64,000 nucleotides of DNA from Sipunculus nudus (lineage: Eukaryota > Annelida > Sipuncula > Golfingiida > Sipunculidae): positions 67,810,926 to 67,874,925 of the forward strand of contig CM049309.1 of the NCBI GenBank assembly GCA_026874595.1, written 5' to 3'. Shown here piece after piece: positions 1 to 64,000 of the stretch. The notes below the pieces were generated by a model. The model had not been told where the DNA came from, did no database searches, and saw only the letters and a program-made list of their open reading frames with translations. Position 1 is the stretch's first letter; each line of letters opens with the position of its first letter. Made by a program: the position numbers and the translations under genes.

Positions 1-1685
1 GCAATTATATAGCAAATGCGAAATTTTACTTTAATCGGTGCCTCTTGGGTTAAAAGTTATTACTATAAGTTCCAATTTCTCAATTTGGAATTTATTATGC
101 TCATCTATCTTGTATAGCGTTATTTTATGCGTGAGGAGAATCGCACCATGCACCTATAAAACTTTAATATTGTTATGCAAGTTCAAAATTCATTCCGAGA
201 CTGGTATAGCTACAGGACAGTCACATGACATTTTAACTTCTTCATTCTTAAATCTAACTTTGGGTCATAAAATGACCTAGTTATCGTCCATATGCAGAGT
301 TCGAACACAGGCGAACCATGCATACACCTGTTAAACAATCTGCCTAACAACTGTGGAATTGCCAAATAGGTGGTCTGTATAATCTATGTTGTAATTAAAG
401 GTGATCGAACCGGACCTTTGTCATGGAACTCCTCTCTTTCCATGCCCCGCGCATATGCACGTTTTTGGTCATGAACTGTCTGGAATGAATAGGGGGTTAT
501 TTCCGTTATTCCTCCATAAATCAAGAGATATTTCAAATTGTTTTTCGAAGGGGGCCATTGCAGTGCCATCTGTCGGCAACTACGATTGTGTGCCACGTTT
601 GTTACTCTGAATCAAGGCTTCAAGTGTTTTTTTTTATATCTGTACATTTTTCGAGACTTTAAGAGTCAAACATAAAATGTTTAGTTGTTTCTATACCATC
701 AATTAACAAACACAGTCAATTCTCTTAATAAATAATCGCCTATGTAGGGTATTCCTATGGCCTGTGCATGCAGTAAAATGTTCACCTGTCACGGGTGTGT
801 TGTTGTGTTATATATATTGTTATTAAAATATTTCAGCCGGTCTTTATTATATTAAGGATCCACCTTTCGTATTTTGGATTAAACTAAACCTGTCGTCAAT
901 TGCAATATAATGAACGGGTAAGATATAAGCTATATAGTGAGTATAAAAAGTCACATACATAAGTCTAAGTGTTAAGACTGATAAAAAAACAGTCATGTCA
1001 ATATGTAAGCAAAGCAATCATATATTTTGCATTTTACCATCAGTCTGAAATAGTTTCCTTTCATCACACAAAATATATATTTATGTTATCCTTTGAACAA
1101 CTTTGGGCCAAAGAGTTCCTAAAAATATGACTGACAGAGTAAATTTCTTCTACACCTGGTCCAGTATAAATGAGAGAAAAAAATACAAAAATTAGGTGCC
1201 AATTTCTCAATAATCCCTGGCCTCGAAATTTGCTATGCATGTTTATCTTAATTAGAACTCTATTTACGTGTTGCATGTCTTAAACCCCTTATATCATGCA
1301 TGTGAAACTACTTAAAATATTGTGCAAGTTAAATGGTTATTTTAATGTTGAGAAATATCAGTATGATCTCAGTCATCACATGCATGCATATTTAGCCATG
1401 GACTAACAAGTAATGTGCTTCAGTTAGTTATCCTGCAGATTTGAAGACAAAATAGTAATCGATATCTTCAAAATGGCACAGGTCACTATAATAGTCATGG
1501 ACGCCCCTACTATTTTGAAAAATAAATAATATACGGATTATGCGTCTACAGTATATATATACCAACTTTTACTCATGCATGCATGCGGGAGTTATATGTG
1601 TTAAGTCGACCACCTTTCCAGGAACAATTCTTTACCTGTGCTAAGGGGATGATCCCCCCCCCCCTCTAAAATCCTGTATGTCCAC

Positions 1686-1688
<3 letters not shown>
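1..1688. other. AT-rich non-coding sequence
   Basis: I see no gene here. The only notable item is a CTCF-like motif on the minus strand at 561-576 (13 of 16 positions of the vertebrate consensus) in the sequence tgccatctgtcgg. Confidence 0.5.

Positions 1689-1718
<30 letters not shown>
1689..1718. repeat. (AT)n microsatellite
   Basis: An uninterrupted AT dinucleotide array, preceded by a short poly-C run at about 1654-1663. Confidence 0.95.
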
Positions 1719-1721
<3 letters not shown>

Positions 1722-2149
1722 TTTTAGGCCATATAATAATATCAAATAGTTCTTTTATTAGGGGGGCGTCATGACCATGCAATGGGTAACTTGCTTTACC
1801 GATACTGCTATCCCTTGACCATGCAGAAGACTCGCCAAGGCCGGGCATGTAAGGTCCATTTTAAAGAAAAGGGGAAATAAATACATGTACCAGTTAATAC
1901 AGGCTGTTTTCACAGATATTTTAAGCCTGGGCCACTGTTGTTACAGAGCGGATAAGAGTGAGATCTCTTCAAGAACATTTTATCAGGGTTGGCGATAATA
2001 GGGGACAGGAAAATCCTGCTGAAGGTAAAATTGTCGTTTACAGATATAAAACATCGATGGTTCGATTCAACACCGAAATATAAAAGTTTTTAGCTCAGTT
2101 TACTGAAACTCATTTGAGTTACAGAGATCGATCTTTGTCTGTCAGTCAA

Positions 2150-2900
2150 CTGGGTCGTCCGTTAAACGGGACACATCTAAACCATAAGACCCAGAAAGTT
2201 AAACTTCTCATGCTGACAAGTCCTGATGGGTTCTCTGTGAAAACCGAAAATTAGGTCACTGTGACCTATATTCGCTATAGTTCTGCAGCGAAAACATATA
2301 TTCAATTGATCACTTTGTTAACAGGGCAAAAAAATCCTAACCGAAAGACCCAGGAACTTCGAACTTCAAATGCTAAATGGTCACAATATTTCTTCTGTGG
2401 AACAGTAGGTCACTGTGATCTATATTTCCTAAGTTATGAAGAAAAAAACCCTAAACCATTGCCCTTTATTAACAGAACACAAATCGAAACTACAAGACAC
2501 AGGAAGTTCAAATTTCACATGCTGGCATGCAGGCCCTGATGGGTTCCGTATGAAAACCGAAAAATAGGTCACTCTGACCTGCATTTTCCAAGTTACGCTA
2601 CGAAAACATCAAAAGCCATCCATCAGACTGTTATAACGGCACAACGCGTAACCTAATACTCAGGAACTTCACACTTCATATGCTAACTGGTAAAAATATG
2701 TCCTCTGTGGAAACCAAAATGTAGGTCAGTGTGAGCTATATTTCCCGAGTTGTGGAGCGAAAACTCTGAAAACAAGGGTCTGACATTAACAGGGCACAAA
2801 TCGAAACCGCAAGACTAAGACTTCACATGCTTATTGGCCTATATAGTTCCTTTGCTGAAAATTAAAAGTAGCCAACTATGACCTAAAACTTCGGGATATG
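2150..2900 (+). repeat. Degenerate tandem repeat, about 160-bp unit, with ERE-like palindromes
   Basis: Four or five diverged units start near 2090, 2253, 2407, 2566 and 2723, at intervals of about 156-163 bp. Each repeats the order: acaggg(c)acaaatcg, cccaggaacttc, cttca.atgct, aaaccgaaa, AGGTCAnnnTGACCT, tatattt. The palindrome is perfect at 2253-2267 and 2566-2580 and one base off at 2407 and 2723. The same family is found inverted at 30.4-31.4 kb and direct at 38.1-40.4 kb. The open frame at 2261-2539 is an accident of the repeat. Confidence 0.8.
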
Positions 2901-3637
2901 TATTTGAGGAAAAAATCTGCCAGGGCATGCACTTATAAGTACCTTATAAGAACCTGGTATGCTGTTTTACAGCTGGGCTATGCTGACCACTAACATATTA
3001 CATGATATATGATACAAGCATATATATATACCAGCTATATATAATCAAAGGCCTTTTTTATCTCAAAACATTAACACTCGTCTTTAAAGTTTGGATGTGA
3101 AGGGACAGTGTTAGATTGAGAAAGGCTAATCGCCGGCATGAAACAGATGGTCCCGCAATGCATTCACATCTAGACTTGATCTGATGTGCTCATTGACTGA
3201 TTGTTATATCAGTGTTCTCGTACCCGTAAAACTTTATTTACAGTTATACATATAGACCATTGTGTTATGAGTATAACCTTGTTAGGCCTACTATGACCAG
3301 ACAAAATGAAAAAAATCAACCCAGATATGAAAAAATAATAGCGACATAATACAGTGGTTGACGTGACCATAGCCAATGAAAACTTACTTTTTTTGTTTAG
3401 GACTTAATGATAAAGTCTCCTTAAAGCGTCTGACTGGGATCCGTCCAACTGAGACCCTTCGGACTAGAACCGTGCAGATGAGATCGAAAAAAATCCGACC
3501 CGTCTATATCTAAGACCCGTCCATCTGGGACGACACCTCCATACTTCTCTATTATCATCATCACCATCATCATCCTGGGGTACAAAACATGTTGACAAAT
3601 TTAAGATACGTTTTTTAACCATTTTTCCAAGCTGAGA

Positions 3638-3640
<3 letters not shown>
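2900..3640. other. AT-rich non-coding sequence
   Basis: I find no gene. A short run with repeated gatccgtc/gacccgtc words lies at about 3425-3535. Confidence 0.4.

Positions 3641-3678
<38 letters not shown>
3641..3678. repeat. (AT)n microsatellite
   Basis: A pure AT array. Confidence 0.95.
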
Positions 3679-3681
<3 letters not shown>

Positions 3682-3849
3682 ATATGTAGTTTACATATAC
3701 TTTATATTCCTTCTTAATTAAATATCAATTTCCGTTGACAAAGATCGACCAATGCCTCAGCAGTATATACGAAAGCTTACGTATATATACTTTATACAAG
3801 CTAGGATGAGGGGGATTTGATACCCATGCGCATTTTTATACAGAAATGA

Positions 3850-4260
3850 CTTTTTCATGCAATTAAGCTATATATCTATAATTTTAGAGTTAACATCCTC
3901 CCCCCCCCCCCCCCCCCGCATTTTTATCCCAATTTTTTAGGCTCACTCAGCTGCCCCCCCCCCCCCCCCCCCCCGAGCTCATGCATAACCGCAAAACCTT
4001 TTTATGGTGCATTTCTATCCGCCTATAAAAATGGGTTTTTAATTCAGATAAGCTGTATCTATCATTTTAGTGGGCCTAACCCCCTCCCCCCCCCCCCGCT
4101 TCTCCATTACAGTTGGAAATGGCTTTTTTTCTGCAGTTTTACCCCACTTTTTTAAGGCTAACTCAGCTGCTCCCCCCCCCCCCCCACCTTCTTCATATAT
4201 GCATAACTTTTTCATGGTACAAGTCCTGATCAGTGTAAAAAGTTTAAACCCATAAACCCT
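3850..4260. repeat. Tandem duplication with four poly-C tracts
   Basis: Two diverged copies of a unit of about 190 bp each contain: ataattttag...ctaac, a poly-C run, ccatttttat-like sequence, aatttttta/ctttttta, ggct(c/a)actcagctg, a second poly-C run, then atgcataac and a ttttatgg-like end. Poly-C runs are at about 3899-3917, 3954-3974, 4085-4097 and 4172-4187. The open frame at 4070-4255 is caused by the C tracts. Confidence 0.75.
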
Positions 4261-4439
4261 TAAAAAACTGGATCCTAACTATATACATAATATATACGAT
4301 GTACGGTAATCAGTTATACTCAGTTATATATTTGCATATTATTTTGATTATAATTACATGTCTCTTGCGGTTCAAAATTGAGCTTATAAGTACAGAGATA
4401 TGTTCATAGTAGGCCTACATATAATAGTCATGTATATCA

Positions 4440-4870
4440 TATAATGACAGGAAATGCTATCGATCCGTGGCGATGCATGGGGGCGATGGAGCTGGTCAAT
4501 GTTTGCAAATGAGATTTGATGAGGCTCGAGATCACCATCACGTGACCATCACCCCCACGAAAGGCGTGGGAACCGCGATCGGCTGAGTGACCCGTGGACA
4601 CTAATACACAAAGGCCAATTAGTCAGGTGTTAGAGGCAATATACGGGCTAACAGGTTGAGAGCCATTGTTTACACGCAGATGTACGGTAATACAATGTTG
4701 TCCATTGTCCGCCGTTATTAAGATCCGCGTCAGGCGGGTTTTTACGAGTCGCTAATCGGACCCTGGTGTCCGCACCTGCGAGATGGTGCTTCTAAACCAC
4801 TCAAGGTCGACAGGAGGGTGAAACGGATACAATTGACATTCTGGGCACCAGCAAGGCGGGCCCAGCAAGG
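4440..4870. promoter_or_regulatory. GC-rich island, candidate distal enhancer
   Basis: Unique sequence with many CpGs in an AT-rich setting and no convincing ORF. Motifs include CGTGGGAA (Su(H)/CSL, 4565-4572), TCACGTGA near 4540, an octamer-like TTTGCAAAT near 4502, three Sox-type CATTGT/ACAATG words near 4662-4710 and a forkhead-type TGTTTAC near 4667. The 21 bases from 4565 match those from 16658 in the ID intron block at about 17 positions. Enhancer role is inferred. Confidence 0.4.
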
Positions 4871-5233
4871 CATGCTGGTACCAAATTCTTTGGTGTTTAC
4901 TCAGGGGGCGCCCAGCCCATATAAATCAAGCGGTTTTGCTGTTGTTTCCCCATCAGTGGTATCACTACAGTAATAAGGGTATAATTTGGTTTGATATTCT
5001 TCATACACCCGTCGGTCTGACTCCACATGCAGCTGTGTACAGTCTGTCTGTTTTTTGCTGCCCGCCATGATATCGCGATAAATTGCTCAATTATCAGAAT
5101 TTTAAAGAAAACGAAGAAACGTGACGCCACATAATTCACGAATTACACTATATCACTCCTCAGAAATGTATAAAAATATATATAAATGTTTGATATTTGA
5201 CATGTATATGCATTTATTTGCGTCGTGTTATTT

Positions 5234-5238
<5 letters not shown>

Positions 5239-5271
<33 letters not shown>
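5239..5271. repeat. (AT)n microsatellite
   Basis: A pure AT array. Confidence 0.95.
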
Positions 5272-5273
<2 letters not shown>

Positions 5274-5494
5274 TACGCGTTGTGTCTATTATCATTATAG
5301 CTCATGCAGTCTTTAGTCTATTTGCCTCTTTAATATCTTGCAGCATGGCCATCGGTACATGTGAACATGCTTATTTTCTCTTTTATTGTCGATGTGGACT
5401 ACTCTTTTAACATTTTGCTTCTGCATTAAACTTTTTTGATAATGGTTTATAGAATGTATATATATGAAAGTTTGTAAATAAAGTCTATATACAT

Positions 5495-5502
<8 letters not shown>

Positions 5503-5541
<39 letters not shown>
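5503..5541. repeat. (AT)n microsatellite
   Basis: A pure AT array next to a short CA run. Confidence 0.95.
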
Positions 5542-5542
<1 letters not shown>

Positions 5543-7090
5543 TGTTTAACTTATGCTTATTTATATTATTTTTACCATATTCTTTGTTTATGAAATGGCA
5601 TAAAAATTCGATCCATCATTTCAATAAAAAAAGAATATTCCAATTAATTCACGTTTCTTTAAATTATTTTTTTTTTGTATAGTTCGTTCCATAATGCAAG
5701 AAAGCAATATTAATTTTAAAAAGTCATGAAGACAAGGCAGGAAATTCACGTATTTATAGTGATTCGTAAAATGAATTTGCAAGCAATCAATTGGGATAAA
5801 ATTGAATGAAAATGTATTTTTTATTCGATTATATTTGCATCTTTATGGTAACATACGTGTTACCACACATATTACGCATCAGGCGTTCTTCAACTATCCC
5901 GGGTTGATAAAAAAAAAATCAGAAAACTTTCAGTTGTGTGTTTTTAATTACTTAGTTTGATTGTCTGTATTTTCTTGATCCCTGGCACAACTGTTCATGA
6001 TTTTAATCCGCGCGTATAATTCAACCTACAGCACGCGTGCACCTGACATACGTCATTAAAAGCCATCACTTCAACGGGTTTGGATGCATTAGATTTAATT
6101 AGTGCCATATCATCAATACAATTGAAACCCGCCTTAACGCAGGGGCGGATGTCACCTGCAAGAGGACTAGCTCACACCTGTATGCGAGGGGCACCTGCCA
6201 AATCTCATTATAATTCCATTTGACCGCGGGCTGCCCTGGCAGGCTATAATTTACCCCAAAAACAAGCTGTTTGCATTGTGTCACTTTGCTATCCATTGCT
6301 AGATTACCATCTGGGCTTATGAAGCGACCAAACCGGGGGTTCAAAAATTTAATATGCAAGCACCTACAATGTTATAGTATTATAATACTGACACGTTAAT
6401 TCATGCACAGGTTGGTTCGGTTTAATTGTGGATTACTATTTGCTGGGCGTTTCCTTTTGCATGCACCTGTTAGGCATTTATACAATGAATGGTTCGTCCT
6501 GTTTGACGACCGTTTTCGTGATTATCATTATCTACACAATGTCGCGCATCGGGCATTTTTTGGGTATAAATGATATATATTGCCAGTAATTTTGCGACGT
6601 TGCACGCGACAATTAAGTATATCTATATCTGTTTTCTCATTTGTCATCACTTTTCATTGATATGATCACCAAGTTTTACAACAAATTTTGTATGGGAAAA
6701 GAAGTATCTCATGCAGTATATATTATATTTTAAAAAAAATCCACATTGTTATCACACATGCATGCATGAGCACTCAACAGAAGAATATCTGGAAGCCTGC
6801 TCACGAATCAGTGAATTATTATGATCATATACACGCATGCATTACCGATTTTGTGACAGTTCGACTGTTCAGGCGATTTGATACTGATTTTATACTGACA
6901 CACTGGTTTTCTTTGGAGAAAATTGGGGAGAAGAGGTCGTATGAAGCCACGGTTATGTGATTTAAATAGAGAAATATATGAAACTGCGACAAAAACTTTT
7001 TTAAAAAACTTTTTTAAACGAATATATCTTATATGCATGAATATGATAATGACGCCCAGAAATGTAATTATGAACAACAAATGCAGCATT
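5542..7090. other. Non-coding sequence, mostly AT-rich
   Basis: No gene is recognised. A modestly GC-richer patch with CpGs and a CRE-like tgacatacgtcat lies near 6000-6340. Overlapping open frames on both strands at 6688-7160 show no domain. Confidence 0.4.
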
Positions 7091-7099
7091 ATTTCACGC

Positions 7100-7600
7100 C
7101 TCGCTTCCCAAGCCCGGCGTGTTGGTTTTATCTGCACCATAAATGCCATGGCTCACTCCTGATTCGGGGCCGGACTTTATGTATGGCCATGATCAATCTT
7201 CGTTTCCTGGGTGTCATGGAGCCTGGCGAAACCTCATGCTGTCATTCTGTCAGGTGCTCGGTGCTTGATACAGGCCACAGGTGGTTGAACATGTTAATTT
7301 CACCGGCTGAAATCTACATCATTACCGAGGCAAGTTGTTACAGCCGGGCGCCCAGCACCAATTGAAATTGACATGACCCCGGTATTCGTGTCAGCGGGTT
7401 AGAAAAGGGCTTTTGTCCGAGTTTGTAACCTCGTGCACAGGTGTGCAGGCGAAATGAACACAACCGTGCGAGATTGTTGCCGAGTGTCACCAGCCCATAC
7501 AAATGCGCATGCATTGTCAAAAGAAGCGTTTCCTCCGAAAGAAGTGTCATCTTGAAGACGATTGAAACACTCCATTATGTGCTGTTAATGAGCCCACCTG
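7100..7600. promoter_or_regulatory. GC-rich island, candidate distal enhancer
   Basis: Unique CpG-bearing sequence with several CAGGTG/CACCTG E-boxes (near 7253, 7275, 7438 and 7597), a GGCGCC at about 7349 and an Oct/Sox-like ATGCGCATGCATTGTC near 7503. Short open frames on both strands do not resemble known proteins. Regulatory role is inferred. Confidence 0.35.
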
Positions 7601-8136
7601 GGCGAATTACCCACCAGACAAATAAGTGATGTGCCTGATTGTATGCGTGCATTAATAATTGCCCAGATATGCTACACTAATTCCTTTTTCCTAAGTGATC
7701 TCGGGAACGGTAACTTGCTATACTGTCTATAGCACTGTTTATATTTCCGCATAAATTGCGCCGATAATTAGCCTGCAAAATATATCACAAACGCTGTTAA
7801 AATGGATGTCAGCGGTACAATAAACGCGGCCACAATGAGTATACATTCAGCTTTACAATAGGGTCCCCGTACGTCTAAAGAAGACATACATTGAATGACA
7901 AACATGAAAACAAGTCGGCTGAATGCACTTGTATTTCAACAATATGTTTTGTGAATAGTAAACATTCTTTGGCGTTGTGTCATTGCCATGTCATGCTTTA
8001 TCAAGTAGTTATTTTCAAGATCAATCACTTTTTTACAACATATATACATGTGCAGACATGAAAAGTCGTTCTCCGAATAGATTTGTATTAATATTATGTT
8101 TAGAGCTTTATTCTTCAACAGGACAAGTATATTAAA

Positions 8137-8140
<4 letters not shown>
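7600..8140. other. AT-rich non-coding sequence
   Basis: Nothing recognisable. Confidence 0.4.
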
Positions 8141-8141
<1 letters not shown>

Positions 8142-8176
<35 letters not shown>

Positions 8177-8210
8177 GTCGAGTTCACACACACACACACA
8201 CACACACACA
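8142..8210. repeat. (TC)n and (CA)n compound microsatellite
   Basis: (TC)n at 8142-8173 is followed after about 11 bp by (CA)n at 8185-8210. Confidence 0.95.
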
Positions 8211-9267
8211 TATTTTAGATTCTATAATTTGAAATACACGCTTCAAGAAACCACTGAACTTTCTGTGAATGTCTGCATGCAAACAATAATTCCATATTTA
8301 TGCGCGTGTCTGTATGTTTCACTAAATGAAATCAACACGCAAATTATATTTCTCATTGTTACAAAGTTAGCATCAGCTGTGGATCGGAAATCTACATTAG
8401 CAAGGGGTTACAGAGTACATTGTAGTGAAATAGACATCGTTTGACCTTTTGCGGCAAAGCAAACGTTGCACTTGATGCCACAAGAAGAGAAATATTATTG
8501 AGATGTCATCAATATTACCTCTGATTGTTTTACAAGGAATTGAAATAGGAAAGAAAATAGAATTATAAGTTCTATACAAATAGGTTGATAATATAATTTC
8601 TTGTGAAGGAATCATTCCACAAATATTACAATTTGTTTATGTTATTTAATAGTCAATATGCCTGCATGTCTGTCTGTATGTATACTTAGCGCTCCCTTGT
8701 CCATACAAATATAGATTGAGACTACACAGTCCCTATACAAATTTCCTCAAATGTATAGTTATTCATTCCTAACTTGAGCATATTACTTAATAGTGGGAAC
8801 TTCATGAGTCCGGTAACTTTATATGCCTATTTGCAAATATTTAGCGTAGGAGGTTATCGCGTTTGCCTCGACCCGGCCAACATGTGGGCTGTTTAATGGC
8901 GGCGTGATACGGCTTTGGCAAACACACTATAGATCTAATTACCACTTGCCAAAACTTTTACCCTCTTTTCAACATAGCAATGTTTTCGTGACATGTCAAG
9001 GGTGCGCTTTTATACACAAGAAATTCCAAGCGAAACCGATTCAAACAATGTTTGCACGGAAAAAAGGCTGAAATAAACTTTTCAGGATATGGGGTTTTCT
9101 TAAATGATATAAATCATTTTTTTTTAATTTATAATCTTAATATTACATAGTTCTACCCCAATAAGGAATTTGTAACCTAGATTTACTTAATGACTCTTAG
9201 ACCTATATAAGAACAGATATATATGAAAAAAGACAATTAAACATTGGATGAATAAAGATTAATGATC

Positions 9268-9268
<1 letters not shown>
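8211..9268. other. AT-rich non-coding sequence
   Basis: No gene or repeat recognised. A short GC-richer patch lies at about 8845-8930. Confidence 0.4.
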
Positions 9269-9305
<37 letters not shown>

Positions 9306-9307
9306 GC

Positions 9308-9350
<43 letters not shown>
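9269..9350. repeat. Two (TA)n arrays
   Basis: Arrays at 9269-9300 and 9311-9350 are separated by ataggcct-like sequence. Confidence 0.95.
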
Positions 9351-9352
<2 letters not shown>

Positions 9353-9507
9353 GTTAATTAGAGAAGTTATGTTTTAAAACGACTGAACCATATTCAGTAA
9401 TCCATCCCATGCATATACGATTTTAATATGTATAAAAAGCCCATAAAACGCCACTTGTAAAGAAAATGGCCGAGGTAGCACATGCAGCATACGCGCGTAC
9501 AGTGAAA

Positions 9508-9511
<4 letters not shown>

Positions 9512-9545
<34 letters not shown>

Positions 9546-9557
9546 TATATATATATA
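9512..9557. repeat. (TA)n microsatellite
   Basis: A TA array with one interruption. It is again followed by taggcctat, the word beside the array at 9300, suggesting the two loci share ancestry. Confidence 0.9.
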
Positions 9558-9981
9558 GGCCTATAAATAGCTATATACAGAGTAAATGGCACACGTGCAC
9601 TAATATACTATAATATATATATATCATTATCTGATAATATGTACATAAAATAAACGATAATATATATATGTGTGTGTGTGTGCTTCGGCAAGGTGACGAG
9701 GTCTTATGCTTTCATCGTGCATGTGCACTTTTTAGGTCTGTCCATATATACATATAGACAACCGAATACTCAAATCTTATTATTATTATTATTTTTATTA
9801 ATAATCAGTTATAGGCTATGAATGGATTTTATGGAATTTTAGGGAGGGTTTTCAGTTATATATCTCATCCACAGAACGATCCATCAAAATGTCGAGGTAA
9901 TCTCGATTACTATATTTATTAATTTAAAAGATTCTGAACCATTAATTGTCAGATTTGAAATGTAATTTTTTTTTATTCTAT

Positions 9982-9985
<4 letters not shown>

Positions 9986-10032
<47 letters not shown>
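9986..10032. repeat. (TA)n microsatellite
   Basis: A pure TA array. Confidence 0.95.
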
Positions 10033-10034
<2 letters not shown>

Positions 10035-10249
10035 TGCATGAAACAAGGGCTAGAATATCTCAATAATTTTATAAATTGGCAGATCAGTTTACAAAAATAA
10101 GCTGCATTGAAACTTCTATTTGAAAGAATCAGGCACATGCAGGTCTATGAACAAGACAAATGAAATAAAAACAAATAATCCTTGCAAGCTTTATTTATAA
10201 TGTAACAGAATCAATACATGTATTTGAGAAAACAGTCTGTCTTACAAGA

Positions 10250-11300
10250 GGCCTATCTCAATCAGACTGACCAAGGTCAAGGTCACTGGTTACACGCTCA
10301 AACAACTACATTTAAAAGCTATATAGCGATCAGTTGTTTCTGCGTGTTTAGTGTCATAAAGCAATGAAAATTAAACTGGAGGACCTGGTTCTTGTGACAC
10401 AAAAACAACTGTATGTCTCCCCTGACTACATGCATAACTTTCCCAAATTTGAGGGAATAAATGGACCCCTGTTAACTTAAATCTTGGATTTCTAAAGATT
10501 TGACCTTGTATGAAGATGATCAAGGTACCCAGGTTATGAACTGATGTGAGATTTTATTCTGGCTGATTTGACCTTGAAGATTTAGGTGAAGGTCACCAGC
10601 TTTCGACCTCCTCACGGAACTTGATAAAAACAATTAGTGTTTCAAATTTGAGGAAAAAATATGTGATACTTCAAAAAGTTAAAAAAATATTTTTATTTCA
10701 CCCAATTTGACCTTGCTGATGAAGGTCAAGGTCACCGGAATTTTAACTTGTCTGAGATATTGGTAGAGACAATACACAAGTGGAATTTTATGAAGATATA
10801 TTGCATGATTCAAAAGTTATAATGTTCCCAAGTAATTTCTATTCTGGCCAATCTGACCTTGAAGACGAAGGTCAAGGTCACCGGTTTTCCAGCTCCTCAA
10901 AGAACTTGATTTAAACAATTAGTGTTTCAAACTTGAGGAAAAAACATGCAATACTTCAGAAGTTATTAGGTTCACCAAACAATTCTATTTTGACCTATTT
11001 GACCTTGATGATGAAGATGAAGGTCACCGGTTTCGAACTCGTCCGAGATTTTGGTATAAACAATTTATATTTAAAATTTCATGAAAATTTTTGACTTTTT
11101 CAAAAGTTACCGTGCTCACAAGATATGACACAGACGACGACGACGACGCCGACAGACCAAACGCTATATGTTTTATAATTTTATATTTAAAATTTCATGA
11201 AAATTGTTGACTTTTTTAAAAGTTACCGTGCTCACAAGATATGACACAGACGACGACGACGACGCCGAGAGACCAAACGCTATATGTCCCCCCCCCCCCC
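10250..11300 (+). repeat. Tandem repeat, about 145-bp unit, with TCAAGGTCA motifs
   Basis: Units recur with gaccttg at about 10500, 10568, 10709, 10856 and 10999. They share the order: gaccttgaagatgaaggtcaaggtcaccgg, ctc(c/g)tc.gaacttgat..aaacaatt, agtgtttcaaa, gaggaaaaaa, acttcaaaagtta. The distal end carries a (GAC)n run and caaacgctatatgt. The last ~110 bp is itself duplicated (about 11054-11170 and 11177-11287), and a poly-C run follows (about 11287-11300). I recall such blocks from molluscan and other lophotrochozoan genomes. A related block is at 24.1-25.8 kb. Confidence 0.8.
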
Positions 11301-11339
11301 ACCCCATCCATAGGGAGGGGAGACATAACGAGAGGCACA

Positions 11340-11340
<1 letters not shown>

Positions 11341-11392
<52 letters not shown>
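11341..11392. repeat. (GT)n(AT)n compound microsatellite
   Basis: A short GT run passes into an AT array. Confidence 0.95.
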
Positions 11393-11394
<2 letters not shown>

Positions 11395-11799
11395 CAGACT
11401 AAGTCAGTTGGGACCTCGTTTGGTTTGGTTAGACAGGGAATGAAGTACAGGAGTTTATAGGCAACCTGGACAAAAACAATAACGGCTATATGACGTGCGG
11501 ACATTTGGTCTGCGGAACTGGGGGCAGTAACTTAAAGCAGATTACAAATAGTCACAAATGACATCCCCCTGGGCAGATACTTCAACTGATGGTTATGCCT
11601 GATAAGAAATGAAAAAAACAGGTTAAGTAAACATCCCTTAAAAGACATCAAATGCCCGGGTCCCTTGAGAGCACTTGTGTGGTTTTTATGTTGTAAATGA
11701 AAGTATATACGGTTTCTTGTGAAGCAAGGACTGCTTCCTGCACCCGTAACCTGCGGTTATACACGAGGTCGTGGTATAATGACTGGTTTGGGCATATTT

Positions 11800-12540
11800 A
11801 CCGTTAAGTGTGCGTGTTTCAATAATCATTAGCCAGCCCAGGTGTGGCGTAACGGGGTACGTGTCATGAAAGACAGCAGTGAACCTTCATGCATTGTCAT
11901 CAACTCCGCCTGAAGCCTATAAACCATGCATAATATAACGTGCAAACCAAGTTTGTATTGACTGGTGTTACAACTCAGCGCATTCAAATACATACCGCCC
12001 ATCAAAGACCGATCGTTTTCTTGTCACTGTATGGTTATGGAACTTGCCAAACCCCCCTCCCCCGGGGGACCCAAGTGTATACTGTGTATCGGTTCTTTCC
12101 ATAAACATTTGGATTAGGATTTTGACAGGTCGGCGTGATATTTAACTCCACGGCCACCACCATGGTAAGAAAACACGTCCCGCTGTGATGTCAATTTCAC
12201 TGGCGTCACACTTGAAATCTGCGAGGAAATTGACACAGTGTCACAAAATATGATCTGGCGACGCCCGCTGCACCTAATGACCTGTCAGAATCAGCCGCAG
12301 CATCAATGTATTCTTGATGATATCAGAACAAACATAAACCGTGTGCAGTTTCAGGTTTCTTATCTGATCTTTCGCGGGACCTTATTAGGGTTTGGCAAAA
12401 CAACTTGTCATCTGATATCATGTCATGTACATGTTTGTATATCGTGATAAAAACAACTCGAATATGGATGCCAAGAAAACGCTGGCACATATTAGATGAA
12501 TATCTACATTTTAACCGTGGGAACGGCATCACATTAACAC
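11800..12540. promoter_or_regulatory. GC-rich island, candidate distal enhancer
   Basis: Unique CpG-bearing sequence without a convincing ORF. It includes a CCACCACCATGG word near 12151, an internal duplicate of the fattctgcga type, and a CGTGGGAA Su(H)/CSL site at 12516-12523. The 13-mer TTAACCGTGGGAA (12511-12523) recurs exactly at 47005-47017. Function inferred. Confidence 0.35.
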
Positions 12541-13130
12541 CTTAAATAGGTAACAGCAAGAGGTGTTTGTAAGGTTTTTTGCTGCCGACTTTAACAATAG
12601 TTAAGTATCTGAGAAGAAATCGTATAGAACATATGATCTAGTTTTAATGTTGGACCACCAGGTCAAGATATGTCGGACGTAATTCATTGTGATGCAGATT
12701 TTGTGCGTTCAACAGGGAGAGCACAGTTGTACGGGCTAATTTACATCTTTAAATTCTAATTATCAGAATACAATTTCCCAAACCTACTTGGTTTCATAAA
12801 GTTGATTTTACAATCATCTGAAGTTGGTTTATAACTAAAGGATAATCAGAAAGCAGCTCACACTCGTCAGTAACCGTGAATAATACACTGGTGTTCTACT
12901 GTCATAGCATTTCCGATAATACTGAAATTCAAATGACAATTCAGTTTTTATTTTATTTCATATTATTTATTTATATATATATTGCTAATTAATGAAATTT
13001 AATTTGGAATTTTTATTCACAACCACATTTCACATTCCAGATTATCCTTAAAGGGAAGACCTTCTAAGTAATATATGTTTATATTAAAATAAACTTTTTG
13101 ACGCCAAAACCGAGGGACAGAATCATCAAA
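12541..13130. other. AT-rich non-coding sequence
   Basis: Nothing recognisable. Confidence 0.4.
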
Positions 13131-13780
13131 TAATAATAACGGGCAGGCAGGCAAGTGTCAGTGAATTAGCTGCCGTTTTCAAACTGCTTCCCCACACAAC
13201 AGCGCCATGTGCGGTGCCATGCTTGGCCATATGCTGGTGGCCAGCTGGCGTGCCTCCTGTACATGCAGTATTTATTCACAGTCTCTCTTATGCCCAGCGC
13301 TTCCCCCAATCATGACCCGTTTTATGTTGCTGGGCTTTGTTTTACCAATAACACGGTTTTCAGCCGGCAGCCTGTCTCCAAATTCTATAGTGCAGGTGAT
13401 GATCAGTCCGCGCCTTTTAGACGCAGGTGCGAGCTGCTGAGACTAAATAGTAAATTTCATTTATTCATGCTAGCTCTCGTCTGCAGTCTGTACGGCCAGC
13501 TGGCTGGGCCCACGAACAGACCAAACCCATAGGAGTAGACTGTTTAAATTTTTAAAGCAGAGCTTTCGGCTGCCGCGCTTTTCTAAGCGCGTGTGCTCCG
13601 GGCAGATGGCCACGCACATGGCTACTGCATTGGCGATGCACGTGCACGCATGCACACTTGGGGCCGATCTAGCCCTAGGCCATCGCTGACTTTGCTAAAT
13701 CCCTAATAACCATCTAAGATCCCACAAGGACGGACAAGTCGCTCACTCCATATAAAATACCCCAATATGGCCTACGCCCT
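13130..13780. promoter_or_regulatory. GC-rich island, candidate regulatory element
   Basis: CpG-rich unique sequence with two overlapping plus-strand frames (13207-13440 and 13209-13532) and a minus frame. None has a domain, and all three lack a plausible gene context. Inferred to be regulatory because its composition matches the other islands. Confidence 0.3.
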
Positions 13781-14900
13781 GGGCATTTCTAACTAAACTG
13801 ACGTTTTTGTTTACAGAATATATTAAGCTGGTTGTAGAACCAAAGTGGGTAAAATAGAATTCTGGCACTTTTAATATCGAAATGTCATCATAAAATTCAC
13901 TGCACTACAGATTTTCTTGACGTTGCTGCAATGAAAGATTCTTGATTTCTCGAGGCTTTTTTTCTGCTGCAACGAAATAATAATAATCATGGTCCATGCA
14001 GCTATACTTTAAATCATGCAGCCAGTTTGGACATGATACTAAAGAGATATTTTATCATGAACTTATGACCTTTATCAGATTCACATATGTAAATTATGAT
14101 AGGAGTCTGGACGTAAATCGTTATACAAATGAATAAGACAAGGATTAGTTGGATCATGCGTGGTGTTGGGGGGGCTTAGTTATCATACAGCCAGTTCAGC
14201 AAAGAATTCGGCTACAGTTTTGGCCTTATGGGTATAGACACACATCTGCATGTATACAAGACCAGGTAGGAATACCATTGGTATTGTCCCCTCCCTCCAA
14301 GTCCATATCCCCATATTTATATTTTCTTGATGGAGGAATTGATTGATTGTCATAAGGCAGTTTATATTATGTACAGTTCAAGAATGCACAAAGTGACCCG
14401 AATTTTTGTGGATTCCATCCTTTAGTTTTTCCGGTGACTACTACAAATCGCATTTCTCCATTTTCAATTTAAGACCTATTCTATGTATCTGGGGACCAGT
14501 GGTGGTTGACAAAGTTTGTGTTGTGTTGACAAACTAGTGCTGGGTTTATTATGAAAAACAACTTATACACGTATTCCCCATAATTTTTCTTTCCGGCAAG
14601 ATTTCCCGCAAGCGGGGGTATATTTTATCTGTAAGCATGATACCGAATAACTGGGCGCATGTAGCTTATTAGCTTTACTGTTGCCAACTGTGAGAAACGG
14701 GGGCGAGTGGCAAATTTTCTGCCGCCAAATTTAGTTTCGGGCCAGGTGCACATTTTTATACTGATGAACAAAGATGCGAGAGCAACTCAATTACTCATGT
14801 ATGCTATAATAAACGAAGTCAGCTGTTCAAACATACCATCTGCCCCCGAGCCCTTCTAATAATAAGAAAATGGGAACGACATACACAAGTCAAAACCAGG
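13781..14900. other. AT-rich non-coding sequence downstream of the ID gene
   Basis: Nothing recognisable. This lies 3' of the predicted ID poly(A) site. Confidence 0.4.
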
Positions 14901-14904
14901 ATTG

Positions 14905-15735
14905 TAAACATAACAATGATCCATTTATTCAATTCAAACACAAGAGCTGAGAGACTGTGCCAGAAGCGATCAGTCAACACGAGGGTCCGGGTGGTGCTCG
15001 TTGTAAGCGAGCAGTGCTGATAGAGAGGTCTTGGCAGTGTTCAGCTGCGAGGTCTGGACCGCCGTAACCTCCTAATGCAAGACCTGCCATATGGGTCGCA
15101 CTCACGCCAGCTTCCTCCTGTTTGCATGGATTTTGATGTGATCAATTTGGGTTGGCGTCTGGATTTAAGTCTCTCACACTAATGCCGATGACTAGGTGCT
15201 TGCTGTCCGGGTACAGTCTTGAGAGAGGCCCATATGGTATCCCCGAGCGTCTGTATGACGAAGTGAGACTTGGCAGATGTCCCGTATTATACACACATGA
15301 GCACAGTTCATGATTTACACAATGGCTTACTGATACAACAAGGCAGAAGGCGAACCAGCGCCACACTGCGACAAACATAATGGGATTATTCCCCTAAACG
15401 GAAATCCTACGTGGACAGACCGGTCTGTCCAAAAGTTCACAACATTTTTACATGCTGCCCAGGATTCCCAGTAATTTCCCGTCGGCCGGTCGGTCCATAA
15501 TTCACGTGGACGAATACCGCTTGTTCTCAGATGGTAACTTGTGACTGACGACGTTAGAAATCATATTGGACCCGACGTCTCTGGTTCGAGCCACAACCTT
15601 GGCACAGTTAACCAAAGCAAGTTCATCCACGGTATCCTGCAACCGGGTGATAACCCCAGCAGTTCCAAGAATGTTTCAGACTTGCACTGCTGCAACTACG
15701 GCGGGAATTCTGAACCTGATCCCATCTGTAGTGAT
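14905..15735 (-). other. Predicted ID exon 3, 3' UTR only, with poly(A) signal
   Basis: On the minus strand the tract TTTTGTCTCCTCCTTGCAG is the best 3' splice site in the area and sets the exon start at 15735. The following roughly 830 bp is distinctly richer in GC than its flanks and has no convincing reading frame. It ends with GAATAAATGG, whose AATAAA (14924-14929) is followed about 20 nt on by TTTACA and then U/GU-rich sequence, so cleavage is expected near 14905. A small hairpin, GCTCG-N7-CGAGC, lies at about 14998-15014. Vertebrate ID2 and ID3, as I recall, also have a wholly non-coding last exon. Confidence 0.6.
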
Positions 15736-16202
15736 CTGCAAGGAGGAGACAAAATCATAGTAATACCAAGTATTGAAAACCTGACCATGTAATATGAGAA
15801 ATGAATGAAAAAGTGAATATCTGCCCAAGTAGCCATTCCCCTTAACGCTCCTTAAATTTATGGATGACAGTATGAAAAACATCAAAGTACTTTAAAATAT
15901 AACCCCAATATGCTTTCTGTATCTGAACATGCATTAACTCATTATAAAGGAATATGCATTATTTTTTAAGAACAAAAAGTTAAGAACACCGAAGGGCATA
16001 GAAATGAGGTTTTCGAGTGCTGCATGCACTTTAACCCATGAAAGTACATAATTTAAAACTTTACTTATTCAATAAGAAACAATTGATAATTGACACTATC
16101 GTGAAATTCCAATTCGATAGACTTATTTAATCATCTGCACGAGCACTCGTCACATTATTAGCAGTTTGTAGTCCTACATAATCACAGGTAACAACTACTT
16201 AC
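15736..16202 (-). other. ID intron 2, within the 3' UTR
   Basis: This predicted intron of 467 bp lies between donor GTAAGTAG and acceptor CTCCTTGCAG. It starts 22 nt after the stop codon, inside the roughly 50-nt limit that normally avoids nonsense-mediated decay, as expected for a functional 3'-UTR intron. Its sequence is AT-rich with no other feature. Confidence 0.6.
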
Positions 16203-16224
16203 CAGACTTTAATTAGCGGAGTCC

Positions 16225-16287
16225 TCAGTACGATGGGGGTCTTGATGCACACTCTTCCGCCAACGTCAACTTTTCCAAGTGACTGAT
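16225..16287 (-). CDS. id2-like (ID family): ID-family protein, coding exon 2 (C-terminal tail and stop)
   Basis: The predicted acceptor is a pyrimidine-rich stretch ending GTTGTTACAG, with the exon starting at 16287. In the phase set by exon 1 it reads 20 codons, beginning ISHLEKLTLAEEC and ending RPPSY, then TGA at 16225-16227, giving a 129-residue protein. Human ID2 also has a coding intron after its LQ-ending segment followed by about 18 residues, so the length and join position fit the family. The exon runs 22 nt past the stop to a consensus donor, CTG|GTAAGTAG, with its last base at 16203. The tail itself is not recognised. A second frame is open across the exon but does not join to exon 1 in phase. 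Transcript evidence is lacking, so this is a strong prediction only. Confidence 0.75.
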   Translation of the reverse strand: MSHLEKLTLAEECASRPPSY

Positions 16288-18001
16288 CTGTAACAACGTG
16301 AAAAAGATACTTAAGTATTTGTAAGGAAATCTAAGATTCCAGGAAGTTGAAAGCTAAAAGAAAACACGCCGCGGCAATTGGCGAGTCAGCAAACTTAACG
16401 CGAAGCACAACGCTTTATCAGCACACTTCACTTTACAAGGAGAGTCTTCCCCTTTTCTTTAAGAGAAAGCCTCAAAGTGGAAGGAATGCAACACGTGAGA
16501 GGAAGGGGATGTACAATATGTTGGGGGGTCATGTGGATGTGGACAAGGTGTCTTTATTGTTATATCAGGCCCTCCATATGGGGCGACTCTGGGATCACTG
16601 TGGTATGACACTTCGTGCACCTGTGTTGACTTCATGGCGCCAGCATGTCTGGCCCGTCGTGGGAACCGCACTCGGCCGTGTTCGGGCCGTGTTCGGGCAC
16701 GCTCGGAGCGGCGCCGGCTGCCCATTAAATATATCAAGTACAGATTGTGATAACTGTGCACTTGACCCGGCAGCTATTCAGCATTCACAAATGTAATTTG
16801 AGGCCAACCTCGATCAGGCGCTGATAACTCACCCCCCCCCCCCCCCCCCCCCCGGCCACCTGCATCGGAATTTGCCCAACCTATCAACCTGACAACTGAT
16901 ACAGTGGGACGACAAGTGATGCTCTAGCAGTCACTGTACATGTCCAACCAGTCTTACAATGACTCTTAGTTCTGCTCTGGGTAATAAATTACAGTGACAA
17001 AATTATGTGACAGCGTCAGCCAGCCTGGTCCGCAATGTGTAAAACCACACAGCAACACGTCTGACAAGTTGACAATTAACTGGGGACCATTTTCAAAACA
17101 GCGAAAACATGCGCAACCTCACACACGCCAGTCTTTTCTGCACAACAAACAAGTTCTTCACTTGAGAGATATCTACTCCAATATTGCTACAACAACTTCT
17201 TGTAAAATACCTCGATTATTATATATACCTTAACATTTCGTTCCATGTGTTTTACTGTATGTTTGGAATACGCAATGCCAAAAGTAACAGTTAATAGCTG
17301 CGAGCCATGGGCATCTATGAATCAATAATAAACCCATACACATTCGGGGTATAGGTCGCCAATACTACAGGCTACAGCCCAGACCCTTGCTTTACTATAA
17401 ACATTGCCTCGGCAACCCTGGCCGGTCAACTTTGGATGTATGGATCTATTAACATTGGCGGCGCCAGATCTAAAGTCCGTGGCATCCCTAAAGCATGTTT
17501 GGACTTGAGAGCCGAGCAGAAAATCGATGCTTGCGACAAGCGAAGCCCATGTCTATTTGTGATGTGCATATTTTATGGTCATCAGCCGAGCCCTTGCTGT
17601 GCCTTCCGCTGGTGGTCTTGTCACCCCGCGACACTTGCACCCATCACAAATCTATGCGACTTAAAACAGCGACATGTGGTTATTTATACACTCGAAAGCT
17701 CATACAGTATCGACCACGGGTACATATTGAAAACGAAGCCCCCTCACCAGTCACTAAAAACCACAGCTCGTAAAATACGTACACTTAGAACCACAGTTGC
17801 CATGAAGGAACCATTAAAAAGATTCAGCCCGTCACAACAGCCATGTCGCCATCGTATTCCAGGAAATTTCTGGGGACCGGGTTTGAAGATAAAAAATTCC
17901 AAAAATAACACGAAACAATCCCATTATTATCAAAAAAATTAAAAACCCACAATGGCTTGTCACATTTTATATATTCTGTATGCAAAATATCCTGTATTTA
18001 C
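16288..18001 (-). other. ID intron 1
   Basis: This 1,714-bp intron has GTAAATA at the donor and TTACAG at the acceptor. It contains a GC-rich block at about 16480-16800 with BMP- and Notch-type motifs (separate entry), a 23-bp poly-C run at about 16832-16854, and AT-rich filler. Long plus-strand open frames at 16347-16796 and 17436-17942 show no recognisable domain and are taken as chance. Retention of the intron would give a shorter protein with a different tail of about 12 residues, comparable to intron-retaining ID1 isoforms. Confidence 0.7.
16480..16800. promoter_or_regulatory. Candidate BMP/Notch enhancer in ID intron 1
   Basis: This GC-rich block inside an AT-rich intron contains TGGCGCC-N5-GTCT at 16635-16650. 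That is the full bipartite Smad1/5-Smad4 arrangement known from vertebrate ID, BAMBI and SMAD6/7 elements. A CGTGGGAA Su(H)/CSL site lies at 16658-16665, a second GGCGCC at 16710-16715, a CACGTG E-box near 16490 and a CACCTG E-box near 16616. ID genes are classical direct BMP targets, and Drosophila emc responds to Notch. Motifs are seen; enhancer activity is inferred. Confidence 0.55.
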
Positions 18002-18328
18002 CTGTTGAAGAAAGTGCTGCATGTTGAGATGCGTGTTTTCTCCCAGCGGCCTCCTCTCGCCGAAGGTGGTCTTTTGGCTTGGTGACTGGACGGTGGGATG
18101 GAATTGAAGGGTTACTTCCAAGTCCAATATATAGTCTATAACATGCTGAAGAAACTGCACTTTGCTGACTTTTCTATCTTGTGGTATCGTTGGTACGAGT
18201 TCCTTTAACCTGGTAAAACACGCAGCCATTTCGTTATCGCCGGCATCTTTGGCCTTGACTATCCTGCCTTCGCTAGAACCGATGGCAAATTCGTTGGTTC
18301 TGCGAGATGAGATCGCTGTGGCTTTCAT
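18002..18328 (-). CDS. id2-like (ID family): ID-family helix-loop-helix protein, coding exon 1
   Basis: This exon encodes 109 residues of an inhibitor of DNA binding, a nuclear HLH protein that dimerises with E-protein bHLH factors and keeps them off DNA. The HLH spans about residues 34-74 and contains [19 protein letters not shown] and [11 protein letters not shown], the diagnostic ID signature. The stretch before it (20-33) lacks the clustered basic residues of DNA-binding bHLH proteins. After the HLH, RRPLGEN (92-98) is an RxxLG destruction-box-like motif. The ATG has A at -3 and an in-frame TAG four codons upstream, so the start is secure; the MKA opening matches vertebrate ID2. The exon ends after LQQ at CAACAG|GTAAATA (intron G at 18001), phase 0. 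Reading on into the intron adds about 12 residues and a stop at 17960. Family certain; ID2 orthology rather than emc or ID in general is inference. Confidence 0.95.
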
Positions 18329-18479
18329 GTTGAGCTCCTACGTAAAGTACAACTAAAGTGAAAGCTTGTGGTGTATATAGCACACTGTTGATGTCTTCGA
18401 CTACGAGCTGTGCGGTCTTTACACGATGAGGCACCGAGCGCTTCTGATCACTGACGGAATGAGAGCCGTATTTGTATAC

Positions 18480-18700
18480 AAGCCGATCCACGCTGCTTGA
18501 CTGGAGACAGCCGTAAAGTCCTCGTTTTATTACAATGTATCAACAATGTTAATCCGAGGAAGCTCCGCCTACTTGTTACCAGCACAATGGTGGCTCTGTC
18601 TGGACCAATCAGCAGCGCGCCTCCGCGGGGAGCCGCAACGTCAATCAAATCTGCCTAGCTAGCACGTGCTCGATAACTGCACTGGCATATTTACTATGTG
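18480..18700 (-). promoter_or_regulatory. ID core and proximal promoter
   Basis: Reading the minus strand towards the gene: a half-CRE TGACGT (18638-18643), an inverted CCAAT box (18605-18609), a TATA-like TAATAAAAC (about 18524-18532), and about 30 nt downstream an initiator-like CCAGTC centred at 18502. This spacing is typical of a TATA promoter and implies a 5' UTR of about 174 nt. A second TATA-like run, TATATAC, at about 18372-18378 is too close to the ATG to be preferred. A CACGTG E-box lies at 18663-18668. The transcription start is inferred. Confidence 0.55.
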
Positions 18701-19300
18701 GAAGCTGATTAACATGGACCTGCCATATACCGTTGTCTGTGCGTATCCGTATACAAATATAAAGCTCTGACTGTACTATACAAGGTAAAAAGGCTATAAC
18801 AGTGAGGTTTGGTTTGACCAACCGGGCTGCAGGTGCCCCCGGTAATATTTCCCACAGACATAGTTATTTGGATAGTGCACACATGGGCGACATAATAGCA
18901 ATCCGCTTTGACAAGTCATTAGAGTGACAAGAGCTGGCCCACAGCTGAGCGCGACTCACTGGCGCCATCCATGTAACGTCACCTATTCAAAGTATATGTA
19001 TATACCATTGACTCGGCGCCAGTATGGCGGTCACCAAGGCAACACTACTGTCAATCAAGGGTGACTTCAAAAGGGCCGCCCAAAGGTGACTGATAAATTG
19101 CATTCACAAGCGACACCTCGAGTTTGTTGATACTTCACACTCGCACACCTGTGAATTTGCATGAAGCAGATTTGTGGGTGCAAGTATTAAACACTGACTG
19201 ATATACATCATCCCTTGGTCTGCTATGGGAAAATAAATACGAGCTCGCATTCCGGGATGAGAGTACAGGTTACCGCAAATGACGCATTGAATACTGCAGT
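18700..19300 (-). promoter_or_regulatory. ID upstream regulatory region
   Basis: This is GC-richer unique sequence upstream of the promoter. It holds a Su(H)/CSL site (TTCCCACA, 18849-18856, TGTGGGAA on the minus strand) overlapping a Smad-type CAGACA (18854-18859). It also has two GGCGCC palindromes near 18964 and 19014, an ACGTCA half-CRE near 18977, and CAGCTG/CAGGTG/CACCTG E-boxes. Such sites are expected for a gene controlled by BMP, Notch and bHLH factors. Function is inferred from motifs only. Confidence 0.45.
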
Positions 19301-20990
19301 TGTCATCATTCCCTACTACAATGTATACAAATATACATATCTGTCCGCAGGTGTCAGAGACAGGTAAATACGGCTCGTAAGCTGGGGGGGGGGGGGGGGT
19401 TGCTGTGATTCAAGTCCTAACGGGACAGTATGCCCCCAGGTTTGAAACATCTGTAGCACGGATTTGGTGCGAAACACAGTGTTGATCTTATTATATGCAC
19501 AGCTGCGCAACACACATTGTTACACCTAGCACATTTGCACGTGTGTATAATGGCCCTCCTAAAACACATGTGGTCGAACATTTATTTCCCAGCCCGTTTC
19601 CCATCCCCAGCTTTCTGTCACGATATTAATGTTGTATTTTTTTCCCTGAGTCAAAGTATTATCGTCAATCATTTTTTTCTTTTTCTCCTTCTATCTTACA
19701 CCTGAGAAATCTAAGGTGTTCAAATTGAATGAATTTGCTCCATTGGCAATTTTTTAAACAACCCTCAGTATGAGGGTTAAACATTTGACAAAACATTTAC
19801 AATGTTACCCTGACTTGGTAAAAAGGTGTTCATTTAAATTCCTGAATCGGGCTTTTCTGGGTGGCAACGTGTACCATATGTGGGTTACGATGAGTAAAAA
19901 TACAATATTTCAAATTTTGATGTCTTGATTAAAGTACGTTTCTGATGCCATGGCTTTAATTAAAAAAAACAATGATCAAATCATATAAAAATAAACAAAT
20001 CTTTTTCTTAAGTTTTGGTTGCTATTTTGGTCAGACATGCACATGTTCACCGTACAGAATAAAAGGGCTGCACCCAAAAGTGATTTTGATTAATTAAATA
20101 TAATAACTTCATTTGTATAATAAAGACCATGTTGATGCCCATGCAAAAGCCTTTATATATATTTAAAATATTTTGAATTCTATACTGTACGTCATTTATA
20201 CAGTTATTTGTGCACGAGGAAGGAAATAAATAATATTTACTTATAAGCACATTCAAACATTTTCTTTCACTGTAAAACACTAATAACACTCGACTTTCCC
20301 TATTTAGTATAAGCCAGTGTTTGGGTATAGCGGCCTTCACGCTTTTGGGATTGAAAAGCGAAACAGCTTGCATGGAAACTCCATCTGCATATAATATTAC
20401 GTCATCTGGTCGCTGAATCTTTAAAAGAGCGTTAGGGAATTATTATTTGAAAGGGATGAAAGAGAGCTTGGATGAGCAGGAAGAACGTTTTACTTCTATT
20501 GTTCGTTTATTTATTTTCGTTCCCGTGTATGCATGATGGTATTGAAAGCATGTTACAGAGTTCCACATCCTGTTCAAGTCTTGTGTACAACAAGGCTGCT
20601 GAGTATAGTTTATGTGTAACAACTTATATAACCCTCGCTGTCATATTAAGCATGTTTAAGTGTTTGTTATGTGTTTCTCTTCTCTTTAGGCAACTATGTG
20701 TGCATGAGGTGTTTGATTTATGTTTGTAAACTATTGTCTGAGAACTCGGGCGAAAAGTTTTTAAAGGTTGGGACTTTTGATGTCGAGTTTAAATTTCCTT
20801 TATATCTGTTTACAGATGGAAATGATTACAAACTTCCTTCAATTTTACACATTCTTATGTAAGAAAATAATCTTGCCTTTATATCATTCAGTCATGGTTA
20901 TCCTTCGAGTGCTATTCATAGTTTCTTATTCAAATTTTATTTAATAATGCTTTAAACCTTTGTGGCAGCATCAGTGTAACACCCTGCAAA
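19301..20990. other. AT-rich non-coding sequence
   Basis: It contains a poly-G run at about 19384-19399 and small unrelated open frames. No gene recognised. Confidence 0.4.
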
Positions 20991-21298
20991 TTAAAGACGC
21001 AACACCAAGCACCCCCAAGCGGCAGGCGTGGAACTAAGTAAACGTTCACACGTGCTCAATTAACAGGAAGTTTTTAAACAACGATAACCTAACCGTTTAA
21101 CTTTCACCTGAGTCCTCGATTATCTACCTTTTTACCGTTGTCCCCTGTAAATAAAAGTTTAAAACAGCATATACACCTATGTCTGGGTGTTTGGCAGGGG
21201 ACAGGTATATATACATCTACAAATGAAAGTTTACATAAAAGGAAATGCATGGGGTATATATATACTGATTCCTCATTTGATGTTTAAATATACGTTCA

Positions 21299-21507
21299 GA
21301 GGCGGGTCCTCTATTTTTCGACCTAAAAAAATCCAGGAAATATAATAATATAAATGCGTTTAATACCGAATTAAAAAACACACCGGATTTTGCGTCGCAC
21401 AGTTTTCTGCCCGAAACATTGCATACGAGAGTTATGTATAAAGGCTCCTATAGCACATTTGTTTACCAGTGCTCAGGCCCCCCCCTTTTTTTTCTCTTTA
21501 TCCGCCC
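21299..21507. mobile_element. Small MITE-like element, hAT-type ends
   Basis: The left end reads CAGAGGCGGGTCC and the right end, reverse-complemented, reads CAGGGGCGGATAA. A C/G-rich tract lies near the right end. The same ATCCGCCCCTG-type terminus recurs at about 52500 and, in altered form, near 35750 and 47411. No clear target duplication is seen, so the boundary call is tentative. Confidence 0.45.
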
Positions 21508-21599
21508 CTGACATGTATATAGGGGATTCAAGAGGCCATTTTACCTGTAAATTAAAGTAAAAGTAAAAACATCCATATATTGATGATGGAATACCTATA

Positions 21600-21661
<62 letters not shown>
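21600..21661. repeat. (TA)n microsatellite
   Basis: A long TA array with one TG interruption. Confidence 0.95.
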
Positions 21662-21669
<8 letters not shown>

Positions 21670-22019
21670 GGAAAAAAGAAATCACCGGCCGTATTTTATT
21701 ACTATCTAAATATTTCTCGTGACTGGCACAAAGATTTCACTGAAATACTTCCTTGCCTTTTTGTCCGGGTCACCTGTGACACGTGCAGCAGTGCCGCGTG
21801 ACAACTGTGCCTTGTTGATTTCAAATTGACAGGATCCGACGTCGTTTCAATGTCGCAACATGTTCCTTCTTCCATGAAATACAAAAAAAGCTCGTTTCCA
21901 AACCATCTATATACTTTCTTCCCGTTTCAGCTCACCTGCATCTCCCTCATTTGTTAATTGCTGCTCCAGTCTCGCATATATATAGTGGCGCCTCCTACAT
22001 TTAGAAAGTATCATTTATG

Positions 22020-22215
22020 CATGAATGCCTCCGCCACGAGGGTATGCGTTCATCCCTGTTCTTGTGTGCGTTTGTGTGTGCAATTATGGACTGAATCTGA
22101 AGAAAGGTTCAGGACATTACGGGAATGGCCGAGTAAAGAATCGATTAGGTTTTGGTGTCGATCCAACACATAATCCAGATTCAGGAAGGCCATCAAGGAA
22201 TATTCACTGATGTAC
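22020..22215 (+). mobile_element. GCCTCCGCC-ended interspersed repeat, partial copy 1
   Basis: It starts with GCCTCCGCCA.GAGGGTATGCGTT and shares the order gttcctgttcgtgtgtg, ggaat, aggaca/agggcac, gatttggtgt, aatccgga/cggatccaggaagg with the copies at 22612 and 30235. The end is less clear than in copy 2. The two open frames through it are repeat artefacts. Confidence 0.65.
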
Positions 22216-22611
22216 AGTCACTTATGTATGAATGAACCTGAAAAAATGGGTGCTAGTACAGGCAATGATTGCATTGTAAACTGTATTTTAAACAGCTAAA
22301 TTTTCTATTTTTTTTGTTAATTCCATGTATATCGAAACCATATCCCAAAGATTTCATTTCCTCTTTTGTACAGAATAAATTTCATTTTCTTTTTATACGA
22401 ATCTATCAGCTAATTACATAGCTTTAAAATGTTGGCAGGTTGATATCATACGCTTTTGCTTTCGAATGAACCACTCCCTGTCCAAAACAGAACGTTAATC
22501 CCGTAACTGAATATCATCGTTCACAGGTTTTTCGGGGATGTGTTTTTGTGTGTTTACGATTTTGAGTCAGCGCAGACAATTAGATATAGATCTATATGTT
22601 TAGGAATTTAT

Positions 22612-22972
22612 TGCCTCCGCCAGAAGGGTATGCGTTGATTCCTGTTCGTGTGTGTGTGCGCTTGTTCACAACATAACTCACGCAAACATGAACGGAATCA
22701 CATGAAATTCTCAGGGCACCTCGAGAATGGGACAATGAAGAATCGTTTAGATTTTGGTGTGGGTCCGGCTCATAATTCGGATCCAGGAAGGACTTCCAAT
22801 AATATATTCACAAATGTGCAGTCACATATGGGCTGAATAAGTGAATGCAAATACTTGTTGTATAACATATGTACCAATTAACCTCTGAATAAGGACAATA
22901 AGTGAATGAAAACACGGGCTGCGGAGTACCCTTAATGAAGGACTGCCCCCATGGCGGAGGCCTGCATTCCTC
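22612..22972 (+). mobile_element. GCCTCCGCC-ended interspersed repeat, complete copy 2
   Basis: The left end GCCTCCGCC and the right end GGCGGAGGC form an inverted pair about 355 bp apart. Internal sequence is shared with copy 1 and, inverted, with the copy at 29930-30235. Flanking words ttattgcctcc and ctgcattcctcc are compatible with a MITE or a SINE-like unit. No protein is encoded. Confidence 0.65.
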
Positions 22973-23454
22973 CATTGGACTCATATTTCTAGTTTGCAAC
23001 TTTTTTTATGTAGGTCTATATTAAAACGCAAATTCTGATCCAAGATCGGGGTCATCTTGGTCACTCGCCCTCTCGAACGACTTGCCTATAATGACCTGCA
23101 AATCAAGCGTATGTTGGGATTTATGGTAAGCGTTAGTTCAAGGATATATACGCAATCCACTTTTTTAAGATCGTAATTAGTATTGTGGAAATACAACTTC
23201 CGTTGCTATAAAAAGTTATGGCGAAATTGATGTATAAGTCCGAAGGAAATACATATATATTTTTTGCATGGGGAAAACAGTAAGACCCATGAAGCGCATG
23301 CAGACAGGGGGCGCGGTATGCACCGCTACATCCCAGCCAAATAGTCGTGTACAGTTGGACTCTCTTAATTCCCGATCGCCTCAATCGCAAATAGGCTTCC
23401 GTCACAGGGCTCTAGCAAACCAATCCCAAAATATATGCACATGCGCCCCTTTCC

Positions 23455-23461
<7 letters not shown>

Positions 23462-23497
<36 letters not shown>
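23462..23497. repeat. (CT)n microsatellite
   Basis: A pure CT array. Confidence 0.95.
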
Positions 23498-23499
<2 letters not shown>

Positions 23500-24060
23500 G
23501 TACACCAACTCAACAACAGTAAATGTCGTTTTAGGGAGGTAAACGCGCCAAGTAAAGGTGAGATTTTAACCATTTTCTGTTTATATATAATATTTATACG
23601 CACCTTGGGCGCCTAAAAATAAAGTATGATACACGCAAATGTTCAGTTTACTCAGGTTAGGCTGTATATCTATTATATTTGACACCTAGTTGCAAGGAAA
23701 ACTTGGATGGCTTTTTCTTATACAGAAGACTGGTGGTGCCATCTCTGATTTGTGTGCTCTTTTGTCCCGCTGTCCCATAAAATTTCGTGTTTTAATGAAG
23801 TTCAGCAAAACAATTATTTTGTTATGATGTTATCCCCTGTTCATAAGAATTTGTTCTCTGAAATATGTAATAAAAAATTAATTTAAAAAGTCACTCTCCC
23901 GCACTGATTTCTAAAAAAAAATTATGATACATGATTTGTAAGACACAATTGAAGATGGGGGACTGTTTAATGAGAAGGAGCCTTGAGTTCAAAATTATGT
24001 TTCATGACAGCTAATCCAGCTGATACTCAGAAATCTGGCCGTGTGTAGGAATTCTACTAA
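23500..24060. other. AT-rich non-coding sequence
   Basis: Nothing recognisable. Confidence 0.35.
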
Positions 24061-24874
24061 AACAAATCCCATAACTGTAAGAAAATAGGCCAAAGTGACC
24101 TCATTTATATTTCCGATATTTTTTTTACTCAAATGTGTCCGCCAGCTTAATAGAGAAGTCGGTTAACTGACCTTGACCTCTAACCAAAATAGATTCTTTC
24201 CCTATACTTGTGGGTGAGTTGCTTGGAGTAGTTTGGCTTAAAACGCACCACAGTCTTATATATACAGAGGTGAGTCCTGTGACCTACAACCTTTAATCTT
24301 GTGACCTCAAAATCAATAAGGTTCTTCTGCTATTAGTAGGTCAGGTCAGCTGTATGTGAAAGATGGAAGGTATCAGACATTTGGACAGTATATAGTTCAA
24401 AAGATATGTGTTCACAAATTTCCTTTATTTCCACAAAATATGACTTTTAAGTTAAAGTTCAATGTCGCCGGTTTTGGAACTTCTCAGAAAGCAATATAGG
24501 TGTATCCAATTAAAGGGAAATATATACGCATTGCATTATATTCTATTGGTTCACAATAATCATGCATGAATTCTGACTGGGATGACCTTGAGGATCAAGG
24601 CAAGGTCATCAATTTTCTAACCCAAGAACAATCAGTCCATTCATTCTTGAGAAATGCGATGTTTTAAGTCATTTTTACCAAGTATAGAGTATACCCAAGG
24701 TCAAGGCCACTCTCATAGTACAGATTATGACCCTAATTTGAATAGGCTTCATCCCGTGACCCATATCAATGCATGTTGATATGAAACAATTTTTCTATTA
24801 CTTTTTAAAATTTCATTGCTCACACCTTTTCAAGTGGCAGTGATTACAATGCTAAACAATACAAAAACACATAA

Positions 24875-24933
<59 letters not shown>

Positions 24934-25780
24934 TGGTACCGCCGTATCATTCCCTAAGGATTTCAAAGAAGTGGACCCTGTGACCTTGATCTTTGACCGT
25001 GTGGCTTTAAATAAATATATATATGATTCTATTCCTATCAGTAGGTGACCCATATTTTAAAGATGGAAGGTTTGGAATGAAAAGTGAGGCTTAAAACAGG
25101 TCCACAAACATTTAAAAAAAAAAAGTTTAAAACCTTCTGACCTTAAAATTTATAGGATTCTTCCCTTATTGGTAGGAAAGCCATACTAGTATGTAAAGGT
25201 TGAAGGTTTGGGAAGAAAACGTTGGCCTTAAATGCATCAACAAACGTTCCGAACAACTGGAATCTTTGACCTTGACCCTGTGAACTCAAAATCAACAAGG
25301 GTCTTCATCTTTTATCACCAGAGGAGTATTTGAAAGATTGAAAGTGCGACAAATTAAAAAAGATATGGGGTTCACAAAGATCCTCTATTTCCACCAATTT
25401 GACCTTGAGGTTTAAGGTCAAGGCCGGCAGTTTTAGAACTTCCAGTGAAGTTTTTTTAAGTTCTAGGTGTACCAACTTTGATTACAGAAAATATGAAGTA
25501 CCTTTACAATTTTGTTATTCACAATAATACTTAACTACCCCCAATTCGATATTGAAGATCAAGGTTAAGGTTACCATTTTTTCTGAGAACTTACGATCCA
25601 TGGAATTTCATCATTTTGATTTTCATACTGGTTCCAATGCACTAATTCTTGAGAAATGTAATGTTTTTCCAGATTTTCACCAAAATATAGTATTATTTAA
25701 GGTCAAGGCCACTCTCACATTTAAGGCAATGACCCCAATTTGAATAGACTTCATATTATGATCCATATCGATCCATGTGG
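24060..25780 (+). repeat. Degenerate tandem repeat related to the 10.3-kb block
   Basis: Repeated words gaccttga..atcaaggtcaagg, agaacttc.cag, ttgagaaatg, acctc.aaatc.a.aaggttctt and aagatggaaggt..ggaa recur through the block, with an array of (TA)n at 24878-24931 inserted in it. It resembles the 10.25-11.3-kb block but is more decayed and has a longer period. Open frames inside are not genes. Confidence 0.65.
24878..24931. repeat. (TA)n microsatellite
   Basis: A TA array within the degenerate tandem block. Confidence 0.95.
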
Positions 25781-25789
25781 ATTTCGAAG

Positions 25790-26775
25790 GAAATCTATCT
25801 CTTTTTTTCACTTATTTACTCACACTTTTCTCAAGTGGCAGTGATGGGTATTATAATATTTTATTGAATGAAATATCAGAGCGACTGGAGCTCAAAATCG
25901 GTAAATTTATAATGAAATTCAAAATAAAATATTTTGATGCATGGGTAGGGATCGAAATTGACAAATCTTTTTACGGCTTTTTACGGCTTTGGAAGGTGTT
26001 TCTTTGCCACTTTTTAAGGATCGAGTAATGTACACGTAGTAAAAAAGCCAAAAGAGGACACGTGTATATACATGCACACAAACACACACATTGATTGCGT
26101 TCACATTGGATATATACAGAATTCTTCCCACGGTATTGGGGCAAGAGTTTAAATGTTCATTTCCACACGTAATTTATCGGGGATAAATGTACCATACATC
26201 ACCCTCAGACACGCTGATGCTACTTCAGTGAGGGGATGACCGAAGGGCTGACCCCAGACATGAAACACACCCACCGTATATACCTGCATGGTCAATAGAC
26301 TGCATGGGTTTTGTCAGTCCAGTATATATGAAGCACGGTTCACTGACTCTGAAATACCTGACCATAGTGGTCATTTATTAGTAGTACAATGGCTTAAGTT
26401 CAGGTAAAGTGCTAGCCAAGTGTAGCCCCGCGATAATCCACCTGGCACACATTGTAGATGTAATTATTTATCTTTATCTTATGCAATGCGGGGTGGGGTT
26501 TAAGGTTTGGTAAAGATGAGGGGCTTAAATCTGTGTGTCAACCTGACGCTTGAGCAAGCTGGTAAGTTAAGCGTGTGATAGTTTATGGAAATAAGTCTTA
26601 ATCTGTATTAAGTCAAAAGTGCATAAACACACCTGTACATAGCACGTTTCAGGTGCATTGGTATTCAGGAGCTATAATCAAAAGTGAGGGTCAGGTATAG
26701 CGCTTATACATGTGAATATATGACCATATATAGAATAACGTTTAGGGCCAAAATATCTCGCATCATTATGTATAA

Positions 26776-26778
<3 letters not shown>
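25790..26778. other. Non-coding sequence
   Basis: No gene recognised. A CGTGGGAA-type Su(H)/CSL site lies on the minus strand (TTCCCACG, 26125-26132). Confidence 0.4.

Positions 26779-26835
<57 letters not shown>
26779..26835. repeat. (AT)n microsatellite
   Basis: A pure AT array. Confidence 0.95.
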
Positions 26836-26838
<3 letters not shown>

Positions 26839-27021
26839 ACCTATTGACCATGAAAGGTGGCGTATATATAGGGCACGCACCTTTGAAACCTTAATTGGTG
26901 CATGCTTTCTGTTTGAACAGTTAACATATCTCGTATTGACAAAACATTCCGATACAATGTATATACTTTTTATATTTTCAGTTGGCAGTCAATCTTTATT
27001 GGTGTCAATTATACGGGGTCA

Positions 27022-27023
<2 letters not shown>

Positions 27024-27086
<63 letters not shown>

Positions 27087-27150
27087 CCGTATAAGGGGAT
27101 ATATATAAAATATATGTATATATATATATATATAAATATATATATTCATT
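27024..27150. repeat. (AT)n microsatellite with degenerate tail
   Basis: A pure AT array at 27024-27082 is followed by imperfect TA-rich sequence to about 27150. Confidence 0.95.
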
Positions 27151-27355
27151 TATATAAAGAACCAATTCAACTGCATACGATTACTGGCATGTATAGCATG
27201 CGACATGAGAATATAATATATATTATTAAGTGATGGGATGGAATATAATTTTACTGACTGACAAAGAGAAGCTTTATATGTAAGGTGTAATGAAGCTTTT
27301 ATACAAACATGTTTTCGCATATATTTCCATATACTTACTACTTCCATGTGTATAT

Positions 27356-27549
27356 GTTGGAGCCCGTTTGCGGATCTGGCCCATCTGCAGATGGGCAGCC
27401 CAATAACGGATTTGATACCATGCACTTTCTGGCCCATCTGCAGATGGGCTTGGCCCAATAACCAATTTTAGTTTTTGTTAGTAATACGTTATTATTTTAT
27501 TATCTGGATGACTTTTGTACTCAGACAAACATTTCTCATAACTTAAATG
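27356..27549 (+). repeat. Left terminal inverted repeat
   Basis: An arm of 194 bp with two perfect GCCCATCTGCAGATGGGC palindromes 53 bp apart. It pairs with 29123-29365. Confidence 0.85.
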
Positions 27550-27990
27550 TGTTAATTGAAACATAAATCACTATCACAGCCTTACATCAATAATTTTATC
27601 ATAAAAATTACATAGATGTGCATAGAAAACTACATAGATGTACATGCAGTGATACAATATACCCTATTAAATAACTTTTTACACACAATTCTTAATTAGT
27701 CTACATTGCATTCGTGTGATGTTAAGAGTTTAATGAGGTTCACTTTTTACCAAAGAGTAATTACAACTGTTGCGAAAAAATCTCATTTACATTACCACAT
27801 AGATGTGACTTCCACGGTACATACAATTTACTAAAGAGAAATTATATGTGGTACAAATCAGTTTCTCATATTCATTTTTAATATCCACATATATATCAAG
27901 GTTACCACATACATTTTGACAATAGAATAGTGTAATATATGTAGCAAACACTCTCTCATAAGTCATTTGATCTCAGAGTCAATCACAATC
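27550..27990. other. Transposon interior, AT-rich
   Basis: A short repeat, actacatagatgt, occurs near 27608-27640. No coding remnant is recognised here or at 28260-28900. Confidence 0.4.
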
Positions 27991-27994
27991 ATGC

Positions 27995-28243
27995 ACTTTC
28001 ACCACAATAACACATCTTGATACATGTGCAGTTTCTTTGGAGAAGTGTCTTATTGATAAGCTCTTTACTTAGCATTCGTACAGAATTGTTGTTGGTCCTG
28101 GTGATGAGAGCAGCAGGGAAGTCGGACAGTACTCCTTTTTTCAGGTGATCACAGAGATGATACCGAGGTTAAATGTAGTTTTGGCTGCAGGGGTCACTGC
28201 CGGAGAGTAGTTTCTTTGCAAAGGCCAGACCAAAAACGCCACA
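27995..28243 (-). pseudogene. Ulp1/SENP-like (C48) cysteine peptidase C-terminal fragment, decayed
   Basis: The minus strand reads CGVFGLAFAKKLLSGSDPC, then one in-frame TAA, then HLKKGVLSDFP, in a single frame. CG(V/L)F.(I/L)AFA...L..G.DP followed by ..HL..........FP is the hallmark of the C-terminal half of C48-type peptidases carried by invertebrate transposons and their host derivatives. The Cys of the CG pair is the catalytic one; the usual preceding Asp codon is altered. The downstream CTCIKMCYCGE could be a remnant of the cysteine motif that often follows. Broken by a stop and missing its upstream His region, so not functional. Confidence 0.6.
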
Positions 28244-28924
28244 AAATAAATTTAAACAAAACTATAGGGTTATGTTTTACATATCTTTCACATTAACATA
28301 GTAAGGTTTATTTTATTTTTAATATATAACAATTTATTAGATACAACTGATAAATAAATAGATCTCTGAAACAAGCAATCATCACGATGTTTAATATATA
28401 AATATGTTTTAATATATAAAATATAAATATAAATGTAAAATTTAAATTGTGACAAGACTCCTTATGAACCATTTTGGATAAATATAATTATACTTTATAC
28501 TCAGAAGATAAATAATGAAGAGAAAAAATTTATACGATAAAACTACCAAAATTCGTAGTTAATACTTGCATATTAATAATTTCGGTCTGTTTGGGATACT
28601 GTTATCGAATAAAAATTTAGCTCAGCTTACTAGGAACTATTCTAAACTTATTTATAGACCCTGTTTGGATTCGGGACAATAAACATATATGAAAAATACA
28701 GTGATTTAAATGGCACACTATTTTGATAGAGTTGTACCGTTTTTGTCTAAAAGGCCATATACTATTTCATTTCATATAACCGAGTGTACTTTCATTGGTA
28801 CGGATACAGGCGTGTGCTCTGTGAGTGCTTTCTAGTTAACTTGGTTGTCACTAACACTATAATAACACTTAAGGGTAAACGCATTTAGGTATGACCAATT
28901 CACCAACTTAATATCGGATACACC

Positions 28925-29125
28925 TTACATGATTAATGAAGCACTAATATGGGCAAAGGTCTTTCGATATCCTGTATGGTCTACCTCCCTCTCGTGGATG
29001 TTCTTGGCGACGTAAAACAGACTATCAACAGGGACTGCCTGTAAATACTTGCTGACCTCTTCTCCGAGCTTAGCTTCAGAGGGAATAACAAGTGTGTTGG
29101 ACACCCCAAGAGCAGGCAAATCCAT
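28925..29125 (-). pseudogene. Transposon-encoded ORF, 5' exon remnant
   Basis: A 66-codon frame opens with ATG exactly at the inner edge of the right TIR and has coding-like composition (MDLPALGVSNTLVIPSEAKL, then EEVSKYL, IHEREVDHTGYRK). It ends at a stop that overlaps a donor-like AT|GTAAGG, so it may be the first exon of an interrupted gene. I do not recognise the sequence. Its position suggests that it is the N-terminus of the protein whose C-terminal part survives at 27995-28243. Confidence 0.55.
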
Positions 29126-29365
29126 TTAAGTTCTGAGAAATGTTTGTTTGAGTACAAAAGTCATCAAGATAATAAAAAAAATAACGTAAAACTAACAAAA
29201 ACTAAAATCGGTTATTGGGCCAAGCCCATCTGCAGACGGGCCAGAAAGTGCATGGTATCCAATCCGTAATTGGGCTGCCCATCTGCAGATGGGCAGCCCA
29301 ATAACGGATCCTCATATGGGCCAAGCCCATCGGCAGATGGGCCAGATCCGCAGACAGGCTCCAAC
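29123..29365 (-). repeat. Right terminal inverted repeat
   Basis: An arm of 243 bp with three palindromes, one perfect and two with a single changed base. Its inner edge coincides with the ATG of the coding remnant at 29125. Confidence 0.85.
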
Positions 29366-29513
29366 ATATACATGCATATTTGTTGCTGTATTCCGCTTGT
29401 CTTGCGCGGATGACAGCTGGAGAATGTGCATATATATAGGATTTGGCTGATAGACCGGATCCTGCAAAAGGAATCCAAATGTCTTATCTGTATATGGCCC
29501 ACGCTAATACATC

Positions 29514-29514
<1 letters not shown>

Positions 29515-29564
<50 letters not shown>
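29515..29564. repeat. (TA)n microsatellite
   Basis: A pure TA array 150 bp outside the transposon. Confidence 0.95.
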
Positions 29565-29565
<1 letters not shown>

Positions 29566-29929
29566 TGATGTTGTGAACATGGGGCTATATGAATATTTAA
29601 ATAATAACTATACATATATCCTACTGAAAAAAAACAGTATATTTTCCAGTGTTCAAGTGACGTTTTTGCTCTGCAATAATTAACCAAAGGTTCAGTTCCA
29701 TATTTCACTGTGTCACTACAGTCACATTTGCAGGCTATATATATGCATGTATTCATGTACATATCATGTATATATGTCATTTAAACGTACATGTCAGTAA
29801 AGTTACAGCGCACCCATGCATGGTCTGCATGTTCCACCAATGGTTGCCCATAGAATTACATTCGATATTTTATGTGCAAAGTCAGTTGCACGTCAGTAAA
29901 AAAAAATAGCGAGAAATCTAAGGAATGCA

Positions 29930-30235
29930 AGCCTCCGCCCTGTAAGGTCATGCACATTTGTGGGATGCTAGCTTCTAAACCCGTGTTTGCATTCTTTTAT
30001 TGAGCGCATATTCCCAGGTTCATTCGTGCATAAGTGAATATTTCTTGATGACGCTCCTGAATCCGGATCATGTACACCAAAAGCTAATCGATTCTACCTT
30101 GGCCCATTTCCTGAAATGTCCTGAAAATTTCATGAGATATTGTTCTTGACTGCGCGAGTTATGTTGTGAACAAGCACACACACACACACAAACACACGAA
30201 CGGGGATGAACGCATGCCTTTTTATGTAGCCGAGG
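29930..30235 (-). mobile_element. GCCTCCGCC-ended interspersed repeat, copy 3
   Basis: An inverted copy of the family at 22.0 and 22.6 kb, recognisable from the internal cgaacggggatgaacgcat, aacataactcgcgcagtc and aatccggatcatgtac words. Its left edge still shows aatgcaagcctccgccctg. It has a (CA)n run at 30176-30190. Confidence 0.65.
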
Positions 30236-30410
30236 CAATGATAAGAAAAAATAAACACCATACCCTGCAGGATTGCATATGGGGTAAAACAGAGTTGACA
30301 CGACTGGCAAATTGACTGAATCCACGAGGTCAAGAACATCATATATATATGACAGACGTGAAAAGATAAGATATTTCCCTTGTATAACGGGACCATAACA
30401 ATAATACCAC

Positions 30411-31418
30411 AAGTGAACCAGGGGTCATGACGCTCAGCTGACTAGGAAGACATTGACAAAAGGAATTTTATCATCTGAAAGCCAAATATTGTAGGTGGTA
30501 AGCCCAACTGAAGCATATAGCTCGGAGGATATGGGTAAAAGAGACCTAATTTCAGGTTTCCAAGGAAAAATTTCATGGACCTACCTGGCTTTCAAGTTAG
30601 AAGATTCTCGGTGCAGTTGTTACGATTTGTACCCTGTTAACGGACGACCGCTTCTTTGAATTAAGGTCTCAATAATAAAGATTTAAAGAAAATGCATAAA
30701 AATTTGAAAAAAAAAATCCAGGTGGCGCGAACAGTCTTCAAAAACTGATGAAACACTCCATGATGAAGGTGCATACAAAGAATCATGGTGATGAATGCAT
30801 TAGCTGTTCAGAAACTGAACTGATGTTGTATCAAATGTTCAATTATCCCGGGGGGGGGGGGGGGGTACTTTTGAGCCCCATAGCTCAAAGGATATGGGAA
30901 ACAGAGACATAATTTCAGGTTTCCAATGAGATTTTTCAGGGACTACCCTGGATATCAAGTTAGAAGATTCCAGATCAAATGGTTACGATTTGTGCCCTTT
31001 TAACGGACTACCGCATCTTTGAAGGTCTCAAAAATAGAAAAAAAGAATGCGTAAATATTCGAAAAAATACAGGTGGCGCCACCAGTCTACAGGAACTGAT
31101 GGAATACTCCATGATCAATGCATTAGTTATTCATATACAGGGTCATTTGTATCCAATTTCTAATTATTCCCGGGGTTACTTCTAAGCCCCATATAGCTCA
31201 GAGGATAACGGTAACAAAACCTTATTTCTGGTTTCCAAGGAGATTTTTCAATGACCTCAGCGGATGTCAAGTAAGAAAATTCCAGGTCCAGCGTTTACGA
31301 TTTGTGCCTGGTGAACGTACAAAGAGTGATCGCTTTAGCTCAGATGACTTTCAGTCAGCTGAGCTAATAAGGCTTAGGCCATATACTTCAGGTGAGCGTA
31401 ATGACCCATGGGTCACTT
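30411..31418 (-). mobile_element. TIR element with internal tandem repeats
   Basis: The left end AAGTGAACCAGGGGTCATGA and the right end, reverse-complemented, AAGTGACCCATGGGTCATTA form imperfect TIRs of about 27 bp continuing into cgctca.ctga. Inside are three copies (from about 30505, 30876 and 31186) of a unit containing agctc.gaggatatggg, atttcaggtttccaagga, ttcaagttagaagatt, ggttacgatttgtgcc, ttaacggac.accgc. A poly-G run is at about 30850-30866. The family matches 38.1-40.4 kb in the opposite direction. The ends resemble a repeat I recall as common in molluscs. Non-autonomous. Confidence 0.7.
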
Positions 31419-31518
31419 GATGGCCCGCTCTTTTGAGACTTTACATATAATTATATGTGGCCCTCGGGAGAGATGTTTTCAGTTTTCTCTCATAAATCCT
31501 TTAGATATTGCGTCATGA

Positions 31519-31584
31519 TCAATTGTTTGCATTCTTTTATTGAGCGCATATTCCCAGGTTCATTCGTGCATAAGTGTCAATTGT
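31519..31584 (+). mobile_element. 50-bp insertion flanked by 8-bp direct repeats
   Basis: TCAATTGT occurs at 31519-31526 and 31577-31584. The 50 bp between them are identical, together with three flanking bases, to 29984-30036 at the edge of the copy-3 repeat. The perfect direct repeats look like a target duplication of the hAT length. Confidence 0.5.
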
Positions 31585-31589
31585 CTTTC

Positions 31590-32090
31590 ATTTTTGTAGT
31601 AGACCTTAACATGGTCTTTTTTCATGGTATATTAGACGTTTTCTAGCTCTTTTCATCAAGTCTAAATTACATAATCATGGGTCCTGATCAAACGTATAAT
31701 GTGTGTGCATGTGTGTGTTACGTATACAAGTAAAGGTAATATATGAAACTATTTGGAGGAGAATGTATATGTAATGGTTCGTCCATCTGAAGGTTGCATT
31801 AAATGTAAGCTCAGTCACCAAAACAAAGACGGCCACTATAATACAATGAAGGACGACTGACTCCCCTTGACCGGGCATTGAGCTGTATATATCGCAGAGG
31901 TAACGAATCCACATTTCATGCATGGAAATCCTTTATACCCTTTTGAGTAAAGTTTTCAAACTGGCCAATCAATCCTACCAACTAACCAACATTCCCCAAT
32001 AAATATACGTACCTCCTGCATGGTGCTGGTTTAATATAGAGAAGGTGGCACCATGTCCTTTCAAAGAGATACAGCTACACTCTAAAAACT
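31590..32090. other. AT-rich non-coding sequence
   Basis: Nothing recognisable. Confidence 0.35.
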
Positions 32091-32780
32091 GAGGACATGT
32101 TTCACGTTTCTATTTAAAACACCATTCTGTCTCATTTTTTGAAACATGTTTCCAGCATGTTTCATGACTCACTGATGTTTCAACTGCGAAAACATGATTT
32201 TTATCCTCTTGAAACATGTTTATATATAAAACATGTTTCACACACGGAGAAAATTTCATGGACATTAAGATAAAACATGTCTCTGTGTTACATGTTTTTA
32301 TATGAAATATGTCGCATATAAGACATGTCTTTAGACATGTCTCATTTTTCATAAAACATGTAACTATTTAAAACGTTTGTTTAGCCTAAAACATTTTTCG
32401 AAACATGTTTTCTCCTGAGAAACATGTTTTAAACTTAGAGTTAAACATGTCTCAGTGTTACATGTCTTTATATGAAATATGTCACATATAAGACATGTTT
32501 TAAGACATGTTTCACTTTCATAAAACATGTAACTATTCAAAACGTCTGTTCAGCCTAAAACGTGTATTTGTCCCATTTTTCGAAACGTGTTTTCCAAAGA
32601 AACATGTTTTTAACTTAGAGTAAAACATGTCACTGTGTTTCATGTTTTTATATTAAATATGTTTCAAAAGAAAGTTTCGTTTTCCTAGAAAAAAATAACA
32701 TTTGCCCATCGAAGGCATTTTTGCATTTTAATCATGTCTCAAAAATGTCTACAAAATAAAACATGTTTTGAAAAATATTT
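32090..32780. repeat. Tandem repeat, about 175-bp unit, rich in RRRCATGYYY palindromes
   Basis: Three units start near 32270, 32441 and 32620 with (t)aaacatgtct..tgtt.catgt.ttta and continue atatgtc.catataagacatg, cataaaacatgtaactatt, cctaaaac, tttttcgaaac.tgtttt. Some 20 ACATGT words occur in 700 bp. Several pairs of RRRCATGYYY decamers lie 2-9 bp apart, for example 32321-32330 with 32333-32342. The minus frame at 32110-32352 is an artefact of the repeats. Confidence 0.8.
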
Positions 32781-35340
32781 AAAGTCGCAGAAAATGTTCT
32801 TTGTTGTTTGTCTTTGTCGTTTTATGTCCACTGCAACCATCATGAAAACCTGACGAGGTGCTTCTGATGAAACAACTCATAAATTTACTGGAAAGATAAC
32901 ATTTATTCCTTAGACAATGCTTTCTAATTTGGAGGATGCACTGAACAGGAAACGTTTCCAGTATGGGTTATCAGTTATAGGTTATTATATAAAGCTACCA
33001 GGAACCTTCATTAATTGATTGTCTCCTTAAATTTTCCAGATCAAATACATTACAGCCAGGTGCTGAAGACGAAATCTTATCTATCATAATAATAGAAACA
33101 TATATCAAAACAGAATTACTTACTATGGGTATAAAAACATATTAAAGTGATTTAAAATACCATGTATAAGTCTAAGACTCATAACTGGTCCCATATCATT
33201 ATAAAAGGCAGGAACTCTTATCTCAAAAGATGAAAAAAGAATATTTTATATATCAGTATATTTAAAATGGGCAATGCTGATATAGGCTGATAATCTGATG
33301 GCAGTTCATGGCTTCTACAAAATTTTCGTTAGTTTAAAAATGCTTGGCATAAAATGTGGAACACATAATGCAGACCTATATCAGAAATGGCCATGTATAT
33401 TATATCTGAAATACACAGTTTTCTGTAAGTGTTCTTTTACAATAGATGCAGTCATGCACATTAACAGCAATAAGATAAGGTTCATTTAGTATCTACTTAA
33501 ATATCTGTTGTCTGCATGTATTCATTTATCATATCAATACTGAATGTACCAGTACTAATACAATTTTGTCTTCCCCATAACTCTATACACAAATATTATT
33601 AACTATGAATTACAATAATAATTAAACCTAGCAAACCTAATATGATCTGATGCACAATGAATAACAAGGAACTTGTGGGTCATGGCGCTCAGCTGGAATT
33701 GGTAACGAGAAAATTTGTATAAAATTCTGTAACAACTGCAAGTATCGCAATTATATAAAACTGACTGTATAATATTCATATGTTTTAGAAGGTAGCAACA
33801 CTGATCTCAGATCTTGAATGAGCATTTACATAATTCAGACATGCCAATATATTTACTTTCAGTGTTTCTGGCTTCAGTCTGACTACAGCCATTTTTTTAT
33901 AGCCAGAAAGGGTAAAAGAAAATACAGATTAAAAGGCTGGCATCAACAAAGTCTCCCATGACTGAAGATTTCTCAGCAATTCAGCATAGCTGAGAGGCAC
34001 ATCAGCTGCTATTCTGATAAGTGTATCAAAAGAATCTATCAGAGCAATACTGAAAGCACCCTAATTAAACATCTAATATTTTCATAATACCGAATCCTTG
34101 GTTTGTATCACTTTAATATAAATTTGAAATTAGAATCCTAAAACAAGGCCTCCATCTGTAAATACTTGAAGCTTTACAAGGTTACATTTATGCAATCAAT
34201 CATGACAATTAAATACTACAAATTACACATTTACCAAATATAGCCTGTACCATCACATTTGGAACTTTAACATAAATACAATTTGGTGCAAATGAAGCCT
34301 CATACAAATAATGAAATACATGATAAATCAGCCTGATTGTACAAGAATAAGTAAATGCTGATTGTTCACAGTGATTCATCAAACATTTCTAAGAGTTGGA
34401 AAAATCCAATTACCATAAAAAATAGTGAAACATTTTATATATGTGAATAGTAAAATTCATAAAAGATTTCTTAGAAAATATGTAGAATACTAAGGATGTA
34501 ACAAAAGAATCAAATACTAAATTATTTTAATGCAGCCACAAACTGTGGAAGAAGTTTACTTGTCCTTATTGGGCACTTTATTTTCAAAACACTCTTCCTG
34601 AAGTGGGTTAAGAGGTTGCATGTATTGTGCTGGGTTAGTTATATTAAGAATAGAGTGCGAAGTAGGTACGAGGTTTTCCATACTGAACCATTCTCAAATA
34701 AACATATCTTCATGGAGTTACTCAAAATAGCACCTGACCTCACTTCTCCATTGTCTATGATAAAACAGTTGTTGGTTCTGTACCCTCTTGCGTACAAAAT
34801 GAATCTTCTTTGACATCTTTCTGAAAAAGGTGTAGCAATTTATCAGTTGCTAAATTGTGTTATTTCCATAGTCAGTTTGGAGTAAAAATGATGAAATAGT
34901 ATTAACTGTCAGCAACACAGCTGACAGTTCTTAAACATGCATGCAGCTGCATGGAATGCACTGACATCAGCTAGATACTGACACAAGTCCAAAGAGAATT
35001 TATAACAGTTATTTATATGGAGGTTTCTTTTTATAAAATGAAAATGTCCACTTCTTACATTTTATTCAAATACTGTTTACACCTGGTAACATAATGATGA
35101 TATATAAGAATAAGGCCTCTAAAAGTTATACCTCTTTAATGGAATAATATGAATGCTTACAACAATTGAATCAAAGACCCCTAAGGAATTTAAAGCTGCT
35201 GGTTAGCAAAATATGTTGCAAGCATCGGTCATCTAATAATTCAGTGGCAATGACAATAACAAAATAAAACATCACATGTACTTTTTATTTAATCAAGGAT
35301 TAAAAATATATTACCTGCAAATATATTTAGCTATTAACGG
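32781..35340. other. AT-rich non-coding sequence
   Basis: About 2.5 kb of low-complexity-leaning unique sequence. A word gtgggtcatggcgctcagctgg near 33675 is a relict end of the molluscan-type repeat family. I see no gene. Confidence 0.4.
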
Positions 35341-35689
35341 GCACTGCCCGAACCCACAAGTCAAGTGACCTAACGCTGTACACGTCGATGCTCCATGCAC
35401 GTGGATTTTTACATTTTGTCAGTTTATGCAAATTAAGTGCCGGCTTCCTAATTTATACTATAGGCGAAGATATCTTTCATGCCATACTAGATGAGTCCAG
35501 CTTCAGCAGTTATACCGTACAATACATGATATTCCGCTGTTTTTTGTAGTTGCCATATATTGGTTATAATACTGAAATGAAGATCGGGGAAATTATGTCC
35601 CAGTCACCTATAACTACAAACTTCGAAATGGTTGCAGCTTGAGGGGTCCAGCCCGAAAACGAAACAATTTTAAATCCCTCAAAGAGGTT

Positions 35690-35770
35690 GTGTTGGCTCA
35701 AAAGGTTGGGGGGGGGGGTTCTGATTTAACCCCGTGGACGAGCCCTCTGGATCCGCCACTGTTTGGTATG
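35690..35770. mobile_element. MITE end fragment with poly-G tract
   Basis: The poly-G run (about 35709-35718) is followed by ctctggatccgccactg, whose reverse complement, CAGTGGCGGATCCAGAG, is a typical hAT-MITE terminus. The other end is not located. Confidence 0.4.
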
Positions 35771-35781
35771 GTAAAAACCCC

Positions 35782-35784
<3 letters not shown>

Positions 35785-35849
<65 letters not shown>
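35785..35849. repeat. (AT)n microsatellite
   Basis: A pure AT array immediately after the MITE fragment. Confidence 0.95.
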
Positions 35850-35852
<3 letters not shown>

Positions 35853-36109
35853 ATCAGCGATATATGTAACATCCTTTTATTGATATGATAACATATATTT
35901 TTATTTTCATTTTCAGCTGTTTACACAGTATCTTTATATATGATGTCTTCTACATGTCGTGTGTCAGGTCATGTTTTCATATAATTTAACCCTTTAACTT
36001 GTGAGGCCTCCATGGGATAAGCAAGCGGCTGTTGGACGTAATATCAGTCTTTATTTAATTGATCAACAGTAACGATAAACTGTTTGCTTCAGCAATGACC
36101 GAGTTTACA

Positions 36110-36700
36110 TTTGTTGGGTTTTCCCAAGAACAGCGCGGCCTCGGCGCAGGTGTCAGTTTTCAACGCGTGTGTGCACGTGTTTTCTCTGGCAATCGGCTAA
36201 TATGAGCACAAAGGCCGCTCTACCCTGCGAAACTGGTGGCGGGCAATTTCCCATGCGCGAGGCAAGTTTTCACTGTGGAAAAATCCATATCCTTTTGTGA
36301 TTATTTCGTCTAGAACCCATTTTGCAAATGATAGGTAATCCGGAGCCCCGAGGTGCTCCGGCCGCCAGTTATTTCCCACGGCGATATCGATTAGACGCCC
36401 AGAAATGACTGGGAGATAATGTTTATAACCCCGTGAAATAGACAACGGGAAAGAATGTGGCTATACGTGACTCGATGGATTTCAGGGTCTTTGCGCGTGA
36501 CACTTGTATATTTCAGCGGTGGGCGGGTGTGGCCAGGTGGAGGGTAGGCTTTGTGGGGTGGCGATAGTGGGATGACCAGCCATAAATAGTTGCGCGTGCC
36601 GAATTCTGTTACCCATTGTGATCAGCCAATGGTAATCCGCCACGTCATGCTGTGAAATCGCTGCCTGCCGCTACGTGTTCAATGGCGCGGTACTTACGAC
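36110..36700. promoter_or_regulatory. GC-rich island, candidate distal enhancer
   Basis: Unique CpG-rich block. It includes a Su(H)/CSL site on the minus strand (TTCCCACG, 36373-36380), an octamer-like TTTGCAAATGA near 36323, an inverted CCATTG...CAATGG pair near 36613-36632 and a CACGTCA near 36641. A minus-strand frame of 82 codons (36197-36445) is protein-like in composition but has no recognised domain, no splice context and overlaps these motifs. Enhancer role inferred. Confidence 0.4.
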
Positions 36701-38100
36701 TAAGGTGTGAATCGAAGATGTGTGGTTAACCGATACCTCGCTTGCGTGGTATCCAAGTGAAAACACGCACCTGCATTGGCCATTATTCATGTTATGCGTA
36801 TATATTTTTCTGCTCTGTCAACATGCTTTGCGAGTGCATTTGCTGATTGCATCGTTTACAGAGATAATGTCAGATAGTCATCAAATATTGTCACACCTCA
36901 ACGCGTAAATATACCAGTTGGCTAAATATCATTTAAAAGGTATTTATATCTTATAGATCTATATAGTAAACGTATATAGGGACTCCAGGTGGGCTCGTTC
37001 AACAATGACATTTCATGTAAAGTGCAAGTGATATTTTTCTATCTATCTTGGACTTTGGCTTGCGGAGGTGTGTGTGTGTGTGTGTGTGTTTTTTATGTAT
37101 GCATGCATGAGGACTCCATGGATTGATTGCATATATATACATGAATAAAACTCGTGGGGCATTTGAAATTGTTTATTTTAGAGAGAACGGAGAATTTGTC
37201 GACACGTGCTATACATATGCGTAAGTTCTACGACAGAAGATGTTTTGTGCATGGATTTGGAATGGATGGTGCTTGTGTCATGCATGAAATTCATTGCTAA
37301 CCAATTTTCACGAATTGATATGCACGAATAATTTTTTGCAGGCTAAGACATGAAAATGGGAAGACCCCAATCACTCGAAACAAAACAAAACCATTATATA
37401 TAAAATATTTCCCAACGTCATTTTTAGCACTGATGACGTACATGCATATAGCTGCATGACTTCAAGTCATGCGAGCTGTTGTGAATTTAAGACGCGTTGT
37501 CCCTCGTCTTTCCGTTTCTTGAAATGGTCACAAAACTAAATGCTGCGCTTTGGATCTAAAACTTTGAAAGGTGATATCGATGAAAGTTATAGGAAATCTT
37601 GGAAATTAAGTCATGATAACCTTTAGTATGCTATGCCCACATAGCAAACGCATGATTCTGAGCTAGCACCCTGAAAGTTTGACTTAATCAGCGTCCAAAG
37701 TTACTCTGCTTTTATTTCGTGTAAGAGACGCCTTTAATACAATAAGCATGCGAAGTGTGTAAAGAATGGGTCCAATATACAATGTATACAATATATTTGG
37801 GGTGATTGATTGCAAGATTTGGCAAATATATATATATATATGTGTGTGCATGCAGACGTAATGTCTGTTACATATTCAAGGAATGCCTGAAACCGTTTAT
37901 TTTAAAGTGAAATTGATCATGCGGCATGGTATCTGTGCAGTATTTGTAGCATTTATATAGACCTAGGATATTCTGATTTAATGCACAGAAGTTCCGGTGA
38001 ACTCTTTGTAAACCAAATGTGCATTAACGGCTATTTTTGCCTAAAATTATATGCATGCGCTCTATATGGCCTTTATATAGTATATATTATAATAGATTCA
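36701..38100. other. AT-rich non-coding sequence
   Basis: It includes a (GT)n run at 37071-37089 and a short TA array near 37828. No gene. Confidence 0.4.
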
Positions 38101-38104
38101 GTTG

Positions 38105-40415
38105 AATGTCATTACCAAAAGACCGAGCGAGTGGTCAAGAGAACGATTACTCTCTGTCCGTCCGGCCGTCCTGTTGGCCGTTAACAGGGCAAAAATCGTA
38201 ACCATGCCCTTGACCTCGAATCTTCTAGCTTGAAATCCGGAGAGGTTCATAAAAAATCTCCCTGGACACCTGAAGTTAGGTCACTGCGACCTATATTCTC
38301 TGGGTTATGGGGCCTGTTTGTAGACCCAAGAATAATTAAAAATATGATGTTACGGAACCTAATATAAACAGATCACGTATACGTGATGAACACAAATTCT
38401 GTAACGATGATAGAAAAAATCAGATTCTGTAACACTAGGCAGCGTGGAATGTCTAGGGGAATGAATAAAGAAATCAGTGTTTTTTTGTTAACAAATAACT
38501 ATAATTTATTCTTAAAACAACCCTTACAATACAATACACTTAATCAATTCAATTATATACAGTAAAACAGCGGTATAGCAACAAGTCAATACAATCACAC
38601 AGAAAATAATGTGCACAGTACCTGGATACCAACACCGTCACCACGATAAGTTCTTTAAATGTATACTCTCGGAGAATGACAGTCCAGTGGAAAGTTCTTG
38701 CAACAACCCAGGAAGTAAACTGAAGTCCAAATGCATAAAATCCAGGAGAAATTCTTCGGAAGTCTATAATTGCCGCATTCGTCGGATAAAGCCCTAGAAA
38801 CTGACACACGCTTCTGCGTCCGCTGGAATCTGCTCTGCTCTCTCTCTCTCTCTGGTTCTAAAACACAGCCCCTTTATATACCTTCACACTTCAAGCCGAG
38901 AATTTTCCACTTCTCGAACAGTCTTAAGGATCCTACATAACACAGTAAACACGCGTTTAAGGAATTCTCTAGAAAACATCGCCGTGTGTATCCCTACATA
39001 CCAGGGTCATCACGTGACCTCGGCCAGGCGTGAAGACCCAAGGCTAACATGACAACGAGAGTTCAACCAGTACGGATCAAACATAGAATGCAACAAACGG
39101 CTAGGCGAGGGTGTCACAACAGGAGTATCCCCGCGTCACACAATAAAAAGAGCACCTGTAACAATGATACAAAAGCTCCAGTGTCTGAATAACTAATGCA
39201 TCAATTGACCTGATTCTTGCATTCATATGGATCATGGAGAATTCCATCAGTTCCAGAAGACCTGCTTCGCCACCTTTCTTTTTTATCTAATGTTCACCCA
39301 TTTGTTCTCTATTTTTAAGACCTTCAAATGAAGCAGTCTGGCAGAAAACAGGGCACAAACCGTAAGCGTTGGATCTTGAAACTTCAAACCATATACATCC
39401 AGGGAGGCATAAGGCAAAATTCTTTGAAAACCTTATATTATGTCATGGTGATCTATTTTCTGCGAGCTGTGGGCCGATAACATTATTTTGAGCACCCAGA
39501 GGGTCAGTTAGGGCATAATTTGTATCCATGTGGCCTATAGAATCTTCCAATGAGACATTCAGGGTGGTCCTGGGCAAATGACCCTGGAAACATGAAATCA
39601 GGTGACCGTGACCTATATTCTGCAAACTATATAGGGATAAAAGCTAGATTTCGGCAACCTGAAAGTCAGATGGGCTCAAATTGTATCCGTAAAGCCTAGA
39701 ATCCAGAAAAAGGTAATGATGACCTGATTTTGAGCACCCAGCCATTCAGACAGAGCTTACATTGTATCCATTAGACCTGGAAGCTTCTACTGTACTTCCA
39801 GGGAGGTCCTATAGGCAATTTTCTAGGAAACCTGAAACTAGGTCATAATGACCTAAATTCTGTGAGCAAACAAACATGATTCGGAGCACCCAGAGAGTCA
39901 AATTGTATCCGCTAGCCCTAGAATCTTCTTATGTGACGACCAGGGAGGTCCTTGACAATTTAAGTAGCCTTTGAATCCTGAAAGTAGGTCACTCTGACCA
40001 ATATTGTGTGAGCTACGCGCAGAAAAACAATGTTTTCTGTTGGAGCTAGAAATGTCAGTCTTAATGTAAAGGGGCTCATTGTAATGTCTTCTTGAACGTC
40101 TTAAATAAGGTCACTGTGAAACAGCATTATTTGAATACCTCATAAATCAGATGGACACAAGTCAAAGCAGTTTAACATAAAAAACTTCTAACTTAGCATC
40201 TAGGGAGTTCCTGGTAAAACCTTCTTGGAAACTAAAAAAAGTCACTGATAACTATTTTCTAAGGACTATTGGCCATAAAGCACTCTGGAAGTCAGTCCAC
40301 CTATTGTTCAAAGTTCCTTAACAAATATTTTTTCAAAAGATCATAACATCAATAGTTGATAAAATTTGCACAGTGTTTGAGATCAGCTGAGCGCAATGAC
40401 CCCTGCTCACTAAAT
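38105..40415 (+). mobile_element. Interspersed repeat region with ERE-like palindromes
   Basis: The 5' part (38110-38340) is the inverse of the 31.2-kb unit: ctctgtccgtccgg, ccgttaacagggcaaaaatcgtaacc, ttctagcttgaaatccgg, aatctccctggaca, aggtcactg.gacctatattct. The 3' part (about 39330-40300) has six or more diverged units with caccc.gagagtca, cattgtatccgtta..cctagaa, ccagggaggtcct, aaactaggtca. A perfect AGGTCA-TAA-TGACCT lies at 39840-39854. The far end, gatcagctgagcgcaatgacccctg, is the family terminus. Unrelated AT-rich and CpG sequence (about 38340-39300) may be an insertion. Confidence 0.6.
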
Positions 40416-40419
40416 TGTT

Positions 40420-41200
40420 TCAGATTAAAAAGCACTCAGAGATCGCATACATCCGCAAACGCCTGGATCGGCATCCAGATTCGCCCAGAAATTTAACAGA
40501 TCCGTCATAAAATTTAATCATTTCTTTCTGGCCCATGGCTAGTCCTTCAAGAAAAAATTGTTAAGATATTGTGGGGATGCTTATGCCTCGAAATTCTATC
40601 TATTGTATAGCGAAAACTCATATAAGATCCCCTACAGCGCAGTTAAAGGAAGCTCTAAGATTGTCATTAATAATTAGTGAGTGTATTTCGCATATAAGTG
40701 GTCACAGAAATACACGTGTTTTAAGTCCGCTGTTATTAAAAACAGACATCTACAATGGAGACAGCGCCAATAAGTATAACATATATTTATAGAAGAAAGG
40801 AAAATTATACTGTAAAGGAAATAATATATATCAGTTGCTTGAAGCTGTTTGTATTATTATTATTCGTTTAAAACTGATATACACACGTATACACTGCATG
40901 CACTACAACATTTGAACAAGTCTTGTCTTCGGTGATTTTGTTTAATGAGAAAGACAATTAACCATTGCAAAAAGACTAAGCCTAGCATGCCCCACGAGAT
41001 CCGTCTTCCAAATGAAAGTGCATGCATTCACAGGATATAATCAGTTGTATATATAAGGGGGAAATTTTCGAATTTTAGAGGTTCGCCAAACTCTAAACAT
41101 GACGTATTGTAGTGAATAGTGTACATTCTAATTATAAATGGAATTTGGTGAAATAACTGACAATGTATGCAATGAGCATTCTTAATACAGATTGGTGTTT
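40420..41200. other. AT-rich non-coding sequence
   Basis: Nothing recognisable. Confidence 0.35.
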
Positions 41201-41209
41201 AGATGGCTT

Positions 41210-41640
41210 CTTCTTAAGCCTATCAGATCTAATGAAATCGCTCTCTCCGGGGAATCCTCTCATATCCGACCAGGGTCCCAGAGATTAGGGTTGTAGGCCC
41301 CTGTAACCTTAATGCACGGCAAGACGACAAAGTTACTAAAATGTGAGACATTGTTCAGTTTGGCCATCTGGTCCACTTATACGAGCTGGCCAGCTGGGTT
41401 CATTTCCAGGTTTTCTGAGCACTCAGAGCTCGTGCAATTGTCTCTCGGTGTTAAAACCACGCAATCTCACAGACCGGCTGACAAAGGCCCTGCATTTGTT
41501 AAATATTCATTTGCCATGTGTACTCAACCACGTTTTTTTAACGACCCTGCATGATTTCTGCACGTGCGCGGTTATAATCTCACAGCTGTGTCAACATATA
41601 GAATTATAGGTATATAACGATTCCAGCAAAACCCGTTGCC
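41210..41640. promoter_or_regulatory. GC-richer island, candidate regulatory element
   Basis: Unique sequence with overlapping open frames in two plus phases and no domain. E-box words near 41362 (catctg) and 41380 (cagctg), and CACGTG-like sequence near 41563. Inferred regulatory, weakly. Confidence 0.25.
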
Positions 41641-42768
41641 TTTTAACACCAATCCGAAATTTGCTTTAAATTTGTATACAACAGGGCCCTTAAGTATATG
41701 CCCGAATAAACACTAGTGTTAATTCTTTCTTTTATAGGGTATGAAATGATAAAATCTCTCATTTTTCTGTGGTATTTAAACATTAATAAAAATAGAATAA
41801 AAAAATACGCTATTTAAAGCATCCAGTAAAATCTAGCCATTTTTGTGAGCGTTTTTTTCTATATATCATTGTGCTTTCTAATGCTGTCTTTTTTATGTCA
41901 CATACAGGAAATGATTTTGTTATGCCGTGATCTCCATCTGGATAATATATGGATATATCGAGATTAATGAAAAAAATTCTGTGTCCTAAATAAGCCACCG
42001 ACATTCCTGTTACAAAAGGAAATCTTATTATTTTTATTGAATCAAAATTTAGAATTTGATCATAAATGCCGACGTTTAAGCCAGAGGTGCTATACCTTAT
42101 AATTGACCAGGATAACGTATGTATAGAACTTGGTGGAGGTCTTTATAAATTATATGATTCTTAACTTGTCTGTCTGTATATATATGAACAAGACATAACA
42201 GATAAATATCGAAAAGTTTCAATGAATTTTTTTGTGAGAGGTAGTGCAACTTAAAATAAAATTATGAAATTTTGAAATTGATATGCTGGTGTATGGTTGC
42301 GAATATATAAATGATTAACTTCTTAGCCTTTTTGCCCGGAGCCGGAGGTATGCGCCTTGTGAGTGCTATTTATATGCAGTTTCCATGTTAACTACGCATT
42401 CTTAAAAATGTGATCAGGCCTTTCAGGAAGCGTCTATACATATATACATGACGCTCGAAATGTGACTCGGACGCCCGGTTGATGGATTCTATATAGGCGC
42501 ACGGAATTGTTGGACAAATTGGATTAAAGTTGGCTCTTTATCTTGTTGTAGTCACTGTTGTAGTCACAATTGTACACAATCCTTATTAATTCAAACTACC
42601 TCGAACCCCAGTACTAATATCTAACACCTATATATTTCCCTCCAGTCAAATAATCATATAACGATACAATATTTAATAATGTGAGGATATGACGTTAAGT
42701 GAAAAAATATTCAATTGTACGCGATCCTTAATTCAAAATTTGTCACGGATCACCTCTCATTTGGACGC

Positions 42769-42771
<3 letters not shown>
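41641..42771. other. AT-rich non-coding sequence
   Basis: Nothing recognisable. Confidence 0.35.
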
Positions 42772-42834
<63 letters not shown>

Positions 42835-42848
42835 GTGTGTGTGTGTGT
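42772..42848. repeat. (TA)n(GT)n compound microsatellite
   Basis: A TA array (42772-42830) passes into GT. Confidence 0.95.
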
Positions 42849-42849
42849 A

Positions 42850-43680
42850 ACATTTTGCTCGGTATATAAAGTATATATGCATGCATGATCGTGAGAGGCA
42901 TAAGCACACATGTATATGTATACTTAACATGCAGTCATGTAAACTGAATTTACTTTTATGAATTGTTTCTAAATTAATATACATGGCTAGACTTAGAATA
43001 TATGAGTCAATTAAGTTTTTATATATTCTTATTTTGTGTTACATTCTGGTGTATATGTGCACCAAACTCATCCTTTCTCAAAACGTTTCTATCATTAATA
43101 TCTCATTAACTGAGACACCTCTCTCCGTTACTGTTTCCTCAATAGCACGCATGCACCTGATCACACATCACTGTCTCCTCGCTGTCATACTCAGACGGAC
43201 GTGGATCCTCTCGCGATAATTAATCTATGTATTTACGTGCAGGTTCAGATTTTGGTCCTTACATTGAGACGCAGAGATTACAGTAGATACCGCTCTGATA
43301 AGATAAGATAAGACCCAAGATGGAACAAGTTCATGTTATACATGTACGAGCTATGTGTAGTATATATTGTTACACAATTCTTTCAGTCAATTTTAATTGA
43401 GGGGGGATCATCCTAAATATGTATACGAATTTAAACGGCGCCACCACACACATAAAGTTTAACGTACACAAGCAGAAGCTATATCATTAGACAGATAGAG
43501 AGGGGGGGGGGGGGGAGAGAAAAAGACAAGGTATAAACAGATTATACATTGGAGCTATTTTACCTACAGACTATATAAGCAATCTATATAACAGGTGCGT
43601 GTATACTGCATGCAAAAGCAATTGCATTGACAAATTTCTCTCTCTCTCGCTCTCTCTCTCATGCACTCTCTTTCTTTTTT
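42850..43680. other. Non-coding sequence
   Basis: It includes a poly-G run at about 43502-43516 and imperfect (CT)n at 43636-43660. No gene recognised. Confidence 0.35.
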
Positions 43681-43681
43681 T

Positions 43682-43693
43682 TATATATATATA

Positions 43694-43736
<43 letters not shown>

Positions 43737-43740
43737 ATGT
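43682..43740. repeat. (TA)n(GT)n compound microsatellite
   Basis: TA array followed by GT-rich sequence. Confidence 0.95.
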
Positions 43741-44055
43741 GTGGTGTGTGTGCATTACTTCCATGCAAGTGTGACAAAGATTAACATTTGTTGCGCCAAC
43801 AAATAAGAAGCAAGCTTCTCTACCGAATATAATATTAGTTCAAATAAATAAACTATTTTTGAATGATAAGCGGATACCGTGGATTAGCGTAGGCAGGTTA
43901 TAAGACTCCTTTGTAATATACACAGGTGCGGATTTAGCCTCCGCCTCCTCTTTCAAACAGAAAAGTATTGAAATTAGAAAATAAGCGCTTACACCGAAAA
44001 AAGCGTATACAGGAATTACGACTCCCACCAAATTGCACATTCCGAGTATACAACC

Positions 44056-44171
44056 CCCCCCCCCCCCCCCATTCTAAAATCCTCTATCCGAACTTGATAC
44101 CTAATTAATATATTCAATATTCTTTGGAATCAAATCTCATATATGTAAACTTGTATCAAACATGTTTAGTC

Positions 44172-44235
<64 letters not shown>
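44056..44235. repeat. Poly-C tract and (TA)n microsatellite
   Basis: Poly-C at about 44056-44071 and a TA array at 44175-44235. Confidence 0.9.
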
Positions 44236-44237
<2 letters not shown>

Positions 44238-44539
44238 TCATCATCAGTTAGTTATATAATATAAATATATTCGCATTGACCTTCCACGTATGTCTGGACG
44301 GCAAGTCTGAGTGAAAAGTCTGAGTGAAATGAACTTTGTCACGTCACTGCATCATTATCATCTGTGTCACTGAACTGGGGTCCTCACACTATATGCATGC
44401 AGGGCGTGGTAAATAAAATGCACACGCACGTCACTTCAACTTTAATACGTGCGCTCTTCATCGTAAAGGTCGTGTCAGAGAGGGGATATTTGTACTGATG
44501 ACCGGATTTATATATACACTCATCCAAGTGATTATACGT

Positions 44540-45400
44540 GAGCATTCCGTAGATGAGGGGGACCATCTCCCAGCGTGACACCGGGGGCAAAGTTGACCCT
44601 CAGCAGTTTAAACATACAAGTGCTCTTGGGCAGCGCACCTGGGCAATTAAAGGGGCGATTGGCAATAGACCAATGTTAACACAATCAAGGGCATCGCTCG
44701 GCAAATGGCAATTTTCACTTTTAAACCCCTGTCATTTTCTTCGCATCGTTTCTTTTGCTGCATTATTTTTCCCACCGCCAGAGTGGTTAATATCGGGGTC
44801 CCCCGGGGCAGAACGTATAGATATATGTATCACCCGCGGGGCGTTTCTCTATAACTTTCTAAAGGATAAAGAATGATTCTCTATTAAACGTAATGATGCG
44901 ACCAATCTCAGGTTTATAGCCTAAAGAAATGCCCTCCCCGTGGGTTGGGAAGCTTACATATTCTCTAGGGATGCCAGTAGATATCCGAATCTACCTCATC
45001 GTCGCATCGCGATCTTTGAGCCATGCCCGCAGGTGAAATATCAAAGGACCCCGACTATCGGAATTTAAAACAGTCTCTTTGTAATGGGACTGGCCAGTAA
45101 ATTGTTGGGTTTTGTGTTTGCCTTAGGAGAAAAACATGATGGAAGAATTATATAGGTTTCTACAGGGTTATTACGGCAGTTCATTTGCATTCACTGAACG
45201 TTTGATAGAAGCCAGAAGCACCGCCCCCGTCACCCACGACTACCGTAAAGTTGCTCTTCACGCGAGAAGCACTCTTGACCGGGCGCCACTGAAGGAGCCA
45301 AAACGTTTATACCAGAACTATAGACTTGTTCGTCGCCGCAGGAGATGCTGTTATTGCATATTGTTACATTGGAAAATAACTGGGCCATCTGCATGGATTC
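44540..45400. promoter_or_regulatory. GC-rich islands, candidate distal enhancer pair
   Basis: Two GC-richer unique blocks (about 44540-45060 and 45130-45400). The second contains an ATTTGCAT octamer near 45184 and a GGCGCC at about 45289, and is spanned by an 89-codon plus frame (45136-45405) with a basic run but no known domain. I prefer a regulatory reading, weakly; an unrecognised exon is possible. Confidence 0.3.
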
Positions 45401-45429
45401 ATTAAATCGGTCTCATTTCATTTTCACCC

Positions 45430-45457
45430 ATATATATATACATATATATATATATAC

Positions 45458-45484
<27 letters not shown>
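45430..45484. repeat. (TA)n microsatellite, interrupted
   Basis: TA array with two short interruptions. Confidence 0.9.
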
Positions 45485-45488
<4 letters not shown>

Positions 45489-45909
45489 GAAAGATCCTTT
45501 CTCTATTGAGCATTTAAGTACATGCACCATGAATGTCTGTCAACCTAAAAAAAAATCCAATGTCACTGCATGTTATTCTCCACCTATTTTTAATTATGTT
45601 GGTATTAAAATACGATCCATGAAATATGTTAATGAGCACAATGAATGTATGCACAATCCCTATTTTTTAAACACGCATAATACAACATGGATAAAATGAC
45701 ACCTGTTCATTAAATATCCACGGTGCAAGTGTTTTGTACAAAGCTTGAAGCAAACATGGAAGTTTAATTAGGCATGAATACATGAGGAATGTTATTAGCC
45801 ATGTAGTTACGCATGTATGCATGATCTAACACGTTCAGCTGGATATAACTGTATATATCCTTGCATGGAGGAAAGCCACACTTTCTATATGTTTTTCTGT
45901 TTGTCTCTG

Positions 45910-45948
<39 letters not shown>

Positions 45949-46640
45949 ATCAAAAATGACCGATTTAATACTTTAACTTTTTAGGATTTCATCCCAGTAA
46001 GACGTGTCCCGATTAGACTTGTATCATATGGAAGACGCTGAAGTGTGCATGTGCTTGCATGCATGTGCATCAATTCTGTCCTGACACCATTGATGCAAAT
46101 GCATGGGTGACAGTATAACTGCATGCTTTACATGGTGATTGTTCATCAAAATCTGACAGCTTTTCAGATGTATTTATGACTCCAAGTTAAAAGCCATTAG
46201 ATGATATAGGGCATGCTTTTCTTCAGAATAAAGGCACTCTGTCAATATAATTACTTGTCCCTTTAGCAAAATCAGGTCTCACAACTTGACTCCGACCAAC
46301 CTGCATGCATCTATATTGGCATATTTTTAAGTATACACATCTGTGTCGCGTATATTTACTTAAGTAGATGTACATTGTTAAATCTGACCCAATTTATTTC
46401 CTGCATATATAAAACCATGATATATATACGAGTACACGTTTATACGGTATATGACTAATTCATAAAACGGGAAGTTTTAAGCAACAGAAGTTGCATGATG
46501 ACACCGTGTGCTATAAAAATAGATCAAATTAGTACATTTATATACACGTTACATTTAGTATTGACGACATACATATATATATATGTCTGTGTGTGCGTGC
46601 ATGTGCTTTACATTTGTGCTTATAGTTGAAGATTCTACAA
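45485..46640. other. AT-rich non-coding sequence
   Basis: A (CT)n array lies at 45914-45946. No gene. Confidence 0.35.
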
Positions 46641-46645
46641 TCAAT

Positions 46646-46647
<2 letters not shown>

Positions 46648-46721
<74 letters not shown>
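46648..46721. repeat. (CT)n(AT)n compound microsatellite
   Basis: CT array 46648-46680 runs directly into TA array 46681-46721. Confidence 0.95.
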
Positions 46722-46724
<3 letters not shown>

Positions 46725-47399
46725 TATATATACCGTGTCACCATTCTGCATGTAGCCATTCTTTCGACCGAACAGAAGAAATAAATGTCATATATACCCA
46801 TATATACATAACTCCTCTTTAAATCATGCACAGGGACAACAAGAAAATATGACCATTCACCGATGTCACATCGGTATGGGTTTATAAATCATCACACCTG
46901 TGTGTATTCGCCCATGCAAGAAGGAGAGACAACTCAGTACATGGAGTCCTGAACAGCTGAACACATGTTGAGTAAAACACCGTGCGGCTCAAAGACTATG
47001 TACGTTAACCGTGGGAAACTGTAAGCGTATTGTTAGCAGTGTTTGTATACAAGCACTGATACAGGTAAAACGCAGGTGCGACTCATAATAATGTTTCCTT
47101 CTTCTTATACAAGACAGATAACCTACCCGGAAAGATGTGATCTCTTATTTTATGTTTACAGTGTCATTAATATTGCTTCCCCCGAGGGCGGCAGGAAGTA
47201 TCTATGTCACTTAATATATACAATGGTTTAAGCCGTAATATTAACATGTGTGGGTGCGTGTATTTAAATGTAGTTTGATATTCATCGGTTAATTGATAGA
47301 CTGTATTAACTTATATGTACACGTGCAGGTGTGTCTCTATGGATCACTTAATGTATATTGGTTATATAAAAATATTAACATGCACGTGTTGCGTGTGTT

Positions 47400-47570
47400 T
47401 GTAAGTGTGACTATGGCCGGATCCAGGATTTCTTTAGAAGGGGGAAGGGGGGGGGGGGGGGGGGGGGGGTTCCAATGGTAACTGGGGGGGGGGGGGGGGT
47501 CCAGTGGGAATTGATCAATGAAAAGGCCAACAAAACATGCTTTAAAAAGAAAACTCTTATTAAAGGTCAA
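47400..47570. mobile_element. MITE fragment with two poly-G tracts
   Basis: It opens with GGCCGGATCCAGGATTTCT, a hAT-MITE-like terminus, followed by poly-G runs (about 47447-47469 and 47485-47499). No matching opposite end is seen nearby. Confidence 0.4.
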
Positions 47571-49060
47571 ATTCAATAAGTATCAGGTTATTTAGTTACA
47601 ACTGTGTTGTGTTGCTGAAATTAATATAATTTACAATATATGTTTTCATGGAGCTTTGAAGAAAATATAACTGCGTATTTTCAAGGTCCATAAGGAAGAT
47701 GCAACCCCCGTATACCCCCCCCCCCCCCCCCTTATATCCTACCCTCCTCAGCATATTGCGTAACTCGACTTGCCTATTACGTCATCAACTGATCCGCTGC
47801 TAGAAGGAATCAGATATCAATGGTTCTATAGCGCCCATTAACAGCGTTAATTGTTGCATGATCTGACGTTGCCAGTGGCGTTCATTAATTACTTTTTGTG
47901 TAGAGAGTAATGCGGGTGTATGACTGCATACTCCAGTACACCGCATGTAAACTCATGTATATTCATATCTCTGTACGAAACAATCGGTTTTAATTTATTA
48001 GTAAATGCAAAACTCTATATGTAAAGTGCCATCATTTTTTTATATTTTTTTCGGGGGGGGGGGGGGAGGAAGGCGGTTACGGAAAGCTTAATCAATTTGT
48101 ACGTGCACCATCAAGTTGGGCCGAATTAAAAAGGCGCCCTCTTAAAAGAATCAATTCTAATTATACTACACACGTATGCCACGTACACTCGTGTATACCG
48201 TTTTGTGTGCGTGTGTTTTTTTTTTTTTTTTGGGGGGGGGGGGGGGAGGGGGGATATAATCCTTATCCCCGACGCACCTATATATGCGCTGCACATTTTA
48301 TATGCATGCAATTGACGAAAGCATAATATAACTATATACGAGTATAAAATTTAATCACATCATGACAGCTTAAATAACCTTTAGATATTTTGCCATAAAT
48401 ATATATTTAAAAGGATGTAAGCTGAATAGAAACTTCAAAATGTGACGAACTTCCTATTTGCGAAGAATCTCGTTTCCTTCAACTGACCACACCTTTCCGC
48501 CAACCATTACACCTTTCCCAGTTATAGTACAATGAACAGGAGTACATTTTTCTATACATGCAGAATGATGTATACATGTAATGTTTTATGTTATTAATAC
48601 GATACTTTTTTTTTGTCTCTCTCGATATCTTAAAATTCTAATTTCTTTATATAAACTGAGTTTGAAGAAAATAAGATAAACTGTAAAAAGTTTATTGTGC
48701 TTCTCTCTCCCCCCCCCCCCCTTCTGTCCCTTTCGCCTCGTTTCAGCACAGCACTCATTAAATGCTGGCCGGTTCATTTGGTGGAAAAATAAATGCATGT
48801 GATATACTTATATAACGAATACCAGATAACAGCTATACTTAAAATACAACACGTTCATTGCCGTAAAAAGGTTAATATAACGGTATTTATGTATTTTCTG
48901 CAAGGTTCAGATGATATTTCACCACTTATCGAAACAATTGTTTATAGGTGTGCGTCTCAGATCATTCGTATATGAAATTTGTAACCCTTTTAAGTAGCAG
49001 GTCCCCCGTAAATTTGGCGACGAAGAAAAGATAAAGTCAAGACGTTCGCCAACTGTAAAA
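47571..49060. other. AT-rich non-coding sequence with G/C tracts
   Basis: Poly-C at about 47716-47731, poly-G at 48054-48066, poly-T/poly-G at 48218-48246 and poly-C at 48710-48721. No gene recognised. Confidence 0.4.
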
Positions 49061-49069
49061 AGAAATGGC

Positions 49070-50010
49070 TTTCACATGCTGGGAGCTGGTTAGAGAAAGG
49101 GGCAGTCACTCTCACACACCTGTAGCACATACGGGCTTCAGCGGTATCCCGCCGGCGCCTAAAAGGAAATAAATACTTATAGGGATATATATGTAAAGAG
49201 CTTTGCCGTATATATGTAAGTACAGGGGCCGGCATGATTGTGCCGTACGCTCGCGGGTCTGGAGTTGGTGCCGCGATGTCTGCGCCGGACAATAACATCG
49301 TGCCGGCGGTGGGGCGGTGCGAGGGCCTATCTATTTTCGAGTGGTATCATTGTATATTGCTAGGTACCTCAAAAGGGTTCCCACAATACAGGTGCGCTAC
49401 GCAAATCTGCGGCGACAATAAGGACTAATACCGGTGCTTTCACGGGCCGCTTCGCTCACTGGCCACGAGTGAGCCACTTACTGCAGAGGTATGCGCCCGA
49501 TAACTCAGGTGCGAGCCCAGGTGTGCCGCAGACATACTGTCGCCGTCCAGTTTACACAAGAACTCGAGTGTAAACACGGACGTCTTTACATACCTATACA
49601 TTAAGCGCTTTGCGGCCGAGGCGCCACAATTACACACCGCCTCTGACAGCGAGGGGGCTGGCCCATTGGCGTTCCACCATCAAACCACCAGACAGGTTTA
49701 CCGCAATACACCTATTGTCAAGCCGTTTATTTCATTAATTTGGTTTCTAACTGTGGCGACAGCACGCTAGAGCCCCCTCTGATGGAATTCAAACAAACTT
49801 TGGATTGGTTCAGCCCGCTACTCCACAGATCGAGTCAAATTACATCGCTTTTGTGGCCTAAAATCAAACATTGACGACCCCTTGGTGTCTAGAGTGCGCA
49901 CATAGTACGAAAGGGGGCGCCCTTTCCTAGAAGCGCTCTCGGTCTTATGACCGTGGGAACATCTCCGACGAGCGCACACGTGCAGTCGACCAGTTTTATA
50001 CCTGTACCTT
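49070..50010. promoter_or_regulatory. Largest CpG-rich island in the window
   Basis: About 900 bp of unique CpG-rich sequence with four GGCGCC palindromes (near 49153, 49620 and 49919 among them) and Su(H)/CSL sites TTCCCACA (49378-49385) and CGTGGGAA (49952-49959). Open frames on both strands (for example 49234-49428 plus, 49440-49637 minus) have no domain. It could be a strong enhancer or a promoter of a gene not otherwise visible. Confidence 0.4.
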
Positions 50011-50771
50011 AATTAGTTTGCTCAGGCCCCCAGCTTTTGTCCACATAACAATATACATGTCTTTAGCAGATGGAGGGGAAAGCATTCTGACCATTTATAC
50101 TCCCCGGAGGGTTTGGTTTACAAGTAATTGGATATACTTTGAGTGTCGAGCAGGCGAAATTCACATGGGTATGCAAATGAATGTAAATGAGAAAATAGCA
50201 TGCTGTCAGACGATCTGTATAAGTCTGATTTAACCAGGCCACTTCCTTATTCTAATCCAATTACGCATTTCAATTGGGTTATGAAATTGTCATCCATGCA
50301 TACACGCAGGTATATGCGTGTGTATTGTATATTTTATACGTGCACATATTTTAAGATCCGATCGTGTAACCTTGTTTCCTTGTCATATTTAGACTTTGTA
50401 AATAGTAAAATTGTTGAATATACATGTATTATTGTTTCGTGTATTATTGTTTCCCAAGGTATACACTAACCACACATGTATTTCTGTGACTTTGACAAGT
50501 TGCTATATAGTCAAAATGGTAATACTCGAGTCCACTCGTCCGGATACAGAAAATTTGGTGTGGCGATATATAGCAATTTACATTGTAAATGAATTTGTGT
50601 TAAATATGGATTATATGCATGCAGTATAATATGTAATATCGTGTTATAAATAGCGCAGGCAAGTAGTAGGTATAATCAATGCTGAACAACGTCCAGCTTT
50701 TATATCGTCCAAATGGTCAGGTCATAACTGTTTCAATCTTCTATGTTGGTAGCATCAAACTTAAATGAAGC

Positions 50772-50772
<1 letters not shown>

Positions 50773-50814
<42 letters not shown>

Positions 50815-50875
50815 ACATGTGTGTATGTATGTATATGTATGTGTGTATACTGCAAGTATACCTATATTACCTGCA

Positions 50876-50909
<34 letters not shown>
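50773..50909. repeat. Two (TA)n arrays
   Basis: TA arrays at 50773-50811 and 50878-50909 with TG-rich sequence between them. Confidence 0.95.
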
Positions 50910-50912
<3 letters not shown>

Positions 50913-51284
50913 CAAATATTCAAATGTATACATATATATTTGTAATCATTAATTATGTACCAATTTACATTGGTGCCATATGGTTAACACACAGCGTCCA
51001 ATAAAAAATAAAACGGTTAATGGCCTATTTATTCTATATAAGCCCGCCCACACGCAATAAACATCACACGGTGTCTAGATCGTGCATGGGTTCGCACTTT
51101 TTTGTTACCTTCGATATCAATCGCTGAGAATATATAGATTATATCTTGATAATGCGGCATACAGGATGCGGACCTGTAAAACATACATCAGATGTCTGGT
51201 CTTTATGTTTGGCAAGGTGTCGCGGTTCATCAAAGTATTGGGGTCACGATAAGATGACATGATAAAGAAGAGAAAACAAATTTC

Positions 51285-51286
<2 letters not shown>

Positions 51287-51339
<53 letters not shown>
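51287..51339. repeat. (AT)n microsatellite
   Basis: A pure AT array. Confidence 0.95.
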
Positions 51340-51342
<3 letters not shown>

Positions 51343-52160
51343 GCCGCTTGCATGGAAGCATGCATGCGCTTAGTTAAATTGATGCAAGACTGATCGAAAT
51401 CTATATACTATAGTATCTAGTACCTTATACCAAAAGCACTTTTCGAGCTGTTGTATCATGCACATGTGCCACTGCATATGCATGGAGTGCTTTATTTGCA
51501 ATACTATAAACATTTATTTTAATTAGAAACATGTTTGCTTAATAAAATGCCAGTATTATCATAATTGTCCACTTGTCCAGCAGATATTTAAATATCATGA
51601 CGCATATACACTTATTAACAAATGGCTTTATTCTAAGAAGGCTATAAACATTTATCGTTGTGAACTTGTCTGGAAATGAGTTTTACTATGCTTGTCTGAA
51701 ACTGCGAAAAAGGAACCTGACGAGACAATACTTTAGTATATACATGTATGTATAGGACAGTGACGTCACTATAAACCCATCAACAGGTGTCGTTTGGTCC
51801 CATCACCCATTGCGGGCGCGGCCCATCACGATTCCAGGATGTCACATGTATATACTCAGGGAAGGTTCATTTCAGTGCATGCATGCTTTTATGTTAAATT
51901 TTAATACAATATTACACATGTAGAAATTGTGTCTCACACCCAGCTACGAAGAGGTGTAAAATTAGTGAAATAAAAATAACGTGCATTTAAAAAAAGAATA
52001 TTACGTCACAACACGATATTTGATATAAGTGGATATAGTTCTTGGCTCATTCGATTCATATACCTGAACTACATTGCTATTTTAAACATAAATAAATCTT
52101 CTGGGAAGATGAGTGAACGTGTATGTGTGTGTTGAGTTGCAAAGCAGGTTTATTAAACGC
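51340..52160. other. AT-rich non-coding sequence
   Basis: Nothing recognisable. Confidence 0.35.
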
Positions 52161-52162
52161 AC

Positions 52163-52513
52163 ACAGGGGGGGGGGGGGGGGGGTTAATCTAGCCTATAGA
52201 GATAAAGAGAAACTAAAGAACATATTGTACCCCGGGGTATTATCCAGGATCGGAGAACCATCTGGCCCAGCTCATTTACAACCCCGGGTATACAGTCTGG
52301 ACCATGCTAGACTATAACCCGGCATAAAATCAAATCTAGGCTATTCTGGCCTGCTGATTCTGCTGTATACACCGGTCGGCGCCCATTTTACTCTTTTGTT
52401 TGTATATGATTTTATATTATTATTTTGTATCATTTTTAGGTAACCCCCCCCCCCCCCTTTATTCGAAATTGTTATTGTCCGACCCTCCGTTAAGGTCTTG
52501 CATCCGCCCCTGA
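52163..52513. mobile_element. MITE-like element bounded by poly-G and poly-C
   Basis: A poly-G run (about 52167-52183) and a poly-C run (about 52444-52457) flank 260 bp, followed by gcatccgcccctg, whose reverse complement CAGGGGCGGATGC is a hAT-MITE-like end. The left terminus is not clear. Confidence 0.4.
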
Positions 52514-52849
52514 GTGACATTTAATTTCCATGAAGAGTGAACTAAAGTAAAAACCGAAGTCCTCCCAAAATGTATGATTATACCTTCACACTAGCATTGA
52601 AAACAATGTTGTTTTAGTTTTTATGGGTCTTTCATCAAATTTTCTGCCTGTGTTTGAAACAAACAGAGGCATTAGTGTCTCGATTCCTTGTCGCCAGCAT
52701 TTCTTACTTTGTAGCTGCCAGACCGTGTAATTAATCAATCCTCAGGTGATCAGAGCCAGTCTAACTTGATTGCAGTTAGAACTTTTTCAAGTGTACTTAA
52801 ATTGCTTTAAATGGCCCTGAAATAAATCAGTGGTGTAAGAGCTGTAACG

Positions 52850-53170
52850 TTTCCGCGAGTCTCATCCGCTACTAACCGACTTCCTCAAGTTGATTAACTT
52901 TGCAGGTGTCAAATTACTTATGGGTTTAACCAGGATATTCCCGCTGACATAAGCACGTGACGCATGCGTGACGCACGCAAAGTGCAGCAAACGACAGGGA
53001 CGGGGTTACGCACTTGGTCACCAGAGGGCGGTACGGTGGGGTTGGTTTTGCGGGAATACCCACAGCAGTTCGCGCCCTCATATAATTCAGACCAGATGTC
53101 AACCCGAAAAAAAAAGTAATAGAGTCGCCCATCCCTGTTTAGACACCTGCAAGGCCGGGTTTTAATTTGT
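52850..53170. promoter_or_regulatory. GC-rich island with CTCF-like site
   Basis: Contains GCACGTGACGCATGCGTGAC near 52952 (CACGTG and two TGACGC words) and TCACCAGAGGGCGGTA (53018-53033), which fits 15 of 16 positions of the vertebrate CTCF consensus CCASYAGRKGGCRSTA. Candidate insulator or enhancer boundary. Open frames on both strands show no domain. Confidence 0.45.
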
Positions 53171-54100
53171 TCACACATTGATTCGATCCATGAAAAAGTC
53201 AGTCAAAGTTTGTTCCTCATGGCCCTATGTCCACACAATGTATACATTAACACGTACTTCTTATATATAGTTTGCACGATATCCTCTCTCATGTTCCTGT
53301 GTTTTCCCTTCCCATATTCGTGTGGGTATTTTTAGATATGAGTAATTTCCTCTGCCCACTCCTGAGCTTTTAATAATATGTTTAATTTTTGTTAGGAGAC
53401 AGTGGTTTAACGTTCACGAAATCCGTTTGTTTAAAATTAAGCTACTGTAATTGGCAGAGCTATAGTATAGGCCTGTATACCTGACGAAAGTCACAAGGGA
53501 CAAATACATACTTTTTATAGAGTAGGCCTATAGACTGGTATATGACAGATAAAAGATAATAATTTTTAGTATCGAGATTACAATGTACAGTATATCAAGA
53601 TAAGTAGCCAGAAATAATTATACAACATAAAAATTGAATCGTATACTATAAGATCTATCAAGTTTGTATTATTAGAAACATTATAATGCCGTCCTCATAC
53701 GCTGGTGGTGGAATATGGCCATGACCGATGGAAAGCAGGTGTTAATAATGACACAGTGTATACAAATCGCTTCTGCAACACTCTTTCAAGATCTTTACTT
53801 GGTATTTCCTTAAATTTGAATGTAAAATATGGACTTAAATATATTTTGGTTGTCTTGAGGGTATTATAGTACATTGATAGAGGATACAATATCTTTTTAT
53901 GACATAAATGTTCTCATGTAAAAGAAATCTTAAGTGTATATTATACATTAAATTTCCCACTTCATTGAAGGGTACGAAATATATTTGACTTGACTTCACT
54001 ATGCATTATGAATATATATGTATACAGGAGAAAAATATAATAATTATATGCTTTCTTTGTATGTAAAATGTGAATGGTTAAATGTTATTATTGTTAAAGG
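53171..54100. other. AT-rich non-coding sequence
   Basis: Nothing recognisable. Confidence 0.35.
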
Positions 54101-54114
54101 TATGTTGATATATA

Positions 54115-54120
<6 letters not shown>

Positions 54121-54171
<51 letters not shown>
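54121..54171. repeat. (TA)n(CA)n compound microsatellite
   Basis: TA array followed by a short CA run. Confidence 0.95.
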
Positions 54172-54779
54172 GCAAACTTATATGTGGCCATTGAGTAGGT
54201 TTTTGTTATTGTTTATATATGTATAAGTGTACAAGACTTAAGTGTTTTTGTCGTTTAAGACTTGAAAATGCAACGCGTGTATTGTAATAAGGATGTTTTA
54301 CGTTTGTATAACGAATGGTTTGATAGAAGTTTTTATGAAGTATATGTTTTTGTAATTAAACTAAGGCTTGAAATCATTAATCAAAGTCAGTAATTAAAAA
54401 AATTCAGTTCAATGAATTTAAATATAGACCAATGTTTATAAAAAAATCAAAATAAAACTGAATATATATAGTTCTGTTTGAATAAAGACTCGGGTTAAAG
54501 AGTCTTTAAATTCACGACAAGATCATATAATCATAGAATTATAATATAAGTAAATAGCATTATAACATAAAACAATTTGATGGATTCCTGTACTATATAT
54601 GACATAGCATGCAGTAGTTTGTGGGTTTCATTATACTCTGCAAGTATCTATACTTTTTCCCTGCTTTCCGTAGTTTAATTTATAATATACTTATGCTTGT
54701 AAAAACAAAAAATAAATATTCTATAGGGAATAACATCATCATTCTTTCATTTTCTAAGTGTGTTGAGTAAAATTATGAG

Positions 54780-55560
54780 TGAATTCTTTCTCTTGTTCAT
54801 CCAACGCGCCATGACGTCTCAAATGTTACATGTGACGGATTTACGCGTTTCTACAGTTTATATATTCCTGGTCGGACGCGCTTGCTGATCCGTCCAGCAA
54901 ATGAATAAACGTTACTTTCCGTAGATGATATCGACTGGGACAAAAGATTTAACTGAATGATATAGAAACTTATTTACCCAGACAGCGGTATATATCATAT
55001 GATCCGGCTGGGCCACGTGATACTCATTGTCAGAGACCGGCTGTGGTAAACACGGGCAAGCTGCCGGAGCTTTACATTTGCTTATCCAACCACACATGGT
55101 CAGTTTAGAACAACCTTTAATGAGACAATGTCCAGGTGTTCTATAAATATAAATTGCGAATGTGATATCGGAATGCAAGCGTGGAGGCATCTGCGCCACG
55201 TGCTCGCAGAGCTTGAGGAACTTCGGAGACAGATGCACGTTAAAGTTCCACAAGGGGACCCGCCGCTGTCCGACGCTACCTATAGGAGCATCTGTCCAGC
55301 GGCATGTGTTGGCGAACCGCCTAAAGAAGCGCCCGAGCTTTGATCTTTATCACATGGACAGAGAACGCATCTTAATTAACTGATGCGGGATGTTTCATCT
55401 TTTATAGAAATTCATATTTCCAGGTGTGCGAGGAAGGTGAGCCGGGGAATGGAAAATGAAAATGAGGAACAGATGAGCGTCCTCCCTTTACCCTCATCTT
55501 GTGCCCCCACAGGTGGTCGTCCGTGACGGTCTTTAGTGTGTTTATTGCATACCAGGTGGC
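54780..55560. promoter_or_regulatory. GC-rich island, enhancer or unrecognised exon
   Basis: Unique GC-rich block open in several frames. On the minus strand a frame of about 140 codons ends at 54912. Within it, 54977-55144 is framed by an acceptor-like tttatatttatag and a donor-like CTG|GTAAATAAG, and would encode a cysteine-rich piece (GHCLIKGCSKLTMCGW and CPCLPQP). No family is recognised. A forkhead-type GTGTTTAC and a CACGTG E-box lie in the same stretch, so a regulatory element is equally likely. Confidence 0.3.
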
Positions 55561-56850
55561 GTTCAGTGACCGAACTAAAATTGTGTTACACCCAACAACT
55601 AATATAATTAAAACTGGTGAATTAAATGAGCAGTGTACCAAACACATTTTTCTTCTTTTTTTTTCTCTGTGTCTAACACTTAACTATTATCCAATATTAT
55701 GAATATATTAATTTGTGCGGTTTCTATATAAATATCTATGGTAATAATTTATTTTTTCCCTACATAGCTTCTTTATAATGCATATTGAAAATGTGCAAAT
55801 TTTGAACACCTACTGTACGAAATAATTATATATATGCAATTAATAGCGATAAAACAAAACAATTACAAAAATAAACAGTGTTGTCAATTTTACTTAAATC
55901 GCATAAAAATACCTCCGTTTATGTAATATATTGATACTCTATAATTATTTTGTTCACAATACCTTGATATAATCATTAAACGTCTGATCATTAATAAATG
56001 AACATATTCCAGGGCTCTATTTCGATGATGAATGATTTATGTCAAATCAAATTATGTTCGAAAGATGTAAAATGGTAAAAATTTGCTGATACAAGTTGCT
56101 TGAAATAAAGGCGTTCTTAAAAAAAAACCCTAGTAACAGCGCCCCCCCCCCCCCCCGCAACCGGATGAAAACCTTCCCCTTACCGTAAATACCAAAGTAA
56201 ACAGTATATCACATCCACCTTTAACATCATGTATTACAGAGTTAAAGGTATCAACATCGTCATTAATTTAGTATTGTTCAACTAAATAATTAATCATTTA
56301 TATATTCCTAATAACCAGGGATGCCTTTTATAATCATGCAGGGCGCCTGGTCTGGCTGGTGCGTAATACAACTCGTGAACCTTTTTCCCTTATTTCTTTC
56401 ATGATTATTGGTTTGTACTTTGTTTTGTGTATTCTGTTTTGACATTTTGTATCATCTTCGCTTTGACGGAGGAAATAAAGGTAAATAACAACATCATTGT
56501 ACACAAAGATCGTTTGAGCATAACAGGCCATTGCACATTTCAGTCACTTGGCTTAGGGAAATTATAGATCGAATTTTATTCTTTTTGTTTAATACCATGA
56601 TAAACCCTTCATTAAGTTAAGGGCAAGTGAAACCTTATCACATACACGTAATCATACATTTTAAATTCTTGTTTTGGCATCTTCCGATGGGGACACTGCA
56701 TGCATAATGTAAAGATTTTTTTTACTTTGAATTTTCATGAATTCATATATAATAAATATATATTACTGACATAATTTTTTTACATAATGAAATAATTCAG
56801 AAGTTATATTGACCAATCTATTTATGCATTTACAGTTATATCCTGTCTAC
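55561..56850. other. AT-rich non-coding sequence
   Basis: A poly-C run at about 56140-56156. No gene. Confidence 0.35.
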
Positions 56851-57400
56851 ATGTATAGTTGGTCTGCTCAGCTGGATATGAGTCACACCATGCAGGCAGC
56901 TGACCCGTTAACGCGTTATTCACGTAATATTTTTCACATGGTAGAGATTTACGAGATACACAATACTAGGAAATCTTTTAGAATTCAAGGATTGTTATCG
57001 GAGACATCGGATGACCTTCCGTTATTTGGTGCGGAAACGTATGGGGGCGAGGACAGGTGTTGGCCCTAGCAACCGGACGTGGGGTGAAAAGGGGGTGTGA
57101 GTTCCAGCTGCCCCGCACCCCGCTACTATCACGTGTTGGAATCGTGTATTTCAGCTTTCTCACCTGCCCAGGCTTTTGATGCTGACCGATCAATTTGTTG
57201 AGGCCTTGGACTATTGTATTATGGATGCCCGATACATGTTTCTTCTCAGAAGGCAGATGTTTTCCAATTTGTTTATTGTGGCTTGTTATTTAAGTTTACA
57301 TCTCTGCCGCTAGGAGGCGCATCTTATCAGTCACCATTATTTCAGGCCAGACTGACGCATTATTTCCGCTTTATGTTGTCATTGTAAATAAAGATGCATT
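56850..57400. promoter_or_regulatory. GC-richer island with CTCF-like motif
   Basis: Unique sequence with a CTCF-like CCGCTAGGAGGCGC at 57307-57320 (about 12 of 16 consensus positions over 57307-57322) and CpG-rich sequence at 57030-57130. No gene recognised. Confidence 0.3.
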
Positions 57401-58014
57401 TCATACATACCTGACCACATTTGGGCAGTTCCAGCATATAGTCATGAGTTATTAAATTAAAATGCATGCTGAGAAAGTGGCGCCTCATGAATTTCGTTTA
57501 TGAACTATGAGTCAGTTTTTCCACCATGGCAGTCTCTTTCCGGGGCAAACTGTGGAAAGAGCACAGTTCTCATAGCATCTGATCTCACACTTTTCCCTCT
57601 GTAGAGAAAAACATTATCTTTGCATGGTTATAAATTAAATACTATATTATCAAGACAAGAAAACCACATATTAATGGCCACTCTCAGCTTGGCCCTGTCA
57701 TATTACATTTAGTCCCTTTTAACACGAACATTTACGTAATGCAGTGATGACGTAACGGTATGGTAACGTAACATTGACAACTAAATAAGAAATATTTTCA
57801 TTTTTATGAAAAGCAATAATGCTAGATTATATTACTAAAAATGAGGGCCACATAAATTGCAAATGTAACACTTTATTTTGATATTATAACAAGTGCACAA
57901 CAATTAAGGCAAGCTTTTGTTTTATTTTTTTTCCTAGATAACCATTACGCGTTTTTGTTTTTATTTCCACTCTGTTTAAAGGATAGATATATATAACCTG
58001 TTGGTAGCACTTGA

Positions 58015-58017
<3 letters not shown>

Positions 58018-58081
<64 letters not shown>
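58018..58081. repeat. (TA)n microsatellite
   Basis: A pure TA array of about 64 bp. Confidence 0.95.
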
Positions 58082-58082
<1 letters not shown>

Positions 58083-58244
58083 AATTGGGATGAAGGTATC
58101 CATACGATAAGAATAATATATCATGATATTAAGCCTTTCGGATTTCAGATTTTTTATGCACGGGGTTAGGTATAATCCAAAAGTCGTACGGCACCGATAT
58201 GACATTGAATCATTATGAAGTTCTATAGAGATATCACCATTCTA

Positions 58245-58315
58245 CCTTTTAGAGTCACAGGCGGGTTTCTTGTCCGAAGTCTAGCGCCTCAACATCTAAG
58301 CCACGTGCTGCCGTT
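58245..58315 (-). repeat. Possible tRNA-derived SINE head
   Basis: The minus strand reads GTGGCTTAGATGTTGAGGCG and then CTAGACTT, close to the 5' half of a tRNA-Leu/Ser-like gene with an A-box-type TGGCTTAG. A proper B box is not visible, so it is not a functional tRNA. Confidence 0.3.
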
Positions 58316-58394
58316 TTCGCTTTCTGCAAATCTCATTAAACTCGCAGATTATATTCTCTAAATAAAAATGCCAAGAACCTATCCGTGTATAACT

Positions 58395-59290
58395 GAATAT
58401 TTGTGAAAAAGCAAGTAAGAGAATAGATGTAATGAGATCACTTGTGTATAAACTAGATAGGAATGCTTTGGAAGTTTTGTATCTCACTTTTAATAGGCCT
58501 GTCTTTGAATTTGCATGTGAACTGTGGGATGGGTGCAATGATGCTCAAGTGCGTCAAATTGAATCAGTTCAACTGAGCACAGCGAGAGTAGTGACTGGTG
58601 CAATTAGAGGTACAAGCCACAATTTAATTTTCAAAGAAACAGCATGGCAACTGCTTAGTGAGAGACGGAATATTAAAAAGCTTATCTTGTTCTATAAAAT
58701 GATCAATGGGCTGGCACCACTGTATATGTGCGACTTATTAACTGATGATGTCGGAAGCAATGGGTATATGAATTGCGTAACAGGTATAATTTGCGTCCGC
58801 CAGCAGCTCTTACGATTGTACGGCAAAACAGTTTTCTTTTATCAACGACATGTCTGTGGAATTCTCTAGACCAAATTTCAAGGAACAGCCCATCCGTCTT
58901 AATCTTCAGGAAAATTTAGAAAGAAATGTGCAGAAGCGCGTATTACAGTCAGTACATGGGTAACCGACAGGCACAAATAAATCATACGAGAATGCGTTCT
59001 TGGTCACAGCTCCCTGAATGGGCATTTATTTAAAAAATTTTTTTTCCAGAAAATCAACTTTGCTCTTGTGGTCTTGCGGTAGAGACCCCTGGGCACTATT
59101 TTTTTGTATTGTCCCCTTTATGCGAATAAGAAAGAAGAACTCTTCTCAAAGGTATCAGTACAGTACAGAGGGAAACATATTTTATTACACAGACAAAAAG
59201 TGTGTAACAAAGAATTGTGAACTTTTTAATATTATTCAGCAGTTCATAGTGCAACTAAAATTTTTAAAGAAATCTGAATTTTGGAAATAT
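58395..59290 (+). pseudogene. LINE (non-LTR retrotransposon) ORF2 3' end, broken
   Basis: The reading frame from about 58395 (KASKRIDVMRSLVYKLDR, then LYLTFNRPVFEFACELWDGC) matches the region after the reverse-transcriptase core in many animal LINEs. It continues through ARVVTGA and LILFYKMINGLAPLYM. After a frameshift near 58760-58830, LWNSLD and then HTRMRSW, CSCGLA.ETPGH and CPLY-like words mark the C-terminal zinc-knuckle segment up to about 59130. At least two frameshifts and several stops are present, and everything upstream of the RT C-terminus is missing, so this is a 5'-truncated dead copy. Confidence 0.85.
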
Positions 59291-59662
59291 GGGAGGTTAC
59301 TAAGGTAATTGACATATGTTCTCCAATTGTAAATAATTTATTTTTATTTTATTTTAGTCACTGCTTGTATTGTTCAGGTATAATTTCCCATATATATGTA
59401 TATATGGATTAACATCTGTATGTCATTTGTATGCCATATTACGTAATCCTTGTATTAACAGCATAACGTAAAAATGTGAATGTGTTTCACTCAGGATTAT
59501 TTAATAACATATTCAATGAGGAGAGGAATTCATATAGGGCTGTGACCTGTTTTCCCACCCTCATTGCTTTGCTTTGCATTTAAATATTGTTTAAACCATC
59601 TGAATATTTCTAGTGGAATAAGTAACTTTCTATTGGGGACATTTGGTGCAAAATGTTATCCC

Positions 59663-59666
59663 ATTT

Positions 59667-59697
<31 letters not shown>

Positions 59698-60405
59698 ATA
59701 ATATTGTGAAGGGTGGCCTGTACCAGAATAAGAATTCTGTTATAAGCAGGGCTCTCTTCCAAGATATACAAGATATTATAAACAGTTGGAACATGATAAT
59801 AAAAATACATAAAAGTACATGTACAATGCGAAATATAAAAGACATAATGAGACTGTAAAATCATTACAAAGGAATGATAATATCATAAAATTAATAAAAG
59901 AGACGGTACTAACAGCGGTAAGAGCAACGATTACATCTAAAACAATTTCGTGCTGTGATAAGATTATGACATCATTGTAAAATCGGAGAAGTACGAACGT
60001 GATAATTTTTTAAAATGCTGCAAATTAGAAGCAAACTTAATGTGTCGAGGAAGGGAGTTCCATAGAGTACTGCCTGCATAAAAAGAGGTAGCCTTGAAGG
60101 CTTCAATACGCGGTTTCGGAAGGATACAGTTTTTATTTTCGGTTAACCGCGTCGAATAATTATGAATGCCCTTCACCATATGAAAATTCTTACATAAATA
60201 TGAAGGGGCTAAATCATTTATGCATTTATAGGTTAAAATAGATAGGAGGTACAAATATCGCTGTTCAATTGTCATTAAGCCTATTTCTTTCACTAAATCT
60301 AAACTTCTTTGTGTTGGGTCGTAATTTTTTGTTATTATCCTAGCCGCACGACACTGCATTTGTTGGATTGCGGCACGGAATGTGCTGGGACAGCTGCTCA
60401 AGGGA
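59663..60405 (-). mobile_element. 5'-truncated CR1/Jockey-like LINE copy
   Basis: The minus frame 60405-59964 encodes the C-terminal portion of a different LINE ORF2: FRAAIQQMQCRAARIITKNY, EQRYLYLLSILTYKCINDLAP.YL, HNYSTR, and SFYAGSTLWNSLPRHIK. The frame is open to its stop at 59964. A 3' UTR of about 260 bp follows and ends in (AATA)n at 59668-59698, the microsatellite tail typical of CR1-type elements. The 5' end is cut near 60405. The open frame and clean tail suggest a fairly recent insertion. It lies tail to tail with the older LINE at 58395-59290. Confidence 0.85.
59964..60401 (-). pseudogene. LINE ORF2 C-terminal coding remnant
   Basis: About 145 codons without stop or frameshift, covering only the region after the reverse-transcriptase core. 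The catalytic RT and endonuclease domains are absent because the copy is truncated, so it cannot move by itself. No start codon belongs to it. Confidence 0.85.
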
Positions 60406-62570
60406 GGTATTCATACATTTTCACTTGTGCCTCTTTGTTTGTTGTTTTTTTAGTCTGCTACATGCATAGTTCCCGCGGAAACTATATACAATACGTTTGG
60501 TGTAGAGGGTGTTGTTGTCTTAAATGTATGCGCTCTACCGTTGGCCATTCTATTCTTTAAATATTAAAATATAACGCTTTTTTTTCTTCACCGAATTCTT
60601 TTACGAAAGTTTCCCACAACACATGAAAGAAATGGTACCTTGGACTACATATTCCGAAAAAAATTGATTATTATAATGGGTCAAAGCGCACCTTCTGTCA
60701 GGTTATCTCATATCTTATAGATTTAATTTAAATATATGGAGAAGCCCTTCATTTCTTTCAAATATCAAGGTTTTCATTTCCTGTTCCTGTTCACATATAT
60801 ATTATAACACTTAAGGAAGTTCCTGTCACATGAAAGCATCCCGCAAGGTATGCTTTCAGACAAAGCACAATATCAGAATGCATTGGTTAAACCAGGTATG
60901 TTATATCTTGTCGCATTTCAACATTATACCGGTACTGCGTTTATCTCACTTCCCATGCATATATATAGCGCTGTCCAAACTAAAAATTAAACCCGTTCGA
61001 AAAGGAATTATTATCCGTTTCATCAAGTGGTGCCAAGCGAGATGTTTACAAAGAAAATTAACTTCAAAATAACAATAAGAATAAAATTGAAACCCTTGTG
61101 ATATATAAAATCAGGTACTTCAGCTATAAATTTAAAAGGAAACCAACACCATAACGTACAAATTAGCTATATAAAACAAATCATTTGATATATGAGAAAA
61201 CAATAATTCTGTAACGATAAATTGACTGAAAAAAACAAGGCCAAGGGCTCCGGCCGCACCCATAAAACTCATGGACATTCCCTAAAAAAATCCATTGACA
61301 TTTCCTGATTGGATGTGTTTTTTTGTATTTTTTATAACTTAAATATGAAAAAAAATACACGTTCAAACAACAGGATCATATCCAACGGTATTTTTGTGGG
61401 TCATAGAAACCATTTGGGGCTATGTATATATCGTGATTATCCCCAACCCTACTGCCTGGTTGAGCAATGGGATGGCTTTTTGCCTGATTATGGTTATCAT
61501 GTTAATGACCTGATAGAGTTAGGTTCAGGTTTTAAAGACAAACTATGTTATGTTGAATGGTAAACTACTAGGATGCTTGATATTGAACTAATAGTGACTT
61601 GCATCGAATTCGAAGGGGACTTCGAGATTACATGAGATTACATGTATATGTATTGATTGTGATACTGATGGGTTATTTTATTTGTTTTTTGTTTGTTTTT
61701 TTTTTTTGTTTTTTTTTTTGTGGTTGATAAATCATTCCAAGGAAACAAAATTCGTTCTTTTCGAAGATTGATCCATTGTGTTGTATGGTGGCTAGGTGGA
61801 AAGCCCACCCAAAGGAAACATTAAATCCATCTGTTACCAAGTAATTACCTTTTCTGTGGAATTTATATAATTTCTGGCGAGCTCTGAGTACATATTAATA
61901 CACTGTAGATAAATTCTGTTAAGAAAAGTTTTTTACTCGTAACGCCTCTTTGATAGATAAATGAGCTTGCTTATCTACAAGCTGTTAGTAAACATGACAC
62001 AAGCGCGAATGTTGGCAAAGAGAAATACCATGTAACCGAAGGTGGTTAGTTGCATACATGTGGAAGGTGAAAGGTCACTAATTGTAAAAATATCCTTTGG
62101 TAAACACTGGTTCGTTTGATTTGCTGTCTATAATGAATGAGTTTGGATCATTTTTGCTCCCCCCATGCTATAAACACGTAAACATAAAAAAACTAACAGC
62201 CTGTTTGCGGTGGGATCGGCGTATTCCGGTCTGTTTTGATCAAAAGGTTCAAGTGATTATTTGTAATTAATAGACGTCGAATATCGGAATAGACTCCTTT
62301 TAAACAAAGCTTGTAATTGTCTGGTGGGTGCAGCTCAACCTCACTGGACAGTACCGAGGTGGCAGAGATTGCACATACTCTTACACGAGTTGTATTCCCT
62401 GATAAAAAGACAAAGGATCAATGTAAATAAACTAAAATGAAATTTCGAAAAAAAAAAAATAAATTGTCATCACCAAGTATAATGAATACCACAGACTTAC
62501 TCTCAAACACAAGTGTGGAATCAAATCATTAATATAAATGCAGTGTTCAGTTTTTTCAATATATGGAGTT
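60406..62570. other. AT-rich non-coding sequence
   Basis: A plus frame at 61309-61563 (84 codons, e.g. QWDGFLPDYGYHVNDL) is protein-like at its end but unrecognised and has no context. A TTCCCACA word lies at 60611-60618. Poly-T tracts lie near 61698-61720. Confidence 0.35.
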
Positions 62571-62573
62571 TTC

Positions 62574-62611
62574 TCTCTCTCTCTCTCTCACATACACACG
62601 CACACACACAC
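62574..62611. repeat. (CT)n and (CA)n microsatellite
   Basis: Short CT run followed by CA-rich sequence. Confidence 0.85.
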
Positions 62612-62689
62612 GTTTATATTATTTACTTTATGCTTGTAATCATTATACACCATATGAATGCAGTCTTTTCGCTTGTATGAGCACAATTG

Positions 62690-63060
62690 AACATGGACCA
62701 ATTTTAAATTAAGGCGCCCGTACTGCCATCTGCTGGCGAAGAAGAAAACTATTTGGCAAAGACATTCTCAACCTCCGCACAGGGTCAAGATCCCTACTGG
62801 CAGTGCCGGACTTAAGCATGTTTGACCTGACATTTGACCCAGTCCCCGCCTCACGTGTATGATCAGTAAATGTATTAACATGTGACTCCTGATCCCTTGA
62901 GACCCTTGTCTTATGCCAGCATGCAATAATAGTTAATCCCCCAATTCATGCAGGTAATCATTTTGCACAATGTTGAAAAGACCACAACAAGTGTCGCTGC
63001 ACAATCACCGTGCAATTACATCTTCAACAATTCTGGAAACAGTTGTATCACGTAGCCTAA
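62690..63060. promoter_or_regulatory. Unique GC-richer sequence with a CTCF consensus match
   Basis: On the minus strand 62736-62721 reads CCAGCAGATGGCAGTA, which fits all 16 positions of the vertebrate CTCF consensus CCASYAGRKGGCRSTA. It opens a GC-richer unique stretch with CpGs. Candidate insulator or loop anchor, oriented opposite to the 53.0-kb site. Confidence 0.45.
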
Positions 63061-63338
63061 ACTTTCAAAGGAAGCACGTGCATACGTTTCTGTTTATATT
63101 TACGATACCACGTCACGGATATTACACCGCAAAATAGATCAAGAGGTTTATCAATATTTAAAATATGTTTAATGGACAAATACCTTTTGTTGGTTATAAC
63201 TGGAATCGGTTTTGGCTAAGGTTACAGCATACTCTATATTTGCTCCATTTACTTAATTATTTGAAAGTTACGCTTTTCAGCGAAATGGCTCAATTTCAGG
63301 CCATAAGCGTGTTGCGCGCACGAACGTGCATGAGACCT

Positions 63339-64000
63339 ATCCTGGGAATTCATAGACAGATCTTATAAGCGGAGAATGAATCTATCCTGGAACTCCATAG
63401 GCAGATTTCATGTGTGGAGAATGAATCTATCCTGGAACTCCATAGGCAGATCTCATGTATGGAGAATGAATCTATCCTGGAACTCCATAGACAGATCTCA
63501 TGTGTGGAGAATGAATCTATCCTGGACCTTCATAGACAGATCTCATGTGTGGAGAATGAATCTATCCTGGGAATTCATAGACAGATCTTATAAGCGGAGA
63601 ATGAATCTATCCTGGAACTCCATAGACAGATCTCATGTGTGGGGAATGAATCTATCCTGGAACTCCATAGACAGATCTCATGTGTGGAGAATGAATCTAT
63701 CCTGGAACTCCATAGGCAGATCTCATGTGTGGAGAATGAATCTATCCTGGACCTGCATAAACATATCTCATGTGTGGAGAATGAATCTATCCTGGACCTG
63801 CATAGACATATCTCATGTGTGGAGAATGAATCTATCCTGGACCTGTATAGACATATCTCATGTGTGGAGAATGAATCTATCCTGGAACTCCATAGGCAGA
63901 TCTCATGTGTGGAGAATGAATCTATCCTGGACCTGCATAGACATATCTCATGTGTGGAGAATGAATCTATCCTGGACCTTCATAGACAGATCTCATGTGT
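63339..64000. repeat. 45-bp minisatellite array, continuing past the window
   Basis: About 14 copies of a 45-bp unit (ggagaatgaatctatcctgg, then aactccataggcagatctca, then tgtgt). Variants include ctccat/ctgcat/cttcat, ggcaga/gacata and, in the first and sixth units, gggaattcatagacagatcttataagc. The spacing of these two marked units, five units apart, suggests a higher-order repeat. Because 45 is a multiple of 3, one frame on each strand stays open except in the marked units, which contain in-frame stops. Confidence 0.95.

Follow-up and report, generated by a model that had tools for sequence, protein, structure and literature searches.

Results

We analysed a window of 64,000 nucleotides from Sipunculus nudus (GCA_026874595.1, contig CM049309.1, positions 67,810,926 to 67,874,925 of the forward strand), and all positions given below are those of the window. 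An open frame on its minus strand (17960-18328) contains an HLH domain (Pfam 6.5e-12), and among solved structures the best match of this frame was the HLH of ID-1 (PDB, 1.1e-14). When a GTAAAT donor (from 18001) is spliced to a TTACAG acceptor (to 16288), the product is a protein of 129 residues that ends in ISHLEKLTLAEECASRPPSY; the model of an ID gene in Table 1 is based on splice signals. Past the ID stop codon there is a GTAAGT donor 22 bases on and a TTGCAG acceptor near 15736, which suggests that the gene has an intron within its 3' untranslated region. The vertebrate ID2 and ID3 genes have an arrangement similar to this model. For a gene of animal origin it is unsurprising that we found no relatives of ID in collections of prokaryote and viral contigs. 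Of three TTCCNGGAA palindromes in the window, which we take to be STAT-type sites, two lie inside ID intron 1 (at 16337 and 17857).

Table 1 Coordinates of the ID gene and of the Smad-type, CSL-type and neighbouring motifs in the window.
Feature	Positions	Strand	Remark
ID exon 1, coding part	18002..18328	-	109 codons, HLH domain; donor GTAAAT
ID intron 1	16288..18001	-	from splice signals
ID exon 2	16203..16287	-	last 20 codons and stop (16227-16225); acceptor TTACAG, donor GTAAGT
Activating-element match GGCGCCATGAAGTCA	16627..16641	-	opposite face of the 16636 palindrome
ID-type Smad1/5-Smad4 composite GGCGCC-AGCAT-GTCTG	16636..16651	+	candidate; also fits fly BMP-SE GRCGNC-N5-GTCT
CSL/Su(H)-type site CGTGGGAA	16658..16665	+	monomer
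Motif AACCGCA, presumably Runx-like	16664..16670	+	common motif, 17 in window
11-base tandem repeat GGCCGTGTTCG	16674..16698	+	with GGCCG (5GC Smad) motifs
Second GGCGCC palindrome of the block	16710..16715	+	without N5 partner
CSL-type site TGTGGGAA	18849..18856	-	between ID start codon and the two upstream activating-element matches
Activating-element match GGCGCCAGTGAGTCG	18952..18966	-	upstream of ID start codon
Activating-element match GGCGCCAGTATGGCG	19015..19029	+	upstream of ID start codon
CSL-type site TGTGGGAA	49378..49385	-	about 155 bases from distal composite
Second silencer-type composite GGCGACAGTATGTCTG	49529..49544	-	31 kb upstream of ID
CSL-type site CGTGGGAA	49952..49959	+	about 420 bases from distal composite

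Intron 1 contains, about 350 bases ahead of exon 2, a candidate Smad composite which consists of a GGCGCC palindrome (16636-16641, preceded by T at 16635), the linker AGCAT (16642-16646) and GTCT (16647-16650), which the following G extends to GTCTG. The letters and their spacing are directly observed: GGCGCC, five bases and GTCTG stand in the same orientation as in the ID-type BMP response element, and the same stretch fits GRCGNC-N5-GTCT, the Drosophila-type BMP silencer element. The host gene is an ID gene, as judged by its HLH domain, the match among solved structures and the gene model, and the ID-type element is thus found at an ID gene.

An earlier sequence-only reading had drawn attention to TGGCGCC-N5-GTCT at 16635-16650 with CGTGGGAA at 16658-16665, and we found exactly these letters there. 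That reading had put the GGCGCC palindromes of the window at about 19, where we counted 20, and it was right that only one of them (16636) is flanked at a distance of exactly five bases by an outward-facing GTCT (AGAC when on the left side). The block was also correctly described as GC-rich (58% GC at 16600-16760), but the intron is not AT-rich, its 45% GC exceeding that of most 1-kb bins of the window.

We rejected an origin of the block from a repeat: the intron has a single further match within the window, of 27 bases at 85% (E = 0.026), which pairs a run of C beyond the core (16825-16851) with 4159-4185. A coding origin was likewise rejected, the two ORFs across the block being without a Pfam match. 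No RNA families were found at the gathering threshold, and the window contained no full p53 site.

Further Smad-type composites are directly observed at the locus. The Drosophila-type activating pattern GGCGCCA-N4-GNCV had three matches in the window, two on the minus strand (16627 and 18952) and one on the plus strand (19015); they are all at the ID locus, with 0.06-0.13 expected per window. The first of these shares the 16636 palindrome from the other side, so that this palindrome is the only one of the 20 to be flanked on either side by a Smad4-type GNC at a distance of five bases (0.06 expected) and presents a silencer-type face on one side and an activating-type face on the other. Matches to the silencer-type pattern numbered two in the window, at 16636 and at 49530 minus (0.12-0.27 expected).

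When the sides of all palindromes were compared, GNC at five bases was found on 4 of 10 sides at the ID locus vs 0 of 30 elsewhere (Fisher: P = 0.0023), although such locus-level patterns (the ID locus, the three blocks) were picked after looking and come from a single window. Four of 190 offsets, including that of GNC at five bases, were equally or more extreme in this contrast between locus and elsewhere, and over the whole window the 4 of 40 sides represent no clear enrichment over the 2.2 expected. Counted in spans of 200 bases, 5GC Smad motifs were most densely clustered at 16618-16817 (n = 8), 49422-49621 (n = 6) and 18875-19074 (n = 5), and these are the three blocks which carry Smad composites, an agreement that is partly circular because each GGCGCC is counted twice. 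In a panel of 30 patterns, two of them amounting to one site, the only patterns of at least 15 bits with matches at 16.0-19.5 kb were the three overlapping BMP patterns and STAT.

Some side observations concern these elements. A 12-base extension, GGCGMCAGYATG, is common to 16636, 19015 and 49533 (minus), with 3 seen vs 0-0.02 expected; it was found post hoc and is left out of the evidence. A relaxed composite, GCCGGC-AGCCT-GTCT, lies at 13363-13377, downstream of the ID gene, where the sequence is richer in GC. The region 49000-50000 is a GC- and CpG-rich island which holds the composite at 49529-49544 with, no more than 450 bases away, two CSL sites; the ORFs tested there contained no recognised protein families.

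A CSL-type site (YGTGRGAA) is present beside the intronic composite, near which a paired CSL arrangement was sought by eye and none was seen. Each of the three composite blocks has a CSL site no more than 200 bp away. One CSL site lies within 50 bases of a composite (circular shift: P = 0.055) and the count is still one within 100 bases (P = 0.094), rising to three within 200 bases, which was unmatched by any circular shift, and to four within 450 bases (P = 0.0029), at distances which were not preset and in GC islands which may share both motif types. Four sites within 450 bases were also reached by 0.3% of 595 same-letter permuted motifs, and by 0.9% of the 111 permuted motifs with 8 to 14 hits.

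Dinucleotide shuffling gave 0.01 composites expected per window (1 of 100 shuffles), under a procedure which under-predicts GGCGCC (3.4 expected vs 20 seen); first- and second-order models gave zero composites in 3 million simulated bases each; and a third-order Markov model gave 13.8 GGCGCC and 0.064 composites expected. Given the window's 20 palindromes, the probability of at least one N5-GTCT partner was 0.10-0.13; it was 0.025-0.033 when only the 5 palindromes of the ID locus (16.0-19.5 kb) were considered. In a control of GGCGCC-GTCT spacings from 0 to 39 over the window, single matches occurred at 2, 4, 5 and 20, while the silencer-type pattern had 2 matches at N5 vs 3 at N9 and the activating pattern 3 at N4 vs 4 at N8; the published spacings are not outstanding within the window itself. 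Taken by itself the intronic composite is suggestive, exceeding chance by only a modest margin when the abundance of palindromes is taken into account, and its weight derives from the gene which houses it.

Under a chance origin, a palindrome-rich and GC-rich intron block would have yielded one N5-GTCT partner and an unrelated CSL match. The odds per window given its palindromes and the flat spacing control are in keeping with this, as are the frequency of CSL-type sites (11 in the window vs 6.6 expected) and the closeness of one of them to a composite, which besides its P value by circular shift was equalled within 50 bases by 3.9% of the 595 permuted motifs. However, the composite sits in the one gene family where such composites are canonical, the odds at the ID locus are lower, and 3 of 3 activating-element matches are at that locus; we consider chance unlikely, if not negligible.

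Elsewhere in the window we observed three perfect inverted AGGTCA-N3-TGACCT palindromes (2253-2267, 2566-2580 and 39840-39854; 0.02 expected), presumably of the nuclear-receptor ERE type. They sit in a diverged repeat, pieces of which also match at about 30.5-31.0, 38.2 and 39.4-40.1 kb, and a dispersed repeat therefore seems to be their carrier. A 45-base tandem satellite of about 15 copies (63337-64000) runs to the end of the window. The ORFs at 58393-58869 and 59964-60410 resemble what we take to be the end of LINE-type reverse transcriptases; neither had a Pfam match, and the former also had none among solved structures.

Discussion

Vertebrate ID genes are textbook BMP targets. Judging from its letters and its host gene, the 16-base core in intron 1 is probably a BMP-Smad input to ID, acting as a response element like those already known. 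Upon BMP receptor activation, we infer that a Smad1/5-Smad4 complex would form on the core, with the R-Smad on GGCGCC and Smad4 on GTCTG; the five-base linker would fix the arrangement of the Smads, and the direction of the effect would be a rise in ID transcription. The core may act together with the 5GC cluster that surrounds it and with the two Smad composites that precede the start codon. Notch input at the ID locus via the neighbouring CSL site is plausible, and cooperation of Notch and BMP has been described at HEY genes (PMC4363482).

The sequence-only reading had proposed a compact BMP-plus-Notch enhancer of deep ancestry. Its BMP part is upheld by the exact ID-type composite and the further Smad-type composites at the locus, whereas the proposal as a whole is weakened by the modest chance odds, the P of 0.055 for the CSL site, the failure to see a paired CSL site by eye and the fit to a silencer-type element. 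A deep ancestry of the composite is a hypothesis, as is the Notch input.

An enhancer is not the sole possible outcome, since the sequence also matches the Schnurri-recruiting silencer element of Drosophila. The main functional rival to BMP activation of ID is a silencer of the Schnurri type: the GTCT end would recruit Smads and a Schnurri protein, and BMP would lower ID in some tissues. The fit to GRCGNC-N5-GTCT is exact, and in flies Mad, Medea and Schnurri bind such an element for repression (PMC7669266). However, vertebrate homologues reportedly lack the fingers 6-8 through which fly Schnurri interacts with Smads (PMC10853822), and at the ID genes of vertebrates elements of this kind are activating. 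We regard silencing of this type as improbable, and activation is the better guess for the core because the host gene is an ID gene.

It is very improbable that the palindrome instead serves another GC-box factor or an overlapping YY1-like ATGGCG site, since, although CATGGCGCC overlaps a ATGGCGNC core (which, like ATGGCG, we take to be the consensus), the full YY1 and E2F patterns as used had 0 matches each in the window and the N5 partner is left unexplained.

A wider reading, to which we give only a slim chance, is that one BMP-plus-Notch code would occur three times at the ID locus (31 kb upstream, on the promoter side and in the intron), always as a Smad composite having a CSL site no more than 200 bases away; the two-faced palindrome could switch between activation and repression, and the logic would be ancestral to bilaterians.

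If BMP activation through the intronic core is true, an exact ID-type composite in an invertebrate ID gene would mean that a distant lineage shares the cis-regulatory code as well as the protein pathway. The composite is a short sequence which is open to reporter testing, and silencer-type and activating-type faces on one palindrome would provide a system for studying what decides between BMP activation and repression.

Comparison with known BMP response elements

In Drosophila the activating element is GGCGCCA(N4)GNCV and the silencer element GRCGNC(N5)GNCT (PMC7669266), the latter being also given as GRCGNC(N)5GTCT (PMC12633792). The silencer element has exact matches at 16636 and 49530, and its silencing in flies needs Schnurri; the activating element has its three matches at the ID locus, one of them on the shared palindrome, and the fly linker is reportedly more flexible. 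In the sea anemone Nematostella the BRE, not necessarily as an N5 composite, is enriched under pSMAD1/5 peaks, in a description which mentions no Id gene among the targets (PMC10849676). Promoter regions bound by Smads often contain clusters of 5GC Smad motifs (PMC5727232). A limited literature search found no precedent for the ID-type composite in non-fly invertebrate ID genes, which is weak evidence.

Among vertebrates, an extended likeness to the mouse Id1 BRE reporter (a common GACGGGC beside GCTGGCGCC) was rejected: by our own reading the stretch lies at a fusion junction, and the likeness was dropped because the reporter fuses two separate promoter fragments (PMC3439458), similarity across the junction meaning nothing. 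The Xenopus id3 BRE, GACGCC-N5-GTCTG (PMC3439458), resembles the composite at 16636 in that a Smad site of an Id gene is followed, after five bases, by GTCTG, but the letters of its GC half-site differ.

The closest comparison is with human ID genes, in which the ID-type motif GGCGCC-N5-GTCTG is found in SMAD1-bound regions of ID1, ID2 and ID3, with the linkers TGGCT, AGAGA and AGGCT, and all three are BMP-responsive in reporters (PMC11907993); this agrees with what the sequence-only reading had said of ID genes. The same paper reports that inversion of GTCTG abolishes the response, that G is enriched at linker position 2 and/or 3, and that such composites account for < 1% of SMAD1 binding and occur chiefly in intergenic enhancers and less frequently in introns (PMC11907993). 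In contrast to most of these, the composite at 16636 is intronic, and its linker AGCAT differs from that of human ID3 by two bases, with G at position 2 and C at position 3, where the stronger ID1 and ID3 reporters have G. Its orientation is the one which retains the BMP response in human reporters, and all fixed letters, the spacing, the orientation and the gene family are the same as in the composites of human ID1, ID2 and ID3.
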